A DNA stretch of 64,000 bases from Novosphingobium sp. Lineage in GTDB: Bacteria; Pseudomonadota; Alphaproteobacteria; Sphingomonadales; Sphingomonadaceae. Both the position numbers and the translations under genes were made by a program. Of the stretch, positions 1 to 64,000 are shown piece after piece (the first letter of the stretch is position 1; each line of letters opens with the position of its first letter). The stretch is from contig NZ_JANXWG010000103.1 in assembly GCF_025351285.1 (NCBI RefSeq), forward strand, positions 1-64,000, read 5' to 3'. The notes under the pieces were generated by a model, which worked only from the letters and a program-made list of their open reading frames with translations, searched no databases and had not been told where the DNA came from.

Positions 1-1818
1 GGCGCGCGCCGGCGCGGCGCCGCCCTGAAGCCCCGGAACCGCATGCGCATCATCACGCCCCATCCACACGCCGGTGGTGATCCCGCTGGAAAAGCCCAGG
101 AACCAGCCGTCCTTGTCCGAAGTGGTGGTGCCGGTCTTGCCTGCCACCGGCCGTCCGATCTGCGCGGCGCGGCCGGTGCCGATGTTGACCGCGGTTTGCA
201 ACAGGTCGGTGATTTCGGCCGCGACATATTGCGCGACCAGGATCTGCGGCGGTTCGGGGTTGTGCGTGTAGAGCACCTGGCCTTCGGTCGTCGTGATCTT
301 GCGGATGCCGTAAGGGGTGACCAGCGCGCCCTTGCTCGACACCGCCGCGAAGGCGCGGACCATGTCGATCACGCGCACATCGGATGTGCCCAGCACCATC
401 GAGGGCAGCGTGTTGATCGGCGTGGTGATCCCAAAGCGCCGCGCCATGTTGGCGACCGCGCCGAACCCGACTTCGCTGCCCAGTTGCGCGGCCACGGTGT
501 TCTTCGAATAGGCAAAGGCGGTGCGCACGTCGATCGCGCCGGCGTATTTCCCACCCGAATTGCGCGGGCTCCACCCGTCGATCGTGACCGGCGCGTCGAC
601 CACGCGATCGCCCGGTTTGTACCCGGCCTCGAGCGCAGCCATGTAAACGAACAGCTTCCACGCCGATCCGGGCTGGCGCACCGCGTTGGTGGCGCGGTTG
701 TAGTTCGAGGTGACGTAATCGGTGCCCCCCACCATCGCCAGCACCGCGCCGTCGCGGTCCACGCTGACGAGAGCGCCCTGCGCACCATTGGGCGCGTTCT
801 TCGCCACCGCATCGGTGGCGGCGCGCTGCATGGCAGGATCGAGCGTGGTCCACACCTCGATCGGGCGATCGTTGTCGGGCAGCAGCAGATCGAGCTGCGG
901 CAGTGCCCAATCGGTGAAGTAACGCGCCGAATTCTGCCCGGATTCGTGGTTGAACTTCACGCCTTGCAGATCGGCGTTGACGGCCTGTTCGGCGGTGATC
1001 GCGTGCGTATCCTGCATCGTATCGAGCACGACCGAGGCGCGGCCGACCGCAGCCTTGGCATCGGCGCTGGGCGCATATTGCGACGGCGCCTTGACCAGCC
1101 CGGCGATGATCGCGGATTCGCCCAGGCTTAACCGTTCGGCGCCATGGCCGAAGAACTTGCGGCTGGCCGAATCGACGCCATAGGCCCCGCCGCCGAAGTA
1201 GACCTTGTTGAGGTACAGTTCGAGGATCTGGTCCTTGCTGAACTTCTGTTCGAGCGCCAGCGCCAGCACCGCTTCGCGGATCTTGCGATCGAACGTGCGG
1301 TTGTTGTTGAGGAACACGTTGCGCGCCAACTGCTGGGTGATCGTCGATCCGCCCTGCCGCCAGCGGCCCGATTGCACGCGCACCATGAAGCTGCGCGCGA
1401 TGCCCAGCGGATCCACGCCCCAGTGATCGCGGAAGCGCCGGTCCTCGACCGAGACCATCGCCGCGCGCATCGTCGCGGGAATTTGCTCATAAGGCAGCCA
1501 CTTGCCGTAGCTCGGCCCCAATGCGAAGATTTCCGAGCCATCGGAGGCGCGCACCACGATCGTGCGCCCGGCCTGGCTGGATTTGAGCGTTTCGTACCCC
1601 GGCAGCGAACGCGCGGTGACGACCACCGCGGTCACCAGCCCGATCACCGCCACCAGGGCCACAGCGCCGCCCCACACGAACACCCGCCGCAACGCCAATC
1701 GCCAGCCGGAATACTTCGACGCCTGCCCGCGCGTCGCCAAGCCACGCGGCGCTTTGCCGGAAGGGGGAGGCGGCGGGGTGCCCGCGCCACTGCGGTTGGG
1801 GAAATCCCGTCTGGCCAT
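1..1818 (-). CDS. Penicillin-binding protein 1A family (transglycosylase/transpeptidase), partial, runs off left edge
   Basis: Reverse-strand reading from ATG at 1818 gives MARRDFPNRSG..., then a TM segment and GT51 motifs (VSVEDRRFRDHWGVDPLGIARSF, GGSTITQQLARNVFLNNNRTFDRKIREAVLALALEQKFSKDQILELYLNKVYFGGGAYGVDSAS). No stop before the window edge, so it is not in the ORF track. Confidence 0.93.
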   Translation of the reverse strand, partial: MARRDFPNRSGAGTPPPPPSGKAPRGLATRGQASKYSGWRLALRRVFVWGGAVALVAVIGLVTAVVVTARSLPGYETLKSSQAGRTIVVRASDGSEIFALGPSYGKWLPYEQIPATMRAAMVSVEDRRFRDHWGVDPLGIARSFMVRVQSGRWRQGGSTITQQLARNVFLNNNRTFDRKIREAVLALALEQKFSKDQILELYLNKVYFGGGAYGVDSASRKFFGHGAERLSLGESAIIAGLVKAPSQYAPSADAKAAVGRASVVLDTMQDTHAITAEQAVNADLQGVKFNHESGQNSARYFTDWALPQLDLLLPDNDRPIEVWTTLDPAMQRAATDAVAKNAPNGAQGALVSVDRDGAVLAMVGGTDYVTSNYNRATNAVRQPGSAWKLFVYMAALEAGYKPGDRVVDAPVTIDGWSPRNSGGKYAGAIDVRTAFAYSKNTVAAQLGSEVGFGAVANMARRFGITTPINTLPSMVLGTSDVRVIDMVRAFAAVSSKGALVTPYGIRKITTTEGQVLYTHNPEPPQILVAQYVAAEITDLLQTAVNIGTGRAAQIGRPVAGKTGTTTSDKDGWFLGFSSGITTGVWMGRDDAHAVPGLQGGAAPARA

Positions 1819-1934
1819 GGCTGCGTCAATGTCCCTCGGCGCGCCAAGTGGCACCCGTCGCGTGTACTAGGCCAATAGCAATGCCATATTAACCAAAACT
1901 TTCCGAACGGACGGGGTGTCCGCAATCGGGCGTG

Positions 1935-2333
1935 TTATTCCTTCGGCTTGAACGCAAGCGACGCGCTGTTCATGCAGTAACGCAAGCCTTCCGGTCCCGG
2001 GCCATCGGGGAACACGTGGCCCAGGTGACCATCGCAAGTGGCGCAGCGCGCTTCGGTGCGGACCATGCCGTGGCTGACATCGCGATGTTCGTCGACCGCG
2101 TCCTCGTCCACCGGCGCGGTGAAGCTGGGCCAGCCCGATCCGCTGTCGTACTTGCTGTCCGAGGTGAACAGCGGCGTGCCGCAGCCGGCGCAAAGATATT
2201 CGCCGGGCGCCTTGTTCTTTTCATACTTGCCGGTGAACGCGCGTTCGGTGCCGGCCTGGCGCAGCACCTGGAACTGTTCAGGGCTCAACCGCTCACGCCA
2301 TGCGGCGTCGGTGAGCTGGATCTTGTCGGGCAT
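1935..2333 (-). CDS. msrB: Peptide-methionine (R)-S-oxide reductase
   Basis: ORF 1935..2384; start M at 2333 ([16 protein letters not shown]...). [42 protein letters not shown] motifs of MsrB. Confidence 0.95.
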
Positions 2334-2384
2334 GTCGTTCTCCGTGCGGATTATGGCGCCAATATGGGCGCTGCGCGCGCGCAC

Positions 2385-3179
2385 TCAATAGTGCGATTTG
2401 GCCGATGGCTTCGACAGATCGTAGCAATGCCCCATGTCATACTGATCGGCCCCGCCGCCAGCCGCACCGGGCGCGGTTGTCGCAGCCATCTTTTCGCGCG
2501 CGAGTTCGACCGCGGTATCGGCTTCATTGCCGCTTCTGCCCTTGGCGATCTGCGCCTCGCGCGCGCGGGTGGTGAGCACGGTGGCGAGCGTGGTCAGGTC
2601 TGACGCCGTCGGCGACATTCCTTCGCGCGCGTGGACTTCGGCGGCGGCGAGCGTGAGAATTGCGCTGCATTCAAGCAGATCGGGGGTCTTGAGCGGGGCC
2701 ACCAGCTTTTCCAGCCGATCGAGGCACGGACGCATGACCAGCCGCACTTCGGCCGCAGGGTCCGAGATGGCGCCGGCCTGCTGCTGCATTTCGGCCACGT
2801 CCTGCACCAGCAAGCCGCGCACCACGTCGCGGCTGAGCCCGACCTGTTCCATGACTTGCGCCGCCACGCGCACGAAGTACTCCTTGCCCCGCAACGCCAA
2901 CGGCGGATAGGCGAGCGCTTCCTTTTCACCGCGCTGTTGTTCGGTGGCGACCACCGCGAACGCCGCAGCGCAGCGCAGCGCGGCCTTGTGGTCTTCGGTC
3001 AGCCGCGAGAAGTCGGGCGCCGGGCCGACCGGGGATGCAGGTGGCGCCGCGGGTGGCGCCGCCTGGGCTATCGTGACCTGGCCTGCGGTGGCGAGTGCGA
3101 GAAAGGCGAGGACGAAAGAGGCGGGGCCGAAAGAGGCGGGGCCGAACAATCTGGTGAGCATGGCTTGAGGTATAACCAT
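2385..3179 (-). CDS. Hypothetical exported protein
   Basis: ORF 2385..3536; plausible start 3179 (MVIPQAMLTRLFGP...) or 3161, followed by a signal-like hydrophobic segment; alternating-frame bias matches coding. Confidence 0.7.
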   Translation of the reverse strand: MVIPQAMLTRLFGPASFGPASFVLAFLALATAGQVTIAQAAPPAAPPASPVGPAPDFSRLTEDHKAALRCAAAFAVVATEQQRGEKEALAYPPLALRGKEYFVRVAAQVMEQVGLSRDVVRGLLVQDVAEMQQQAGAISDPAAEVRLVMRPCLDRLEKLVAPLKTPDLLECSAILTLAAAEVHAREGMSPTASDLTTLATVLTTRAREAQIAKGRSGNEADTAVELAREKMAATTAPGAAGGGADQYDMGHCYDLSKPSAKSHY

Positions 3180-3391
3180 AGCTGGCCGACCGTGAAGGGT
3201 TTTTCGCAGGCGACTGTGCTGCGGCACAAACAAATCGGGGCTGCGGCACAAACAAATCGGGCGGATCGCCGTGGCTGCCCGCATGTCCGGGTCCAGGCCG
3301 GGATGCGGGTACACGGTGATCCGCCCTGAATTGGCGCGCCGGGACTGGGTGGGTCTGGAGGCGCGCGCTGAGGGGAGGAAAGTTGAGCTTG

Positions 3392-3790
3392 TTAACGCTT
3401 GGCGGCGGCGCTGCCGAGCTGGACGCGATCGCCCGAAACCTTCTTGTTGCACTTGGTCAGTTCGTCCGCGCCCATTTCGCCGCCCTGGGCGGTGAAGCTG
3501 GCGACGCCGCCGAGCTTGGTGGCGAGGCGTTCGCAAGTGATGACGGTGCGCGAGCCGTCACGTGGGGCATGGCATTCGCCGCCTTCGCACGACCACACGG
3601 TGTCACCCAGCGCGATGTGCTGAAGCGATTTGACCGGGGTGGCCAGCTTGGCGGTGTAGTAGGCACCAGTTTCGGCGTGGGCGGGGCTGGTGGTTCCGGC
3701 AAAACCGGCAGCGGTGCCGACCAGCGCAGCAAGCGCGATCGTCAGGGTGCGGAAACCGTTGGTGGTGCGGTTGGAGAGGGTCGCAGTCAT
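3392..3790 (-). CDS. Hypothetical exported protein (about 130 aa, N-terminal signal peptide)
   Basis: MTATLSNRTTNGFRTLTIALAALVGTAAGFAGTTSPAHAETGAYY..., signal peptide with AHA cleavage-like site. Confidence 0.75.
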   Translation of the reverse strand: MTATLSNRTTNGFRTLTIALAALVGTAAGFAGTTSPAHAETGAYYTAKLATPVKSLQHIALGDTVWSCEGGECHAPRDGSRTVITCERLATKLGGVASFTAQGGEMGADELTKCNKKVSGDRVQLGSAAAKR

Positions 3791-3956
3791 GGTGAAATGT
3801 CCCTTGTTTGTTGTGTCTGCACGGGGATCGTCGGTGGAGAGGATGGCGTTCGTTTTCCCGTTGCGAATCGATACCTAATGGATTAGATTGCAAGTTGCAA
3901 CTAGAAACTTACATTGAATTGCGGGATGCGATACACCGTGGCCCGGGATAGAGGTG

Positions 3957-4478
3957 ATGCCGATGGACAAACTCCGCGAACCGCTTGCAGCACTCAGCCA
4001 GTGCGGGCTGCCGATGGCGCTCGAAGCGATGGGGGAACGCTGGTCTTTCATGATCTTGCGCGCCGCCTTCAACAAAGTCCGGCACTTCGAGGAATTCCTG
4101 GAAGAACTCGGAATCGCGCGAAACATCCTGTCGAATCGGCTGTCGCGCCTGGTCGAAGCCGGCATTCTCAAGCGCGAACATTGCGCCGATGATCGGCGCC
4201 GAATCGAATACCGCCTGACCGACAAGGGCTATGACCTGCTGCCCGCGATGCTCTCGCTGCGCCAATGGGGCGAAAAGTGGGAGATGGGCTGCGTATCCGA
4301 TCCGGTACTGTGCGACGCACGTGACGGCATGCCGATCGCCGCGATCGGCATCCACGCGCACGATGGCCGCGCGCTGCCGCACGATGGTCTCAAGTGGCGC
4401 ACGCGGGCCGAAGTCGATGCAGACATCGCACGAGGTTCAGCCGCTTCGTCAGCAGGCCGGCCAACCGCCGTCGCTTAA
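3957..4478 (+). CDS. HxlR-family winged-helix transcriptional regulator
   Basis: CGLPMALEAMGERWSFMILRAAFNKVRHFEEFLEELGIARNILSNRLSRLVEAGILKREHCADDRRRIEYRLTDKGYDLLPAM - canonical HxlR wHTH. Confidence 0.92.
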   Translation: MPMDKLREPLAALSQCGLPMALEAMGERWSFMILRAAFNKVRHFEEFLEELGIARNILSNRLSRLVEAGILKREHCADDRRRIEYRLTDKGYDLLPAMLSLRQWGEKWEMGCVSDPVLCDARDGMPIAAIGIHAHDGRALPHDGLKWRTRAEVDADIARGSAASSAGRPTAVA

Positions 4479-4484
4479 GAAAAT

Positions 4485-4523
4485 CGGCCCGAAAGCGTGG
4501 GGCTGAAGCACGCTTTCGGGCCG
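4485..4523. terminator. 15-bp perfect-stem hairpin just after HxlR-family gene stop
   Basis: cggcccgaaagcgtg (4485-4499) / cacgctttcgggccg (4509-4523), 9-nt loop, 6 nt after the taa stop; no clear U-tract. Confidence 0.6.
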
Positions 4524-4573
4524 CAGGACACCGCACCCCTTGCGGGGGCTGGCGGTGGCCAATTCCTGGACAT

Positions 4574-4873
4574 TCAACGCAGGCGGTCGGTGCTGGTCGT
4601 CCGGCGCGCCTGGATGCTGGCGAACTGCTGTTGCGCGCTCGAGACTGCGTGCGCCATGCAGGCCCGATTGGCGGTCTGTTCGGCAAGCGAAACATTGGCG
4701 GCACCGACTTCGCAGACCTGGCGGGCAGCGCTGCGCACGCGGGCATCGAGCGCCACGCGGCCATGCGCAGTCGACAAGTCGAGATCGACGTAAGACACGG
4801 TGCGTGTCGAAGCGGCAGCGGGATGGGCGATGGACAGGGCGGCCAGGCCGGCGGCGATAAGGGCATGGGTCAT
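4574..4873 (-). CDS. UrcA family protein
   Basis: Signal peptide plus TRTVSYVDLDLSTAHGRVALDARVRSAARQVCEV...ACMAHAVSSAQQQFA pattern typical of UrcA. Confidence 0.85.
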   Translation of the reverse strand: MTHALIAAGLAALSIAHPAAASTRTVSYVDLDLSTAHGRVALDARVRSAARQVCEVGAANVSLAEQTANRACMAHAVSSAQQQFASIQARRTTSTDRLR

Positions 4874-5212
4874 GGGAAAATCCTTTCATGAGTCGCAGTG
4901 GATCAGGGGTCGCAGTATTCTTATGGCAGCGACGGTGACCCTGAAGCGGGGGACCAGATGGCTGGTGGGGGGTTCGGCCAGATGGCCTGATATTGGGCCG
5001 ACCGCCGCTGCCGAGTTCGCTCTACCCCACGCCCGTGCCGCCGACTCGCGCGCTTCGATCGGCCATCGCATCGGGCCGACCAATGACTCGCCCGCCCGAC
5101 CAACCGCCAAGTTCGGTCGGTGAACGACAAGGTGATTGCAGGCGGAACCAAATCGGCCGATTCGCGCTCTGAATATCTCGCCAGTGCATCCAACCCCGGT
5201 TAAAGGACTGCG

Positions 5213-6061
5213 ATGCCGCGCATCTTTCACCTTTCCGACATCCACTTCGGGCTCGAAGACACCGCCATGCTGGCCTGGGTGAAAGAGCGTATCGCCGACG
5301 AACGCCCCGACGCCGTGGCGATCACCGGCGACCTGACCATGCGCGCCCGCTTCCGCGAATTCGCCGCCGCCACCGCCTGGATTTCCAGCCTCGATCTTCC
5401 GGTCACCGTCGAAGTCGGCAATCACGATCTGCCCTACTTCAACCTGCCCGAACGCTTCGTCGATCCCTACCGCCGCTTTCGCGACATCGAATCGCTGATC
5501 GAACGTACTATTTCGCTGCCCAATGTGGCGATTGTCCCGCTGAAAACCACCGCGCGCGCGCAATGGCGGCTCAACTGGTCGAAAGGCTGGATCACCGGCG
5601 ACGCGCTGCGCGAAACGCTCGACCGCATCGACGCCCTCCCCTCCGGCACCCAGGCGCTGGTTACCGCACACCACCCGCTCGTCGAAACCGGCACGCACGG
5701 CACCGCACTCACCCGCGGCGGCCAGAACGCGCTGGAAGAACTGGCCAAACGCCCGGTGCTCGCCGTGCTGTCGGGCCACGTCCACGACCCCTTCGACATG
5801 CAGCACCAGACCCGCAACGGCCCCGTCCGCATGATCGGCGCCGGCACGCTGTCCAAACGCATCCGCTCCACCCCCGCCAGCTTCAACGAACTGCTCATCG
5901 CCGACGGCACGATCCGCGTGCGCGTGCGCAACCTCGAATACGTCCCTACCCGCGAGATGATGATCGACGACGTGCCCGAAGACGCGATGCCCCCGCGCAA
6001 GCCGGGCGAGCCTGTGGCGCTGGTCGATGCGGTGCCGGAGGTTGATCCGCCGGTTTATTGA
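5213..6061 (+). CDS. Metallophosphoesterase
   Basis: FHLSDIHFG, ITGDLTMRA, VEVGNHD, VTAHHPL, LSGHVHDPF - calcineurin-like phosphoesterase motifs. Confidence 0.93.
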   Translation: MPRIFHLSDIHFGLEDTAMLAWVKERIADERPDAVAITGDLTMRARFREFAAATAWISSLDLPVTVEVGNHDLPYFNLPERFVDPYRRFRDIESLIERTISLPNVAIVPLKTTARAQWRLNWSKGWITGDALRETLDRIDALPSGTQALVTAHHPLVETGTHGTALTRGGQNALEELAKRPVLAVLSGHVHDPFDMQHQTRNGPVRMIGAGTLSKRIRSTPASFNELLIADGTIRVRVRNLEYVPTREMMIDDVPEDAMPPRKPGEPVALVDAVPEVDPPVY

Positions 6062-6080
6062 GGGGTTTAAGAGGTTATGA

Positions 6081-6113
6081 TGCCTCCGGCGGGCAAAGGC
6101 CATCGCCCTTGCA
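6081..6113 (+). repeat. GCCTCCGGCGGGCAAGGG..CCCTTGC dispersed hairpin repeat, copy 1
   Basis: tgcctccggcgggcaaaggccatcgcccttgcat; stem gcaaaggc-catc-gcccttgc (one mismatch), about 20 bp after the metallophosphoesterase stop. Confidence 0.75.
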
Positions 6114-6272
6114 TCCCTACCCCCTTCCGTGGCGATCGCACCAAGGCTACAATGCGCGACCATGGCATTTAACGGGAGTTGGCTTTCGCAAAGCAGGGTT
6201 TCCGGACGCCACAACGTTGCAAACGTTCGGAGATCGCTTCAGTTCGCGCGCACCGCCAGCCCAGCAACCGCT

Positions 6273-6376
6273 CGTCGCCCCGTGCTTGACACGGGGCATG
6301 GATAACCTTCTGCGGCTCTTCCCGACAACGAACGCTCCGAAGGAAAGCCAAGCCCCGCATCGAGTGCGGGGCGACG
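6273..6376. repeat. Paired inverted REP/BIME-like palindrome element A
   Basis: cgtc-gccccgtg-cttga-cacggggc ... gccccgca-tcgag-tgcggggc-gacg; two 8-bp-stem hairpins with 5-nt loops in inverted orientation. Confidence 0.75.
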
Positions 6377-6616
6377 AAGTTGAACGAACAAAGAATCTTC
6401 GTCCATTAACACCGGGGTGTCCGCCACCCACGCTCATTCCTGCCGCAGCGCCGGTCGCCACGCGGACCTGCAAGCCGCCATTGGGCAATCTGGCGAACGA
6501 AGGTCCGTTTGCTGCCCATCTGCAACGAACGCGGCCTGACCGGACACGACAACATTGCGAGTTTAACACCACATGCTAAAGTCAGATTATGGAAATGGTC
6601 AAAGGGAGTGATCCTT

Positions 6617-6748
6617 GTGAATAAAAATCCAGAGTGGTGGTGGATAAAAGGTCGGCGTTACATAACATTAGCTATCTTGTTTACTTTTGCTGCTGCTTGG
6701 ATTGTCCGGTGGGTCGTAGAAGTTACAGCGAAGACCAACGGCAGCTAA
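6617..6748 (+). CDS. Putative 43-aa single-TM small protein
   Basis: GTG start at 6617 with AAGGGAG SD-like sequence at about -10; VNKNPEWWWIKGRRYITLAILFTFAAAWIVRWVVEVTAKTNGS; locally lower GC than the flanks. Confidence 0.45.
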   Translation: MNKNPEWWWIKGRRYITLAILFTFAAAWIVRWVVEVTAKTNGS

Positions 6749-6962
6749 CCGCGCCTATCTTCCCGCAAAGGCCGCTCCTGACCGAACACACAAACTGCTA
6801 TTCGTTGTCGGGGTGCAAGAAAGCCATGTGCGCATTCAGTTGGTAGCCTCTCAACGCTGGCCACATGGATGCACTACACCTGCAGAGTGCCTTGCCGCAA
6901 AGCGGCTTTCAAACTCTTGCCGCTGCGCAACGAGCGCTAGTCTGCAACAATCCGCAACCCAG

Positions 6963-6995
6963 ATGCAAGGGTGGTAACCCTTGCCCGCCGGAGGC
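6963..6995 (-). repeat. GCCTCCGGCGGGCAAGGG..CCCTTGC dispersed hairpin repeat, copy 2
   Basis: Reverse complement reads gcctccggcgggcaagggttaccacccttgcat; stem gcaagggt-tacc-acccttgc; downstream of rpsI on the same strand. Confidence 0.75.
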
Positions 6996-7024
6996 ACCTT
7001 CAACCTTCCCCCAAGCCCGAAACC

Positions 7025-7058
7025 AAAAAAGGCGGCCCGTTCCCGGACCGCCCCTTTT
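7025..7058 (-). terminator. Rho-independent terminator downstream of rpsI
   Basis: On the minus strand: aaaaggggcggtccgggaacgggccgccttttttgg, GC stem followed by a T-run. Confidence 0.8.
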
Positions 7059-7077
7059 GGAACCAAAGGCTGAAAGA

Positions 7078-7656
7078 TCAGCGCTTCGAGAACTGGAAGC
7101 TCTTGCGCGCCTTGGCGCGGCCGTACTTCTTGCGTTCCACGACGCGCGGATCGCGGGTCAGGAAGCCGGCGGCTTTGACCGTGCTGCGCAGCAGCGGTTC
7201 AAACTTCGACAGCGCTTGTGCGATGCCGTGCTTGACGGCGCCGGCCTGGCCGGAGAGTCCGCCGCCCTTGACGGTGCAGATCACGTCGTAGGCGCCGTCG
7301 CGATCGGCGACCTGGAACGGCTGGTTGATCACCAGGCGCAGCGTGGGGCGTGCGAAGTACACGTCCTGATCGCGACCGTTGACGGTGATCTTGCCGCTGC
7401 CGGGCTTGATCCAGACGCGAGCGACCGCGTCCTTGCGCTTGCCGGTGGCGTAGGAGCGGCCCTGCGCGTCGACTTCGCGGTCGCGGATCGGCGCGGCGGG
7501 TCCAGTGCGGACGACGGGTGCTGCGACGGTGTCGGTCGCGCCGGTGTCGGTCGCGCCGGTGTCGGTCGCGCCGGTGTCAGCAGCAGGGGCGTTGGCGGTC
7601 AGCGCGGCCAGATCGGCCAGGCTCGAAACCGAATCGGTGTTGTTGGTATCGGGCAT
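7078..7656 (-). CDS. rpsI: 30S ribosomal protein S9 with N-terminal extension
   Basis: [28 protein letters not shown]...[19 protein letters not shown]...[27 protein letters not shown]. Start ATG at 7656 overlaps the rplM stop (TGATG). Confidence 0.97.
7528..7572 (-). repeat. 15-bp in-frame tandem repeat within rpsI 5' end
   Basis: Three identical units ggtgtcggtcgcgcc plus a partial fourth; encodes (DTGAT)n. Confidence 0.9.
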
Positions 7657-8135
7657 CACGCACCCACCTTGTTCTTGCGGTTCATCGAAGCAACGTCGAG
7701 CGCAACGGGCTGGGTGCCCGCGTGCGGATGCTCGGCGCCGGCGTAGAGGTGCAGCGCGCGCATCTGCGCACGGCCGAGTGGGCCGCGCGGGATCATGCGT
7801 TCGACCGCCTTTTCGATCACACGCTCGGGGAACTTGCCCTGGAGGACCTTTTCCGCGGTGACCTGCTTGATGCCGCCGGCGTAACCAGTGTGCTTGTAAT
7901 AGATCTTCTGGCCAAGCTTGTTGCCCGTCAGCCGCACCTTGTCGGCGTTGATCACGACAACGTGATCGCCGCAATCGACGTGGGGGGTGAAGGTGGGCTT
8001 GTGCTTGCCGCGCAGACGGTTGGCGATGACCACCGCGAGCCGGCCGACAACCAGGCCTTCGGCATCGATCAGATGCCAGTTCTTTACCACTTCGGCCGGT
8101 TTGATCGACCGGGTGACCTTGCTGAGCGCCTTCAT
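7656..8135 (-). CDS. rplM: 50S ribosomal protein L13
   Basis: [73 protein letters not shown]... L13 signature. Confidence 0.97.
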
Positions 8136-8264
8136 GGCTCGGTTCCCTATTTGTAAAACTTTGGCCGAGAGCACGAAGCTATCGGAGCGAGGTGGCGCTA
8201 GTGTTGCACGAGGCCCGATAAGTCAAGCAAAACGGCGCGTTTGCCGAGAGGTAAAATAATACCT

Positions 8265-9320
8265 TCAGCGGGATGCGCGGGTGCGACCGAGCTCGTGCGC
8301 ACCCCACACGGTGGAGATCACCAGCAGTGCGCCGGTCAACTGGTGCAACACCGCCAGCGGGATCGAGACGTTGCTCATAACCGTAGCGATCCCCAGCAGC
8401 ACCTGCACCCCGAACGCGCTGTGGATCGCGATCGAGGACGGCCGCGCGCCGATTGCCTTGAGCTTGCGTCCCATAACCAACAGCGCCGCGACGACCGCCC
8501 AAGCCCACCAGCGGTGGAGGAAATGGAGCAGGTAGGGATCATAGAACAATGCGTGCAGCGATCCCTGCGCCCAGTCGATCCCGGCCGGAAACAGGCTGCC
8601 CATCATCAGCGGCCAGTCGTTGGCGACATGGCCCGCACGCAAGCCCGCCACCATCGCGCCGAGCAGGAGCTGCATGAACAGCAGCGCGATCGCCAGCGCA
8701 CCGAAGCCCGTGACCCTTGCGGGTGCCTCACCGCGTGCTAGCCGGCGCATATCGAGCGCGGTCCACACCACGCCCGCCATCGTCGTCAGCGCCAGCAGCA
8801 AGTGCGTTGCCAGCCGCAAGTGGCTGACTTTCACGTCGTGCGATATGCCCGATTTGACCATCCACCAGCCGACTACGCCCTGCAACCCGCCCAGCGCCAG
8901 CAGCCCCACCAACCGCGGGCCGTAGCCTTTCGGAATGCTACCACGCACCGCGAACCACGCCAGCGGCAGCGCGAAGGCCGCGCCTATGCTGCGCGCCAGC
9001 AACCGGTGGACCCATTCCCAGAAGAAGATGAACTTGTACGTCGCCAGCGTCATCCCCGCCGGGCCGTTCACCTCGATGAACTGCGGCGTCTGGCGGTACT
9101 TGGCGAATTCGACCTGCCACGCCGCATCGCCCAGCGGCGGGAGAATGCCGCTGACCGGCTTCCATTCGGTGATCGAAACCCCCGATTCGGTCAGCCGCGT
9201 AATCCCGCCCACCACCACGATGCCCACGATCAGCGCCGCCACTGCGAACAGCCAGCGCGCGATCGCGAGCGGCTGCGACTGGCGGATTGACGGGGCGGTG
9301 GGGGATGCGAGGCTGGCCAT
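8265..9320 (-). CDS. ctaA: Heme A synthase (COX15/CtaA)
   Basis: RWLFAVAALIVGIVVVGGITRLTESGVSITEWKPVSGILPPL...EWVHRLLAR...GWWMVKSGI...RLATHLLLA...; multi-TM CtaA type 2. Confidence 0.95.
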   Translation of the reverse strand: MASLASPTAPSIRQSQPLAIARWLFAVAALIVGIVVVGGITRLTESGVSITEWKPVSGILPPLGDAAWQVEFAKYRQTPQFIEVNGPAGMTLATYKFIFFWEWVHRLLARSIGAAFALPLAWFAVRGSIPKGYGPRLVGLLALGGLQGVVGWWMVKSGISHDVKVSHLRLATHLLLALTTMAGVVWTALDMRRLARGEAPARVTGFGALAIALLFMQLLLGAMVAGLRAGHVANDWPLMMGSLFPAGIDWAQGSLHALFYDPYLLHFLHRWWAWAVVAALLVMGRKLKAIGARPSSIAIHSAFGVQVLLGIATVMSNVSIPLAVLHQLTGALLVISTVWGAHELGRTRASR

Positions 9321-9396
9321 GATGGCCTTTGCTCTGCGTCCGACGGGTCCGAATCGCAAGCTGGTTTGAGGGACATGACCGTCGGACCAGTTGCGC

Positions 9397-9415
9397 AATG
9401 TTATATTATCACATA
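9397..9415. promoter_or_regulatory. Zur-box-like palindrome
   Basis: AATGTTATATTATCACATA; one substitution from the palindrome ATGTTATATTATAACAT; 11 nt upstream of the MerC-like start codon. Confidence 0.6.
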
Positions 9416-9426
9416 TATCGACCTCC

Positions 9427-9810
9427 ATGAGCATCCCGCCCTCCACCGACCGTTCGCGACTCGACAAGGCAGGCGTGCTGCTGTCCGGGCTCTGCGCAGT
9501 TCACTGCATCGCGGGGCTGGTGCTGGTGAGCGTACTGGGCATCGGCAGCCTGGGCGCGGGCGAAGTACTGCTCAATCCGGCGATTCACCGCATCGGGCTG
9601 GTCATGGCCGTGGCAATCGGCGTGGTTACGCTGGGCTTTGCCGCGCATCGCCACCGCCGCACCGATTTGCTGATATTGGGCGGCACCGGGCTGGCGCTGA
9701 TGGCCGCCGGGCTGATCGCACCGCACGGCACCGCCGAAGCCGTGCTGACGATCGGCGGCGTGGGCCTGCTCGCCACCGCGCACATCCGCAATCTGCGGCG
9801 CGGCTGCTGA
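9427..9810 (+). CDS. MerC-domain membrane protein
   Basis: MSIPPSTDRSRLDKAGVLLSGLCAVHCIAGLVLVSVLG...; LCAVHC metal-binding-like motif in TM1, multi-TM, MerC-like. Confidence 0.8.
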   Translation: MSIPPSTDRSRLDKAGVLLSGLCAVHCIAGLVLVSVLGIGSLGAGEVLLNPAIHRIGLVMAVAIGVVTLGFAAHRHRRTDLLILGGTGLALMAAGLIAPHGTAEAVLTIGGVGLLATAHIRNLRRGC

Positions 9811-9849
9811 TTACTTGCGATCGGGGGCGGGTTCGGTAAGAGCCTGAAT

Positions 9850-10857
9850 ATGGCCACCAACCCCGCAGCAGCAACCCTGTCCCTTACCGTCAACGGCGAA
9901 CCACACCGCGCCGCCCCCGGCAGCGTCGCCGATCTGGTCCGCACGCTCGGGCTCGATCCGGCCAAAGTCGCGGTCGAACGCAACGGCGAAATCGCCCCGC
10001 GCTCGCAACTGGCCACGATCGCCATCGCCGAGGGCGACGTCCTTGAGATCGTCCACTTCGTCGGCGGAGGTGACCACCCGGTCGTTGATGACGACACCTG
10101 GGAAGTCGCCGGCCGCCGCTTCCGCTCGCGGCTGATCGTCGGCACCGGCAAGTACAAGGATTTCGCCCAGAACGCCGCCGCGGTCGCCGCCTCGGGCGCC
10201 GAGATCGTCACCGTCGCCGTACGCCGCGTCAATGTCACCGACCCCAAGGCGCCGATGCTGACCGACTTCATCGACCCCAAAAAGATCACCTACCTGCCCA
10301 ACACCGCCGGCTGCTTCGATGCCGACAGCGCCATCCGCACGCTGCGCCTGGCGCGCGAAGCCGGCGGCTGGGACCTCGTCAAACTCGAAGTCCTGGGCGA
10401 AGCGCGCACGCTCTACCCCGACATGCGCGAAACGCTGAAGGCCACCGAAGTGCTTGCCAAAGAAGGCTTCCTGCCGATGGTCTATTGCGCCGACGACCCC
10501 ATCGCCACGCGCCAGTTGGAAGATTGCGGCGCGGTCGCGGTCATGCCGCTGGGCGCGCCGATCGGCTCAGGCCTCGGCCTCCAGAACAAGGTGATGATCC
10601 GGCTGATCGTCGAAGGCGCGAAAGTGCCCGTGCTGGTCGACGCCGGCGTCGGCACCGCGTCGGACGCCGCCGTCGCAATGGAACTCGGCTGCCACGGCGT
10701 GCTGATGAACACCGCCATCGCCGAGGCCAAGGACCCGATCCGCATGGCGCGGGCGATGAAGTTGGCGGTGGAAGCCGGCCGCGAGGCGTATCGCTCGGGG
10801 CGGATGGCTACGCGGAAGTATGCCGATCCTAGCAGTCCGTTGGCGGGGTTGATTTAA
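9850..10857 (+). CDS. thiG: Fused sulfur carrier protein ThiS / thiazole synthase ThiG
   Basis: N-term [43 protein letters not shown]...[13 protein letters not shown] (ThiS), then [22 protein letters not shown]...[15 protein letters not shown]...[11 protein letters not shown]...[33 protein letters not shown] (ThiG). Confidence 0.95.
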
Positions 10858-10954
10858 AAAGGGAAACTCTGCATTGCTTGAGCAAATGGCATCATCTGAA
10901 TTGGATTGCACGGCTGCGATACTGCAAGGTACCAAGGCCTTGGGGATTGTGGTC

Positions 10955-12067
10955 ATGCGGTTCTACCTCCACATCGCGGTTGCATCGCTGATGATTGCTA
11001 TCTCGCACCCGGCTGCGGCGACTGCATGCGTGCCTGTTCGACAAACGGTCAGCCTGCCGCTCCCCGGCTTCGATAGTCCTGCCGAAATTGTGACACCGCC
11101 GGCTGGCATGGCGCGGCGTGGCGCTCTAGTGCTCTTTCCGGGGTCGGACGTCGCCGATCGGGATGGTGCGATCGAAGGCGTGGGGGGCAAGATCGTGTCA
11201 CGACCGATGTTGCAAATTGCCGGTCGGCTCGCGTGCGCGGGCTATGTATCCTTTCGCTACAACAAGCGGTTCGTGACGGGGCCGACGAGCGTGGATAGGG
11301 CCAAGTTCGATGCCTTGAACGGCGTGGATTTCGCCGCGGACGGGAAGACGGCGCTGAATTTCGTGCGGAGCCGAGCGGGCATAGGTAAGCTGCAACTTGG
11401 CCTTGTCGGGTGGAGCGAAGGAACAACGACCGCAATGGCGGTCGCGTCGAACGACAGCACGGTTCGTACTATCGTTTTGATTGCGCCGGTCGTCGATACT
11501 GCGGCCCATGTCGCGCAGGCCCAGTATGGCCGGATCGGCAGACCTTACTTGATGCGCTTTGCCACCGATGGCGCCCTGGACGCAGACGCCATAGCGCGTG
11601 CCGACGCAGGTCCCGGCGGAGACCTGGCCCATATCTTCGTCCGGATGTTTCGCGGTTTTCGGCCGGGAGAACGGGTCAATCCGCTGCTGGATCGCAACGG
11701 TGACGGGCGCATCGCGTTCGCGGAAGCAGATCCGGTCATCGCTTCGTGGTACGCCGACGGACCTGACAGCGGACTCGGAATGTCATCGTCGTCGCGCGCG
11801 CTTAGAGGGGTCTCGGATGCCTTCGCTGCGACAACTGCGCGCATCCTGATTCTGCAGGGTATGAATGATTCAATGATCGATCCCGCAGCGGCACGCGCGT
11901 TCGTTGCTCGATCTGATGTACGGCAACGCGTGACGATGATCTTATACCCTGAATTGGGTCACTCGCTGGGCCGGGCGGAATCAGCGCAGAATGATAGCCT
12001 GTTGCCGATGGAGAGCAAACCGCTCGATGACATGGCAAAGTGGCTACAAAAAGCCGATCGACGATAA
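10955..12067 (+). CDS. Exported alpha/beta hydrolase-like protein with EF-hand-like insertion
   Basis: Signal peptide; VGWSEGTT nucleophile-elbow-like motif, ILILQGMNDSMIDP, ELGHSLG; DRNGDGRIAFAEAD between them. Confidence 0.8.
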   Translation: MRFYLHIAVASLMIAISHPAAATACVPVRQTVSLPLPGFDSPAEIVTPPAGMARRGALVLFPGSDVADRDGAIEGVGGKIVSRPMLQIAGRLACAGYVSFRYNKRFVTGPTSVDRAKFDALNGVDFAADGKTALNFVRSRAGIGKLQLGLVGWSEGTTTAMAVASNDSTVRTIVLIAPVVDTAAHVAQAQYGRIGRPYLMRFATDGALDADAIARADAGPGGDLAHIFVRMFRGFRPGERVNPLLDRNGDGRIAFAEADPVIASWYADGPDSGLGMSSSSRALRGVSDAFAATTARILILQGMNDSMIDPAAARAFVARSDVRQRVTMILYPELGHSLGRAESAQNDSLLPMESKPLDDMAKWLQKADRR

Positions 12068-12188
12068 TTTCGATCGACCTCTTTCGCAACGACGCAAATA
12101 ATTCGGGCCTGCCCGTGAGGCCCTGAAATCATGTCGACAAGTCTTGGAGGTCTGCGGCCGCCCTCCCCCGGGTCACCCCTTCAAAACA

Positions 12189-14453
12189 TCAAACCGCTAC
12201 CCCGGCCGCCGCCAGCACCGCCAGCGTCAGCACGTCCGAAGCGTTCGAGGTCATCGCGGCGATCTGGACCGGCTTTTCCATGCCGATCAGCATCGGGCCG
12301 ATGGTGGCGTTGCCGGCCAGTTCGCGGAGCAGTTTGGCCGAGAGGTTGGCCGATTGCAGGCCGGGCATGACCAGCACGTTGGCGGGGGCGGAAAGTCGGC
12401 TGAACGGATAGTTGGCCATGACCAGCGGGTTGAGCGCGGCGTCGGGGGCCATTTCGCCTTCGTATTCGAAGCCCGGCGGGTTGGCGTCGAGGATCGCGAC
12501 GGCGTCACGGATGCTTTCGAGCCAGCGGCCCGAGGGGTTGCCGAAGGTGGAGTACGACAGGAACGCCACGCGCGGTTCGTGGCCCAGGCGCTTGGCCACT
12601 TCGGCGGTGCCGCGCGCAATGTGCGCGAGTTCGGACGCGGTAGGGCGTTCGTTGATCGTGGTATCGGCCAGGAATACGGTGTAGTTCTTGCCGATCATCA
12701 GGTGGATGCCGAAGGGCACCTGATCGGGCGCGGGATCGAGCACGCGGCGGATTTCGCGCATCGATTGCGCGAAGGGCCGGGTGAGGCCGGTGATCATGGC
12801 ATCGGCATGGCCGAGCTTGACCAGCGCCGAGGCGAAAACGTTGCGGTCCTGGTTGACCATGCGGCGCACGTCGCGTTCCATGAACCCGCGCCGCTTGAGC
12901 CGTTCGTACAGCATCGACACCATCGCGGGCACGTGCGGGCTGATCGCGGCGTTGTGGATTTCGTAGCTGTCTGGTTTTTCGATGCCCAGTTCGACCAGCT
13001 TGGCGCGCACCACCTGGTCGCGCCCGACAAGCAGCGGTTCGCCGTAACCGCCGCTGCGGAACTGGATGGCGGCGCGCAGCACGATTTCGTTTTCAGCTTC
13101 GGCGAAGACCACGCGCTTGGGGTTGAGCTTGGCTTGCGCATAGACGTGGGTAAGCACCGAAGTGGTGGGGTTGAGCCGGCTTTTCAGGCTGTGCCGATAG
13201 GCGTCGAAATCCGCGATCGGCTTTTGCGCCACGCCCGAATCCATCGCGCCCTTGGCCACGGCGGACGAGACGACTTCCATCAGCCGCGGATCGAACGGTG
13301 CGGGGATGATATAATCGTGCCCGAACTGCATCGACTTGCCGCCGTAGGCCGCGGCCACTTCCTCTGGCACTTGCTCGCGCGCGAGTTCGGCGATGGCGCG
13401 CGCGGCGGCGATCTTCATGTGATCGTTGATCGCGGTGGCGCGCACGTCGAGCGCGCCGCGGAAGATGAACGGGAAGCCGAGCACGTTGTTGACCTGGTTC
13501 GGATAGTCCGAACGCCCGGTGGCGACGATGCAATCGGGCCGCACGCGCTTGGCATCGGGCGGGGTGATTTCGGGATCGGGGTTGGCCATCGCGAAGATGA
13601 TCGGCTGCGGCGCCATCTTCTCGATCATTTCCGGCTTCAACGCATCCTTGGCCGACAAACCCAGGAAGATGTCGGCGCCGACGAGCGCTTCTTCGAGCGT
13701 GCGGCGATCGGTGTCGACCGCATGCGCGGACTTGAACTGGTCGATCCCGTCGCGCCCGCGATAGATCACGCCCTTGCGATCGCACATCAGCACGTTTTCG
13801 TGGCGCACGCCCATCGCCTTGATCAGCGCGGTGCAGGCGATTGCCGCCGCGCCAGCGCCGTTGACCACGACCTTGACCGTGCTGAATTCGCGGCCCGTCA
13901 GGAAGCAGGCGTTGAGCAGCCCGGCGGCCGAGATGATTGCGGTGCCGTGCTGGTCATCGTGCATGACCGGAATCTTGAGGCGTTCCTTCAGCGCCTGTTC
14001 GATGATGAAGCATTCGGGCGCCTTGATGTCTTCAAGGTTGATGCCGCCGAAGCTCGGCTCCATCAGCGCGACGGCTTCGATGAACTTGTCGGGATCTTCG
14101 GTGTCGAGTTCGATGTCGATCGAATCGACGTCGGCAAAGCGCTTGAACAGCACCGCCTTGCCTTCCATCACCGGCTTTGACGCGAGCGCGCCCAGATTGC
14201 CCAGCCCGAGGATCGCGGTGCCGTTGGTGATCACCGCGACGAGGTTGCCCTTGGCGGTGTATTCGTAGGCATCGGCGGGGTTCTTGGCGATTGCGAGCAC
14301 GGGCACGGCCACGCCGGGCGAATAAGCGAGCGACAAATCGCGCTGCGTCGCCATCGGCTTGCTGGCGATGATCTCGATCTTGCCCGGGCGTCCGGTGGAA
14401 TGGAAAAACAGCGCTTCACGTTCGGTAAAACGGACGTTGTCTTCATCGGCCAT
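12189..14453 (-). CDS. maeB: NADP-dependent malic enzyme with C-terminal phosphotransacetylase-like domain
   Basis: ALFFHSTGRPGKIEI...DLSLAYSPGVAVP...GNLGALASKPVMEGKAVLFKRFADVD...; C-terminal PTA_PTB-like half; 755 aa. Confidence 0.95.
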   Translation of the reverse strand: MADEDNVRFTEREALFFHSTGRPGKIEIIASKPMATQRDLSLAYSPGVAVPVLAIAKNPADAYEYTAKGNLVAVITNGTAILGLGNLGALASKPVMEGKAVLFKRFADVDSIDIELDTEDPDKFIEAVALMEPSFGGINLEDIKAPECFIIEQALKERLKIPVMHDDQHGTAIISAAGLLNACFLTGREFSTVKVVVNGAGAAAIACTALIKAMGVRHENVLMCDRKGVIYRGRDGIDQFKSAHAVDTDRRTLEEALVGADIFLGLSAKDALKPEMIEKMAPQPIIFAMANPDPEITPPDAKRVRPDCIVATGRSDYPNQVNNVLGFPFIFRGALDVRATAINDHMKIAAARAIAELAREQVPEEVAAAYGGKSMQFGHDYIIPAPFDPRLMEVVSSAVAKGAMDSGVAQKPIADFDAYRHSLKSRLNPTTSVLTHVYAQAKLNPKRVVFAEAENEIVLRAAIQFRSGGYGEPLLVGRDQVVRAKLVELGIEKPDSYEIHNAAISPHVPAMVSMLYERLKRRGFMERDVRRMVNQDRNVFASALVKLGHADAMITGLTRPFAQSMREIRRVLDPAPDQVPFGIHLMIGKNYTVFLADTTINERPTASELAHIARGTAEVAKRLGHEPRVAFLSYSTFGNPSGRWLESIRDAVAILDANPPGFEYEGEMAPDAALNPLVMANYPFSRLSAPANVLVMPGLQSANLSAKLLRELAGNATIGPMLIGMEKPVQIAAMTSNASDVLTLAVLAAAGVAV

Positions 14454-14562
14454 GCGCAGTCCCCCCGGGGTTCCCCCGATATGCAATGATGCGTCGCTCG
14501 AGTTTCATTCAACCTTTTTGCGACAGATTCGCTTCCCGCCACTGATCACTTAGCGCCAAAGC

Positions 14563-16185
14563 TCAAAAACCCAAGTGATTTACAGCGAAAAGCGTGCTTT
14601 CCCCGTCTCTCCAGACAAGCCGCAAACGGCGATCCGGCCGGCTCGGCGGACCTGTCTCGATAAACCAGAGATAGTCCACCTTCTCGATCGGCGCGTTGCG
14701 TATGACTGAGTCGACGTTGTGCACACCAGGCGTCGCCAGGCACTTCGGCGAAGTCAGAAATTGAGACGGATCGGACGTATAATAGCGTCCGGGCCTGAGC
14801 CGGGTCTGGACCATGTCCAGGCCTGGAACTGCCCAGATATCGTTGACCCAGGCGCCACGCAACGGAACTACCAGGCTGGAAATGTGGTAGAGGCGAGACA
14901 GGCGCCAGCCGCTCCGCCAACAATCCCAGTTGACGAAAGCCAGCACCCGGCTGCCGGGCGCAATGTGCGTTGTTGCGGCAAGGTTGCGATCGAACGTCTG
15001 GGCATAGACCGGGAAGCTGGCGGTGGTGACGGCCAACCTGGTCAGGAACAAGGCTCCACCGACGATGCCGACGATCCGGGCCGCTCGAATCCGTGGGCCC
15101 GACCAATCCTGCAGGCCGAGCAATAGCATGATGCCCACCGGCAGCAGGCGCGAATCGATCATGTAGGAATGGCCGATACTGAACGGCCCCAACAGGAAGA
15201 TTGCCAGCACGGACAAGCCGGGCAGACTGCCCCGAAACGTCCATTTTGCGCCCAACAGGCTTGCGGCAAAAACAAGCACGATCGACATGAGCGCAGTCGT
15301 CAGGTCGAGTATCATGGATTGATCGCGCAGAACCAGCAATGGCGCATCGGCCTTCGAGCGCCACCACCACCCGATGCCCTCACCCGGGCCCGTGGCGGTC
15401 AATCGCCAAACCGCCACGGTGATCAGAGAAGCAAGCAGCGGCCAGCAGCGCCGTATCCATTCGGCTCCGATCCGAACGCAAAGTGCACGCTTGCCAACGC
15501 CCTGCCGAAACTGCGGCAAGCGCCGGTCGATTTCCTGCCCGAGCACGAAGGCACCGAACAAGACCGGCAGCAGAATTCCTCCGATAGCGTGGCAGATCAA
15601 CAGCGTTGGCTGGGCGGCAACCAGAAACACCGCCTGCCAACGCGGCCGGTTCTGCAAACCGATTGCGACCGCGCAGGCACATAGCGCCAGGCCTTCTGCG
15701 ATGATGAAGTTCAAAAAGCCCCACAGGACCGGATAGCTATAGACGAAGATCATCGCCCAGCCGACGCCGTAACCACCACGCGGATTGACGGCGCGGATCA
15801 TGGCAAGACAGCCTACGGCAAGCAGGAAGACACCGCATACCGCGCAGATCCAGCCGGCGCGGATCGGCCCGAACAGGGGGACCAGCGCTTTCAACAACAG
15901 CACGCCGCCAAGATTGAACGAGAAAGCCCAACGCCATTCGAAATAGTGCTTGATCGAACTGGTAGGCGCCGCGTTTTCGATCGAAGCGGCCGCAATATGG
16001 CCTGGCAGATCGATCAATGGCGGCAGGGCCACGAGTGCGAACGGCAAACAGGTCAGGATCGCAAACAGGGCAATGACCGGAGCCTTCAGCCACGGCAGGT
16101 GCGAAGCTGGCCCGGCTGTGAGTGGGGCCGATCGGGTCAAGGAGAAAGCCGATGAAGCGCGATGATCCGAATGCGATACAGCCAT
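14563..16185 (-). CDS. Uncharacterised polytopic membrane protein (paralogue 1)
   Basis: About 540 aa, many TM helices, LPPLIDLPGH near N-term, [16 protein letters not shown]-term [31 protein letters not shown]. Confidence 0.85.
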   Translation of the reverse strand: MAVSHSDHRASSAFSLTRSAPLTAGPASHLPWLKAPVIALFAILTCLPFALVALPPLIDLPGHIAAASIENAAPTSSIKHYFEWRWAFSFNLGGVLLLKALVPLFGPIRAGWICAVCGVFLLAVGCLAMIRAVNPRGGYGVGWAMIFVYSYPVLWGFLNFIIAEGLALCACAVAIGLQNRPRWQAVFLVAAQPTLLICHAIGGILLPVLFGAFVLGQEIDRRLPQFRQGVGKRALCVRIGAEWIRRCWPLLASLITVAVWRLTATGPGEGIGWWWRSKADAPLLVLRDQSMILDLTTALMSIVLVFAASLLGAKWTFRGSLPGLSVLAIFLLGPFSIGHSYMIDSRLLPVGIMLLLGLQDWSGPRIRAARIVGIVGGALFLTRLAVTTASFPVYAQTFDRNLAATTHIAPGSRVLAFVNWDCWRSGWRLSRLYHISSLVVPLRGAWVNDIWAVPGLDMVQTRLRPGRYYTSDPSQFLTSPKCLATPGVHNVDSVIRNAPIEKVDYLWFIETGPPSRPDRRLRLVWRDGESTLFAVNHLGF

Positions 16186-16232
16186 ACCAAGACTTCTCCG
16201 AAGTTCACCGGATCATCGCGGCGTATCATTTT

Positions 16233-17867
16233 CTAAAGCTGACTTAGCGTCCACGCCGAAAAACCCAAGGGTTTTACCGCAAAAAGCACGCTGCGGCCTT
16301 CCTGCCAGACGATGCGCAAGCGCGGATCGGGGCGCTTGGGCAGCCCGGTGTCGATCAGCCACACGTAATCGACCAGATCGATCGGCGCGCGCTTCAAGGC
16401 GGTGTCGACGCTGCGCAGCCGGCCACCCTGGCAGCCGGGCGACCACACGAATTCGGATGGATCGGCGGTGAAATAGCGCGCCGGCCGGAACTTCGGCTGG
16501 AGCATGTCGAGCCCTGGCACCGCCCAGTTGTCGTTGACCCAGGCCTCGCGATAGACGCTGGCGAGGCTGGCAAGGTGATCGCGGCGGGTATTGCGCCAGC
16601 GTTCTTCGACGCAACTGTGTTCCACGAAGGCAAGTATGCGGCTGCCTTGCGCCACCCTGCCGAGCGCGCCGAGCTGGCGTTTGTAGTCTTCGGCATAATC
16701 GGCGAAGCTTGCGCCGATCACCACCAGCCGCAGCCCCAGCAGCACCGCGCCCGAAACGGCCACGAACCGCGCTCGATCGGGCGGCGCGAAGCTCCAGTCC
16801 TGCAAGCCCAGCAGAAGCATCGCCGCCACCGGCAGCAGCCGCATGTCGACAAAGGCGCTGCCGTTGATATCGCTGGGGATCACCACGAACAGTACGAACA
16901 CGCTAAGCCCCGGCAGCAGTTGGACCCAGGTCCAGCGCGCGCCCATCGCCCGGGCCAGCACGATCATGATCACCGCCATCAGCGTGGTCGCCACGTCGAG
17001 CATCAGCGACTGATCGCGCAAGGTCAGCACGAACGACCAGGCCTTCTGGTCCCACCGCCACTTGTTGAGCCCGCTGTGGCCGGGCGCGAGCACCTTCCAC
17101 ACGATGATCGTCATGACCGATACCACCAGCGGCCATACCAGCGCCACGAAGGTGCGCAGCGGCGGGGCCAGCCGCGGATCGAGGATGCGCCAGCGCTTGG
17201 GTCGGTGCCAGTCGCGGCGCATTTCGGTGATCGCGGGTTCGTGATCGTCGAGCACGCGGCCGAGCGCATAGGCACCGATCAGCAGCGGCAGCAGCACTCC
17301 GCCGATGGCGTGGCTGATCAGCGCGATCGGCTGGAGCACAACCAGCATCGCCACGCGCAGGCGCGGTCGGTGCTCGAGCCGGATCGAGGCGGCAAACGCG
17401 CACAGCGACAGCCCGGTGGCGAGGATGTAGTTCAGGAACCCCGTGAGCAGCGGAAAGCTGAAGACGAACAGCAGCGCCCACGCCACGCCATACCCACCGC
17501 GCGGATTGAGCGCCCGCACCGTGGCCAGCAAACCTGCGCCGAACAGCGCCACCGCCAGCACGGTGCTGACCCAGCCCGCCACGATGATGCCGAAGTGCTC
17601 ACCAATCAGCTTCATCAGCACTTCGCCGCCCAGGTTGAGCGCGAACATCCAGCGCCAACTGAAATAGCGCGCAAGCGGGCTTTCGGGGCCGGCCAGCTCG
17701 ATCGCAGAGGCGCCCATGTGGCCGGGCAGATCGACCAGCGGCGGGATCGTGACGAGCGCGAACGGCAGGCACAGCACCAGTACCCACAGCACGATCGCCG
17801 GTGCACTCAGCCATGGCAGCGAGCGGCGATACCACCGCGCGGGCCAAAGGTGATCGCGCTGCGGCAT
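16233..17867 (-). CDS. Uncharacterised polytopic membrane protein (paralogue 2)
   Basis: About 544 aa; [56 protein letters not shown]; colinear with the upstream paralogue. Confidence 0.87.
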
Positions 17868-17962
17868 GGGGTTGCGGGACCTGTCGATATCGGACGCCGA
17901 ATGGGTGGATAGAAGAAGGGGGGGATTTGAGAAACACGGGCGTTTGGTCTAGCCCCGAGCTG

Positions 17963-20587
17963 GTGACGCCCACTGAATCGCCCCCAGAATCCGCCAATGC
18001 CGCAAGTCCGATGATGGCGCAATATCTTGCGCTCAAGGCGCAGGCCCAGGACTGCCTGCTGTTCTATCGGATGGGCGACTTTTTCGAGCTGTTCTTCGAC
18101 GATGCGCGCACCGCATCGCAAGTGCTCGACATCGCGCTGACCAGCCGCGGTGCGCACGGTGGCGCGCCGATCCCGATGTGCGGCGTGCCGGTTCACGCGG
18201 CCGAGGGCTACCTTGCGCGGTTGATCCGTGCCGGGTGCCGGGTGGCCATCGCCGAGCAGGTCGAGAGCCCCGCGCAGGCGAAACAGCGCGGCGGATCGAA
18301 GGCGCTGGTGGCGCGCGACATCGTGCGGTTCGTGACCGCCGGCACACTGACCGAGGAAGCCTTGCTGGAGCCGCGCCGCGCCAATGTGCTGGCGGCGGTG
18401 TGCGTGGTGCGCGGCGCGATCGGGCTGGCGGCGTGCGACATCTCCACCGGGCGGATGGAGCTCGAGGAATGCGCTCCCGATGACCTGGCCGCCGCGCTGG
18501 CCCGGCTGGCGCCTAGCGAACTGGTCGCGCCCGAAGGCTGGGCCGAAGCACCCACGCACACAGTGGCGCGGCCGACGCACGCCTTCGCCAGCGATGAGGG
18601 CGAGGCGCGGTTGAAAGCCATCCACGGCGTCGCCACGCTCGACGGGTTCGGCAGGTTCACCCGCTCGATGCTGGGCGCGGCGGGCGGGCTGGTGGCCTAT
18701 CTCGACCATGTCGGGCGCGGCGCGCTTCCGCTGCTGCTGCCCCCGGTCGCGCGCGAGGCGGGAGGGCACATGGCGATGGACGAAAGCACCCGCGCCAGCC
18801 TGGAAATCCTGGTCTCCACCACCGGACAGCGCGCGGGTTCGCTGCTCGATGCGATCGATCGCTGCGTGACGGGAGCGGGCGCGCGGGCGCTGGCTGATGA
18901 TCTTTCGGCGCCACTGACCGATGCCGGGGCGATTCGCCAGCGGCTCGAAGCGGTAAGCTGGCTGCACGACGATCCGCTGCTGCGCGGCGATCTGCGCGGT
19001 GGCTTGCGTGCTTTGCCAGACATCGGCCGCGCGCTCGGCCGGGTAGTTGCTGGGCGCGGCAGTCCGCGCGATCTGGGCCAGTTGCGCGACGGGCTTGATG
19101 GCGCACGGCGGATCGGGGCGATCCTGTCGGGGCGGGCTGACCGACCGGCGCTGATCGCCGGTCAATCACACGCGCTGGGCGGCCACGGCGCGCTGATCGA
19201 CCTGTACGCACGCGCGCTCATCGCCACCCCGCCGACCGAGCGCGGCCAGGGCGGCTTCATCGCCGAGGGCTACGACGCCGCGCTCGACGAACTGCGCCGC
19301 GCCTCGGGCAATTCGCGCCGCGCCATCGCCGCGCTGGAGGCGAAATACCGCGACGAAACCGGCGTGCCCGCGCTGAAAGTGCGTCACAACGGCGTGCTCG
19401 GCTACTTCATCGAAGTCCCCGCGCGCCACGCCGACAAGCTCATGGCCTCGGAGTCCGGCTTCACCCACCGCCAGACGATGGCCGGCGCGGTGCGGTTCAA
19501 TGCCTTGGCGCTCCACGAGGAGGCCAGCCGCATCGCCGAATCGGGCGGCCATGCGCTCGCGGCTGAGGAAGCGCACTTCGAGGAACTGGTCGCCGAAGCG
19601 GTCAAGGCGCGCGAGGCAATCGCCGCGACCGCCGCCGCGCTCGCCCGACTCGATGTTTGCGCCGGGCAAGCCGAGCGCGCGGCGGAAGGCCGCTGGGCGC
19701 TGCCGCAGATCGAGGACAGCGGGGCGCTCGCCATCGAAGGTGGCCGCCACCCGGTGGTTGAGGCCGCATTGGCCAAACAGGGCGACCGCTTCGTCGCCAA
19801 CGATTGCGCGCTGTCCGGTACCGATCGGCTGTGGCTGGTCGGCGGCCCCAACATGGGCGGAAAATCGACCTTCCTGCGCCAGAACGCGCTGATCGTGCTG
19901 CTTGCCCAAGCCGGCGGGTTCGTGCCCGCGACATCGGCGCGGATTGGCCTCGTCGACCGCCTGTTCAGCCGCGTCGGCGCCGCCGACAACCTCGCGCGCG
20001 GGCGATCGACCTTCATGGTCGAGATGGTCGAAACCGCCGCGATCCTGGCGCAAGCCACCGAGCGCAGCTTCGTAATCCTCGATGAAGTCGGCCGCGGCAC
20101 CTCGACTTACGACGGCCTCGCGCTCGCCTGGGCGGTCGCCGAGGCGGTGCACGAGGTCAATCGCTGCCGCTGCCTGTTCGCCACGCACTACCACGAGTTG
20201 TCACGCCTCGCCGAAACCTGCGACGCGCTCAGCCTCCACCACGTCCGCGCGCGCGAATGGAAGGGCGATCTCGTGCTCCTCCACGAACTGGCCGAGGGGC
20301 CGGCGGATCGCAGCTATGGGCTGGCGGTGGCGAGGCTGGCGGGCGTGCCGGCGCCGGTGTTGCGCCGCGCCAAGGCGGTGCTCGACAAGCTGGAAAAAGG
20401 CCGTGCTGCGACCGGCGGCCTGGCGGCGGGACTGGACGACCTGCCGTTGTTTGCCGCCGCCTTGCAGGCCGAAGAGGCGAAACGTGATCCGTTGCGCGAG
20501 CGGCTGGGCGCGCTCGACCTGGACTCGCTCAGCCCGAGGGAGGCTTTGGACGCGCTTTATGAATTGAAACGCGAGGCGGATGGCTAA
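17963..20587 (+). CDS. mutS: DNA mismatch repair protein MutS
   Basis: [32 protein letters not shown]...[30 protein letters not shown]...[20 protein letters not shown]...[11 protein letters not shown] start at 17963 is the likely start. Confidence 0.96.
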
Positions 20588-21228
20588 TCGACGGGAAAGT
20601 ATTCGCCGGTTTGGAAATTGCGCTCAAAGGCAGACCCAACTTCGGCATCCAGCAGCGCGAGAAAGCTGTCATCGCGGTTCAGCACCGCTCCCAAAGCCAA
20701 ATAGCTGATTTTGCGATCATCAAGCTGTGGCGCACTGGCATGGTCAAATTGACCCCGAATTCGCCAACCGCTGTCGGGATATGTTTCCCCTTCTTCGAGC
20801 GGCTCCGGTTCCTCCCGATAGAGGTATTGAACGGGCACGCCGTCGTCGATGACGCAGCTGTCCACCATGCACCGTTCCCAATAGCCTTTTTCTTCTTCGA
20901 CCAACGGATGCGCGTTCGGGTTCGCCCAAAGAATACTCAGGATCTTTTCGATGCCGAATTTGACAGGAAGTCCGAGCACCAAACCCTTTTCGAACGGCTC
21001 ATTGTCAAGAATGCCCGCGAATGACAGGCCGGTCCTGCTGGTGACCCGCACCCACATGCGCTCTCCACCGTATTCCTCGGTCTGCCATTCGTACTCGAAG
21101 CCGAGTTTGACGAGATCGCCAACGTCGACCTGAACGCGCTCTTCGCGGAGCGGTATGAAGAACGTGTACGGCGATTCGGCAGCCGCCTCGTCGGCGTCGC
21201 GCAAATGGAAGGGAAACGCTTCGCTCAC
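20584..21228 (-). CDS. DUF2314-like plus DUF2185/Imm33-like two-domain protein
   Basis: GTG start at 21228 overlapping the nupC stop (GTGA). [26 protein letters not shown]...[23 protein letters not shown] (DUF2314-like), then [26 protein letters not shown]...[27 protein letters not shown] (DUF2185-like). Confidence 0.75.
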
Positions 21229-22493
21229 AAGCTCAAAAACAACCCCGCCAGCGCCGCGCTCATCAGGTTGCTCAAGGACCCAGCGGCCAAAGCCTTCATC
21301 CCTAGCCGTGCGATCACCGGCCGCTGGTTTGGCGCCAATCCGCCGGTCACCGCCATCTGGATCGCAATCGACGAGAAATTGGCGAAGCCACACAGTGCGA
21401 ACGTGACCAGCGCCACGGTCTGCTGCGACAGCGCGGTGTCCTTGCCCAGTTCGATGAACGCCACGAATTCGTTGAGCACCAGCTTGGTGCCGAACAGGCC
21501 GCCGGCGGCGAGCGATTCGGTCCAGTTCGGCGCGCCGAGCAGGTAGAAGATCGGCGCGAAGACGTAGCCGACGACTTGCTGGAACGACAGCCCGTGCAAG
21601 CCCACCAGCCCGCCCAGCCAGCCGAAGATCCCGTTCGCCAGCGCCACCAGCGCCACGAACGCCAGCACCATCGCGCCGACCGCGACCGCCAGCTTGACGC
21701 CGGTCTGCGCGCCCTGGCTGGCGGCCATGATCAGGTTGGCGGGGCGTTCCTCGTCCTCGACCGTTGCTGAAGGATGTAGCGAGGCTGGATCGTGCGGGTT
21801 GGTCAGCGCATCGCCTGCCGCTCCCACCGGCGCGGGCGGTTCGTCTGGCATGACCAGCTTGGCCATCAGGATACCGCCCGGCGCCGACATGAACGCGGCG
21901 GCCACCAGGTAATCGATGCGCACGCCCATGCTGGCGTAGGCTGCCAGAATCGTACCTGCGACGCCTGCCATGCCGACTGTCATCACCGTGAACAGTTGCG
22001 ACGGGCTCAGCGCGGCGAGATAAGGCCGGATCACCAGCGGCGCCTCGCTCTGCCCGACAAAGATGTTCGACGCGGCGCAGAGCGATTCGATCTTGCTGAT
22101 TCCGGTGATTTTCTCCAGCCCCCCGCCGATCCAGCGGATCACCAGTTGCATGATCCCCACGTAATACAGGATCGAGATCAGAGCCGCGAAAAAGATGATC
22201 ACCGGCAGCGCCGAGATGGCAAAGCTATGCCCGCCGATCTCGGGCGCGGCGAGCGGGCCGAACAGGAAGTCCACGCCGGCATGCGCATAGCCGAGCAAGC
22301 CCTCGACGCCGCGAGCCGCGCCCTCGAGCATCGACTTGCCCAGCGGCACGTAGAGCACAAGTGCGGCGAACGCGGCTTGCAATGCAAAGGCACTGCCCAC
22401 CACGCGCAAACGGATTGCACGGCGGTTGGACGAAAGCAGGACGGCGAGCCCCAGGATGATCGCCATGCCGGCAAGGCTGGTCAGGATGCGCAT
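21225..22493 (-). CDS. nupC: Concentrative nucleoside transporter (NupC/CNT family)
   Basis: VFVGQSEAPLVIRPYL, LFTVMTVGMAGVAGTILAAYA, GTKLVLNEFVAF, LCGFANFSSIAIQ - CNT signatures. Confidence 0.93.
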   Translation of the reverse strand: MRILTSLAGMAIILGLAVLLSSNRRAIRLRVVGSAFALQAAFAALVLYVPLGKSMLEGAARGVEGLLGYAHAGVDFLFGPLAAPEIGGHSFAISALPVIIFFAALISILYYVGIMQLVIRWIGGGLEKITGISKIESLCAASNIFVGQSEAPLVIRPYLAALSPSQLFTVMTVGMAGVAGTILAAYASMGVRIDYLVAAAFMSAPGGILMAKLVMPDEPPAPVGAAGDALTNPHDPASLHPSATVEDEERPANLIMAASQGAQTGVKLAVAVGAMVLAFVALVALANGIFGWLGGLVGLHGLSFQQVVGYVFAPIFYLLGAPNWTESLAAGGLFGTKLVLNEFVAFIELGKDTALSQQTVALVTFALCGFANFSSIAIQMAVTGGLAPNQRPVIARLGMKALAAGSLSNLMSAALAGLFLSL

Positions 22494-22590
22494 CCGGGAA
22501 CTTGGCTCCGATTTGACGGGATCGTGGAGAAGATCCGCATGGTCCTAATGGCGATTTGGCGCGTGGTCAAAAGCGGGCTAACGATTGGCG

Positions 22591-23271
22591 ATGAACGACG
22601 CCAGCCTCCCGTCCCCCGTCATCCCCCGCCAAATGCCACAGTCGCTTTTCGCGTTTTCGCTGTTGTACGGCGGGCTGTGCGTGCTTGCGGGCGTGCTGGG
22701 CACCAAGCTTGCTTCGCTGGGGCACTGGCCGCTGTTGGGCGATCTTGCGGTCGAATCGGGGATTTTCGCGTTCCTGCTGCTGGTGGTGATGGCCAGCGCG
22801 GTGTCTGAACTGTTCGGCAGCGATGTCGCCAACCGGCTGGTGCGGTTCGGGTTCGTGCCGCTGATCGTGTCGATGGTGCTGTTGACCTTCGTCATCAACG
22901 TCGTGCCCCCCGCGCCGTTCTGGAAGGACCAGGACGCGTTTGCCCGCCTGCTCGGCCAGGGCGCCCGGATGCAGTTCGCGGGGCTGATTTCCTACGGCAC
23001 CTCGCAGACGCTCAACGTCTATCTGTTCTCGCGCATCGCCGGGGGCCAGGGCAAGTTCCTGATCCTGCGCGCGTGGATCGCCTCGATGCTGAGCCAGGTG
23101 ATCGATACCGTGCTGTTCATCACGATCTCGTTTTACGGCCAGGACCTGCCGATCGGATCGATCATGGAGGGGCAGATCATCTCGAAGCTGCTGCTCTCGA
23201 CGATCATGGTGCCGCCGGGAATCTGGCTGTTTGTGAAGCTGGGGCGCTATCTCGACCGCAGGCCAGCCTGA
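22591..23271 (+). CDS. Queuosine precursor transporter (VUT/YhhQ family)
   Basis: AVSELFGSDVANRLVRFGF...GTSQTLNVYLFSRIAGGQGKFLILRAWIASMLSQVIDTVLFITISFYG - YhhQ family. Confidence 0.88.
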   Translation: MNDASLPSPVIPRQMPQSLFAFSLLYGGLCVLAGVLGTKLASLGHWPLLGDLAVESGIFAFLLLVVMASAVSELFGSDVANRLVRFGFVPLIVSMVLLTFVINVVPPAPFWKDQDAFARLLGQGARMQFAGLISYGTSQTLNVYLFSRIAGGQGKFLILRAWIASMLSQVIDTVLFITISFYGQDLPIGSIMEGQIISKLLLSTIMVPPGIWLFVKLGRYLDRRPA

Positions 23272-23316
23272 CGCTCGCCACTTCACAATCCCCGCCAACC
23301 GCGTAAAGGCGCGGCG

Positions 23317-24267
23317 ATGACGACCGAAAAACTCCACGCCGCCCCGCCCAGCGCGGCCGCGCTCGATCCCGCGATGCTCGCCAAGGCCGAGACGTTGACC
23401 GAGGCGCTGCCCTACCTGCAACGCTATGCCGGGCGCACGTTCGTGGTCAAATACGGCGGCCACGCGATGGGCGATCCCGAACTCGCGCGCAATTTCGCTG
23501 AGGACGTGGTGCTGCTGAAAGCGGTCGGCATCAACCCGGTGGTGGTCCACGGCGGCGGCCCGCAGATCGGCGCGATGCTAAAGAAGCTGGGCGTCGAATC
23601 GCACTTTATCGACGGCTTGCGCGTGACCGACAAGGCCACCGCCGAGATCGCCGAGATGGTCCTGTCGGGTGCGATCAACAAGGAACTGGTCGGCTGGATC
23701 GCTGCGGCGGGCGGCAAGGCGCTGGGCATTTCGGGCAAGGATGCGGGTCTGGTCACCGCCACCAAGGTCGAACGCACGGTCAAGGACCCCGATAGCCACA
23801 TCGAAAGCGTGATCGACCTGGGCTTCGTGGGCGAACCGTCACACGTCGATCCGATGATCCTCCACACCGCCAGCGATGCCGGGCTGATCCCGGTGATCGC
23901 CCCGATCGGCGCGGGGACAGACGGGCACACCTACAACATCAACGCCGATACGATGGCGGGCGCGATCGCTGCTTCGCTGAAAGCCGCGCGGCTGTTCCTG
24001 CTGACCGACGTGGCGGGCGTGCTCGACAAGGACAAGCGGCTGCTGACCGACTTGCGCCCCAGCGACATCGCGCGGTTGCAGGCCGACGGCACGATCCAGG
24101 GGGGGATGATCCCCAAGCTGGAGACGTGCGTCGCGGCGGTAGAGGCCGGGTGCGAGGCGGCGGTGGTGCTCGACGGCCGGGTGCCGCACGCGATGCTGCT
24201 CGAGATCTTCACCTCGCAAGGCGCTGGCACGCTGATCCGGGCGGAGGATGCTTCGGGTGCGCGCTGA
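23317..24267 (+). CDS. argB: Acetylglutamate kinase
   Basis: [43 protein letters not shown]...[33 protein letters not shown]...[17 protein letters not shown]. Confidence 0.97.
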
Positions 24268-24820
24268 TCGGGCTACGCTCGCCCTGGCGCTGTTCGCGCT
24301 GGCCGGATGCCAGGCGTCCGCGCCAGCCGACGCGCCCACATCGCGCGCGGCGCAGGACCCGATCGCCAGCGAATCGACCTTCACCGAACCTTCGTCCACA
24401 CCCAAGCCGCCCAAGCCCGCACCCAGTGCCGAGCCGGTCCCGGTCGCCTTGCCCGCGCCCGCGCCCGATGCGATGCAATCGCGCAACCCCGCCGAAGTGC
24501 TCGCCGCCTGGGGCCACGCGGTCGAGGCGCGCGACTGGGCCAAAGTGCGCGGCTTCTGGGGCGAACACGGCACGGTGAGCGGGCTTTCGCCGCAAGCCTT
24601 CGCCAAGCGCTGGTCCGTGCTGAAACAGTCGCGCGTCACCATCGACATCGGCCTTGGCGATGCCGGCGCCGGATCGCTGTTCTACACCGCGCCGGTCACG
24701 ATCACCGACGGCGCCCGCCGCATCGCCGGGCAGGTGTCGATGCGCCGGGTCAACGACGTCGATGGGGCCAGCGCGGAACAGTTGCGCTGGCATATCGAGA
24801 AATCGTCGGTCACGCCCTGA
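24248..24820 (+). CDS. Putative lipoprotein
   Basis: [28 protein letters not shown] lipobox (LAGC); overlaps the argB 3' end by 20 nt. Confidence 0.8.
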
Positions 24821-24947
24821 ACCTCCTGCACGCCCCGCCGATCGACCAACCGCAAACGCCAGCCGTCAACCGCGCCTTGGGGTGATTTCGCGTTCAGGCA
24901 AAATGCTCTAGAGCGCCAACTTCGCATCGTGTGCGCAAGGGACCACC

Positions 24948-25241
24948 ATGATCAACCAGGTACTTATTCCGATTCTCGTGCTGCTCGCCAACGTGATTTC
25001 CACGGTGGTGCTGGTCAGCTTCGTGCTGGGGCTGCTGGTGGCGTTCAACGTGGTGAGCATGAACAACCGTCTCGTGTCGTCGCTGATGCAGGCGCTCGAC
25101 GCCATCCTTACCCCGATCCTGCGCCCGGTGCGCCGGTTCATGCCGCCCACAGGTGGCATCGATTTCTCGCCGATCGTGCTGCTGGTCATGATCAAGATCG
25201 TGCTGATCATCCTGTCGTACCTGGGAACGCAATTCGAATGA
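24948..25241 (+). CDS. YggT family membrane protein
   Basis: [50 protein letters not shown]; overlaps folD start (ATGA). Confidence 0.9.
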
Positions 25242-26152
25242 GCGATGCCTTCCCTGCAAGCACCGCAGCGCTGATCGACGGCAAGGCCTTCGCCGCCGGC
25301 CTGCGCGCGAAAGTGGCCATCCACGCCGCCGCGTTCGAAGCGCAGTCGGGCCGCAAGGCCGGCCTGGCGGTGGTGCTGGTCGGCGAAGACCCCGCCAGCC
25401 AGGTCTATGTCCGCTCCAAGGGCAAGGCCACGGTCGAATGCGGCATGGCCAGCTTCGAACACAGGTTGCCCGCCGACACCACGCAGGCGGACCTGATCGC
25501 GCTGGTCGATCAATTGAATGCCGATGGCGCGGTCGATGGCATTCTCGTCCAGTTGCCGCTGCCGGGGCACCTCGACGAGCAGGCGGTGGTCGAACGGATC
25601 AGCCCGACCAAGGATGTCGACGGGCTCACCCCGGTCAGCACCGGCCGGCTTGCGTTGGGTTTGCCCGGGCTGGTGCCATGCACGCCGCTGGGCTCGCTGA
25701 TGCTGCTGAAAGACCGGCTCGGTTCGCTTTCGGGCCTCAACGCGGTGGTGATCGGGCGTTCGATCCTGGTCGGCAAGCCGATGGCGCAATTGCTGCTGGG
25801 CGAAAGCTGCACCGTGACGATCGCGCACAGCCGCACGAAGGACCTCCCCCAAGTGGTGCGCCGCGCCGATATCGTGGTGGCCGCGGTGGGCCGGCCCGAG
25901 ATGGTCAAGGCCGATTGGATCAAGCCCGGCGCGACCGTGATCGACGTCGGCATCAACCGCCTTCCGCCGACCGAGACGTCGCCCAAGGGCAAACTGGTCG
26001 GGGACGTTGATTTCGCCGGCGTGCGCGAGGTGGCGGGCGCCATTACTCCGGTTCCGGGTGGAGTCGGCCCGATGACGATCGCGGTGCTGTTGCGCAATGC
26101 GCTGGTGGCGGCCTACCGCAATGCGGGGTTGGACGCGCCTTCCGAACTTTAG
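25238..26152 (+). CDS. folD: Bifunctional methylenetetrahydrofolate dehydrogenase/cyclohydrolase
   Basis: [82 protein letters not shown]. Confidence 0.97.
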
Positions 26153-26184
26153 CGCCGGGGTGGCGCCACGCGCGTGCCGGCCCT

Positions 26185-26898
26185 ATGCTCACCCGCATGA
26201 ACCGGATCGCGCTCACCGTAACCCTGCTCGCCCTCTCGACCGCCGCCGTCGCCGCGCCGCGCCAGACCTTGCGCCCCACCGCCAACCCCGGCGGGGTGAT
26301 CGCGGCCGAGATCGGCTTTGCCGCGCTGGCGCAGGAAAAGGGCCAGTGGACCGCGTTTCGCACCACCGCTGCCAAGGGCGCCAAGATGTTCGCGCCCGGG
26401 CCGGTGCTGGTTGCCGAGTACCTCAAGAACCGCAAGGATCCGCCGGTCGCGGTCAAGTGGCAGCCGCACAAAGTGTGGTCGAGCTGCGACGGATCGATCG
26501 CGGTCACGCGCGGGGCGTGGCAAAGGCCTGACTCTGTGGGCTATTTCATCACCGTGTGGCAGCGCCAGAAGGACGGCGGCTACAGATGGGTGCTCGACCA
26601 GGGCGATGCGCTGACGCAGCCGCTGGCCGAGCCCGACGCGATCGACGGCGTAGTGGCGGATTGCCCCGCGCCCGGACATCGCGGCGACCACAAGGATGAC
26701 CTGCGCGATGCCAAGGGCAAGCCGCTGACCGGCCCGCAGGCGTTTGCAGACCCGCTGAGCGCTACTTCGAATGACCGGTCGCTCGCCTGGACCACCACGA
26801 TCGATACCGCCGGCGCGCGCGATTTCACGCTGCACTTGCGCAAGGACGGCGCGATGCGCGATGTGCTCCACGCCAGCGTCATGCCCAAAGCCCGCTGA
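26185..26898 (+). CDS. Hypothetical exported protein
   Basis: MLTRMNRIALTVTLLALSTAAVAAPRQ signal peptide; coherent 237-aa ORF. Confidence 0.8.
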   Translation: MLTRMNRIALTVTLLALSTAAVAAPRQTLRPTANPGGVIAAEIGFAALAQEKGQWTAFRTTAAKGAKMFAPGPVLVAEYLKNRKDPPVAVKWQPHKVWSSCDGSIAVTRGAWQRPDSVGYFITVWQRQKDGGYRWVLDQGDALTQPLAEPDAIDGVVADCPAPGHRGDHKDDLRDAKGKPLTGPQAFADPLSATSNDRSLAWTTTIDTAGARDFTLHLRKDGAMRDVLHASVMPKAR

Positions 26899-26929
26899 AC
26901 TTCACCTCATCCAGATTGCGACCAAGCCC

Positions 26930-27559
26930 TTGTACGATCTTTTCATTTCCGCCTTCGTCACGCTGTTCCTGGTGATCGATCCGCCCGGCTGCGCGCCGAT
27001 CTATGCCGGGCTGGTCGCGGGCGCGAGCACCGCGCAGGCGCGCGCGATGGCGATCCGCGCCACGGTGATCGCCGGGTTGATCCTGGTGGCTTTCGCGCTG
27101 TTCGGGCAGGCGCTGCTGGGCGCGATGCACATCGGGCTCGACGCGTTTCGCATCGCCGGCGGGATCATGCTGTTCCTGATCGCGCTCGACATGGTTTTCG
27201 AAAAACGCACCCAGCGCCGCGAGCAGCGCGCCGAGAAGGTCAAGGCTGCGCACACGGAAGGCCCGCCGATCGACGACGTTTCGGTGTTCCCGATGGCAAT
27301 GCCGATGATCGCCGGGCCGGGCTCGATCGCCACGGTCATGCTGTTGATGAGCCGCAGCACCGGGCCCGAAGCAATGGGCGTGATCCTGGCGGCGCTGTTT
27401 GCGGTGATGGTGCTGACGCTGCTGGCGCTGCTGGCGGCGCGCTCGCTGATGCGGCTGGTCGGCGCGCAAGGCGAAGCGGTGTTGACCCGGCTGCTGGGCG
27501 TGCTGCTGGCGGCGCTGGCCGCGCAATACGTGATCGACGGTTTGAAGAACGTGCTGTGA
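26930..27559 (+). CDS. MarC family membrane protein
   Basis: LYDLFISAFVTLFLVIDPPGCAPIYAGL...GEAVLTRLLGVLLAALAAQYVIDGLKNVL; TTG start at 26930 inferred. Confidence 0.85.
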   Translation: MYDLFISAFVTLFLVIDPPGCAPIYAGLVAGASTAQARAMAIRATVIAGLILVAFALFGQALLGAMHIGLDAFRIAGGIMLFLIALDMVFEKRTQRREQRAEKVKAAHTEGPPIDDVSVFPMAMPMIAGPGSIATVMLLMSRSTGPEAMGVILAALFAVMVLTLLALLAARSLMRLVGAQGEAVLTRLLGVLLAALAAQYVIDGLKNVL

Positions 27560-27566
27560 GCGCGCG

Positions 27567-28262
27567 ATGAGTTCACTGGCGAACCGCACCATCGCTGATG
27601 AGCAGATGGATGCGGAGGATATCGATCCGGCAGTGTACGCGGCGGTGCTGCGCGATCTGGCGAAGATCAACCGCTGGACTTTCACCGCCTGGCCCACGCT
27701 GGCCTTCCTCGATCGCGCGATCGGGACGCGCCGCGCGTTCAGCCTGCTCGACGTGGGGTTCGGACAGGGCGACATGCTGCGGGCAATCGCCCACTGGGCC
27801 GGCAAGCGCGGGATCGCTGCGCGGCTGGTGGGCGTCGATCTCAACCCGCTGAGTGCCGAAGTGGCGCTCGCTGCTGTGCCGCATGATCCGGCCATCGAAT
27901 ACCGCACCGGCGACTATCTCGACCAACCCGAAGCGTTCGATTTCATCATCAGCAGCCAGGTCGCGCACCACATGGCCGACGCGCAGCTCGACCAGTTCCT
28001 GCGCCATATGGACGCCGAAGCGCGCGCCGGCTGGCTGGTCAGCGACCTCCACCGCCACCGCTTTGCGCACGGCGGCTACCCGCTGCTGGCGCGCGTGCTA
28101 GGCGTCCACCGCATCGTGCGCGAAGACGGCACGCTGTCGATCGCACGATCATACCGCCCGCGCGAATGGCCCGCCATCCTGGCGCGCGCGGGGATCGATC
28201 CGGAGACTGTCGCGATCGCGCGGCGCTTCCCCTTCCGGCTGACGGTCGAACGCGTGCGCTGA
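27567..28262 (+). CDS. SAM-dependent methyltransferase (type III PKS cluster)
   Basis: LLDVGFGQGDMLRAIAHWA motif I, LVGVDLNPLSAEVA, FDFIISSQVAHHM. Confidence 0.88.
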   Translation: MSSLANRTIADEQMDAEDIDPAVYAAVLRDLAKINRWTFTAWPTLAFLDRAIGTRRAFSLLDVGFGQGDMLRAIAHWAGKRGIAARLVGVDLNPLSAEVALAAVPHDPAIEYRTGDYLDQPEAFDFIISSQVAHHMADAQLDQFLRHMDAEARAGWLVSDLHRHRFAHGGYPLLARVLGVHRIVREDGTLSIARSYRPREWPAILARAGIDPETVAIARRFPFRLTVERVR

Positions 28263-28330
28263 ACCCTTCGGGGCATCTGGCGCGTTGAGCCGCCACGGTC
28301 CATACAGGTTGCAATAAGGATAACGATTTG

Positions 28331-29413
28331 ATGCCATCGGGCACGGCCTCACACCACGCGCATATCCATGCGATCGGCACTGCCGTGCCCGATCACGATA
28401 TCCATGGGCCGTACATCGCATGGGCGCAGCAGCGGCTGGCCGATCCGCGCGAGATCGCACTGTTCAAGCGCATGGCCGGCCGCGCCGGAATCGGACACCG
28501 CTGGTCGGTCCTGCCGCGCTCACCCGATGGCGGATCGCCGGTCGATGCGGGCGGGTTTTATCACGGCAACATCGCACCCAGCACTGCCCGCCGCATGGAG
28601 CTTTACGCCGCCACCGCGCCCAATCTGGCGATTGCCGCGATCCGCGACCTGGAGCGCCAGGTGTCGATCGAGGGCGTCACGCACCTCGTGCTCGCCAGTT
28701 GCACCGGCTTTGTTGCGCCGGGGGTGGACCAGATCGTGATCCGCAAGCTGGGGCTCGATCCGCATATCGAACGCACGCTGGTGGGCTTCATGGGTTGCTA
28801 CGCCGCCGTAGCCGCGATGCGGGTGGCGCATCACATCGCGCGCTCCGAGCCGGCGGCGCGGGTGCTGGTGGTGTGTGTCGAGCTGTCATCGCTGCATCTG
28901 GGTGCGTGCGGCACGATGGAGGAACTGCTGGCGGCCTTGCTGTTCGGCGATGGCGCCGCGGCGGCGCTGGTTTCGTCGGAACCATCGGGCTTGAGGATCG
29001 ATCGCCTGTTCACCGCCGCACTGCCCGACAGCGACGCGCTGATCCAGTGGAACATCGGCGATACCGGGTTCGAAATGGTGCTTTCGGGGGAAGTTCCGGG
29101 CCGGATCAACACCGCGCTGCACGATCCGGGATTGCGGCTCGATATTCTGGGCGGACAGCGAGCGAGTGAGATCGACTACGCGGTCCACGCCGGCGGACGC
29201 TCGATCCTGGATGCGGTAGAGCACGGGCTAGGCCTCGATCCGGAGGCGCTCACCGATTCGCGCGCCGTGCTGGCGGCCAACGGCAACATGAGTTCGGCCA
29301 CGCTGCTGTTCGTGCTCGCGCGATTGATGGCGAAAGACGGAAACCCCAACGGCGTGGCGATGGCGTTCGGGCCGGGGCTTGCCGCCGAAGGCTTCGCGTT
29401 TTCACGAACATGA
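28331..29413 (+). CDS. Type III polyketide synthase (chalcone/stilbene synthase family)
   Basis: VTHLVLASCTGFVAPGVDQIVIRKLGL (catalytic Cys), GFMGCYAAVAAMRVAHHI, VCVELSSLHL, LFGDGAAAALV, YAVHAGGRSILDAVEHGLGL (His), LAANGNMSSATLLFVL (Asn). Confidence 0.93.
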   Translation: MPSGTASHHAHIHAIGTAVPDHDIHGPYIAWAQQRLADPREIALFKRMAGRAGIGHRWSVLPRSPDGGSPVDAGGFYHGNIAPSTARRMELYAATAPNLAIAAIRDLERQVSIEGVTHLVLASCTGFVAPGVDQIVIRKLGLDPHIERTLVGFMGCYAAVAAMRVAHHIARSEPAARVLVVCVELSSLHLGACGTMEELLAALLFGDGAAAALVSSEPSGLRIDRLFTAALPDSDALIQWNIGDTGFEMVLSGEVPGRINTALHDPGLRLDILGGQRASEIDYAVHAGGRSILDAVEHGLGLDPEALTDSRAVLAANGNMSSATLLFVLARLMAKDGNPNGVAMAFGPGLAAEGFAFSRT

Positions 29414-30495
29414 GCAGCGCCCGCCCTCTCGTGATCGGTGGCGGCCCGGCGGGTGCGGCGGCGGCGATCCGGCTGGCGATGGCGGGCACCCCCGCGCTGC
29501 TGGTCGAGCGCAACCGCACGATCGGCGATGCCTTGTGCGGCGGGTTCCTGAGCTGGCGCACGCTCGACCGGCTACGCGCGCTGGGGGTCGATCCCGATGC
29601 GATCGGCGGGCACCGCGTGACGCGGCTTGCGTTGATCGACGGCACGCGCGAGACGGTTCGTGCGCTGCCCTACCCCGCGCTCGGCCTCTCGCGCTACGCG
29701 ATGGACACTGCGCTGATCGAGCGGGCAATCGCGCTCGGCACCGAAGTGCGCCACGCTACCGTCAGGATGGATGGCGCCGAAGCGTTCGACGAAAGCGGCG
29801 TGGCAATCCCCGCCTCGGCGGTGTTCCTCGCCAGCGGCAAGCATGAAACGCGCGGCGCCAGCCGTCCGCGCGATGCGGCCGGGCCCGATCCGTTCGTGGG
29901 CATCCGGCTGCGCTTGGCGGCTACCCCCGCCCTCGCCCGCGCGCTCGACGAGCGGATCGAAATGCACATGTTCGAAGGCGGCTATTGCGGCGTGGTGCTG
30001 CAGGACGGCGCCAGCGCCAACTTGTGCATGGCGGTGCGCAAGAGCCGCCTCGCCCGCGCCGGTGGCAAGCCCGCCGGTTTGTTTGCAGAACTTTTCGCCA
30101 CGCACCCGATCTTGCGCGAACGACTTGCGGAAATGCCCGACGACGCCGCATTCGACGCCATCGGCCACGTCCCCTACGGCTGGCGCGCGCGCGAAACGCT
30201 GCCGGGCCTGTTCCGCCTGGGCGACCAGGCCGGCTGCATCCCCTCATTCGCCGGCGAAGGCATCGGCATCGCACTGGCCAGCGCAGAGGCAGCGGTGGAC
30301 GCTTGGGTGAAAGGCGGCGCAGAGGCCGCGCCCGAATACCAGCGGCGGTTTGGTGCGCACATTGCCGGGCCGGTGCGGACGGCTGGGCTGGTTACGAAGC
30401 TGTCGGTCCGTCCGAGCGGAGCCAGCGTCTTGGCCCGGCTAGCCGCCATCCCCGGCGCGACCGGGTTGGCGGGGCGGCTGACGCGGGTGAGTTAG
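29410..30495 (+). CDS. FAD-dependent oxidoreductase (geranylgeranyl-reductase/halogenase-like fold)
   Basis: LVIGGGPAGAAAAIRLAMAGTPALLVERNRTIGDALCGGFLSWRTLDRLRALGV...FRLGDQAGCIPSFAGEGIGIALASAEAA; overlaps the PKS stop. Confidence 0.9.
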   Translation: MSSARPLVIGGGPAGAAAAIRLAMAGTPALLVERNRTIGDALCGGFLSWRTLDRLRALGVDPDAIGGHRVTRLALIDGTRETVRALPYPALGLSRYAMDTALIERAIALGTEVRHATVRMDGAEAFDESGVAIPASAVFLASGKHETRGASRPRDAAGPDPFVGIRLRLAATPALARALDERIEMHMFEGGYCGVVLQDGASANLCMAVRKSRLARAGGKPAGLFAELFATHPILRERLAEMPDDAAFDAIGHVPYGWRARETLPGLFRLGDQAGCIPSFAGEGIGIALASAEAAVDAWVKGGAEAAPEYQRRFGAHIAGPVRTAGLVTKLSVRPSGASVLARLAAIPGATGLAGRLTRVS

Positions 30496-30501
30496 CCGCG
30501 T

Positions 30502-30723
30502 TCAGGCGGCAGCGTAGATAGCCGGACGGTAGCGCGGCTCGGGTATCGGCAGGCTACGCTCGATCGCAGTTTCGATCCACAATTCGATAGCGACTTGCGC
30601 TTCGGCAATGGCCTCTTCGGGCGTTTCGCCATGCGCCGAGCATGGCTTGAGATCGGGCACATCCGCGATCCAGCAATCGTCGTCAGCGGCCCAGAAGACG
30701 TTGATATGGTAGCGGTGCTGCAT
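30502..30723 (-). CDS. hicB: HicB-family antitoxin
   Basis: MQHRYHINVFWAADDDCWIADVPDLKPCSAHGETPEEAIAEAQVAIELWIETA; 73 aa; ATG overlaps HicA stop (TGATG). Confidence 0.85.
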   Translation of the reverse strand: MQHRYHINVFWAADDDCWIADVPDLKPCSAHGETPEEAIAEAQVAIELWIETAIERSLPIPEPRYRPAIYAAA

Positions 30724-30977
30724 CACTTGTCCAACTTGAGACCATTCGCCTCGACAATACCAAGAAACTCGCGGACCTGATAGCGCTTTGCGTCCTTGCC
30801 TTTGGGCTGGAGGACCAGAAGCGCATCGCATTGCGGGTGCGCGTAGGACCGATGGCTGCCCTTGGAGCGAATATGCGTGAAACCGAACGCTTCGATCATT
30901 GCGATGAAATCGCGAAAATCGATCGAACGATCGGTCGATTGCAGGAGCAGGGTGTAGAGTTTGGCGGGCTTGGTCAT
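30723..30977 (-). CDS. hicA: HicA-family mRNA interferase toxin
   Basis: DFRDFIAMIEAFGFTHIRSKGSHRSYAHPQCDALLVLQPKGKDAKRYQVREFLGIVEANGL - HicA with catalytic-His-like GSHRSY. Confidence 0.85.
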   Translation of the reverse strand: MTKPAKLYTLLLQSTDRSIDFRDFIAMIEAFGFTHIRSKGSHRSYAHPQCDALLVLQPKGKDAKRYQVREFLGIVEANGLKLDK

Positions 30978-31063
30978 GGGCTTGATCCCCTTCGGCCACA
31001 CTACAGGTATCAACCACACATCTCTGTCAAACTGCTTTTCCCGGACTCTGCAATCACCAAGAA

Positions 31064-31381
31064 CTATCGGCCAAAGAGTCTTTCAAAGATCCATTTTCGA
31101 TCCCTTGTTCCCCACCGGCGATTTGCTGACTGAGCCCACTCCTCTGGTCGGCCACCCTGATGGAATTGACAGTCTGAGAAAATCTCAGCCACCAACAACA
31201 GGTCATCAAAGCCGAGCCTTGATGATAGTTCACCTCTCGCGATCGCCAAGTCCAAACTTGTGTCAATGAGCCAACAATTTTCTGCAATTTCGCATCGGGC
31301 ATATTGCGCCAGTGCCTTAGAAAAATGCGAGCGGTCCGTTTCCTCCGGACCCCAGCGGATCACAACAACTAGCACCGCCAT
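31064..31381 (-). CDS. Small SinR-like/Cas2-fold-like protein coupled to uvrB
   Basis: [67 protein letters not shown]...; ATG at 31381 overlaps the uvrB stop (TGATG). Confidence 0.6.
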   Translation of the reverse strand: MAVLVVVIRWGPEETDRSHFSKALAQYARCEIAENCWLIDTSLDLAIARGELSSRLGFDDLLLVAEIFSDCQFHQGGRPEEWAQSANRRWGTRDRKWIFERLFGR

Positions 31382-33567
31382 CACTTCCCCCACTTCTTCT
31401 GGCTCTTGCCATACCTCGTCTTCCGCGTCCCCGGCTTGCCCTCATTGCTCCTCCCCACATTCGGCGCCTTGCTCTGCTCTCCCGCCAAGCCAAGCTCGCC
31501 CGCTTCCAGCCGCCGGATTTCATCGCGCAACCGCCCGGCTTCTTCGAACTCGAGGTCCGCCGCCGCCGCGCGCATGCGCTTTTCCAGGTCCTCGACGTAA
31601 GCGCGCAAGTTGTGGCCGACGAGATTGTTCACCCCGTCATCCTCGATTTCCACCAGCACGCCGTCGCGGCTGGCGGTGTCGGCGATGATGTCGGCGATGC
31701 CGCGCTTGATCGAGGCGGGGGTGATGTCGTGCAAGAGGTTGTAGGCGTGCTGCTTTTCGCGGCGGCGGTCGGTTTCGGCCATCGCGCGCTCCATGCTGCC
31801 GGTGATCCGGTCGGCGTAGAGGATCACGCGGCCGTCCACGTTGCGCGCGGCGCGGCCGATGGTCTGGATGAGGCTGGTTTCGCTGCGCAGGAACCCTTCC
31901 TTGTCGGCATCGAGGATGCACACGAGGCCGCACTCGGGGATATCCAGCCCCTCGCGCAGCAGGTTGATGCCCACCAGCACATCGTAAACGCCCAGCCGCA
32001 GATCGCGGATCAGTTCGATGCGTTCGAGCGTTTCGACGTCGCTGTGCATATAGCGCACGCGCAACCCCGCCTCGTGCATGAACTCGGTCAGATCCTCGGC
32101 CATGCGCTTGGTCAGCGTGGTGACGAGCGTGCGATAGCCCACCAGCGCCACCTTGCGGCATTCCTCGATGCAGTCCTGCACCTGGTCTTCCACGGGCCGT
32201 ATGAACACCGGCGGGTCGATCAGTCCGGTCGGGCGGATCACTTGTTCGGCGAACACCCCGCCCGCTTGCTCCATCTCCCAATTGCCGGGCGTGGCCGAAA
32301 CCGCCACCGTCTGCGGGCGCATCGCGTCCCATTCGTTGAAGCGCAACGGGCGGTTGTCGATGCAGCTCGGCAGGCGAAAGCCATATTCGGCCAGCGTGAT
32401 CTTGCGACGGTGATCGCCCTTGGCCATCGCGCCGATCTGCGGCACGGTCTGGTGGCTTTCGTCGATGAACAGCAGCGCGTTGTCGGGCAGGTATTCGAAC
32501 AGCGTCGGCGGCGGTTCGCCCGGCAGACGGCCCGTCAGGAAGCGCGAATAGTTCTCGATCCCCGCGCAACTGCCGGTGGCGGCGATCATCTCCAGATCGA
32601 AATGCGTGCGCTGTTCCAGCCGCTGCGCCTCCAGCAGCTTGCCCTCCTCGTGCAGTTCCTTGAGCCGGTCTTCCAGCTCGAAACGGATCGCATCGGCCGC
32701 TTGCTTCATCGTCGGGCCGGGGGTCACGTAATGCGAATTGGCGTAAACGCGCACTTTTTCCAGCGACTGGCCCTTCTTGCCGGTCAGCGGATCGAATTCG
32801 TGGATCGCCTCGATCTCGTCGCCGAAGAACGACACGCGCCAGGCCATGTCCTCGTAGTGGCTCGGATAGATTTCGAGATTGTCGCCGCGCACGCGGAACA
32901 TGCCGCGCGCGAAGGCCACGTCGTTGCGCTTGTATTGCAGCGCCACCAGCTTGCGGATCAACTCGCTCTGATCGACGGTTTCGCCCTTCTTCAGGTCGAA
33001 CACCATCGCCGAATAGGTCTCGACCGAGCCGATGCCGTAGATGCACGACACCGACGCGACGATGATCACGTCATCGCGTTCCAACAGCGAGCGGGTGGCC
33101 GAATGGCGCATCCGATCGATCGCCTCGTTCACCGAGCTTTCCTTCTCGATGTAGGTGTCCGATCGCGGCACGTAGGCTTCGGGCTGGTAATAATCGTAAT
33201 AGCTGACGAAATATTCGACCGCGTTGTCGGGGAAAAAGCTGCGAAATTCGCCATAAAGCTGCGCCGCGAGCAGCTTGTTGGGCGCCAGGATCAGCGCGGG
33301 GCGCTGCAGTTCCTCGATCACCTTGGCCATCGTGTATGTCTTGCCCGACCCGGTCACGCCCAGCAGCACTTGCGTGCGATCATCCTCCCTCGCGGCCGCG
33401 ACAATGTCCCTGATCGCATCGGGCTGATCCCCCGCCGGCTCGAACTCCGACCGCACCACGAAGCGCTTGCCGCCATCGGGCTTGTCGGGCCGCGCGGGGC
33501 GGTGGGGGACGAAAGTGGAGGTGGTATCGGGCTCGGCAAGCCCCCGGCGGATGACGAGTTCGGACAT
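31381..33567 (-). CDS. uvrB: Excinuclease ABC subunit UvrB
   Basis: [76 protein letters not shown]...; UVR motif at C-term. Confidence 0.98.
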
Positions 33568-33613
33568 GGCGAAGATATGTGCGTTCCGCTTGCGTTCCGC
33601 AACCGGGAGTGGG

Positions 33614-33704
33614 TGTCATGCTGAACTTGTTTCAGCATCCAGCGTGCCGCCTGCACTGATCGTGGATTGGGAGAGATGGACCCTGAAACAAGTTCAGGGT
33701 GACG
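33614..33704. repeat. Paired inverted REP/BIME-like palindrome element B
   Basis: tgtc-atgctgaa-cttgt-ttcagcat-cca ... tgg-accctgaa-acaag-ttcagggt-gacg. Confidence 0.8.
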
Positions 33705-33727
33705 TTGAGAGATAGGGAAGCTGCCGT

Positions 33728-34045
33728 TTAGTGGCTTCGAAATAGGTCATCGTCACCGCCATTAGCGTAGCGGGCCTTCAACTCATCTGCTTGGAGATCA
33801 AAGATCGCAAGAAGGCGACCGTTTACAAATAATCCGGTAGCCGTACCGGAGGAGTTCCACCTGATTGAAACGGGCACATCAACGGGCATGCTATTGACGA
33901 TATCGGCTCTGAACGTGCCAACGATCTGATTGCCCTCTCGCTTGTGCAAATCCAGCAAGTAGAAAAAAGCGGTTTCTTCGTCCCTTTCGAAAACGGACCC
34001 GAACCGACCCGCTGCTTCAACAGAGCTCTCATAAACGTCGACCAT
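33728..34045 (-). CDS. DUF2251-like small protein
   Basis: MVDVYESSVEAAGRFGSVFERDEETAFFYLLDLHKREGNQIVGTFRADIVNSMPVDVPVSIRWNSSGTATGLFVNGRLLAIFDLQADELKARYANGG; resembles DUF2251 from memory. Confidence 0.65.
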   Translation of the reverse strand: MVDVYESSVEAAGRFGSVFERDEETAFFYLLDLHKREGNQIVGTFRADIVNSMPVDVPVSIRWNSSGTATGLFVNGRLLAIFDLQADELKARYANGGDDDLFRSH

Positions 34046-34161
34046 GGCCGAAGTATGCGCGCCTGCCGGGATATCCGCAACGGTGTCACAAGCGCCCATT
34101 CGCTGATGCCAACCCCCAATCAAGTGCCGGTAGCCGCGGTCCTTGGACCGCCCAGCCCTAC

Positions 34162-35694
34162 CTACCCCGCCACCACAGCCTCCGCCTTCCTGAACAGCAC
34201 CCGATCCTCCGGCCCGAAGCCCAGTTTCCAGATCATCGCCATGTAGCACGCCAGCATCGCCGGGATGCCCGCGAGCAATTCGAGCCACTCAGGCAGCCAG
34301 TGCGCAGCCCAGCCGATTGCCGCCGTCGGCAGCGCAGCGGCCACCAGCGCCCAGCGCCAGTTGCTCACCTTGCCGCCCAGCAAATAGCGCACCAGCCGCG
34401 ACTTGACCGCCGAGGCCAGCGCCAGCGTCAGCGCCAGCGCCGCCGCCACCGCCGCCGCCTGGTAGAACGGCAAGTGCGCGGCATCGACCGCCATCCACGG
34501 CGGCAGGTCCCAGTCGGGCAGCGAGCGCAGGAACAGGATGAACGCCACCGTCAGCCCAGCCTGCACCACGATCGTGCCCAGGCTGATGATCAGGTTGCGC
34601 ACCGGCGCGATGTAGATCAGCGCGGCCTCGCTCACCACCGCGGGCGCGGCCATCACTTCGGCCAGCAGCAGGAATGCCGCCGCGCCGGTGCCGCCCACGA
34701 AATGCGGGCCGACCAGCCCCATCACCGCCTTGGCCGGAATGCCCAGCGCCAGCGCGATGCCGGCTTGCGCGGCGGTGATCCAGAAGCCCACCTGGCACAA
34801 TTGCCGCGCGATTGCCGGCAGGTTGTTCTCGGCCAGGTTGCGCGTGATGACAGGCCCCAGGATCGGCTCGAAGCTGCTCTTGAGCTTCTGCGGCAGGCTG
34901 GCGATCTGCTGCGCCACATAATAGACGCCCACCGCCTCTGCGGGCGCGAACTGCGCCAGAATCGCGATATCGAGCTTGCGCGTGCCCCATTCGACCGCAT
35001 CGGCGCCCGCCAGCGGCAGGTTGGCGAGCGTCAGCCGGCCCAAGCCCAGCACATCGGGCCGCCACTGTTTGGGTAGGCCATAGCTTTTCACCAGCGGTAC
35101 CAGCGCGGTCGCGGTCGCGCCGAAGATCGACAGCATGTAGGCGATCGCCAGCCCATCGGTGGAATTGACGTAGTACAAGGCGCCGGCCGCGATCGACAGC
35201 GTCCACGGCTCCACCACCGCGCGCGCGCGCACCGTGGCGCCCACGTCGAAGCGATAGGCCAGCGCTGCCAGCGCGATGTCGCCGATCGCCATCGGCAGGA
35301 TCGTGATCGGCAGCAGGTGTTCGAGCAGGGTCGATCCGCCATGTGGAAACATCGGCTCGGGGAACAGCCACAGCACGAACGCCAGCACGCCCGCGCCGCT
35401 GACCGACAGCAGCAGCGCATCGGCGACGATGTTGGCGCTCGGCCGGGTCCGGCGCGACAATTCCTGCGCCAACCCGCGCTTCAGCCCCAGCGTGGCGAAC
35501 TGCGCGGCGAATTCGACGACGATGATCGCCGCAGCAAACCGCCCGAGCGCGGCGGCGCCGTAAAGCCGCCCGGCAATGAACAGGAACGGCAACCGCGCGG
35601 CCAGGCGCAGCAGGAAGCCGAACACATTGGTTCGTCCGCCACGCGCAAGCGCGGCGATATCGGTCTGTTCATTGGCGGGGGCGATGATCGTCAT
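34162..35694 (-). CDS. Polysaccharide biosynthesis flippase-like protein (MVF/MATE-like, multi-TM)
   Basis: About 510 aa, about 12 hydrophobic segments; ALARGGRTNVFGFLLRLAARLPFLFIAGRLYGAAALGRFAAAIIVVEFAAQFATLGLKRGLAQELSRR. Confidence 0.8.
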   Translation of the reverse strand: MTIIAPANEQTDIAALARGGRTNVFGFLLRLAARLPFLFIAGRLYGAAALGRFAAAIIVVEFAAQFATLGLKRGLAQELSRRTRPSANIVADALLLSVSGAGVLAFVLWLFPEPMFPHGGSTLLEHLLPITILPMAIGDIALAALAYRFDVGATVRARAVVEPWTLSIAAGALYYVNSTDGLAIAYMLSIFGATATALVPLVKSYGLPKQWRPDVLGLGRLTLANLPLAGADAVEWGTRKLDIAILAQFAPAEAVGVYYVAQQIASLPQKLKSSFEPILGPVITRNLAENNLPAIARQLCQVGFWITAAQAGIALALGIPAKAVMGLVGPHFVGGTGAAAFLLLAEVMAAPAVVSEAALIYIAPVRNLIISLGTIVVQAGLTVAFILFLRSLPDWDLPPWMAVDAAHLPFYQAAAVAAALALTLALASAVKSRLVRYLLGGKVSNWRWALVAAALPTAAIGWAAHWLPEWLELLAGIPAMLACYMAMIWKLGFGPEDRVLFRKAEAVVAG

Positions 35695-35702
35695 GGGTGC
35701 CG

Positions 35703-36689
35703 TTACTCTGCGCGCAACGGGCGCGAAAGCAACGCCGTGACCATCTCGCCGGCGGGCATCGTGCCTGCCAGCAGCGCCCGTACCGCATCGACGATCGGCA
35801 TCGACACGCCGCGCTGGCGGGCGATCTCTGCCAACACCGGCGCGGTGAACGCGCCTTCGGCCACGGTGGTGCGATCGGCCATGACCGAGGCCGCGCTCGC
35901 GCCCTCGCCCAGCGCCTTGCCCAGCGAATAGTTGCGGCTGGCGGTGGAGGAGCAGGTCAGCACCAGGTCACCCAGCCCCGAAAGCCCCGCCAAAGTCTCG
36001 GGCATCGCGCCAAGCGCCAGCCCGAAGCGCTGCATCTCGGCAAAGCCCCGCCCGATCAGCGCAGCGCGCGCGTTCTGGCCCAGCCGCAGCCCGTCGACCA
36101 CCCCGCAGGCGATCGCCAGCACGTTCTTGACCGCGCCGCCGATCTCGGTGCCGATCATGTCGTCGGAATAATACGGGCGAAATTGCGGCCGCGCGATGGC
36201 GGCTGACAGCCGCTGCCATTGGGCCTCGCCATGTCCGCACGCCAGCGTAACTGCCGTGGGCAATCCCGCCGCGACTTCGTGCGCAAATGTCGGCCCGGAC
36301 AGCACGGCAAGCTGCGCGGACGGTGCGGCATCACGCGCGACATCGGCCATCAGCCGCCCGGTGCCGGCCTCGATGCCCTTGGCGCATAGCACCAGATCCC
36401 CGGCAAAACCGGGCAGCGCGCGCAAGGTTACGCCCAGGTGCTGCGCGGGCGTGACGATCAGCAGGATTGGTAGCGCAGCCAGTTCGGAAAGATCACCGGT
36501 TGCGCGGATCGACTGAGACAGCGTTGCGGATGGGAGGAACAGCGGGTTGCGATGCGAGGTGTTGACCGCTTCGACCAGTTCCGTCTCGCGGGCCCACAGC
36601 ACCACGTCGCGCCCATCCGATGCCAGCATCTGCGCCAGCGCGGTCCCCCACGCTCCAGCGCCCACAACACCAATCGCGGCGCGGCCCAT
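35703..36689 (-). CDS. gpsA: Glycerol-3-phosphate dehydrogenase [NAD(P)+]
   Basis: IGVVGAGAWGTALAQMLASDG, NPLFLPSATLS, CAKGIEAGTGRLM, LSGPTFAHEVAAGLPTAVTLA, DMIGTEIGGAVKNVLAIACGVVDGL, GLSGLGDLVLTC. Confidence 0.96.
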   Translation of the reverse strand: MGRAAIGVVGAGAWGTALAQMLASDGRDVVLWARETELVEAVNTSHRNPLFLPSATLSQSIRATGDLSELAALPILLIVTPAQHLGVTLRALPGFAGDLVLCAKGIEAGTGRLMADVARDAAPSAQLAVLSGPTFAHEVAAGLPTAVTLACGHGEAQWQRLSAAIARPQFRPYYSDDMIGTEIGGAVKNVLAIACGVVDGLRLGQNARAALIGRGFAEMQRFGLALGAMPETLAGLSGLGDLVLTCSSTASRNYSLGKALGEGASAASVMADRTTVAEGAFTAPVLAEIARQRGVSMPIVDAVRALLAGTMPAGEMVTALLSRPLRAE

Positions 36690-37738
36690 CAACCCTTGAC
36701 CCCCGCGCCGCGCACCGCTTCGGCGGCGGCGTCGAGCGGCCAGCGCGGGCGAGCGGCCATGTCGAGCGGGTCGATCAGCCCCAGTGCAAGGCGTTCGGCG
36801 CCGGCCCAGCCGATCATCGCCGCGTTGTCGGTGCACAGCATGAGCGGCGGCGCCACCAGCCGCAGCCCAGCTTCGTTCGCCGATGTTTCGAGAGCACCGC
36901 GCAACGCCTGGTTTGCTGCCACCCCGCCTGCAACCACCAGCGCTGTCATGCCAGAAGTGCGCACAATAGCCCCCCGCAAGCGGTCGATCACGCAGTCGAT
37001 CGCCGCCTGCTGGAACGCGGCGGCGATGTCCGCATCGCGGTGCACACCCGCCAGCTTGGCGCGCATCACCGCGCTTTTCAGCCCCGCGAAGGAGAAATGC
37101 GGTTCGGCCGAGCCCAGCAGCGGTCGCGGCAACGGCACGGCTTTCGCATCACCCTCGCGCGCCAGCCGCTCCACTGCCGGGCCGCCCGGATAGCCCAGGC
37201 CCAGGATCTTGGCGGTCTTGTCGAAGGCCTCACCCAGCGCATCGTCGATCGTCGTCGCCAGCCGGCGATATTGGCCGACGCCGCGCACCTCCAGGATCTG
37301 GCAATGCCCGCCCGAAACCAGCAGCAGCAGGTACGGATAGTCCAATGTCGGATCGGCCAGCCGCGGCGACAGCGCGTGGCCTTCCAGATGGTTCACCCCG
37401 ATCAGCGGCTTGCCCGCCGCCATCGCCAGTGCCTTGCCCGTCACCAGCCCGACCATCACCCCGCCGATCAGGCCAGGTCCGGCAGTGGCGGCGATTGCGT
37501 CCATCTGGTCCAGCCGCAACCCCGCCTGCGCCAGCACCCGCCCGATCAGCGGACTGAGCACTTCGACATGCGCGCGCGCGGCGATTTCGGGCACCACGCC
37601 GCCGTAGGGCCGGTGCGCTTCATCCTGCGAGGCAATGATCTGCGCGACCACACGCGTCGCCAGCGACGCCCCGTCGCTGTCGATCACCGCGGCGGCGGTT
37701 TCATCACAGCTCGATTCAATGCCGAGGATCAGCGCCAT
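36689..37738 (-). CDS. tsaD: tRNA N6-adenosine threonylcarbamoyltransferase
   Basis: [83 protein letters not shown]. Confidence 0.97.
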
Positions 37739-37796
37739 AATGTCCACATAGTCGGGGGTTTCCCTGAACGACATTGCCGGTTATCGCAAGCCGACC

Positions 37797-38738
37797 ATGA
37801 ACGCACCACACCCCGATCATCCTTTGCGGCTGGGCACCCGCCGCTCTCCGCTGGCGCTGGCGCAAGCCGAAGAAACCCGCAACCGGCTCTGCGCCGCGCA
37901 CGGCTGGCCGCCCGAAGCGATCGAGGTCGTTACCGTGCTGGCCAGCGGCGACATCGTGCAGGATCGCCCGCTCGCCGAAATCGGCGGCAAAGCGCTGTGG
38001 ACCAAGGAACTCGACGCCGCGCTTCACGAACGCCGCATCGATTTCGCGGTCCATTCGATGAAGGACGTCGAAACCCAGCGCCCGCAAGCCTTCATGATCG
38101 CCGCGATCCTGCCTCGCGCCGATGTGCGCGACGTGCTGGTGGGCGCGGGCAGCGTGGCCGCGATCCCGCAAGGCGCACGTGTCGGCACCAGCGCCCCGCG
38201 CCGCGCCGCGCAGATGCGCAACTTGCGGCCCGATCTCGAGATCGTGATGTTTCGCGGCAACGTCGCCACCCGGCTGGGCAAGCTGGCCACGGGCGAGGCC
38301 GATGTCACGCTGCTCGCCGCCGCCGGGCTTGAACGCCTGGGCCAGAGCCACGTCGGCACCCCGCTCGATGCCGAAGCCTGGCTGCCGGCGCCTGCACAAG
38401 GCGCGATCGGCATCGAGTGCCTGGCCGCGCGCGCCGATGTGGTCGCTTGGCTTTCCGCGATCGACCATGCCCCCAGCCACGCCGCGATCCGCGCCGAACG
38501 CGGGCTTCTCGAAGCGTTGGGCGGCAATTGCCACAGCCCGATCGCGGTGCTGACGCGCGCCGAGGGTGCCGGCCTGCACATGCGCGCCGCGATCTACAGC
38601 TCCGATGGTGCCGAACGCGTCGAAGCCGCCGCGACCTTCGCCGCAACCGACACCACCGGCCCGGCCGCACTCGCTGCGCAATTGCTGGAACGCGCCTCGG
38701 ACGCGATCCGCCGGCATTTCGCCGGACCTGCGCAATGA
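37797..38738 (+). CDS. hemC: Hydroxymethylbilane synthase
   Basis: LRLGTRRSPLALAQAEETRNRL, KALWTKELDAALHERRIDFAVHSMKDVET, LNGVPLDAEAWLPAPAQGAIGIE-like segment, LGGNCHSPIAVL. Confidence 0.96.
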   Translation: MNAPHPDHPLRLGTRRSPLALAQAEETRNRLCAAHGWPPEAIEVVTVLASGDIVQDRPLAEIGGKALWTKELDAALHERRIDFAVHSMKDVETQRPQAFMIAAILPRADVRDVLVGAGSVAAIPQGARVGTSAPRRAAQMRNLRPDLEIVMFRGNVATRLGKLATGEADVTLLAAAGLERLGQSHVGTPLDAEAWLPAPAQGAIGIECLAARADVVAWLSAIDHAPSHAAIRAERGLLEALGGNCHSPIAVLTRAEGAGLHMRAAIYSSDGAERVEAAATFAATDTTGPAALAAQLLERASDAIRRHFAGPAQ

Positions 38739-39475
38739 CAGCCACACCGGACGCGGCGCCGCTGCCGCTGCCGGTTGTCACGATCCGGCCCGAACCCGGC
38801 CTGTCGGCAACGCTGGCGCAAGGTCGCGCGCTCGGCCTTGCGATCCACGGTTTCGCACTGTTCGAAAGCCAGCCGGTCGATTGGACGCCGCCCGACCCCA
38901 AGCCGTACACCGCACTGCTCGCCGGAAGTGCCGCGTTGTTCCGGCTCGGCGGACCGGGCCTGGAGGCTCTGCACACGCTCCCCGTTCACGCGGTCGGCGA
39001 GAGCACCGCACAGGCCGCGCGCGCCGCCGGCTTCGCGGTGGCGGGCACCGGTGAAGGCGGGCTCGACGTGCTCGTCGGCCAGCTTCCCCCCGGCCAGTAC
39101 GTGCGGCTCGCGGGTGAGGCGCATGTGCCGCTCCACCCCGCTCCGGGCGTCGAAATCGACACCCGCGTGGTCTATCGCATGGCCACGCGCGCCTTCCCGC
39201 CAGACCTCGTGCACCTGCTCGCCCCGCCCGCGCTGGTGTTGCTCCATTCGGGCGAAGCCGCGCGGCATTTCGCTGCGGAATGCCGCCGCAACCGCATCGA
39301 CCGCAGCGCGATCATGCTCGCTTGCCTCGCACCGCGCATTGCCGAAATGGTCGATACGGGATGGGCTTCAGTGGCCGTGGCACCGCAACGCAGCGATTTC
39401 GCGCTGCTGGCGCTGGCCAGGCAAATGTGCCAGACAGGTTTGGGTCGCGGGGCCGATCGCGGGAATAAGCGCTGA
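38735..39475 (+). CDS. hemD: Uroporphyrinogen-III synthase
   Basis: Starts at 38735 overlapping the hemC stop (ATGA); VTIRPEPGLSATLAQGRALG...FALFESQPVDW...AVGESTAQAARAAGF; operon position. Confidence 0.85.
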   Translation: MTATPDAAPLPLPVVTIRPEPGLSATLAQGRALGLAIHGFALFESQPVDWTPPDPKPYTALLAGSAALFRLGGPGLEALHTLPVHAVGESTAQAARAAGFAVAGTGEGGLDVLVGQLPPGQYVRLAGEAHVPLHPAPGVEIDTRVVYRMATRAFPPDLVHLLAPPALVLLHSGEAARHFAAECRRNRIDRSAIMLACLAPRIAEMVDTGWASVAVAPQRSDFALLALARQMCQTGLGRGADRGNKR

Positions 39476-39485
39476 GCGAGACGTC

Positions 39486-40424
39486 ATGCCAGGTATCGAT
39501 GTGAGCACGAACGGAGCGGCGGACGGCCGCCCCCGGCGCAGTCGTGCGTTCAGCGCACTCGTTGCCGCGCTGGTGCTGGTGATCGCGCTGGGCGTGGCGG
39601 TGATGACGCTGCGCATGGGGTATTGGCATCTCGACCTGTCCTTCGCCAACCGCGCCGAATCCCCTCTACCCGCCGCCCTCGCCAGCGCAACGAACCCGCT
39701 GGCCGAACAGGCCGATCTTGCCGCACGCACCGCCGCCGGGCTGGCGCAGGACAACGAACGCATCGCCGCGCTCGAACAGCGGATCGAAACGCTCAGCCGC
39801 GCGGCCGATGCCGCCGCGGGCAACGCCACCCACGCCGAATCGATCATGGTCGCCGCGGCCGCGCGCCGCGCGGTCGAGCGCGGCGAGCCGCTGGGCTACC
39901 TCGCCAATCAGTTGCGCTTGCGCTTCGCGGTTGCGCAGCCCGACGCGGTCGAGCGCGTGATTGCCGCCGCCGCGCGCCCGGTCACGCTCAGCTATTTGTC
40001 CGCCGAACTCGAACGCCTCGCCCCCACGCTCAAGGGCGCACCGGCCGAAAGCGGCTGGTCGTGGGTGCGCCGCGAAACCAGCGACTTGTTCACGATCCGC
40101 CGCAACGACCGGCTGGCGCCCGATCCCGAAGCGCGGCTGCAACGCGCGCGGCTGTACCTGGTCAACGGCCGCGTCGACATGGCGGTTGGCGAAGTCAACC
40201 AGCTCCCCGGCCGCGCCGCCGCGCGCACCTGGCTGGGGCAGGCACGCGATTACCAGATCGCCACCCGCGCGCTCGACATGATCGAGGCCAGCGCGGTGAT
40301 CTCGGCATCCCCGCTCGCTCGCGCCACGCAACCCGCCGGACCGCCGCCGCGCGTGGCAGCCGGCACGCCGCAACCATCGGCAGCACCCGCTCCCACACCC
40401 CCCGCGTCGGGATCGAGTTACTGA
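39486..40424 (+). CDS. Mitofilin/COG4223-like single-TM protein of unknown function
   Basis: N-term cytoplasmic stretch, TM ALVAALVLVIALGVAVMTL, Ala-rich coiled region; follows hemD. Confidence 0.75.
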   Translation: MPGIDVSTNGAADGRPRRSRAFSALVAALVLVIALGVAVMTLRMGYWHLDLSFANRAESPLPAALASATNPLAEQADLAARTAAGLAQDNERIAALEQRIETLSRAADAAAGNATHAESIMVAAAARRAVERGEPLGYLANQLRLRFAVAQPDAVERVIAAAARPVTLSYLSAELERLAPTLKGAPAESGWSWVRRETSDLFTIRRNDRLAPDPEARLQRARLYLVNGRVDMAVGEVNQLPGRAAARTWLGQARDYQIATRALDMIEASAVISASPLARATQPAGPPPRVAAGTPQPSAAPAPTPPASGSSY

Positions 40425-40610
40425 TCAACCGGGCGACGCGGCCGATCCGGCCAGCAACCCGCCATCGATGCTGAATTCGCTGCCCGTCACGTAAGTCGCC
40501 TCGTCCGACGCGAGCATCGAGCTTGTGGAACCGACACCCGATCTTGACGGCGGCTTCTGCGCCTGCAGCTTCGTCGATATCGGTGACGATCGCAACGCGG
40601 GCTCGAAGCC
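40425..40610 (-). pseudogene. Short-chain dehydrogenase remnant with internal deletion
   Basis: Minus-strand C-terminal piece SSMLASDEATYVTGSEFSIDGGLLAGSAASPG*, preceded in another frame by ARVAIVTDIDEAAGAEAAVKIGCRFHKLD (SDR beta2-alpha-like); the intervening catalytic region is missing. Confidence 0.6.
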
Positions 40611-40742
40611 TCGTTCAGAAGGGCTTTGCGGGTTTTCGCCCGATTATCTATGGGCACCGGATTGGGGACTTCGATGGCCTCGCAATCGGCAATCGCGCTC
40701 GGAAACTCGCATGAAGGCGGATCGTCAGGGTTTTGAATCGCA

Positions 40743-41567
40743 ATGAATTATCGCCATATCTTCCATGCGGGCAACAGCGCCGATGTCGTGAAGCACTGCC
40801 TGCTGATCGCCCTCGTGCGGGCCCAGCAGCACAAACCGGGCGCGTTGACCCTGGTCGACACCCATGCCGGCTGCGGGCTGTACGACCTTGACGGCGAGCA
40901 GGCCCAACGCACCGGCGAGTCCACGCAGGGCGTGCTGCAAGCCTTGACCAACCCGAACCCCTTGCTGAACGACTACCGCGCCGTCGTCCAGGCGGTGAAT
41001 GTCGGGGCCGAACTGCAGTTCTATCCCGGGTCACCGCGGATCCTGGCGCAGCTTCTGCGCCCGCAGGACCTCCTGATCCTCAACGAAAAGCATCCCCAGG
41101 ACGCCTATACCCTGCGCGGCGCGATGCGCGGCACAACCGCTGCCGTGCATGAGCGCGACGCCTACGAGCTTTGGCTGGCGATGCTTCCGCCCAGAACGTC
41201 TCGCGGCGTGGTGCTGGTCGACCCGCCGTACGAGCAGCCCGATGAACGCGCACGTATCACCGCCACTCTCGCCGCCGCTCACCGCAAATGGGCGCATGGC
41301 GTGACGGTGATCTGGTATCCGCTGAAAGACCGCGCCACACATGGGCAGTGGAGCGAGCAGTTGCGCAAGCTCGGCATCCCGAAATTGCTGCGGGTGGAGC
41401 ATTGGTTGTACGATGGCGATCAGCCCGGCATCTACAATGGCGCGGGCCTTTATATCGTCAACCCGCCCTACGCCTTCACGCAGGTCTTGCCGCCTCTGCT
41501 GGAAGCCCTGCGCGCCGCGCTGGCGCCGGAGGGGCATAGCGGCGAGATCACGACCGATTGGTTATAA
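40743..41567 (+). CDS. rlmJ: 23S rRNA (adenine(2030)-N(6))-methyltransferase RlmJ
   Basis: MNYRHIFHAGNSADVVKHCLLIALVRAQQHKPGALTLVDTHAGCGLYDL...GVVLVDPPYEQPDE. Confidence 0.95.
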   Translation: MNYRHIFHAGNSADVVKHCLLIALVRAQQHKPGALTLVDTHAGCGLYDLDGEQAQRTGESTQGVLQALTNPNPLLNDYRAVVQAVNVGAELQFYPGSPRILAQLLRPQDLLILNEKHPQDAYTLRGAMRGTTAAVHERDAYELWLAMLPPRTSRGVVLVDPPYEQPDERARITATLAAAHRKWAHGVTVIWYPLKDRATHGQWSEQLRKLGIPKLLRVEHWLYDGDQPGIYNGAGLYIVNPPYAFTQVLPPLLEALRAALAPEGHSGEITTDWL

Positions 41568-41671
41568 CCCCTCATTGCCCCCCTTTTCGCCAAGCAGGAA
41601 TTGTCGCGCTGCAGGTTGCAAACAAGGCATCTCGCCAGATTCGATCGCTGCCGAACGCGAAGGCATCTGCC

Positions 41672-42907
41672 TTATCCGCGCAGCAATTCCGGCAAGTCCC
41701 CGCTCATTCCGCGCGCTTCGTCCATGAACCAGCGTTTGAGCGTGGGCAGGCGCTGCACGCCGCCCATGCCCAGCCGGCGGACGGCCGAGGGCAGCTTGCC
41801 GGGCAGGCCGAACAGCCGGGTCAGCACGTCGGTGGCGGTGGCGACCATCAGCGTGTCGCTGGCGCGCCAGCGTTCGTAGCGGGCGAGCGTTTGCGCATCG
41901 CCCGGATCGAGGCCCAGCCGCGCGCCTTCGGCCAGGACTTCGGCAAACGCGGCCACATCGCGCAAGCCCAGGTTGAGGCCCTGGCCCGCAATCGGGTGCA
42001 TACCGTGCGCGGCATCGCCCACCAGCACCAGCCGGTCAGACGTGACGCGCGCGGTATGGTGAAAGTTGAGCGGGTAGGATGATCGCCCCGCACCGATCGC
42101 GAGCTTGCCGAAAATGTCGCCCATGCGCTTTTCGACTTCGGCCAGGAACGCGCGGTCGGATAGTGCGAGCACGCCCGCCGCGTTCGTTTCCGCCACGGTC
42201 CACACCAGCGCCGAACGGTGCTTGCCGTCTGGCCCGGAGTCAGGATCATCGAGCAAAGGCAGCAGCGCGAATGGCCCGGCCGGGTAGAAGATCTCCCACG
42301 CGGTGTTGCCGTGCGGTTTTTCGTGCGTCAGCCCCGAAATGATCGCGCGGTGGCCGTAAGACCACTTCGCGGGCGTGAACCCGGCCTCGTCGCGGGTGGG
42401 CGAGGCGCGGCCTTCGGCGCCGACCAGCAGCGCGCCCGCCAGCACTTGCCCGTCGGCCAGGGTGACCTTCACGCCATGCGCATCGCGTTCGCGCGAGACC
42501 ACTTTGGCGCGGGTGTGGAAGGTGATTTCGGGGCACCCGGCCGCCACCGCGTACATCGCGAGGCGCAAATCGCGGTTGGCGAACATCCGGCCGAGCGAGC
42601 CTTCCTCGGCGGTCGGGCGGAAGTCGATGCGGCCAGGCTTCATGCCGTCGGTCACCGCGATCGCGTCGATCGGGGAGCCCTTGGCCACCAGCGCATCGGC
42701 CATGCCAAGGTTGGTGTAGAGGTTCCAGCTCGCGGTCGAAATCGCCGAGGCGCGGCCATCGAAATCGGCAGCGGTGGTGTCCGACGGGTCTGCGGCGTCG
42801 ACGACGTGAGTGGTCATGCCCTGCCTGGCCAGCGCGATCGCCAGCGTCATGCCGACCAGCCCGCCGCCCAGGATGACGGCATCGCGCGGGGATGCTGGTA
42901 CGCTCAT
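41672..42907 (-). CDS. UbiH/UbiF/VisC family FAD-dependent hydroxylase
   Basis: DAVILGGGLVGMTLAIALARQGM...LLVGAEGRASPTRDEAG...LVLVGDAAHGMHPIAGQGLNLGLRDVAAFAEVL. Confidence 0.93.
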   Translation of the reverse strand: MSVPASPRDAVILGGGLVGMTLAIALARQGMTTHVVDAADPSDTTAADFDGRASAISTASWNLYTNLGMADALVAKGSPIDAIAVTDGMKPGRIDFRPTAEEGSLGRMFANRDLRLAMYAVAAGCPEITFHTRAKVVSRERDAHGVKVTLADGQVLAGALLVGAEGRASPTRDEAGFTPAKWSYGHRAIISGLTHEKPHGNTAWEIFYPAGPFALLPLLDDPDSGPDGKHRSALVWTVAETNAAGVLALSDRAFLAEVEKRMGDIFGKLAIGAGRSSYPLNFHHTARVTSDRLVLVGDAAHGMHPIAGQGLNLGLRDVAAFAEVLAEGARLGLDPGDAQTLARYERWRASDTLMVATATDVLTRLFGLPGKLPSAVRRLGMGGVQRLPTLKRWFMDEARGMSGDLPELLRG

Positions 42908-44577
42908 TTTGCCACCGGGCAGGTGTTGCCCGGCCCCGCATCAAGATCGAGGCAACGCCCGTCGAATGAAGCCTCTGCCACCTTGAGCCCGATCAGCGCG
43001 GCCAGCGTCGGCGCGATGTCGACCGTCTCGACCGGCGCCGGTTGTTCGAACCCGGTCATGCCCTTGCGCCAGAACAGCATCGGCACGCGGCGATCGTAAT
43101 CCCACGGGGATCCGTGCGTGGCGGTATAGCCGGGGGCAGCGCGCGGGATCGGCACGACCACGCGGCGCAGCAGCGACACCACGTCGCCCGACCGTTCGGG
43201 ATCGAACGAGGCGCGCGCGCGGTCCTTCAACGTCCAGTCCTGCGGCGATCCGGCAGGCAGTGGCGTGCGCGCCAGTTCCTCGTGCGTGAACACCGCGGCA
43301 ACCTGCGTGCTCGAACCGAGTAGCGCGGCGAGTTCGATGATGGCCTTGGCGCGGACCGCATCTGGCAATGCGCGGCTGACGTAGTAATCCCCGAAAGGCC
43401 CGTCGGACGAAACCAGGCCCGCGGCGGCAGGTAAGCCGAGCTTTGCCGCCAGCGCTGCGGACAGCTTGCCCGGGGTCAGCCCCACGTCAACGCGGGTGGC
43501 GTCGGGCAAGGACTGTTCGTCGAGCCGTTCGGGCGTATCCAGCCCGCCATGGTCTGCGGTCAGCACCGCCACGTAATCGATCCCTTGCTTGTCGAGCCGG
43601 GCAAACAGGCTGCCCAATGTGGCATCGAGCTGCGCCATCTGGATGCACATCTCCACGCCTTGCGTGCCGTATGCATGGCCGATGTAGTCGGTGGCCGAAA
43701 AGCTGACCGAAAGGACATCGAGCGCAGCGCCCTTGCCCAGCTTCATGTCGCTGGCGAGCGCCACGGCGAGGTCTGCCGTGGCGGCATCGATGCGCGGAGA
43801 GACGCGGAAGGCGTCATTCTGCCCGGCCTTCAGAGCAAAGCGGCCGGTGCCGATCTCGACTTCGCCCGCCTTCAATGCGCGATCGTGCGCGGCGCAATAG
43901 GCTGGCGGCGTGAAGGCGGGTGCGCCCTTCTTGAGCAGCGCGCCCACCATGGCGTTTTCGGCAACCGCCACCGGCACCGGCGCGCGGCCCTTGAGCGTGA
44001 CGAACTTGTCGCCCAGCCACCAATAAGCCGCGTCGATCTGGTGTCCGCCCATCATCATCACCGCGCGGTCCTTGGCCGAAACCGCCACGTTGCGGCTGGC
44101 CGGCCACTGCATCTTCATCCGCTCGCCCAGTGTGGGCACGCGCAAGTGGACGGCCGAAACCACCGGCTTGCCCGATGTGCTGGCGGGGTCTTTCTCGTCC
44201 TCGGCGCAATAGATGCGCTTTTCCGCGCGACTGGCCGAAAGGTCGTACCAGTTGTTGGCCACGATGCCCGCGCGGCCCGGATGAACGCCGGTGAGGATGG
44301 TCGAGTGCCCGGGGCAGGTTTCGGTTGCCGCGTGCGACTGGAAGCCCGATGGATAGACCGCGCCTTTCAGGAGCCGCGCGAAGCCGCCGGTGTAATGTTC
44401 GCGGTATTGCGCGAACAAGTCGGCCGAAAACTGGTCGACCGCGATTGCCAGCACCAGCTTGGGTGCGGGCAGCGGTGCAGGTGCTGGCTTGGCTTGAGCA
44501 GGGAGAGCCGATGCACAAGCCACCAGCGGCACGGCCAGAGAGGCGAACAAAGCGGCGAGCCGGTTCTTGCGAATCAA
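42904..44577 (-). CDS. PafA-like alkaline phosphatase family protein, exported
   Basis: Inferred TTG start at 44577 (IRKNRLAALFASLAVPLVACASALPAQA signal); LVLAIAVDQFSADLF, HAATETCPGHSTILTGVHPG (Thr nucleophile), LTADHGGLDTPE. Confidence 0.9.
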   Translation of the reverse strand: MIRKNRLAALFASLAVPLVACASALPAQAKPAPAPLPAPKLVLAIAVDQFSADLFAQYREHYTGGFARLLKGAVYPSGFQSHAATETCPGHSTILTGVHPGRAGIVANNWYDLSASRAEKRIYCAEDEKDPASTSGKPVVSAVHLRVPTLGERMKMQWPASRNVAVSAKDRAVMMMGGHQIDAAYWWLGDKFVTLKGRAPVPVAVAENAMVGALLKKGAPAFTPPAYCAAHDRALKAGEVEIGTGRFALKAGQNDAFRVSPRIDAATADLAVALASDMKLGKGAALDVLSVSFSATDYIGHAYGTQGVEMCIQMAQLDATLGSLFARLDKQGIDYVAVLTADHGGLDTPERLDEQSLPDATRVDVGLTPGKLSAALAAKLGLPAAAGLVSSDGPFGDYYVSRALPDAVRAKAIIELAALLGSSTQVAAVFTHEELARTPLPAGSPQDWTLKDRARASFDPERSGDVVSLLRRVVVPIPRAAPGYTATHGSPWDYDRRVPMLFWRKGMTGFEQPAPVETVDIAPTLAALIGLKVAEASFDGRCLDLDAGPGNTCPVAK

Positions 44578-44703
44578 AGGATCAATCTCCGAAATTGGGC
44601 AGCGGTCTGGACTTGCGACGCGTGCGAACCTAGACCGGCCTCCAAGCCGGCATTGCACCAAGGCCCGGGGTGCGCAAGGGGTCTGGAGCGTCCATAAACC
44701 GTC

Positions 44704-46803
44704 ATGATCCGCGCATTGATCCCGTATCGCCCTGCCCTTCGCCTGCTCGCCCTGATCGCGGGCTTGCTCGCGCTGATGGCCGCGCCGCTCCACGCCCAAC
44801 CGGCCCCACCGCAAGGCGCATTCGGCCCGCCCGGCGGTGGCGCCGGCCCGTCGCACATCCACGCCACTTTGCTGGCCGAGGGGTCGGTGGCGCCCGGCGG
44901 CACAGTCACGCTGGCGGTGCTGATGCAGCCCGAGGCCGGCTGGCATGGTTATTGGTCGAACCCGGGCGATGCAGGGCTGGCGCTGACGCTCGACTGGACC
45001 TTGCCCAACGGCGCGAAGACCGGGGCGATGCGCTTCCCGGTGCCGCAGACGCTGCTGATCTCCGGCCTGATGAACCACGTCTACGAGCACGATTATGCGG
45101 TGCTGGTGCCGCTGACCGTGCCCGCCAATGCCGCGCCGGGCAGCAGGCTCGCAATCTCGGCGCAGGCGAACTGGCTCGCCTGTACGCTCCAGATCTGCGT
45201 GCCCGAACGCGCGGCGCTCAACGCCACGATCACGATCGGCACAGGCACCGCCGATCCGCGCTTCAACGCCTGGCGCGCCGCGCTGCCCGCCCCGCTCGAC
45301 CGGCCCGCCGCCTTCGCGTGGACGCCGACGACGCTGCGCATCGCCATCCCCTTTCCGCGCGCTGCCAAGGTGGAAGCACCGCAGCTGTTCCTTTCCAGCG
45401 AAGGGCTGGTCGATTACGCCGCACCACAGTCCTTTTCGCGCAAGGACGACCTGCTGATTGCCGAAGTGCCCCGCGCAAAAGTGCCGCCAAGCGCCATGCC
45501 GCAAGCGGTCAGTGCGGTGCTGTCGCTCGGCGGGGGCGCGGGCGGTGTCGAACTCACCGCCAACCCCGGCGCGGTGCCCGATGGCGGCACCCCGGTCAGC
45601 ACCCAAACCGCTCCGGCCAAGGGCAGCTTCTGGTGGGCGGTGCTGTTCGCCATGCTGGGCGGCCTCATCCTCAACGTGATGCCCTGCGTGTTCCCGATCC
45701 TCAGCCTCAAGGCGCTGGCGCTGGCACGGGGCGGCGACGAAGCGACCGCGCGTGCGGAAGGGCTGGCTTATGCGGCGGGCGTGATCCTGGCCTGCGTGGC
45801 CTTGGGCGCGACGATGCTGGGCCTGCGCGCCGCGGGCGAGGAGGTGGGCTGGGCGTTCCAGCTCCAGCAACCCGGCGTCGTGCTGGCGCTGCTGCTGCTC
45901 GCGGTGGCGATCACCGCCAACTTCGCCGGGTTGTTCGAGCTGCCCGGGCTTTCGTTCGAGCGCGGCGGCGGGCATATGGGCGCGTTCGGCACCGGGCTTC
46001 TGGCCGCCTTCGCCGCCACCCCCTGCACCGGGCCGTTCATGGCGGCGGCCGTCGGCGCGGCGCTGCTGTTGCCGTGGTACGCGGCGCTGGCGGTGTTCGG
46101 CGCGCTCGGCTTCGGCCTCGCGCTGCCGTTCCTGGCGATCGGCTTCATCCCCGCGCTGCGCCGGATGCTGCCGAAGCCGGGCGGCTGGATGGACAAATTC
46201 CGCAAGGCCATGGCGGTGCCGATGGGGCTGACCGTGCTGGCGCTGCTGTGGCTGGCGTGGCGGAGCGGTGGGCCGACATTCGTTGCGATCGGCATAGCGT
46301 TGGCGCTGGCGATGCTCGCCGGGTTCTACGCGATGCGCCGCGAACAGAAGCGCGGGCTCCTCGGCTCGCGCTACCTGCTGATGGTGCTGCCGCTGGCGCT
46401 TGCCACTTACGGCGCCGCGCAAATCGCCACCCCACCCGCCGCCGAAGCCAGCCTGATCGGCGCCAGGCCGTTCAGCGAAGCCGCGCTCGCGCAGGCGCGC
46501 GCCTCGGGCAAGCCGGTGTTCCTCTACTTCACCGCCGACTGGTGCCTGTCGTGCAAGGTCAACGAACAGACCTCGATCGACCGCGAAGCCACCCGCGACG
46601 CCTTCGCCAAGGCCGGCGTCACCGTCCTGATCGGCGACTGGACCCGCCGCGACGCCGCGATCACCCGCTTCCTCACCAGCCAGGGGGCCGGCGGCGTGCC
46701 GCTGTACTTGTGGTACCCGAACGGCGGCGGCGAGCCGAAGCAGTTGCCGCAAGTGCTGACACCCGATCTGCTGGCGGGGCTGGCGGGGCTGGCGAAGGGG
46801 TGA
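44704..46803 (+). CDS. dsbD: Thiol:disulfide interchange protein DsbD
   Basis: N-terminal DsbD-alpha-like domain, LGGLILNVMPCVFPILSLKALALA, TPCTGPFMAAAVGAAL, C-terminal YFTADWCLSCKVNE thioredoxin domain. Confidence 0.93.
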   Translation: MIRALIPYRPALRLLALIAGLLALMAAPLHAQPAPPQGAFGPPGGGAGPSHIHATLLAEGSVAPGGTVTLAVLMQPEAGWHGYWSNPGDAGLALTLDWTLPNGAKTGAMRFPVPQTLLISGLMNHVYEHDYAVLVPLTVPANAAPGSRLAISAQANWLACTLQICVPERAALNATITIGTGTADPRFNAWRAALPAPLDRPAAFAWTPTTLRIAIPFPRAAKVEAPQLFLSSEGLVDYAAPQSFSRKDDLLIAEVPRAKVPPSAMPQAVSAVLSLGGGAGGVELTANPGAVPDGGTPVSTQTAPAKGSFWWAVLFAMLGGLILNVMPCVFPILSLKALALARGGDEATARAEGLAYAAGVILACVALGATMLGLRAAGEEVGWAFQLQQPGVVLALLLLAVAITANFAGLFELPGLSFERGGGHMGAFGTGLLAAFAATPCTGPFMAAAVGAALLLPWYAALAVFGALGFGLALPFLAIGFIPALRRMLPKPGGWMDKFRKAMAVPMGLTVLALLWLAWRSGGPTFVAIGIALALAMLAGFYAMRREQKRGLLGSRYLLMVLPLALATYGAAQIATPPAAEASLIGARPFSEAALAQARASGKPVFLYFTADWCLSCKVNEQTSIDREATRDAFAKAGVTVLIGDWTRRDAAITRFLTSQGAGGVPLYLWYPNGGGEPKQLPQVLTPDLLAGLAGLAKG

Positions 46804-46808
46804 AAGTG

Positions 46809-46841
46809 GCCTCCGGCGGGCAAGGGCCATCGCCCTTGCAT
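46809..46841 (+). repeat. GCCTCCGGCGGGCAAGGG..CCCTTGC dispersed hairpin repeat, copy 3
   Basis: gcctccggcgggcaagggccatcgcccttgcat; perfect stem gcaagggc-catc-gcccttgc; 5 bp after the dsbD stop. Confidence 0.8.
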
Positions 46842-46877
46842 CCCGGGTGTTTGGAAAGTGTTGAAGGCGAGGCGTTC

Positions 46878-47279
46878 ATGGTTAGATCGATATCGCCTCG
46901 GGAGCTTAAGCTGCGAATCCGCAACAACATCATCGACTACTTAGAACTGGCTTCGTCACCGGATCAGCAGCGCGAATTTGAGCGGCGCGTTCCAATCGCC
47001 CACATTCCAAACGAGATGATTAATCTGTGGGAGGACCACGTCCCGGACGCTGACTTCGACTGGTATTCGGAACCCGAGTTCAGTCTTGCTGAGCAAAGCG
47101 CTATTGAGCGTTTTCATGGTATTTGGAACTCCGTCGCTGACGAAACTCCCGACGTTATGCCAGACACAATCGAAACTCTCATTGGAACGCCCGTGTGGCA
47201 GCGCTTGATTGACGGAGCGACGGACGCGCTACGAATCTTCCAAAAGCGTGGGCGAATTGACGATGCATCACCAGAATAG
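46878..47279 (+). CDS. Hypothetical 133-aa protein, immunity-protein-like
   Basis: MVRSISPRELKLRIRNNIIDYLELASSPDQQREFERRVPIAHIPNEMINLWEDHVPDADFDWYSEPEFSLAEQSAIERFHGIWNSVADETPDVMP...; acidic, Trp-rich, lower GC than neighbours. Confidence 0.65.
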   Translation: MVRSISPRELKLRIRNNIIDYLELASSPDQQREFERRVPIAHIPNEMINLWEDHVPDADFDWYSEPEFSLAEQSAIERFHGIWNSVADETPDVMPDTIETLIGTPVWQRLIDGATDALRIFQKRGRIDDASPE

Positions 47280-47319
47280 CGATGCGCCCCGCAAATTTTC
47301 GAGAACGCGGAAAATCTGC

Positions 47320-48093
47320 CTACAAACTCTGCCCATCATCCACCGCGATATCCGTGCCCGTCACTTGGGCCGAGGCGTCCGACGCGAAGAACAGCATCAG
47401 GTCATCCAGCGCGGTGATTTCGGTCATGCGGCGGCGGGGCCAGCTTGCGACCTGTTTGGCGCCGCCTTCGCTGTCGAACCATTCGCCGTCGATTTCGGTG
47501 CGGATGTAGCCGGGGTGGATGACGTTGACGTTGATCCCCTGCCGCACCCATTCGCGCGCGAACTGGCGGCCGAGGTGCGCGATCGCGGCCTTGGTGGCGG
47601 CGTAGGCGGCATCGCCCTGGCCGGTCATCATCGAAGTGATCGAGCCGATCAGGATCACACGGCCCGCACCGGTGTGCTTGGTTCCCGCCGCGATCATCCG
47701 CCGGGCGCCCTCGCGCGCGGTGAGGTAGGCGCCGGTGAAGTTGGTGTCGATCACGGTGCGAACCCGCGCGATGTCGAGATCGATCGAACGCCCCGCTTCA
47801 GCGAGGCCAGCGTTCGCCACGACCACATCGGGCACACCCGGCCCGCCAGCAGCGGCATCGAACGCGGCCTGGACCGAGGCCTCGTCGGTCACGTCCATGG
47901 CCACCGCCAGCGCCTTGCCGCCGGCGGCCTCGATCTCGCGCGCCAGCGCCTCGATCCGCTCGATCCGCCGTGCGCCGATCACCACCGTGGCGCCCGCCGC
48001 TGCGTAAAGCCGCGCGAAGTGGTCACCGAGACCGGAGGAGGCCCCGGTGATCAGAGCCACGCGGCCAGCGAGTGAGTAGCGGGGAGTGGTCAT
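47320..48093 (-). CDS. SDR family NAD(P)-dependent oxidoreductase
   Basis: GRVALITGASSGLGDHFARLYAAAGATVVIGARR, VVANAG, YAATKAAIAHLGRQFAREW, GYIRTEI. Confidence 0.93.
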   Translation of the reverse strand: MTTPRYSLAGRVALITGASSGLGDHFARLYAAAGATVVIGARRIERIEALAREIEAAGGKALAVAMDVTDEASVQAAFDAAAGGPGVPDVVVANAGLAEAGRSIDLDIARVRTVIDTNFTGAYLTAREGARRMIAAGTKHTGAGRVILIGSITSMMTGQGDAAYAATKAAIAHLGRQFAREWVRQGINVNVIHPGYIRTEIDGEWFDSEGGAKQVASWPRRRMTEITALDDLMLFFASDASAQVTGTDIAVDDGQSL

Positions 48094-48112
48094 CGCGGCA
48101 TCCTCTCATGCT

Positions 48113-50410
48113 TTAAAACTTGTTGTCCCGCGGAAACCCGTTCGGCGGCAGCCGTCCCGCAGCCCCGCGCGCGACCTTCCACATCATCATGTCCTTCTCG
48201 GTGCGCGTGCGCCCGCTGTCGCCGCCCATCGCCCAGGACAGTCCATCTTCAAGCCGGAACGTCACTGCATCGGCCATGCCGCCGTCCTTGTAGCGTTGCA
48301 GCGTGACGCCCTGGCCCTTCGCAAGGATCGGCAACTCACTCAAGGCGAAGACAACCAGTTTTCGGTTGTCGCCCATCACCGCGACGTGATCGTGCTCGGG
48401 CGCGATTTCGCGGACAACTGTCAGCTTCACGCCGGGCTTGGTGGTGACCACGCCGCGACCCTTGCGGGTTTCGGCGAGCAGTTCGTCGGCCTCGGCCGCG
48501 AACCCGCGCCCGGTTGAGGCCGCGAGCAGCAGTTGCGCCTTGGGGCGATAGACCGTGACCGCCACCACTTGCGCGGCGGGATCGATATCGAGCATCGTGC
48601 GGATCGGTTCGCCGAAGCCACGCGCGCCGGGCAGCTTGTCGGCGCCGATCGTGTAGAAGCGGCCATTGTCGAGCGCGATCAGCAGCTTGTCGGTGGTTTG
48701 CGCGTGGAGCGCGAAGGCCGGGCCATCGCCTTCCTTGAACTTGAAATCGGTGTCGAGCGCCATGTGTCCCTTGGCCGCGCGCGCCCAGCCCTTGGCCGAA
48801 AGGATCACCGTGACCGGTTCCTTCTCGATCATCGCGTCCATGTTGAATTCGCGCGTGGGCGCGGCTTCGGCGATGGTGGTGCGGCGGCGCCCGAGCGGCG
48901 TATCTTCGGCGTATTCCTTGCGCAAGGAGGCCAAGTCGCGCTTCAGGCGAGTGCGCTGCTTGGCCGGGCTGTCAAGCAGCGTTTGCAGGTTCTCCTGTTC
49001 GGCCAGCAGGTCCTTCTGCTCGCGCCGCAGTTCCATTTCCTCCAGCTTGCGCAAGCTGCGCAGCCGCATGTTGAGGATCGCTTCGGCCTGCACGTGAGTC
49101 AGCTCGAATTCGGCCATCATTACCGGGCGCGGTTCGTCCTCGGTGCGGATGATCGCGATGATCCGGTCGAGGTTGAGGTAGGCGATGATGTAGCCGCCGA
49201 CCAGTTCGAGCCGCGCGGCGATCTTTTCGAGCCTATGCCGGGTGCGGCGCAGCAGGATGTCGATCTGGCTGATGATCCATTCCTGCAACAGCAACTTCAG
49301 CCCCAGCACGCCGGGCGTGCGCCGCGCATCGAGCACGTTGAGGTTGAGGCTGAACCGGCTTTCCAGATCGCTCAGCCGGTAAAGGCTTTCCTTGAGCAGA
49401 TCGGGATCGACGTTGCGGCTCTTGGGCACCAGAACCAGCCGGATCGTCTCGTCGCTTTCGTCGCGCACGTCCTCGAGGATCGGCAGCTTCTTGTCACCGA
49501 TCAGCGCGGCGATCTGCTCGATCAGCTTGCCCTTGGGCACCATGTAGGGAATTTCGGAAACGACCAGTTGCCACTGCCCGCTAGTCAGCTTTTCGATGCC
49601 GGTGTCTTCCCAAACGCCATTCTCGTCGCGGCCGGTGGAGAACCGCGCACGCACCCGGACCGCGCCCTTGCCGGTTTCATAAGCGTGCGAAATCGCCGCC
49701 GGGCTGTCCACGATCACGCCGCCGGTGGGCAAGTCGGGGCCGTGAAACACCTGCATCAGCTCGGCGTGTTCGGCATGCGGGTTGTCGATCAACATCAGCG
49801 TCGCGTCGACGATCTCGGCCACGTTGTGGCTTGGGATCGAGGTGGCCATGCCCACCGCGATGCCGGTCGAGCCGTTGGCGAGCAGGTTGGGGAACAGCCC
49901 GGGGAAGATCTCGGGCTCCTCGTCCTCGCCGTTGTAGGTGGGGATGTAATCGACCGTGCCTTCATCGAGCCCGGCCATCATCCGCATCGCGGTGCGCGTC
50001 AGCCGTGCTTCGGTGTAGCGGTAGGCGGCGGCGTTATCGCCGTCGATATTGCCGAAATTGCCCTGGCCCTGAACCAGCGGATAGCGCAGCGCGAAATCCT
50101 GCGCCAACCGCACCATCGCGTCGTAAACCGACTGGTCGCCATGCGGGTGGTACTTGCCGATCACGTCACCCACCACGCGCGCCGATTTCTTGTAGGCGCC
50201 GGTGGGATCGAGCTTCAATTGCCGCATCGCCCACAGCAGCCGGCGGTGGACCGGCTTCAGCCCATCGCGCAGATCGGGCAGCGAGCGCGCGGTGATCGTG
50301 CTGAGCGCATAGACGAGATAGCGCTCGCTGAGGGCCGCATCGAATGGGGCGTCGACGATCGCGTCGAAGGGATCGGGACCGCTGTCACTGGGGGGCTTTG
50401 TTTTCACCAT
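48113..50410 (-). CDS. parC: DNA topoisomerase IV subunit A
   Basis: ERYLVYALSTITARSLPDLRDGLKPVHRRLLWAMRQLKLDPTGAYKKSARVVGDVIGKYHPHGDQSVYDAMVRLAQDF...; GyrA/ParC family. Confidence 0.96.
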   Translation of the reverse strand: MVKTKPPSDSGPDPFDAIVDAPFDAALSERYLVYALSTITARSLPDLRDGLKPVHRRLLWAMRQLKLDPTGAYKKSARVVGDVIGKYHPHGDQSVYDAMVRLAQDFALRYPLVQGQGNFGNIDGDNAAAYRYTEARLTRTAMRMMAGLDEGTVDYIPTYNGEDEEPEIFPGLFPNLLANGSTGIAVGMATSIPSHNVAEIVDATLMLIDNPHAEHAELMQVFHGPDLPTGGVIVDSPAAISHAYETGKGAVRVRARFSTGRDENGVWEDTGIEKLTSGQWQLVVSEIPYMVPKGKLIEQIAALIGDKKLPILEDVRDESDETIRLVLVPKSRNVDPDLLKESLYRLSDLESRFSLNLNVLDARRTPGVLGLKLLLQEWIISQIDILLRRTRHRLEKIAARLELVGGYIIAYLNLDRIIAIIRTEDEPRPVMMAEFELTHVQAEAILNMRLRSLRKLEEMELRREQKDLLAEQENLQTLLDSPAKQRTRLKRDLASLRKEYAEDTPLGRRRTTIAEAAPTREFNMDAMIEKEPVTVILSAKGWARAAKGHMALDTDFKFKEGDGPAFALHAQTTDKLLIALDNGRFYTIGADKLPGARGFGEPIRTMLDIDPAAQVVAVTVYRPKAQLLLAASTGRGFAAEADELLAETRKGRGVVTTKPGVKLTVVREIAPEHDHVAVMGDNRKLVVFALSELPILAKGQGVTLQRYKDGGMADAVTFRLEDGLSWAMGGDSGRTRTEKDMMMWKVARGAAGRLPPNGFPRDNKF

Positions 50411-50522
50411 GGCCGATCCGCCCTAGCAACGCGATGGACTGTCGCAAACACGCGGAACGGCAACATCCCCCGATCATTGTCCCCCCGACAGCGGGACGTC
50501 CCGCCTATCGCGGAGATTTTTC

Positions 50523-51062
50523 ATGACCAAGCGCATTCTCATCATCGCCACCGACGGATTCGAGCAAAGCGAGCTGATCGAACCCAAGAAGGCGTTGGAA
50601 GCCGCGGGCTTCGAAACCGTTGTCGCCAGCATCAAGCCCGGCGTGATCAAGGGCTGGAACCACGGCAACTGGGGCGAAAGCGTGCCCGTCGACAAGACTT
50701 TGGACGAAGTCGAGGCCGACCAGTTCGATGCGTTGCTGATCCCCGGCGGCCAGATGAACCCCGACATCATGCGCATGCAGGCGAAAGCGATCGACCTGGT
50801 CGAAGACTTCGACGACGCCGGCAAGCCGATCGCCGCGATCTGCCACGGCCCCTGGCTGCTGGTGGAAGCAGACATCGTCGACGGCCGCACGGTAACGAGC
50901 TGGCCGTCTGTCCGCACCGACCTCGCTAACGCCGGCGCCGATGTGGTGGACGAGGAAGTCGCAATCGACGGCAACCTCATCACCAGCCGCATGCCCGATG
51001 ATATCCCGGCATTTTCCAAGGCGTTGATCGAGATGCTGCAGGATGCGGAGGTTGATGCCTGA
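50523..51062 (+). CDS. PfpI/DJ-1 family protein
   Basis: KRILIIATDGFEQSELIEPKKALEAAGFETVVAS...DALLIPGGQMNPD...PIAAICHGPWLLVEA. Confidence 0.93.
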   Translation: MTKRILIIATDGFEQSELIEPKKALEAAGFETVVASIKPGVIKGWNHGNWGESVPVDKTLDEVEADQFDALLIPGGQMNPDIMRMQAKAIDLVEDFDDAGKPIAAICHGPWLLVEADIVDGRTVTSWPSVRTDLANAGADVVDEEVAIDGNLITSRMPDDIPAFSKALIEMLQDAEVDA

Positions 51063-51120
51063 AGAATGAAAGTTTGAGGGGTTGAATGTGGGGGCGATCT
51101 GCTCCCACATCCCGGAAAAG

Positions 51121-51453
51121 CTAGACCTGCTGCATGTCGTGCGCTTCAGCCGGAATGCGCACTTCCAGCCCGTCCAATGCGTCGTCCAGCAATATCTGGC
51201 ACGATAGGCGGCTGGTGCGGGTAACGCCGGCAGCGAGGTCGAGCATGTCTTCCTCGTCGTCGCTGGCCGGCACCAGCTTCCCGAACCATTCGGCGCTGAC
51301 GACCACGTGGCAGGTGGAGCAGGCCATCTGCCCCTCGCACGTACCCTCCAGCGCCAGCCCGGCCGCCTGCCCCACTTCGAGCAGCCGCGTGCCCGGCGCG
51401 GCCTGTGCCGCCACCTTCTGACCATTCGCCGTCAGGAACACCACGTCCACCAT
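51121..51453 (-). CDS. 2Fe-2S ferredoxin
   Basis: MVDVVFLTANGQKVAAQAAPGTRLLEVGQAAGLALEGTCEGQMACSTCHVVVSAEWFGKLVPASDDEEDMLDLA. Confidence 0.95.
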   Translation of the reverse strand: MVDVVFLTANGQKVAAQAAPGTRLLEVGQAAGLALEGTCEGQMACSTCHVVVSAEWFGKLVPASDDEEDMLDLAAGVTRTSRLSCQILLDDALDGLEVRIPAEAHDMQQV

Positions 51454-52547
51454 CACAACACTCCCTGCGCCCGCGCCGCGGCGTTGATCGCCGCGGCCGC
51501 CGCCTCCAGGTCACTCTCCTTCGTATAGCGCCCGAACCCCAAACGGATCGATGCCTTCGCTTCTTTCCCGTCGAGCCCCAGCGCTTGCAACACGTGGCTC
51601 GGGCGTCCCGACCCGCTGGCGCAGGCCGAACCCGCCGAGAAGGCGATGTTACGACAATCGGACATCAACCGGCCCACGTCCAGCCCCTTGAGCCGCACGT
51701 TCAAATTGCCGTGCCAGCGATGGGCCGAATCGCCGTTGAGCGTCCACCCGGCGAATAGAGCGCGCGCCAATGCCCACAGCTTTTCCACATGCGCCGCATC
51801 GCTTGTCCCAAGGCTTGTGCACAGTGCTGCCGCCGCGCCGAACCCGGCGCACAGTGCGGGGCTGAGCGTACCCGAGCGCAAGCCGCCTTCCTGCCCGCCA
51901 CCGTGCTGGACGGGGTGCAAGGCCACCCCATCGCGCACCCACAGCGCGCCCACGCCCTTCGGCCCGTAAAGCTTGTGCGCCGAAATCGCGATCAGGTCTG
52001 CGCCTTCAAGGCTTTTGGCAGGAGCCGCGATCTTGCCCGCGCCCTGCACCGCATCGCACAGGAACAGCGCGCCCATCGCCCGCGCGCGCGCCGCCAGTTC
52101 CGCCACCGGTTGCACCGTGCCGATCTCGTTGTTGACCTGCATCACCGCGACCAGGCGGGTGCCTGCGGGGATCGGCACATCGGCCGAAACCAGCCCCGCG
52201 CCATCGACCGGCAGCACCGTGCAATCGGGATCGATGAACCGCGCCGTATCCAGCACTGCCGCGTGTTCGATCGCCGAAACCGCCAGCCTTTTCGCGCCGC
52301 TGCCGATGATCGCCAGGTTGATCGCCTCGGTCGCGCCACTGGTGAAGATCACCCGCCCGCCCGGCGGCAGCAGCGCCGCAACCTGATCGCGCGCAACCTC
52401 GACAGCCGCTGCTGCCGCACGACCGGGCCGATGGGGGCTGTGCGGATTGGCAAAACCTGATGTGTCAGGTCCGCCCAGCCACGGCAGCATCGCATCGCGC
52501 GCTTCGGGCGCAAGCGGGGTCGTCGCCTGATAATCGAGGTAGATCAT
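51453..52547 (-). CDS. Cysteine desulfurase family protein (paralogue 1)
   Basis: MIYLDYQATTPLAPEARDAMLPWLG...FTSGATEAINLAI...AISAHKLYGPKGVGALWVR...FSAGSACASGSGRPSHVLQALGL. Confidence 0.94.
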   Translation of the reverse strand: MIYLDYQATTPLAPEARDAMLPWLGGPDTSGFANPHSPHRPGRAAAAAVEVARDQVAALLPPGGRVIFTSGATEAINLAIIGSGAKRLAVSAIEHAAVLDTARFIDPDCTVLPVDGAGLVSADVPIPAGTRLVAVMQVNNEIGTVQPVAELAARARAMGALFLCDAVQGAGKIAAPAKSLEGADLIAISAHKLYGPKGVGALWVRDGVALHPVQHGGGQEGGLRSGTLSPALCAGFGAAAALCTSLGTSDAAHVEKLWALARALFAGWTLNGDSAHRWHGNLNVRLKGLDVGRLMSDCRNIAFSAGSACASGSGRPSHVLQALGLDGKEAKASIRLGFGRYTKESDLEAAAAAINAAARAQGVL

Positions 52548-53599
52548 CGTGTCACAACGCTGCGCACGACTGCAAGCAGCGCCTCCAGATCGGCACGCGT
52601 GGTCTCGCGCCCGATCGACACGCGGAACACCTCGCGCGCGGTCGCTGCGCCCAGGCCCATCGCGCGCATCACGTGGCTGGGGCTGATGCTGCCCGAAGCA
52701 CAAGCGCTGCCCGCGGAAATCGCGATACCCGCCGCATCGCAACGGATCAGCAGCGTAGTAGCGGCGGTGCCCGGTAGCCGGTACGCGCCCAGCGTCGGCA
52801 CGCGCGCAACGTCGGCGGCGATCACCTCCAACCCCAGCTCGCGCAATTGGCCCTCAAGCCAGCCGCGCAACGTCGCGGCGCCCGCCAGCCAATCGTGATC
52901 CGCCTCCAGCGCGGTCACCAGCCCGAGGATGTACGGCAAATTCTCGGTGCCCGGCCGATAGCCGCGCTCTTGCCCGCCGCTCGGCGCGAGCAGCGCAAGG
53001 TCACGCACCAGCAGCGCACCGATCCCCGGCGGCGCGCCCAGCTTGTGCCCGGCGATCGCGATCAGGTCGGCCGGTGGCAGCGGCACCTTGCCCGCGCTTT
53101 GCGCGCAATCGGCCAGCAACAGCCCGCCCCCCGCCTGCACCCCCGCCGCAATGCGATCGAGAGGCTGGATAATTCCGGTCTCGTTGTTGACATGCTGCAC
53201 GGCGACCAGATCGGCACGCGGTAAGCCATCCGGATCGACCAGCCCCTCACTATCGACCGCGATGATCGACTCGCCCGCATGGCGCAACACCGCGGTGTGC
53301 TCGACCGCCGACGCGAATTGATGCGCGCCCTTGCCGGCGCCCCACCCCAGCGCCAACGCCTCGGTCGCGCTGCCGGTGAAGATCACCGCGCCGCTCCACC
53401 CCAGCGCTGCCGCCACCCGGCCGCGCGCATCCTCGAGCGCTGCGCGCGCCGCACGGCCGGCGGCGTGGACGCTCGACGGATTGGCCCAACATGCCATCGC
53501 CTCGGCCACCACCGCGCGCACCTCGGGCAGGATCGGCACGGTGGCGGCATGGTCGAGGTAAATTGCCGCGTGCGGGCGGGCTGGTAGGTCGGATGACAA
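52544..53599 (-). CDS. Cysteine desulfurase family protein (paralogue 2)
   Basis: IYLDHAATVPILPEVRAVVAEAMACWANPSSVHAAGR...AIAGHKLGAPPGIGALLVR...ISAGSACASGSISPSHVMRAMGL; TTG start at 53599 inferred; ATGA overlap with paralogue 1. Confidence 0.9.
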   Translation of the reverse strand: MSSDLPARPHAAIYLDHAATVPILPEVRAVVAEAMACWANPSSVHAAGRAARAALEDARGRVAAALGWSGAVIFTGSATEALALGWGAGKGAHQFASAVEHTAVLRHAGESIIAVDSEGLVDPDGLPRADLVAVQHVNNETGIIQPLDRIAAGVQAGGGLLLADCAQSAGKVPLPPADLIAIAGHKLGAPPGIGALLVRDLALLAPSGGQERGYRPGTENLPYILGLVTALEADHDWLAGAATLRGWLEGQLRELGLEVIAADVARVPTLGAYRLPGTAATTLLIRCDAAGIAISAGSACASGSISPSHVMRAMGLGAATAREVFRVSIGRETTRADLEALLAVVRSVVTR

Positions 53600-53758
53600 G
53601 CGGACTCTCGCAATTGTTGCTTTCGGGCCATCGCTTTCTATATAGCGCACAGCTTTCCGATAGTGTCCCTGATACGGGACCATGGCGGGGATCGACCAGT
53701 CGCAACGCCCGTTGCGCATTTTCGGCGAACCTTCGCGAAGCCAAAGGTCCTAGAACGT

Positions 53759-54415
53759 ATGCCAGCCGTTATTTTCCCCGGTCCCGAAGGCCGCCTCGAA
53801 GGCCGTTTCCAGCCAAGTTCGCGCCCGCGCGCGCCCGTGGCGATGATCCTCCACCCGCACCCGCAAGCGGGCGGCACGATGAACGATCGCATCACGCAAG
53901 CGATGTACAAGACGTTCACTGCACGCGGCTTTGCCACCTTGCGCTTCAATTTCCGCGGCGTCGGCCGCAGCCAGGGCAGCTTCGACAACGGCGTGGGTGA
54001 ATTGTCCGATGCCGCCTCGGCGCTCGACTGGGTGCAGTCGATCCACCCCGAAGCACAGACCACCTGGATCGCCGGCTACAGCTTCGGCGCGCTGATCGGC
54101 ATGCAATTGCTGATGCGCCGCCCCGAAATCCGTGGCTTCATCTCGGTCGCCCCGCCGGCCAACATGTACGATTTCAGCTTCCTCGCCCCCTGCCCGGCCT
54201 CGGGCATCATGGTCCAGGGCGCCGCCGATACCGTGGTCACCCCCGGCGCGGTCCAGAAGCTGGTCGACAAGCTGCGCACGCAAAAGCACATCACCATCCA
54301 CCACGACGAAATCCCCCGCGCCAACCACTTCTTCGAGAACGAACTCGACGAGATGATGCGCTCGGTTGATACGTACCTGGATATGCGGTTGGCCCCTGAC
54401 TCCCCAATCAAATGA
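53759..54415 (+). CDS. Alpha/beta hydrolase
   Basis: MPAVIFPGPEGRLEGRFQPS...AMILHPHPQAGGTMNDRITQAMYKTFTARGFATLRFNFRGVGRSQGSFDNGVGELSDAASALDW...WIAGYSFGALIGMQLL. Confidence 0.92.
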   Translation: MPAVIFPGPEGRLEGRFQPSSRPRAPVAMILHPHPQAGGTMNDRITQAMYKTFTARGFATLRFNFRGVGRSQGSFDNGVGELSDAASALDWVQSIHPEAQTTWIAGYSFGALIGMQLLMRRPEIRGFISVAPPANMYDFSFLAPCPASGIMVQGAADTVVTPGAVQKLVDKLRTQKHITIHHDEIPRANHFFENELDEMMRSVDTYLDMRLAPDSPIK

Positions 54416-54450
54416 CTTATTCGCCGATCAAGTAGCGGAAGGTCCTGAGT

Positions 54451-54483
54451 CCGGCGGCATGGGTGGTAACCCTTGCCGCCGGA
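54451..54483 (-). repeat. Dispersed hairpin repeat, diverged copy 4
   Basis: ccggcggca-t-gggt-ggta-accc-t-tgccgccgg; related to copy 2 (same ggta loop and aacccttgc arm); just downstream of minus-strand ORF 54489..54686. Confidence 0.65.
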
Positions 54484-54488
54484 CGTAT

Positions 54489-54686
54489 TTACTTCCCTGC
54501 CGCTACCACGGGCGCTTCACCACCCGCATCGGGCAGGCTCCAGATCGCGATGTTCGCGCCCAGGATCAGCGCCATGAACACCATCAGCGCGGGCCGCTGG
54601 CGTTCACCGCGCCGCCATAAGAAAACCGCGCCGGCGCACAGCGCCAGCGCGGTCAGCATCATCAGCGAGAGTGCGAAATCCAGCAT
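54489..54686 (-). CDS. Small 65-aa two-TM membrane protein
   Basis: MLDFALSLMMLTALALCAGAVFLWRRGERQRPALMVFMALILGANIAIWSLPDAGGEAPVVAAGK. Confidence 0.75.
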   Translation of the reverse strand: MLDFALSLMMLTALALCAGAVFLWRRGERQRPALMVFMALILGANIAIWSLPDAGGEAPVVAAGK

Positions 54687-54708
54687 GGCCTGATTTCGCG
54701 TGCTCTGC

Positions 54709-55077
54709 TCAGTCCTTCTTGCCGAAGAAGCCCGAAGCCATGCCCAGCAGGCTGCCAGCGCCGGGGATCTTGTTGAGCAGGCCCGCGGCCATTTCCATCG
54801 CCTGAGGATTGCCTTCGATCATCGTCGCGAACTGGCCGAGCGAGCCTTCGCCGCCGATGTGACCGACGATCTGCTGCAGCACGGCGGGGTCGATCCCGGT
54901 CGAGGCAGCGGCGGTTTCGACCGTGTCGCCTTCCTGCGGGTGTGCGACGGCGAGTGCGGATACGGCCTGTTCTGCGGTTTCGGGGCTGATACCAAGCTTT
55001 GTCGCCATGTTCGCCACATCGATCGGTGCGCCATCACCGCCACCGAGTTGGCCCAGAATGCTGTCGAAAATGCTCAT
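54709..55077 (-). CDS. DUF937/YidB-like protein
   Basis: MSIFDSILGQLGGGDGAPIDVANMATKLGISPETAEQAVSALAVAHPQ...QIVGHIGGEGSLGQ. Confidence 0.75.
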   Translation of the reverse strand: MSIFDSILGQLGGGDGAPIDVANMATKLGISPETAEQAVSALAVAHPQEGDTVETAAASTGIDPAVLQQIVGHIGGEGSLGQFATMIEGNPQAMEMAAGLLNKIPGAGSLLGMASGFFGKKD

Positions 55078-55125
55078 TCGATTGTCTCCATCTACGATCC
55101 CGCGATCAGCATAGACGCGTTATTG

Positions 55126-56040
55126 TTACACTTCCAGCGCGTGGATTTCGGCCATGCGGCGGGCTCCGTCGCTGCGCACGAGTAACGCACTGTATTCAGG
55201 CACTTCGATCCACGTGGCGAAATCGCTGGTGAGCGGTTCGGAGGCGACGATCACGCTGTCTGCGCGCGCGGCGCCGCCAGTCAGCTTCCATTCGTTGTCG
55301 TGGAGCCCGTAGTCGCTGCCGAAGCTGTACCACATGCTGAGGAATTCGTTGGTGCCCTGCATCTGCGCCTGGCCCGACTTGCCGAAATCGAACGTGAACC
55401 GCACCGCAACCAGGTTTACGCCATCGCAGAAAATGAGGTTGGTCGACGACGAGCGATCGATGCCGTGCGCGCGCCGAACTTCGCGCACGATCGCCAAAGC
55501 GCGGGTGATGGCGGCCAGGATCTCCTCGGGCGCGTTGATGCGATACGGATCTTCAAGCGCCGATACGGTCAGCGCGTAAAGCCATTCGCTGTCGGTCGAC
55601 CCCTGGATGTGCCGCGCGAATTCGGGCTTCACGTAAGGCACCAGATCGAAGCGAACGCTGCGGAAATCGGCCAGATCGCCGTTGTGCGCCATCGCCAGCG
55701 GCACGCCATCGAAGCGGAAGGGGTGGACGTTCTGCTCGTTGATCTGGACCGTGGAATTGTACGCCACGCCGCGAATATGCGCGAGCAGGGCGCTCGGCTG
55801 GAGCTTGCTGGCGAGCGCCTTGAGGTTGCGATCGAACAGCGCGACTTGCGTGGTGCGATAGCGGAACGGCGCGTGCGGTTCGTGGCTGGCAGGGTCCCAC
55901 GCCGCCATGCCGAAGCCCGCCAGGTTGAGCATGGCCAGCATCCGCGCGTGGATCGTCTGGTTGAGCAGCGACGAATCGGGCGCGTAAAGCAGGTGGTCGA
56001 GCAAGACCGGTGTGCCGAGGTAGCTGAGGATGCGGCACAT
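55126..56040 (-). CDS. Class II glutamine amidotransferase
   Basis: MCRILSYLGTPVLLDHLLYAPDSSLLNQTIHARML... (catalytic Cys2), HIRGVAYNSTVQINEQNVHPFRFDGVPLAMAHNGDLADF. Confidence 0.93.
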   Translation of the reverse strand: MCRILSYLGTPVLLDHLLYAPDSSLLNQTIHARMLAMLNLAGFGMAAWDPASHEPHAPFRYRTTQVALFDRNLKALASKLQPSALLAHIRGVAYNSTVQINEQNVHPFRFDGVPLAMAHNGDLADFRSVRFDLVPYVKPEFARHIQGSTDSEWLYALTVSALEDPYRINAPEEILAAITRALAIVREVRRAHGIDRSSSTNLIFCDGVNLVAVRFTFDFGKSGQAQMQGTNEFLSMWYSFGSDYGLHDNEWKLTGGAARADSVIVASEPLTSDFATWIEVPEYSALLVRSDGARRMAEIHALEV

Positions 56041-57059
56041 CAGGCGTGTCCCCCCAGACCGCCCAGATTGAACCGTTCGAGCGCGAGCGCGCGGCCGAGG
56101 TGGCGATTGGCGCGGCGCTGGTCGCGCACCAGTTGCCGGCCGAGCACCAGGGCCAGCGCGCCGTGCCAATCGTTCGCGCTGCCGGAATCGTTCGTCGAAT
56201 CGGGTTGCAGCACCGGCTGCAAGACTTTGCCCGGCACGCGCAGCAGCACGCAATCCTCGGCTGCCGCGATGTCGAGCGATGGCGCCGCACCGTCCTCGAG
56301 CGCAATCACGTTGACGCATTCGCCCGGTCCGTGGATCGAAATCTGCTCGGCCCCGCCGGTGCGCGCCATCGATGCGCGCAGTGCGCCGCGCAGCACGATC
56401 CACAAAGTGTTCGGCGTATCGTCGTTGATGCAAACCAGCCCCTGGCCCCGCTCCACCCCGACCATCCGCGACGGCGTGGCCAGCGCCCTTGCCCCGTCTG
56501 GTCCCAGATCGGCGAGCTTTCCGAGCCCCGCTAGCAAGGCTGCGGCATCGCCAGCGACCGGGACGGGCTTGGCCATGAACGAAATTGCCCGTCGCAGGCT
56601 CGATGGCTCGAAGCGGCCCTCTGCCGCGATCCGCGCAAGTGTGGCGCGGGTGCGCGTGGCCACCAGCCGGCGCAAACCGGCCGCAAGTTGCACGGTGCCG
56701 GGCTGCGCATCGGCCAGCAGCGCATGAAATCGCGCGCGGCTGATCCGCAAACCCTCGCTCGGCAGCAGCGCGGTCACGCGGGCCGAGCGTGGCGCATCGT
56801 CGAGCAGCGCAAATTCGCCGACCACTTCGCCCGGCAGGATCGGGCTGAGGGCTGCCGTATCGTCACCGGGAAGCCGCGTTTCGATCCCCAGTCGCCCGGA
56901 TTCGAGGATATACAGCGCGTCCGCCACGTCGCCCTGCCGGAACAGGACCTGGCCGCTATCGAGCGCAAAGCGTGTCGCATTGGCGAGCACTTCCGCGCGC
57001 GCCAACGCATCCAGCCGTGCCAATTGCGGCGATTGCGCGAAGATGTCTGCCCGAGCCAC
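56040..57059 (-). CDS. Protein with two cyclic-nucleotide-binding-like domains
   Basis: First cNMP fold: SGQVLFRQGDVADALYILESGRLGI...EVVGEFALLDDAPRSARVTAL; second: VERGQGLVCINDDTPNTLWIVLRGALRAS; stop overlaps the amidotransferase start (TGATG); no HTH seen. Confidence 0.85.
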   Translation of the reverse strand: MARADIFAQSPQLARLDALARAEVLANATRFALDSGQVLFRQGDVADALYILESGRLGIETRLPGDDTAALSPILPGEVVGEFALLDDAPRSARVTALLPSEGLRISRARFHALLADAQPGTVQLAAGLRRLVATRTRATLARIAAEGRFEPSSLRRAISFMAKPVPVAGDAAALLAGLGKLADLGPDGARALATPSRMVGVERGQGLVCINDDTPNTLWIVLRGALRASMARTGGAEQISIHGPGECVNVIALEDGAAPSLDIAAAEDCVLLRVPGKVLQPVLQPDSTNDSGSANDWHGALALVLGRQLVRDQRRANRHLGRALALERFNLGGLGGHA

Positions 57060-57065
57060 GCCCGA

Positions 57066-57572
57066 TCAGCCCCTCAGCGCCTTCCAGCGCGCCGCTCCCC
57101 CATCGCCGTAGATTCGCACCACATCCTTGCCGGTGTAGAATTCGCCGAACACTTCGGCGCCTTCGGGAAGCACGACCCAGGGCTGCTTGCTGTTGGTGAA
57201 GATATGCACGTCGGGCGGGCAGGCGCCAGGATCGTCGAGCGTACCCACGCGGATGAAACCGGCCTTTTCGCCCACGCCGCCGTAATGGCTCCACAACGCG
57301 ATCCGGCATGTCGGGCAGCGGAACACCGCCTGGCCGCGCCCCGATGCCGAAGGCGTGTCGATCCGCTCGGGCGCTGCGCCGGACAGTTCGAGCCGTTCCG
57401 CTTCGATCACCGCATTCAACGCGAAGGCAGCGCCGGATTCGCGCTGGCACCATGTGCAATGGCAGCAATGTACGACGATCGGCGCTTCGGTCAGCCGATA
57501 GCGGACTTCGCCGCAAGCGCAGCCGCCCCCAAGTCGCTGCTCCGAACCCTGCCCCTGCACCCCGTCCGCCAT
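57066..57572 (-). CDS. GFA (Gfa-like zinc) family protein
   Basis: GGCACGEVRYRLTEAPIVVHCCHCTWCQRESGAAFALNAVI...FRCPTCRIALWSHYG. Confidence 0.93.
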   Translation of the reverse strand: MADGVQGQGSEQRLGGGCACGEVRYRLTEAPIVVHCCHCTWCQRESGAAFALNAVIEAERLELSGAAPERIDTPSASGRGQAVFRCPTCRIALWSHYGGVGEKAGFIRVGTLDDPGACPPDVHIFTNSKQPWVVLPEGAEVFGEFYTGKDVVRIYGDGGAARWKALRG

Positions 57573-57582
57573 CAGCCCCCCT

Positions 57583-58026
57583 CTATTCTTCGCAAAGCGC
57601 CTTCAGTTGATCCGCCACGATACCCCAACCGGTGTCGAATCCCATATCCTTGTGATGCGCCATCGATTCGGGCGTCCAATGCCGCGCGCGGGCGGTGTAG
57701 CGGGTGCCGTGTCCTTCCGGCGCAATCTCCCAGATGCCAAGCATGAACGGACCCGCGGGCTCCAGATCGGCGGTGATGGCATCGGTAAAGGCAAAGCGCC
57801 GGCCATCGTCCCACGCCAGCACGAAGCCCTCGTGCGCGCTCTCCTCGCCCTCGGGCCCGCGCATGATCAGGCGCGAGCCACCGCCCGGGTGCCGATCAAG
57901 CTGATCGACTTCGGTGCGCCACGGCTTGGGTGCCCACCATTCGGGGATGCGGTTGGTCATCACGTCCCACACCCTGGCGGGCGGGGCGGAGATCAGGCGG
58001 GTGACGCTGAGTTCAAGATTGCTCAT
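57583..58026 (-). CDS. SRPBCC (AHSA1-like) family protein
   Basis: LELSVTRLISAPPARVWDVMTNRIPEWWAPKPWRTEV...GTRYTARARHWTPESMAHHKDMGFDTGWGIVADQL. Confidence 0.92.
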   Translation of the reverse strand: MSNLELSVTRLISAPPARVWDVMTNRIPEWWAPKPWRTEVDQLDRHPGGGSRLIMRGPEGEESAHEGFVLAWDDGRRFAFTDAITADLEPAGPFMLGIWEIAPEGHGTRYTARARHWTPESMAHHKDMGFDTGWGIVADQLKALCEE

Positions 58027-58038
58027 GGACAATTCCAT

Positions 58039-58695
58039 TCAATCGCGGTCGGGGGCGCCGAGCGGGAAGTAGCTGCGAAAAGGCCGCGCCGCCTCGATGC
58101 ATTGCGACACCGCGGGTAGCGCGACGAGATGCGCACGCCAGGCCGAAAGGCGGGGGAATTCTGCGCCGATCTGTTCGACCCAGTCGGCATAAAACAGCGA
58201 CGGCGCGGCCGCGCATTCGACCAGCGTGATCGCGCCAGCCCCCTCCTCGCGCCCGGCCAGCCATTCCTCCAGCCAGGCGTAAGTCCGCCGCAATTGCGCA
58301 GTCACTTCGGCCAGCACCACCGGATCGGGCGCTCCCGGATGGCGGATGGCTTCGGCCACCGCGCCCTGCATGGTGTTCATCACATAGTTGTCGAACACCC
58401 GGTCCATCGTCCGCACATCGAGCGCAGCCGCAGCGTCTGCGGGAATCAGCGGCAGATCGGCCGGGAAGCGCTGGTTCAGGTATTCGATGATCGAGGTCGC
58501 CTCGAACACCACCTTGCCATCATCGACGAGCACCGGGAACTTAGCATGCGGCCCGCCGTGTTGCGCCACGATTGCGCCATGCTCGGGAAATTCGGCTTCG
58601 AGCACGCGGAAATCGTACTCCAGCCCCAGCGCATGGAGCGCGATCTGCGCCTTCCACGTGTAGGACGAGAACGGATGCCCATAAAGCGCGAGCAT
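58039..58695 (-). CDS. Glutathione S-transferase
   Basis: MLALYGHPFSSYTWKAQIALHALGLEYDFRVLEA...FPVLVDDGKVVFEATSIIEYLNQRFP. Confidence 0.92.
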   Translation of the reverse strand: MLALYGHPFSSYTWKAQIALHALGLEYDFRVLEAEFPEHGAIVAQHGGPHAKFPVLVDDGKVVFEATSIIEYLNQRFPADLPLIPADAAAALDVRTMDRVFDNYVMNTMQGAVAEAIRHPGAPDPVVLAEVTAQLRRTYAWLEEWLAGREEGAGAITLVECAAAPSLFYADWVEQIGAEFPRLSAWRAHLVALPAVSQCIEAARPFRSYFPLGAPDRD

Positions 58696-59177
58696 CACGC
58701 GCCCTTTCGCGCCGTATCGATCGCCGCAATGTCGATCTTCCTCATCCCCATCATCGCCATGAAGACGCGGCCGCGCGCGTCGGGGTCGGGGTCCTTCATT
58801 CCGTCGGTCAGCGCGCGCGGGGTGATCTGCCAGCTTATTCCCCATTTGTCCTTGCACCAGCCGCACTGGCTTTCCTGTCCGCCGTTGCCGACGATCGCAT
58901 TCCAGTAGCGGTCGGTCTCCTCCTGCGAATCGGTCGGCACTATGAACGAGAAAGCCTCGCTGTGCTTGAAGTGCGGCCCGCCGTTGAGCCCCACGCACGG
59001 CAGGCCCATCACGCTGAATTCCACCGTCAGCGCGTCGCCCTTCTGCCCATCGGGATAATCACCCGGCGCGCGCTGGACCGTGCCGACGTGCGTGTCGGGG
59101 AAGGTCGCGGCATAGAACGTGGCGGCCTCCTCTGCGTTGCGTTCGTACCACAGGCACAGCGTGGGGGTTCCGGACAT
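58695..59177 (-). CDS. VOC family protein (PhnB-like)
   Basis: TLCLWYERNAEEAATFYAATFPDTHVGTVQRAPGDYPDGQKGDALTVEFSVMGLPCVGLNGGPHFKHSEAFSFIV...CGWCKDKWGISWQITPRAL. Confidence 0.93.
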   Translation of the reverse strand: MSGTPTLCLWYERNAEEAATFYAATFPDTHVGTVQRAPGDYPDGQKGDALTVEFSVMGLPCVGLNGGPHFKHSEAFSFIVPTDSQEETDRYWNAIVGNGGQESQCGWCKDKWGISWQITPRALTDGMKDPDPDARGRVFMAMMGMRKIDIAAIDTARKGA

Positions 59178-59181
59178 GGCG

Positions 59182-59826
59182 TTATCCTTGTTTTTGAACC
59201 GCTTCGATCAGCGCATTGTCGATCGCCTTGGCCGCCTTGTAGCCTTCGCGCGCGCGGAACCGTTCTGCATAGGCTTCAAAGGCCGGGCGTGTCGGGATCG
59301 AGCCGAATGCCAGCCCCCAATCGACCTGGCTGCCGACGTAGACATCGGCCATCGTGAAGCGATCCCCGCAGACGAACGCATTCGCGGACAAGTGCTGGTC
59401 GAGCGTGTCCATCGTCCGATCGAAGCTGCCGAACCCGACCATGCCTTCGCGGCCCTCGGGCACCTCCCACCCCATCGCGCGCGCGACCACCGCTTGTTCG
59501 ATCGGGCCGGCGGCAAAGAACATCCAGCGCCAGTAATCGGCGCGTTCGGCGTCGGTCGGCGCCAATCCGGCGCCGGGTTCGGCAACTGCGAGATAGACGC
59601 AGATCGCCGCCGCCTCGGTTACCACGCAATCGGTTCCGTCGCGGCGATCAACCCCATGATCTACCAGCGTCGGCACCTTGTGCATCGCGTTGATCGCGGC
59701 GAGTTCGGGCGAACCCTTGGCGAAATCGACGATAACCGTTTCGTATTCGGCGCCCGCTTCATGAAGCGCCCAGCGCACGATCTGCCCGCGCGACATCGGG
59801 TTGGTATAGAAGGTGTAGCAGGCCAT
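59182..59826 (-). CDS. Glutathione S-transferase
   Basis: MACYTFYTNPMSRGQIVRWALHEAGAEYETVIVDF...KVPTLVDHG...VVTEAAAICVYLA. Confidence 0.92.
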   Translation of the reverse strand: MACYTFYTNPMSRGQIVRWALHEAGAEYETVIVDFAKGSPELAAINAMHKVPTLVDHGVDRRDGTDCVVTEAAAICVYLAVAEPGAGLAPTDAERADYWRWMFFAAGPIEQAVVARAMGWEVPEGREGMVGFGSFDRTMDTLDQHLSANAFVCGDRFTMADVYVGSQVDWGLAFGSIPTRPAFEAYAERFRAREGYKAAKAIDNALIEAVQKQG

Positions 59827-59910
59827 GAGCGGTCTCCAGGAAGACAGGAACAAACAAGGAATATGATGCGCCGAGTCGAGTTAAGGCGTGTTGTGTTCAA
59901 GTGACGCGGT

Positions 59911-60726
59911 TCAAGCCAGCGCGCCAACCACTCCGAAGCGCGCGCCTTGCGGATCGATCGCCATGACCACGTGATCGCCGCCGGGCACTTCATGCGGGCC
60001 GCTGGTCACCGTGCCGCCGCCCGTCTCGATCGCCGCCTTGGCCGACGTGACATTGGGCACGCGGAAATAGAGCAACCACTGCGCCGGCGCGCTTTCATCG
60101 TGGCGCTGCATGATCGCGCCGAGCTGCATCCCATGGTGATCGATGAAGCAGTAATCGCCCATCGGCCCCATCGGCATGACGTTGTCGAAAGTGAAGCCGA
60201 AATGCTTGCCATAGAACGCCTTGGCGCCCGCCAGATCGGGGCTGGCCAGTTCGTTCCAGGCCACGTGCTGCGCGGTGTTGGGCGCAAACACGTCGCTTGC
60301 CATGTTTTCCATGCCCGCCGGCGGCTTCGGCTTCATCAGGTAGAACGCCACGCCTTGCGGATCGGACAGCATCGCAAACCGGCCGACTTCGTGATCGACT
60401 GCGGGCATGACCAAGTTTGCGCCATCGGCCGCCATCGCCGCAATCGCCGCGTCAACGTCCGCGACATGGAAATACGGCAGCCAGATCGGACAGGCACCGT
60501 GCTCCTGCATTGCGGGCGAAAGTTGGAGCATCCCACCGGCCTGGCCGCCATCGTCGCGCCCGATCATGCGGTAATCCATGTCGGCCTTGGGATCGGGCTG
60601 GCCGGCGATGGTCCAGCCGACCACGTCGCCGTAAAAGCGCGCAGCGGCGTTGGCATCGCTGGTCATGAGTTCGTACCAGATGAACGCGCCGGCCGGATTG
60701 GGCCCCTTCGTTTCAGCCATCATCAT
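59911..60726 (-). CDS. Two-domain VOC family protein
   Basis: GAFIWYELMTSDANAAARFYGDVVGWTI... and second repeat AWNELASPDLAGAKAFYGKHFGFTF.... Confidence 0.92.
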   Translation of the reverse strand: MMMAETKGPNPAGAFIWYELMTSDANAAARFYGDVVGWTIAGQPDPKADMDYRMIGRDDGGQAGGMLQLSPAMQEHGACPIWLPYFHVADVDAAIAAMAADGANLVMPAVDHEVGRFAMLSDPQGVAFYLMKPKPPAGMENMASDVFAPNTAQHVAWNELASPDLAGAKAFYGKHFGFTFDNVMPMGPMGDYCFIDHHGMQLGAIMQRHDESAPAQWLLYFRVPNVTSAKAAIETGGGTVTSGPHEVPGGDHVVMAIDPQGARFGVVGALA

Positions 60727-60777
60727 TCTCCCCGGGTAATTATGGGCGAAAAGCCGCCAAATATCATGCACTTGCCG

Positions 60778-61197
60778 TCAAACGGCATCAGCCGATTTCT
60801 CCGATCGGTCCATCCAGAACGGCTCCCATACGTGGCCATCGGGATCCACCAGCGTGCGCTGGTACGTGAAGCCGTGGTCTTCGGGCGGGTTGGCATCAGC
60901 GGTGCCGCCTGCCGCTGCGCCCGCCGCGATCATCGCATCGACCTCGGCGCGGCTGTCGACGGTGATCGCCAGGCTGACTTCGCTCGATCCGGTGGGGCAG
61001 ATCGGCCGGGTGGTGAAGCCCTGCCACTTGGCATGAGTCAGCAGCATCACCGATATGGCATCGCTCCACACCATCGCTGCGCCGGATTCATCGGAGAAGG
61101 CCGGGTTGTGGATGAAGCCAAGCGCTTCATAAAAGGCACGCGCGCGCGACAAGTCGGCCACGGGCAAGCTGACGAAGATCATCTTCACGGGCATCAT
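60778..61197 (-). CDS. VOC family protein (glyoxalase-like)
   Basis: KMIFVSLPVADLSRARAFYEALGFIHNPAFSDESGAAMVWSDAISVMLLTHAKWQGFT...TLVDPDGHVWEPFWMD. Confidence 0.93.
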   Translation of the reverse strand: MMPVKMIFVSLPVADLSRARAFYEALGFIHNPAFSDESGAAMVWSDAISVMLLTHAKWQGFTTRPICPTGSSEVSLAITVDSRAEVDAMIAAGAAAGGTADANPPEDHGFTYQRTLVDPDGHVWEPFWMDRSEKSADAV

Positions 61198-61308
61198 TCT
61201 CCAGTTGTCCGCGCACTTCAGGCCGGATCGGCCATGGAATCGACCAGGTTGAATACGGCGAGCGGCACCCGGGCGAAGGCTGTGGCTTCGAGCCGATGAG
61301 CGGGCGAA

Positions 61309-61962
61309 TCATGCGGCAAGCGACGGTTCCTCCGACAGCAGCAGTTCGACATAGCGCCGCAAGTGCCCAAGCGATTCGCGCGCGGCTGGTGCGGCTGCTT
61401 CCGGGGGAAGCGCCTTGGCGGTGACGAACGCGCCCTGGATCACCGTCTGCACGTGTCGCGCCAGGCTGACTGCACGGGGTTCAACCAGGCCCCGTGCAGC
61501 AAGTGCTGCGGCAATGTCGTCTTCCAGCGCGCGGGCGTTGGCACCGATGCTGGCTGCGCACGCGTCGCGGATTGCGGCGCTGGTGGCGAAGCTTTCCTGC
61601 AGCATCGTGCCCGCCACGCAACTGAAGCTTTCGGCCGGCCCTGAAATCAGCGCGATCCGCAAGTCGATATAGCCAAGCACCCGCACCGCCGGATCTGCTT
61701 CATGATGGAACGGCGCCGATGCGAAGAATTCGCCGGTCGACCTTGACCAGTATTGTGCGGCGGCCACGCCAAGCTGTTCCTTGCTGGGAAAATGGTGGAA
61801 AAACGCGCCCTTGGTGACCCCTGCTTCAAGGCAGAGCTGATCCACGCTGGTGGCCGAAAAGCCCTGCGCGCGCACCAGCCGCACCGCTGCTTCGAGCAAT
61901 TTGTCCCGCGCAGTGGCCGGCTGGGGGCGGAAGGGGCGATTCGGGATCACCCCCCCAAACAT
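61309..61962 (-). CDS. TetR/AcrR-family transcriptional regulator
   Basis: ARDKLLEAAVRLVRAQGFSATSVDQLCLEAGVTKGAFFHHFPSKEQLGVAAAQYW; start ambiguous (61962 or upstream 62046). Confidence 0.92.
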   Translation of the reverse strand: MFGGVIPNRPFRPQPATARDKLLEAAVRLVRAQGFSATSVDQLCLEAGVTKGAFFHHFPSKEQLGVAAAQYWSRSTGEFFASAPFHHEADPAVRVLGYIDLRIALISGPAESFSCVAGTMLQESFATSAAIRDACAASIGANARALEDDIAAALAARGLVEPRAVSLARHVQTVIQGAFVTAKALPPEAAAPAARESLGHLRRYVELLLSEEPSLAA

Positions 61963-61979
61963 ACCGACCGGTCGGTATG
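61960..61979. promoter_or_regulatory. Perfect 20-bp palindrome, candidate TetR operator
   Basis: cataccgaccggtcggtatg, perfectly self-complementary, at the 5' end of the TetR gene. Confidence 0.75.
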
Positions 61980-62187
61980 CGTCAACCTGCTTTCGTGACT
62001 TGCTCGATACTCGCACAAAAATCAGTAAGTTACTGGACATGTTCAATTTTGCAAAAGCATGTCAGCGCAATTGCGCGTTGACTTTGGCGCATCGGACAAT
62101 AGGTTCTGCGCCAACAAGAACATGGGTCGGCTATTCCTGCCGCCACTACACGATAGTGGCGTTTCAACCTGCTAGGGGAGTTGGACT

Positions 62188-62709
62188 ATGCGTAAATTGA
62201 TCCTGACATCGATGCTCGCGCTTGGGATGGTCGTCGTGCCCGCCACCGCGATGGCGAAACCGATGAAGCATGCCGCGCATGCGATGAAGGAAAAAACCCT
62301 GTACGAACGCCTCGGCGGCGCGCCGGCCGTCAGCGCGGTGATCGACGATTTTGCCGGTCGTGTTCTCGCCGATACGCGCATCAACGCCAAGTTCGCCAAG
62401 TCGGACCCGACACGGCTTGTTGCCAACCTGAAAACCTTCGTGACGCAAGCCACCGGCGGTCCCAAGGTCTACAAGGGCCAGTCGATGGCGGCTGCACACC
62501 ACAACATGGGCGTGACCGATGCCGAATTCGGCGCGCTGGTCGAAGACCTGGTCGCCACGCTCGACAAGTTCAACGTTCCGGCCAAGGAAAAGGGCGAACT
62601 GCTCGCCGCGCTCGGCCCGCTCGGACCGCAGATCGTCTCGGTCCACAGCAACGAAACCGGTGGCGCGCTGCCCGCCAGCTTCAAACCTGCTCCCGCAGCC
62701 AAGAAGTAG
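62188..62709 (+). CDS. Exported group 1 truncated haemoglobin-like protein
   Basis: Signal peptide [61 protein letters not shown]...[42 protein letters not shown]. Confidence 0.85.
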
Positions 62710-62758
62710 GCAACAGCCGCTAGCCCGCGCCATCGCAGTGGCGTGATTGCACCAAACG

Positions 62759-62791
62759 AAAGGCCCGCACTTCGGTGCGGGCCTTTTTGTT
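62759..62791 (+). terminator. Rho-independent terminator downstream of the haemoglobin-like gene
   Basis: aaaggcccgcacttcggtgcgggcctttttgt: stem ggcccgcac-ttcg-gtgcgggcc plus T-run. Confidence 0.92.
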
Positions 62792-62820
62792 TGCCTATGG
62801 CGCCGAAATACCGCGTTCGG

Positions 62821-63474
62821 TCAGAGAAAGCCCTTCAACGCCACGGCTTCGCGCGCCGCCACTGCCTGCCACGTGGGTCGTTCCTGCACGCGCGCCAGCC
62901 ATGCGGCCGAGCGCGGGTGCGTGCCGGCATCGATCACCACCCCACCGTAAGCGAGCGTTGTGAACACACTGGCCACCGAAATGTCGGCAATCGAGAACGC
63001 ACCACCGACCAGCCAGCCGGTTTCAGGCGCCGCGCCTTCGAACCACGCCATCAGCGGCACCAGTTCGGCCAGGCCTTGGCTGACGGCGTCCTCGTCGCAT
63101 TCCATCTTCATCAGCCGCGGCTTGACCACCCGGTTGAACACCACTTTGCCGCCGGCCGCAGCCAGCACGGTATCGGCGAATTCCTCGAAGAACACCGCCC
63201 GTCCGCGCGGCTTTGGCTCCGCCGGATAAAGCGCCGGAGTGGGCTGCAGCGCATCGAGATAAGTGGCGATTGCGGTCGAATCGGCCAGCGTGAAATCGCC
63301 ATGCTGCATCGCCGGGATCTTGCGAAACGGGCTCGCCGCCAGAAATTCGGCCGAAGCCGCCGGCCCATTGCCCGGCAGGGCTTGCACCGCGATGCCCTTT
63401 TCTTCGGCCACCACGTGCACCTTGCGCACGAACGGTGAGAACAACGCCCCGAAAACCGTGATTGTACCCGCACT
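62821..63474 (-). CDS. Glutathione S-transferase family protein
   Basis: MSAGTITVFGALFSPFVRKVHVVAEEKGIAVQAL...FRKIPAMQHGDFTLADSTAIATYLDAL. Confidence 0.92.
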   Translation of the reverse strand, partial: SAGTITVFGALFSPFVRKVHVVAEEKGIAVQALPGNGPAASAEFLAASPFRKIPAMQHGDFTLADSTAIATYLDALQPTPALYPAEPKPRGRAVFFEEFADTVLAAAGGKVVFNRVVKPRLMKMECDEDAVSQGLAELVPLMAWFEGAAPETGWLVGGAFSIADISVASVFTTLAYGGVVIDAGTHPRSAAWLARVQERPTWQAVAAREAVALKGFL

Positions 63475-63563
63475 CATCATCACATCCCCCACCATTGGAC
63501 AGTCGCCTGGTTATTGGCGCTTGCTTATTGCAGCCCCGCGCCCAGCCGTATAGGCGGAGCAGA

Positions 63564-64000
63564 ATGAGCGAGACCAGTGAGACCATGACCGCAAACCGCG
63601 AAACCACCATCCTCGACGCCCCCGATCGCGAAATCTCGGTGCGCGAAATGTTCGGCATCGATGTCGACATGACCGTGCCCGCATTCTCGATGGCCGACGA
63701 ACGCGTGCCCGATCGCGACGACGCCTATGTGTTCGACGCCGATACCACGCTGGCGATCCTGGCAGGCTTTGCCTACAACCGCCGCGTGATGGTCCAGGGC
63801 TATCACGGCACCGGCAAGTCGACGCACATCGAACAGGTCGCCGCGCGGCTCAACTGGCCGTGCATCCGCATCAACCTCGATGCGCACATCAGCCGTATCG
63901 ACTTGATCGGGCGTGATGCGATCGTGCTGCGCGATGGCCTCCAGGTCACCGAATTCCGCGAAGGGCTGCTGCCTTGGGCGCTCCAGACCCCCACCGCGCT
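63564..64000 (+). CDS. cobS: Cobaltochelatase CobS subunit, partial (runs off right edge)
   Basis: MSETSETMTANRETTILDAPDREISVREMFGIDVDMTVPAFSMADERVPDRDDAYVFDADTTLAILAGFAYNRRVMVQGYHGTGKSTHIEQVAARLNWPCIRINLDAHISRIDLIGRDAIVLRDG; no stop before the edge. Confidence 0.93.
   Translation, partial: MSETSETMTANRETTILDAPDREISVREMFGIDVDMTVPAFSMADERVPDRDDAYVFDADTTLAILAGFAYNRRVMVQGYHGTGKSTHIEQVAARLNWPCIRINLDAHISRIDLIGRDAIVLRDGLQVTEFREGLLPWALQTPTA

Follow-up and report, generated by a model that had tools for sequence, protein, structure and literature searches.

A 91-bp pair of inverted CGTC REPs beside uvrB in Novosphingobium sp. and a GIY-YIG nuclease as candidate mover of its family

The window analysed here, a stretch of 64,000 nucleotides from Novosphingobium sp., contains two short elements that are each built from a pair of inverted palindromes. 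Element B (33614-33704, 91 bp) lies between uvrB and a DUF2251 gene. Element A (6273-6376, 104 bp) has a similar plan. The features discussed are as follows.

6273-6301, forward strand: left REP of element A, CGTC-GCCCCGTG-CTTGA-CACGGGGC-ATGG
6348-6376, reverse strand: right REP of element A, inverted, CGTC-GCCCCGCA-CTCGA-TGCGGGGC-TTGG
31381-33567, reverse strand: uvrB, the downstream neighbour of element B, with its start at 33567
33583-33597, forward strand: GTTC-N7-GTTC motif, between element B and the uvrB start
33614-33641, forward strand: left REP of element B, tag TGTC, stem ATGCTGAA/TTCAGCAT, loop CTTGT, tail CCA
33642-33676, no strand: spacer of element B, 35 bp
33677-33704, reverse strand: right REP of element B, inverted, tag CGTC, stem ACCCTGAA/TTCAGGGT, loop CTTGT, tail CCA
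33728-34288, reverse strand: DUF2251 gene, with its stop at 33728

Element B consists of two inverted 28-bp REPs, each with a YGTC tag, an 8-bp stem, a 5-nt loop and a CCA tail. The two arms, the CTTG-type loops and the YGTC/GACG ends described in the initial annotation are found exactly at these positions. The annotation had also claimed compensated differences between the arms, and the stems bear this out: the bases differ between left and right arm with full compensation, pair 1 being A-T in both arms and pair 2 T-A in the left arm and C-G in the right arm. Among the inverted repeats of the window element B ranks second (27-nt arms, 85%). Folded as DNA it gives z = -5.8, and none of 200 shuffled sequences is equally stable. 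The ends of its spacer correspond to a subterminal region, marked by the weak motif T-C-x-x-G-C-C after CCA, that short dimers share with the GIY-YIG-bearing elements described below.

Element B begins about 24 bp past the stop codon of the DUF2251 gene and leaves intact the GTTC-N7-GTTC motif, which we take to be the alphaproteobacterial SOS (LexA) box consensus and of which about one match per window is expected by chance. A hairpin just past a stop codon and with a strong RNA fold (z -4.4) might be a terminator or mRNA stabiliser of uvrB or the DUF2251 gene, kept by selection. However, element B has no T-run and no terminator-like match (an intrinsic terminator being a GC-rich hairpin followed by a T-run). 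Rfam gave no match within the window. The initial annotation had suggested looking for insertion polymorphism at this gap; the loci upstream of uvrB in 22 same-genus relatives contain no REP, in neighbourhoods that differ from that of the host (no DUF2251 gene). The same element also occurs at unrelated places, and we give the regulatory explanation almost no credence. The insertion at uvrB is probably neutral, and it may have a side effect on transcripts. Near uvrB, at 30502-31019, there is also a HicA-like toxin gene (Pfam PF07927, E 2.4e-10), and an overlapping frame resembles its HicB partner.

Element B is not a chance palindrome, because BLAST finds seven further copies in the same genome (82-86% over the full ~90 bp) as well as partial copies. 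The host assembly comprises 4.08 Mb in 163 contigs and is 99.66% complete. The core CTGAACTTGTTTCAG, allowing up to 2 mismatches, occurs 25 times, compared with three times for a reversed-pattern control; these cores make up 11 head-to-head dimers and a single unpaired half, and the two remaining matches look like chance. The eight dimers of 91-92 bp are without exception heterodimers, while two of the three longer ones are homodimers. Element B had been read as one of the paired, dispersed CTTG-loop palindromes of unproven mobilisation, and the tool results support that reading: copies are dispersed in the host genome, not confined to one position common to all relatives. GTDB genomes containing the element belong to Sphingomonas, Novosphingobium, Erythrobacter, Sphingopyxis, Sphingobium and others. 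Matches in plasmid records are limited to two Novosphingobium plasmids, and there were none in phage records. At one locus of Sphingomonas echinoides (L117:61-640) four REP dimers form a tandem array with a 163-bp period.

Judged by sequence, element B is a head-to-head CGTC-REP dimer of CGTC-2-like type, because its tag, stem, loop, tail and head-to-head pairing agree with the description by Di Nocera et al. 2013 (PMC3733652). CGTC-2 is also described as having complementary A/T at stem positions 1 and 2, which element B shows at the first pair in both arms and at the second in the left arm only. The 91-bp element is thus a new member of the known CGTC-REP family. The initial annotation had recognised paired palindromes whose mobilisation is not well established; it did not identify the family as CGTC REPs, and the GIY-YIG partner was not visible to it. 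Of 155 REPs surveyed, 153 carry the CGTC/TGTC tag at one end and 124 form 62 head-to-head dimers, 51 of which are heterodimers. CGTC REPs apparently have no dedicated transposase according to the survey that defined them (Di Nocera 2013, PMC3733652).

Among 62 dimers from REP-selected loci an outer length of 91 bp is the most frequent, and minor clusters lie around 132-146 and 403-406 bp. The 403-bp group encodes, between the same REPs, an open frame of ~100 codons for a GIY-YIG domain protein. Nuclease-bearing elements of the B REP type contain this one gene and are mostly 403 bp long. In 119 loci chosen solely for holding a REP, all six head-to-head B-REP pairs spaced 200-3500 bp apart contain a GIY-YIG gene. 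We also approached the association from the side of the gene, by a GIY-YIG protein profile search of 200 Sphingomonadales genomes in which the best ~110 matches (110 genes) were scored. With a generic CGTC-REP finder and REPs within 200 bp of the gene, 47 of these 110 genes are bracketed by head-to-head REPs; when 300-bp segments were placed at random in REP-rich loci, six of 2612 were so bracketed (odds ratio 324, p 9e-64).

The partner protein belongs to Pfam PF01541, scoring 44-65 bits across several REP types against a curated cut-off of 22.6. It has the GIY and YIG motifs and the catalytic Arg and Glu, and Y10, Y21, G23, R31 and E68 are invariant in seven sequences. The gene is under purifying selection (median dN/dS 0.17). 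An AlphaFold model based on the seven sequences is of moderate quality (pLDDT 71) and supports the fold alone. The nearest solved relatives in the PDB, by sequence and fold, are UPF0213 (1zg2), SLX1 and UvrC.

The REP-GIY-REP layout recurs with other CGTC-REP types in Rhizobium, Shinella, Neorhizobium, Azospirillum, Aeromonas, a Neisseria gonorrhoeae record, the N. aromaticivorans plasmid pNL2 and Sphingobium. Bacteroidota, Treponema and a Heliobacteriaceae MAG show the layout as well. No REP was recognised at 53 of the 161 GIY-YIG genes examined; similar hairpins lie on both sides of 11 of these and on one side of 22. At five loci in Bacteroidota and the Heliobacteriaceae MAG (L243, L245, L246, L248, L253) the REP core GAA-CTTGT-TTC adjoins GIY-YIG genes. 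These genes are on branches far from the Sphingomonadales ones, and the common core reflects either an ancient link or convergence. At another locus (L328, G050:C5:158556-160403) 578 bp separate a pair of GIY-YIG genes that score identically with the profile. CGTC REPs with 9-bp stems surround them, and a tandem duplication of the whole element is possible.

The type of the flanking REPs follows the phylogeny of the enclosed gene. A phylogeny of 104 nuclease genes requires 20 changes of REP type; labels shuffled 200 times require 53.2 on average and never as few as 20, and the left and right REPs are of different types in three cases only. Element A provides an example from the host itself. 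It is a CGTC-REP dimer of type A, with stem GCCCCGNN and loop CTTGA/CTCGA, and, as the initial annotation had noticed, shares with element B the YGTC tag, the 8-bp stem and the overall plan, its tail being ATGG/TTGG and not CCA. The cognate GIY-YIG gene of element A survives in the host genome solely as a pseudogene on contig C137 (2253-2468, with an in-frame TGA), flanked by A-type REPs (2173-2201 and 2550-2578). In the tree the pNL2 gene stands closest to it and likewise lies inside A-type REPs (99% support). No nuclease of the type matching element B was found in the host genome. With only the decayed element-A-type gene left, the REP family in this genome looks like a relic.

The number of REPs also tracks the nuclease. 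In statistics over 201 genomes that ignore phylogeny, the median number of further B cores is 11.5 in genomes with a B-type nuclease gene and 0 in those without (p 3e-11). With phylogeny again ignored, a B-type GIY gene is present, among the best ~110 matches, in 17 of the 24 genomes that contain 12 or more B cores (odds ratio 31, p 1e-11); within the same set of matches the remaining seven, the host included, have no detected B-type nuclease. The REP-rich genome G186 contains 234 cores. The corresponding comparison bears on whether HUH Y1 enzymes, that is RAYT or IS200 transposases, move CGTC REPs in trans as they do GTAG REPs. The architecture does resemble that of REPINs, and Y1 genes are present in 40 of the 201 Sphingomonadales genomes. 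However, a Y1 transposase occurs in only three of the 24 REP-rich genomes, with no association (p 0.42), and a search for Y1_Tnp (PF01797) found none in the host genome, the control genomes being positive. Moreover, the tag is CGTC and not GTAG, and no CGTC unit flanks any RAYT gene in Di Nocera 2013 (PMC3733652). We consider mobilisation by Y1 enzymes very improbable.

Short dimers and nuclease-bearing elements resemble each other beyond the REPs. The weak motif T-C-x-x-G-C-C after CCA is common to both (p 4e-21). Counted over 160 dimers in fetched loci, the 12 nt outside the tag are G-poor in every size class (8-11% G, compared with 29-33% further out; pooled p 1.5e-56); at element B itself the right flank is G-poor and the left is not. 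The flanks are slightly self-complementary (4.11 of 12, compared with 3.54, sd 0.11), which weakly suggests a preference for palindromic targets. Some insertion sites are themselves palindromes, such as ccgcggagt[element]actccgcgg. With its inverted ends, length of ~90 bp and multiple copies, element B could pass for an ordinary MITE of a DDE-type insertion sequence. Yet none of the 160 dimers has identical 4-mers or longer on both sides, where 0.5 would be expected by chance, and the sole gene found between such ends encodes a GIY-YIG protein. An origin from a DDE element therefore seems barely conceivable.

The pairing of REP types depends on spacing. Among dimers of up to 105 bp there are 84 heterodimers and 12 homodimers, while 36% homodimers are expected from the type frequencies (p 2e-7). 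The ratio is 6:18 for dimers of 106-200 bp and 15:18 for nuclease-bearing elements. Weighting each organism equally keeps the effect (55.5:8.5, 5.2:11.8 and 13.9:16.1; p 6e-6 and 7e-5). Identical REPs at close spacing are presumably lost or collapse to solo palindromes, because they make long near-perfect inverted repeats that also hold direct stem repeats.

We compared matching sites between related genomes. Six dimers of genome G219 were compared with the congeners G099 and G175, and four of the six have no counterpart at the orthologous position in the relatives read; at one such site (L375) the dimer is missing between two collinear genes. The other two are conserved in G099, and one of these was aligned to G175, where it is missing. 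The junctions in these comparisons are not base-exact, the intergenic sequence having diverged between congeners. No base-exact empty site was obtained at uvrB (40 relatives), on Sphingobium, Sinorhizobium and Shinella plasmids, or in the G219 congeners. On Sphingobium plasmids some strains contain the full REP-GIY-REP element, and others have either a solo double-tagged palindrome or no CGTC REP. A Sinorhizobium pair shows the same contrast between full element and solo palindrome. Solo palindromes of the form CGTC...GACG occupy the place of the whole element at L351 and L352 (compare L208, L355 and L356) and at L357 (compare L203).

A solo palindrome at two sites is also what one would see if a palindrome had been there first and the element had homed into it or been deleted back to it. 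The most serious rival to a mobilising nuclease is that a free-standing GIY-YIG homing endonuclease copies itself into CGTC palindromes, the REPs being moved by something else and the nuclease being a passenger. GIY-YIG domains are classical homing enzymes, and Sphingobium TomTYG64/74 and Sinorhizobium K101 have solo palindromes where other strains carry the whole element. However, the same site lacks any CGTC REP in TomTYG72 and TomTYG65. Homing would also leave unexplained why REP type tracks the nuclease tree, why short dimers have the subterminal motif and flank signature of nuclease-bearing elements, and why nuclease-bearing genomes contain more of the other REP copies. We regard homing as unlikely, though a good deal less so than the other alternatives.

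The GIY-YIG nuclease is, then, the best candidate for the missing mobilising enzyme of CGTC REPs, because full-length relatives of element B carry that single gene between the same two hairpins. We consider it likely that element B is a non-autonomous copy (internally deleted, MITE-like) of a REP/GIY-YIG mobile element, with the nuclease as candidate mover. The autonomous form would consist of a REP, one small GIY-YIG nuclease gene and an inverted REP. The nuclease, as a relative of UPF0213/SLX1-type structure-specific endonucleases, would recognise its own REP hairpins when replication leaves them extruded or single-stranded, and would cut them at their YGTC-tagged feet. Cutting would mobilise any DNA between two head-to-head cognate REPs, be it the nuclease element or the empty 91-bp dimers. 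SLX1 is a branched-DNA nuclease, and the fold neighbours UPF0213, SLX1 and UvrC, as judged with the predicted structure, suit such a structure-specific role. We infer that the nuclease is the mover and that it both binds and cuts the REP. As GIY-YIG nucleases are hydrolytic and not known to join strands, host help or a new activity would be needed. Movement might proceed by excision and insertion or by break-and-copy.

With rather less assurance we lean towards a broader reading, in which CGTC REPs in several phyla would be the ends of an unrecognised class of mobile elements whose sole gene encodes a small GIY-YIG nuclease, each nuclease recognising its own hairpin type and driving both autonomous elements and short heterodimers. 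CGTC REPs, short palindromic repeats that are widespread in alphaproteobacteria, include Neisseria dRS3 and some Rickettsia palindromic elements. A nuclease gene that is enclosed by the repeats, covaries with them and tracks their copy number turns the question of the missing transposase into a simple biochemical and genetic test. If the proposal is true, another enzyme superfamily joins those that mobilise bacterial DNA, in a transposon-like system without DDE, HUH, serine or tyrosine-recombinase chemistry, and a use is found for many genes annotated merely as "GIY-YIG nuclease family protein".

Several known systems invite comparison. The partner protein shares PF01541 and the conserved catalytic residues with the GIY-YIG superfamily, which includes UPF0213/prokaryotic Slx1-like proteins, SLX1, UvrC and homing endonucleases (Dunin-Horkawicz 2006, PMC1564403). 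Unlike in the described members, the gene is here the sole cargo of a repeat-bounded element. We found no description of an association with REPs: a search of open-access papers, without preprints, gave none that links GIY-YIG to REPs, and an earlier description elsewhere is possible. The 2013 CGTC paper (PMC3733652) does not mention GIY, and the 2006 GIY-YIG survey (PMC1564403) mentions neither "palindrom-" nor COG2827. Neisseria dRS3 (CGTC-1 according to Di Nocera 2013, PMC3733652) belongs to the same repeat superfamily, and a GIY-YIG frame lies inside a dRS3-type cluster at one N. gonorrhoeae locus (L198). It differs in its 4-nt loop and clustered arrangement, and the GIY-YIG copy at L198 has an in-frame stop over the matched stretch.

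REPINs and RAYTs (Bertels and Rainey 2011, PMC3116915; Nunvar 2010, PMC2817692) resemble the present system in that an inverted REP pair is the unit, the nuclease gene is flanked by its own REPs and REP type is tied to enzyme type. In contrast, the tag is here CGTC instead of GTAG, and the GIY-YIG enzyme is unrelated to HUH Y1 transposases. The closest match is to the CGTC-2 REPs (PMC3733652), which have the same YGTC tag, 8-bp stem, 5-nt loop and CCA tail, occur as intergenic head-to-head heterodimers, and are present in many copies in Sphingomonadales and other alphaproteobacteria. They were published without a transposase gene, whereas here a GIY-YIG gene lies between the REPs. The present data amend the published "no associated transposase", which is not a defining structural feature of CGTC-2. 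The heterodimer preference moreover depends here on spacer length, and this dependence allows a further question that PMC3733652 did not settle to be approached quantitatively.
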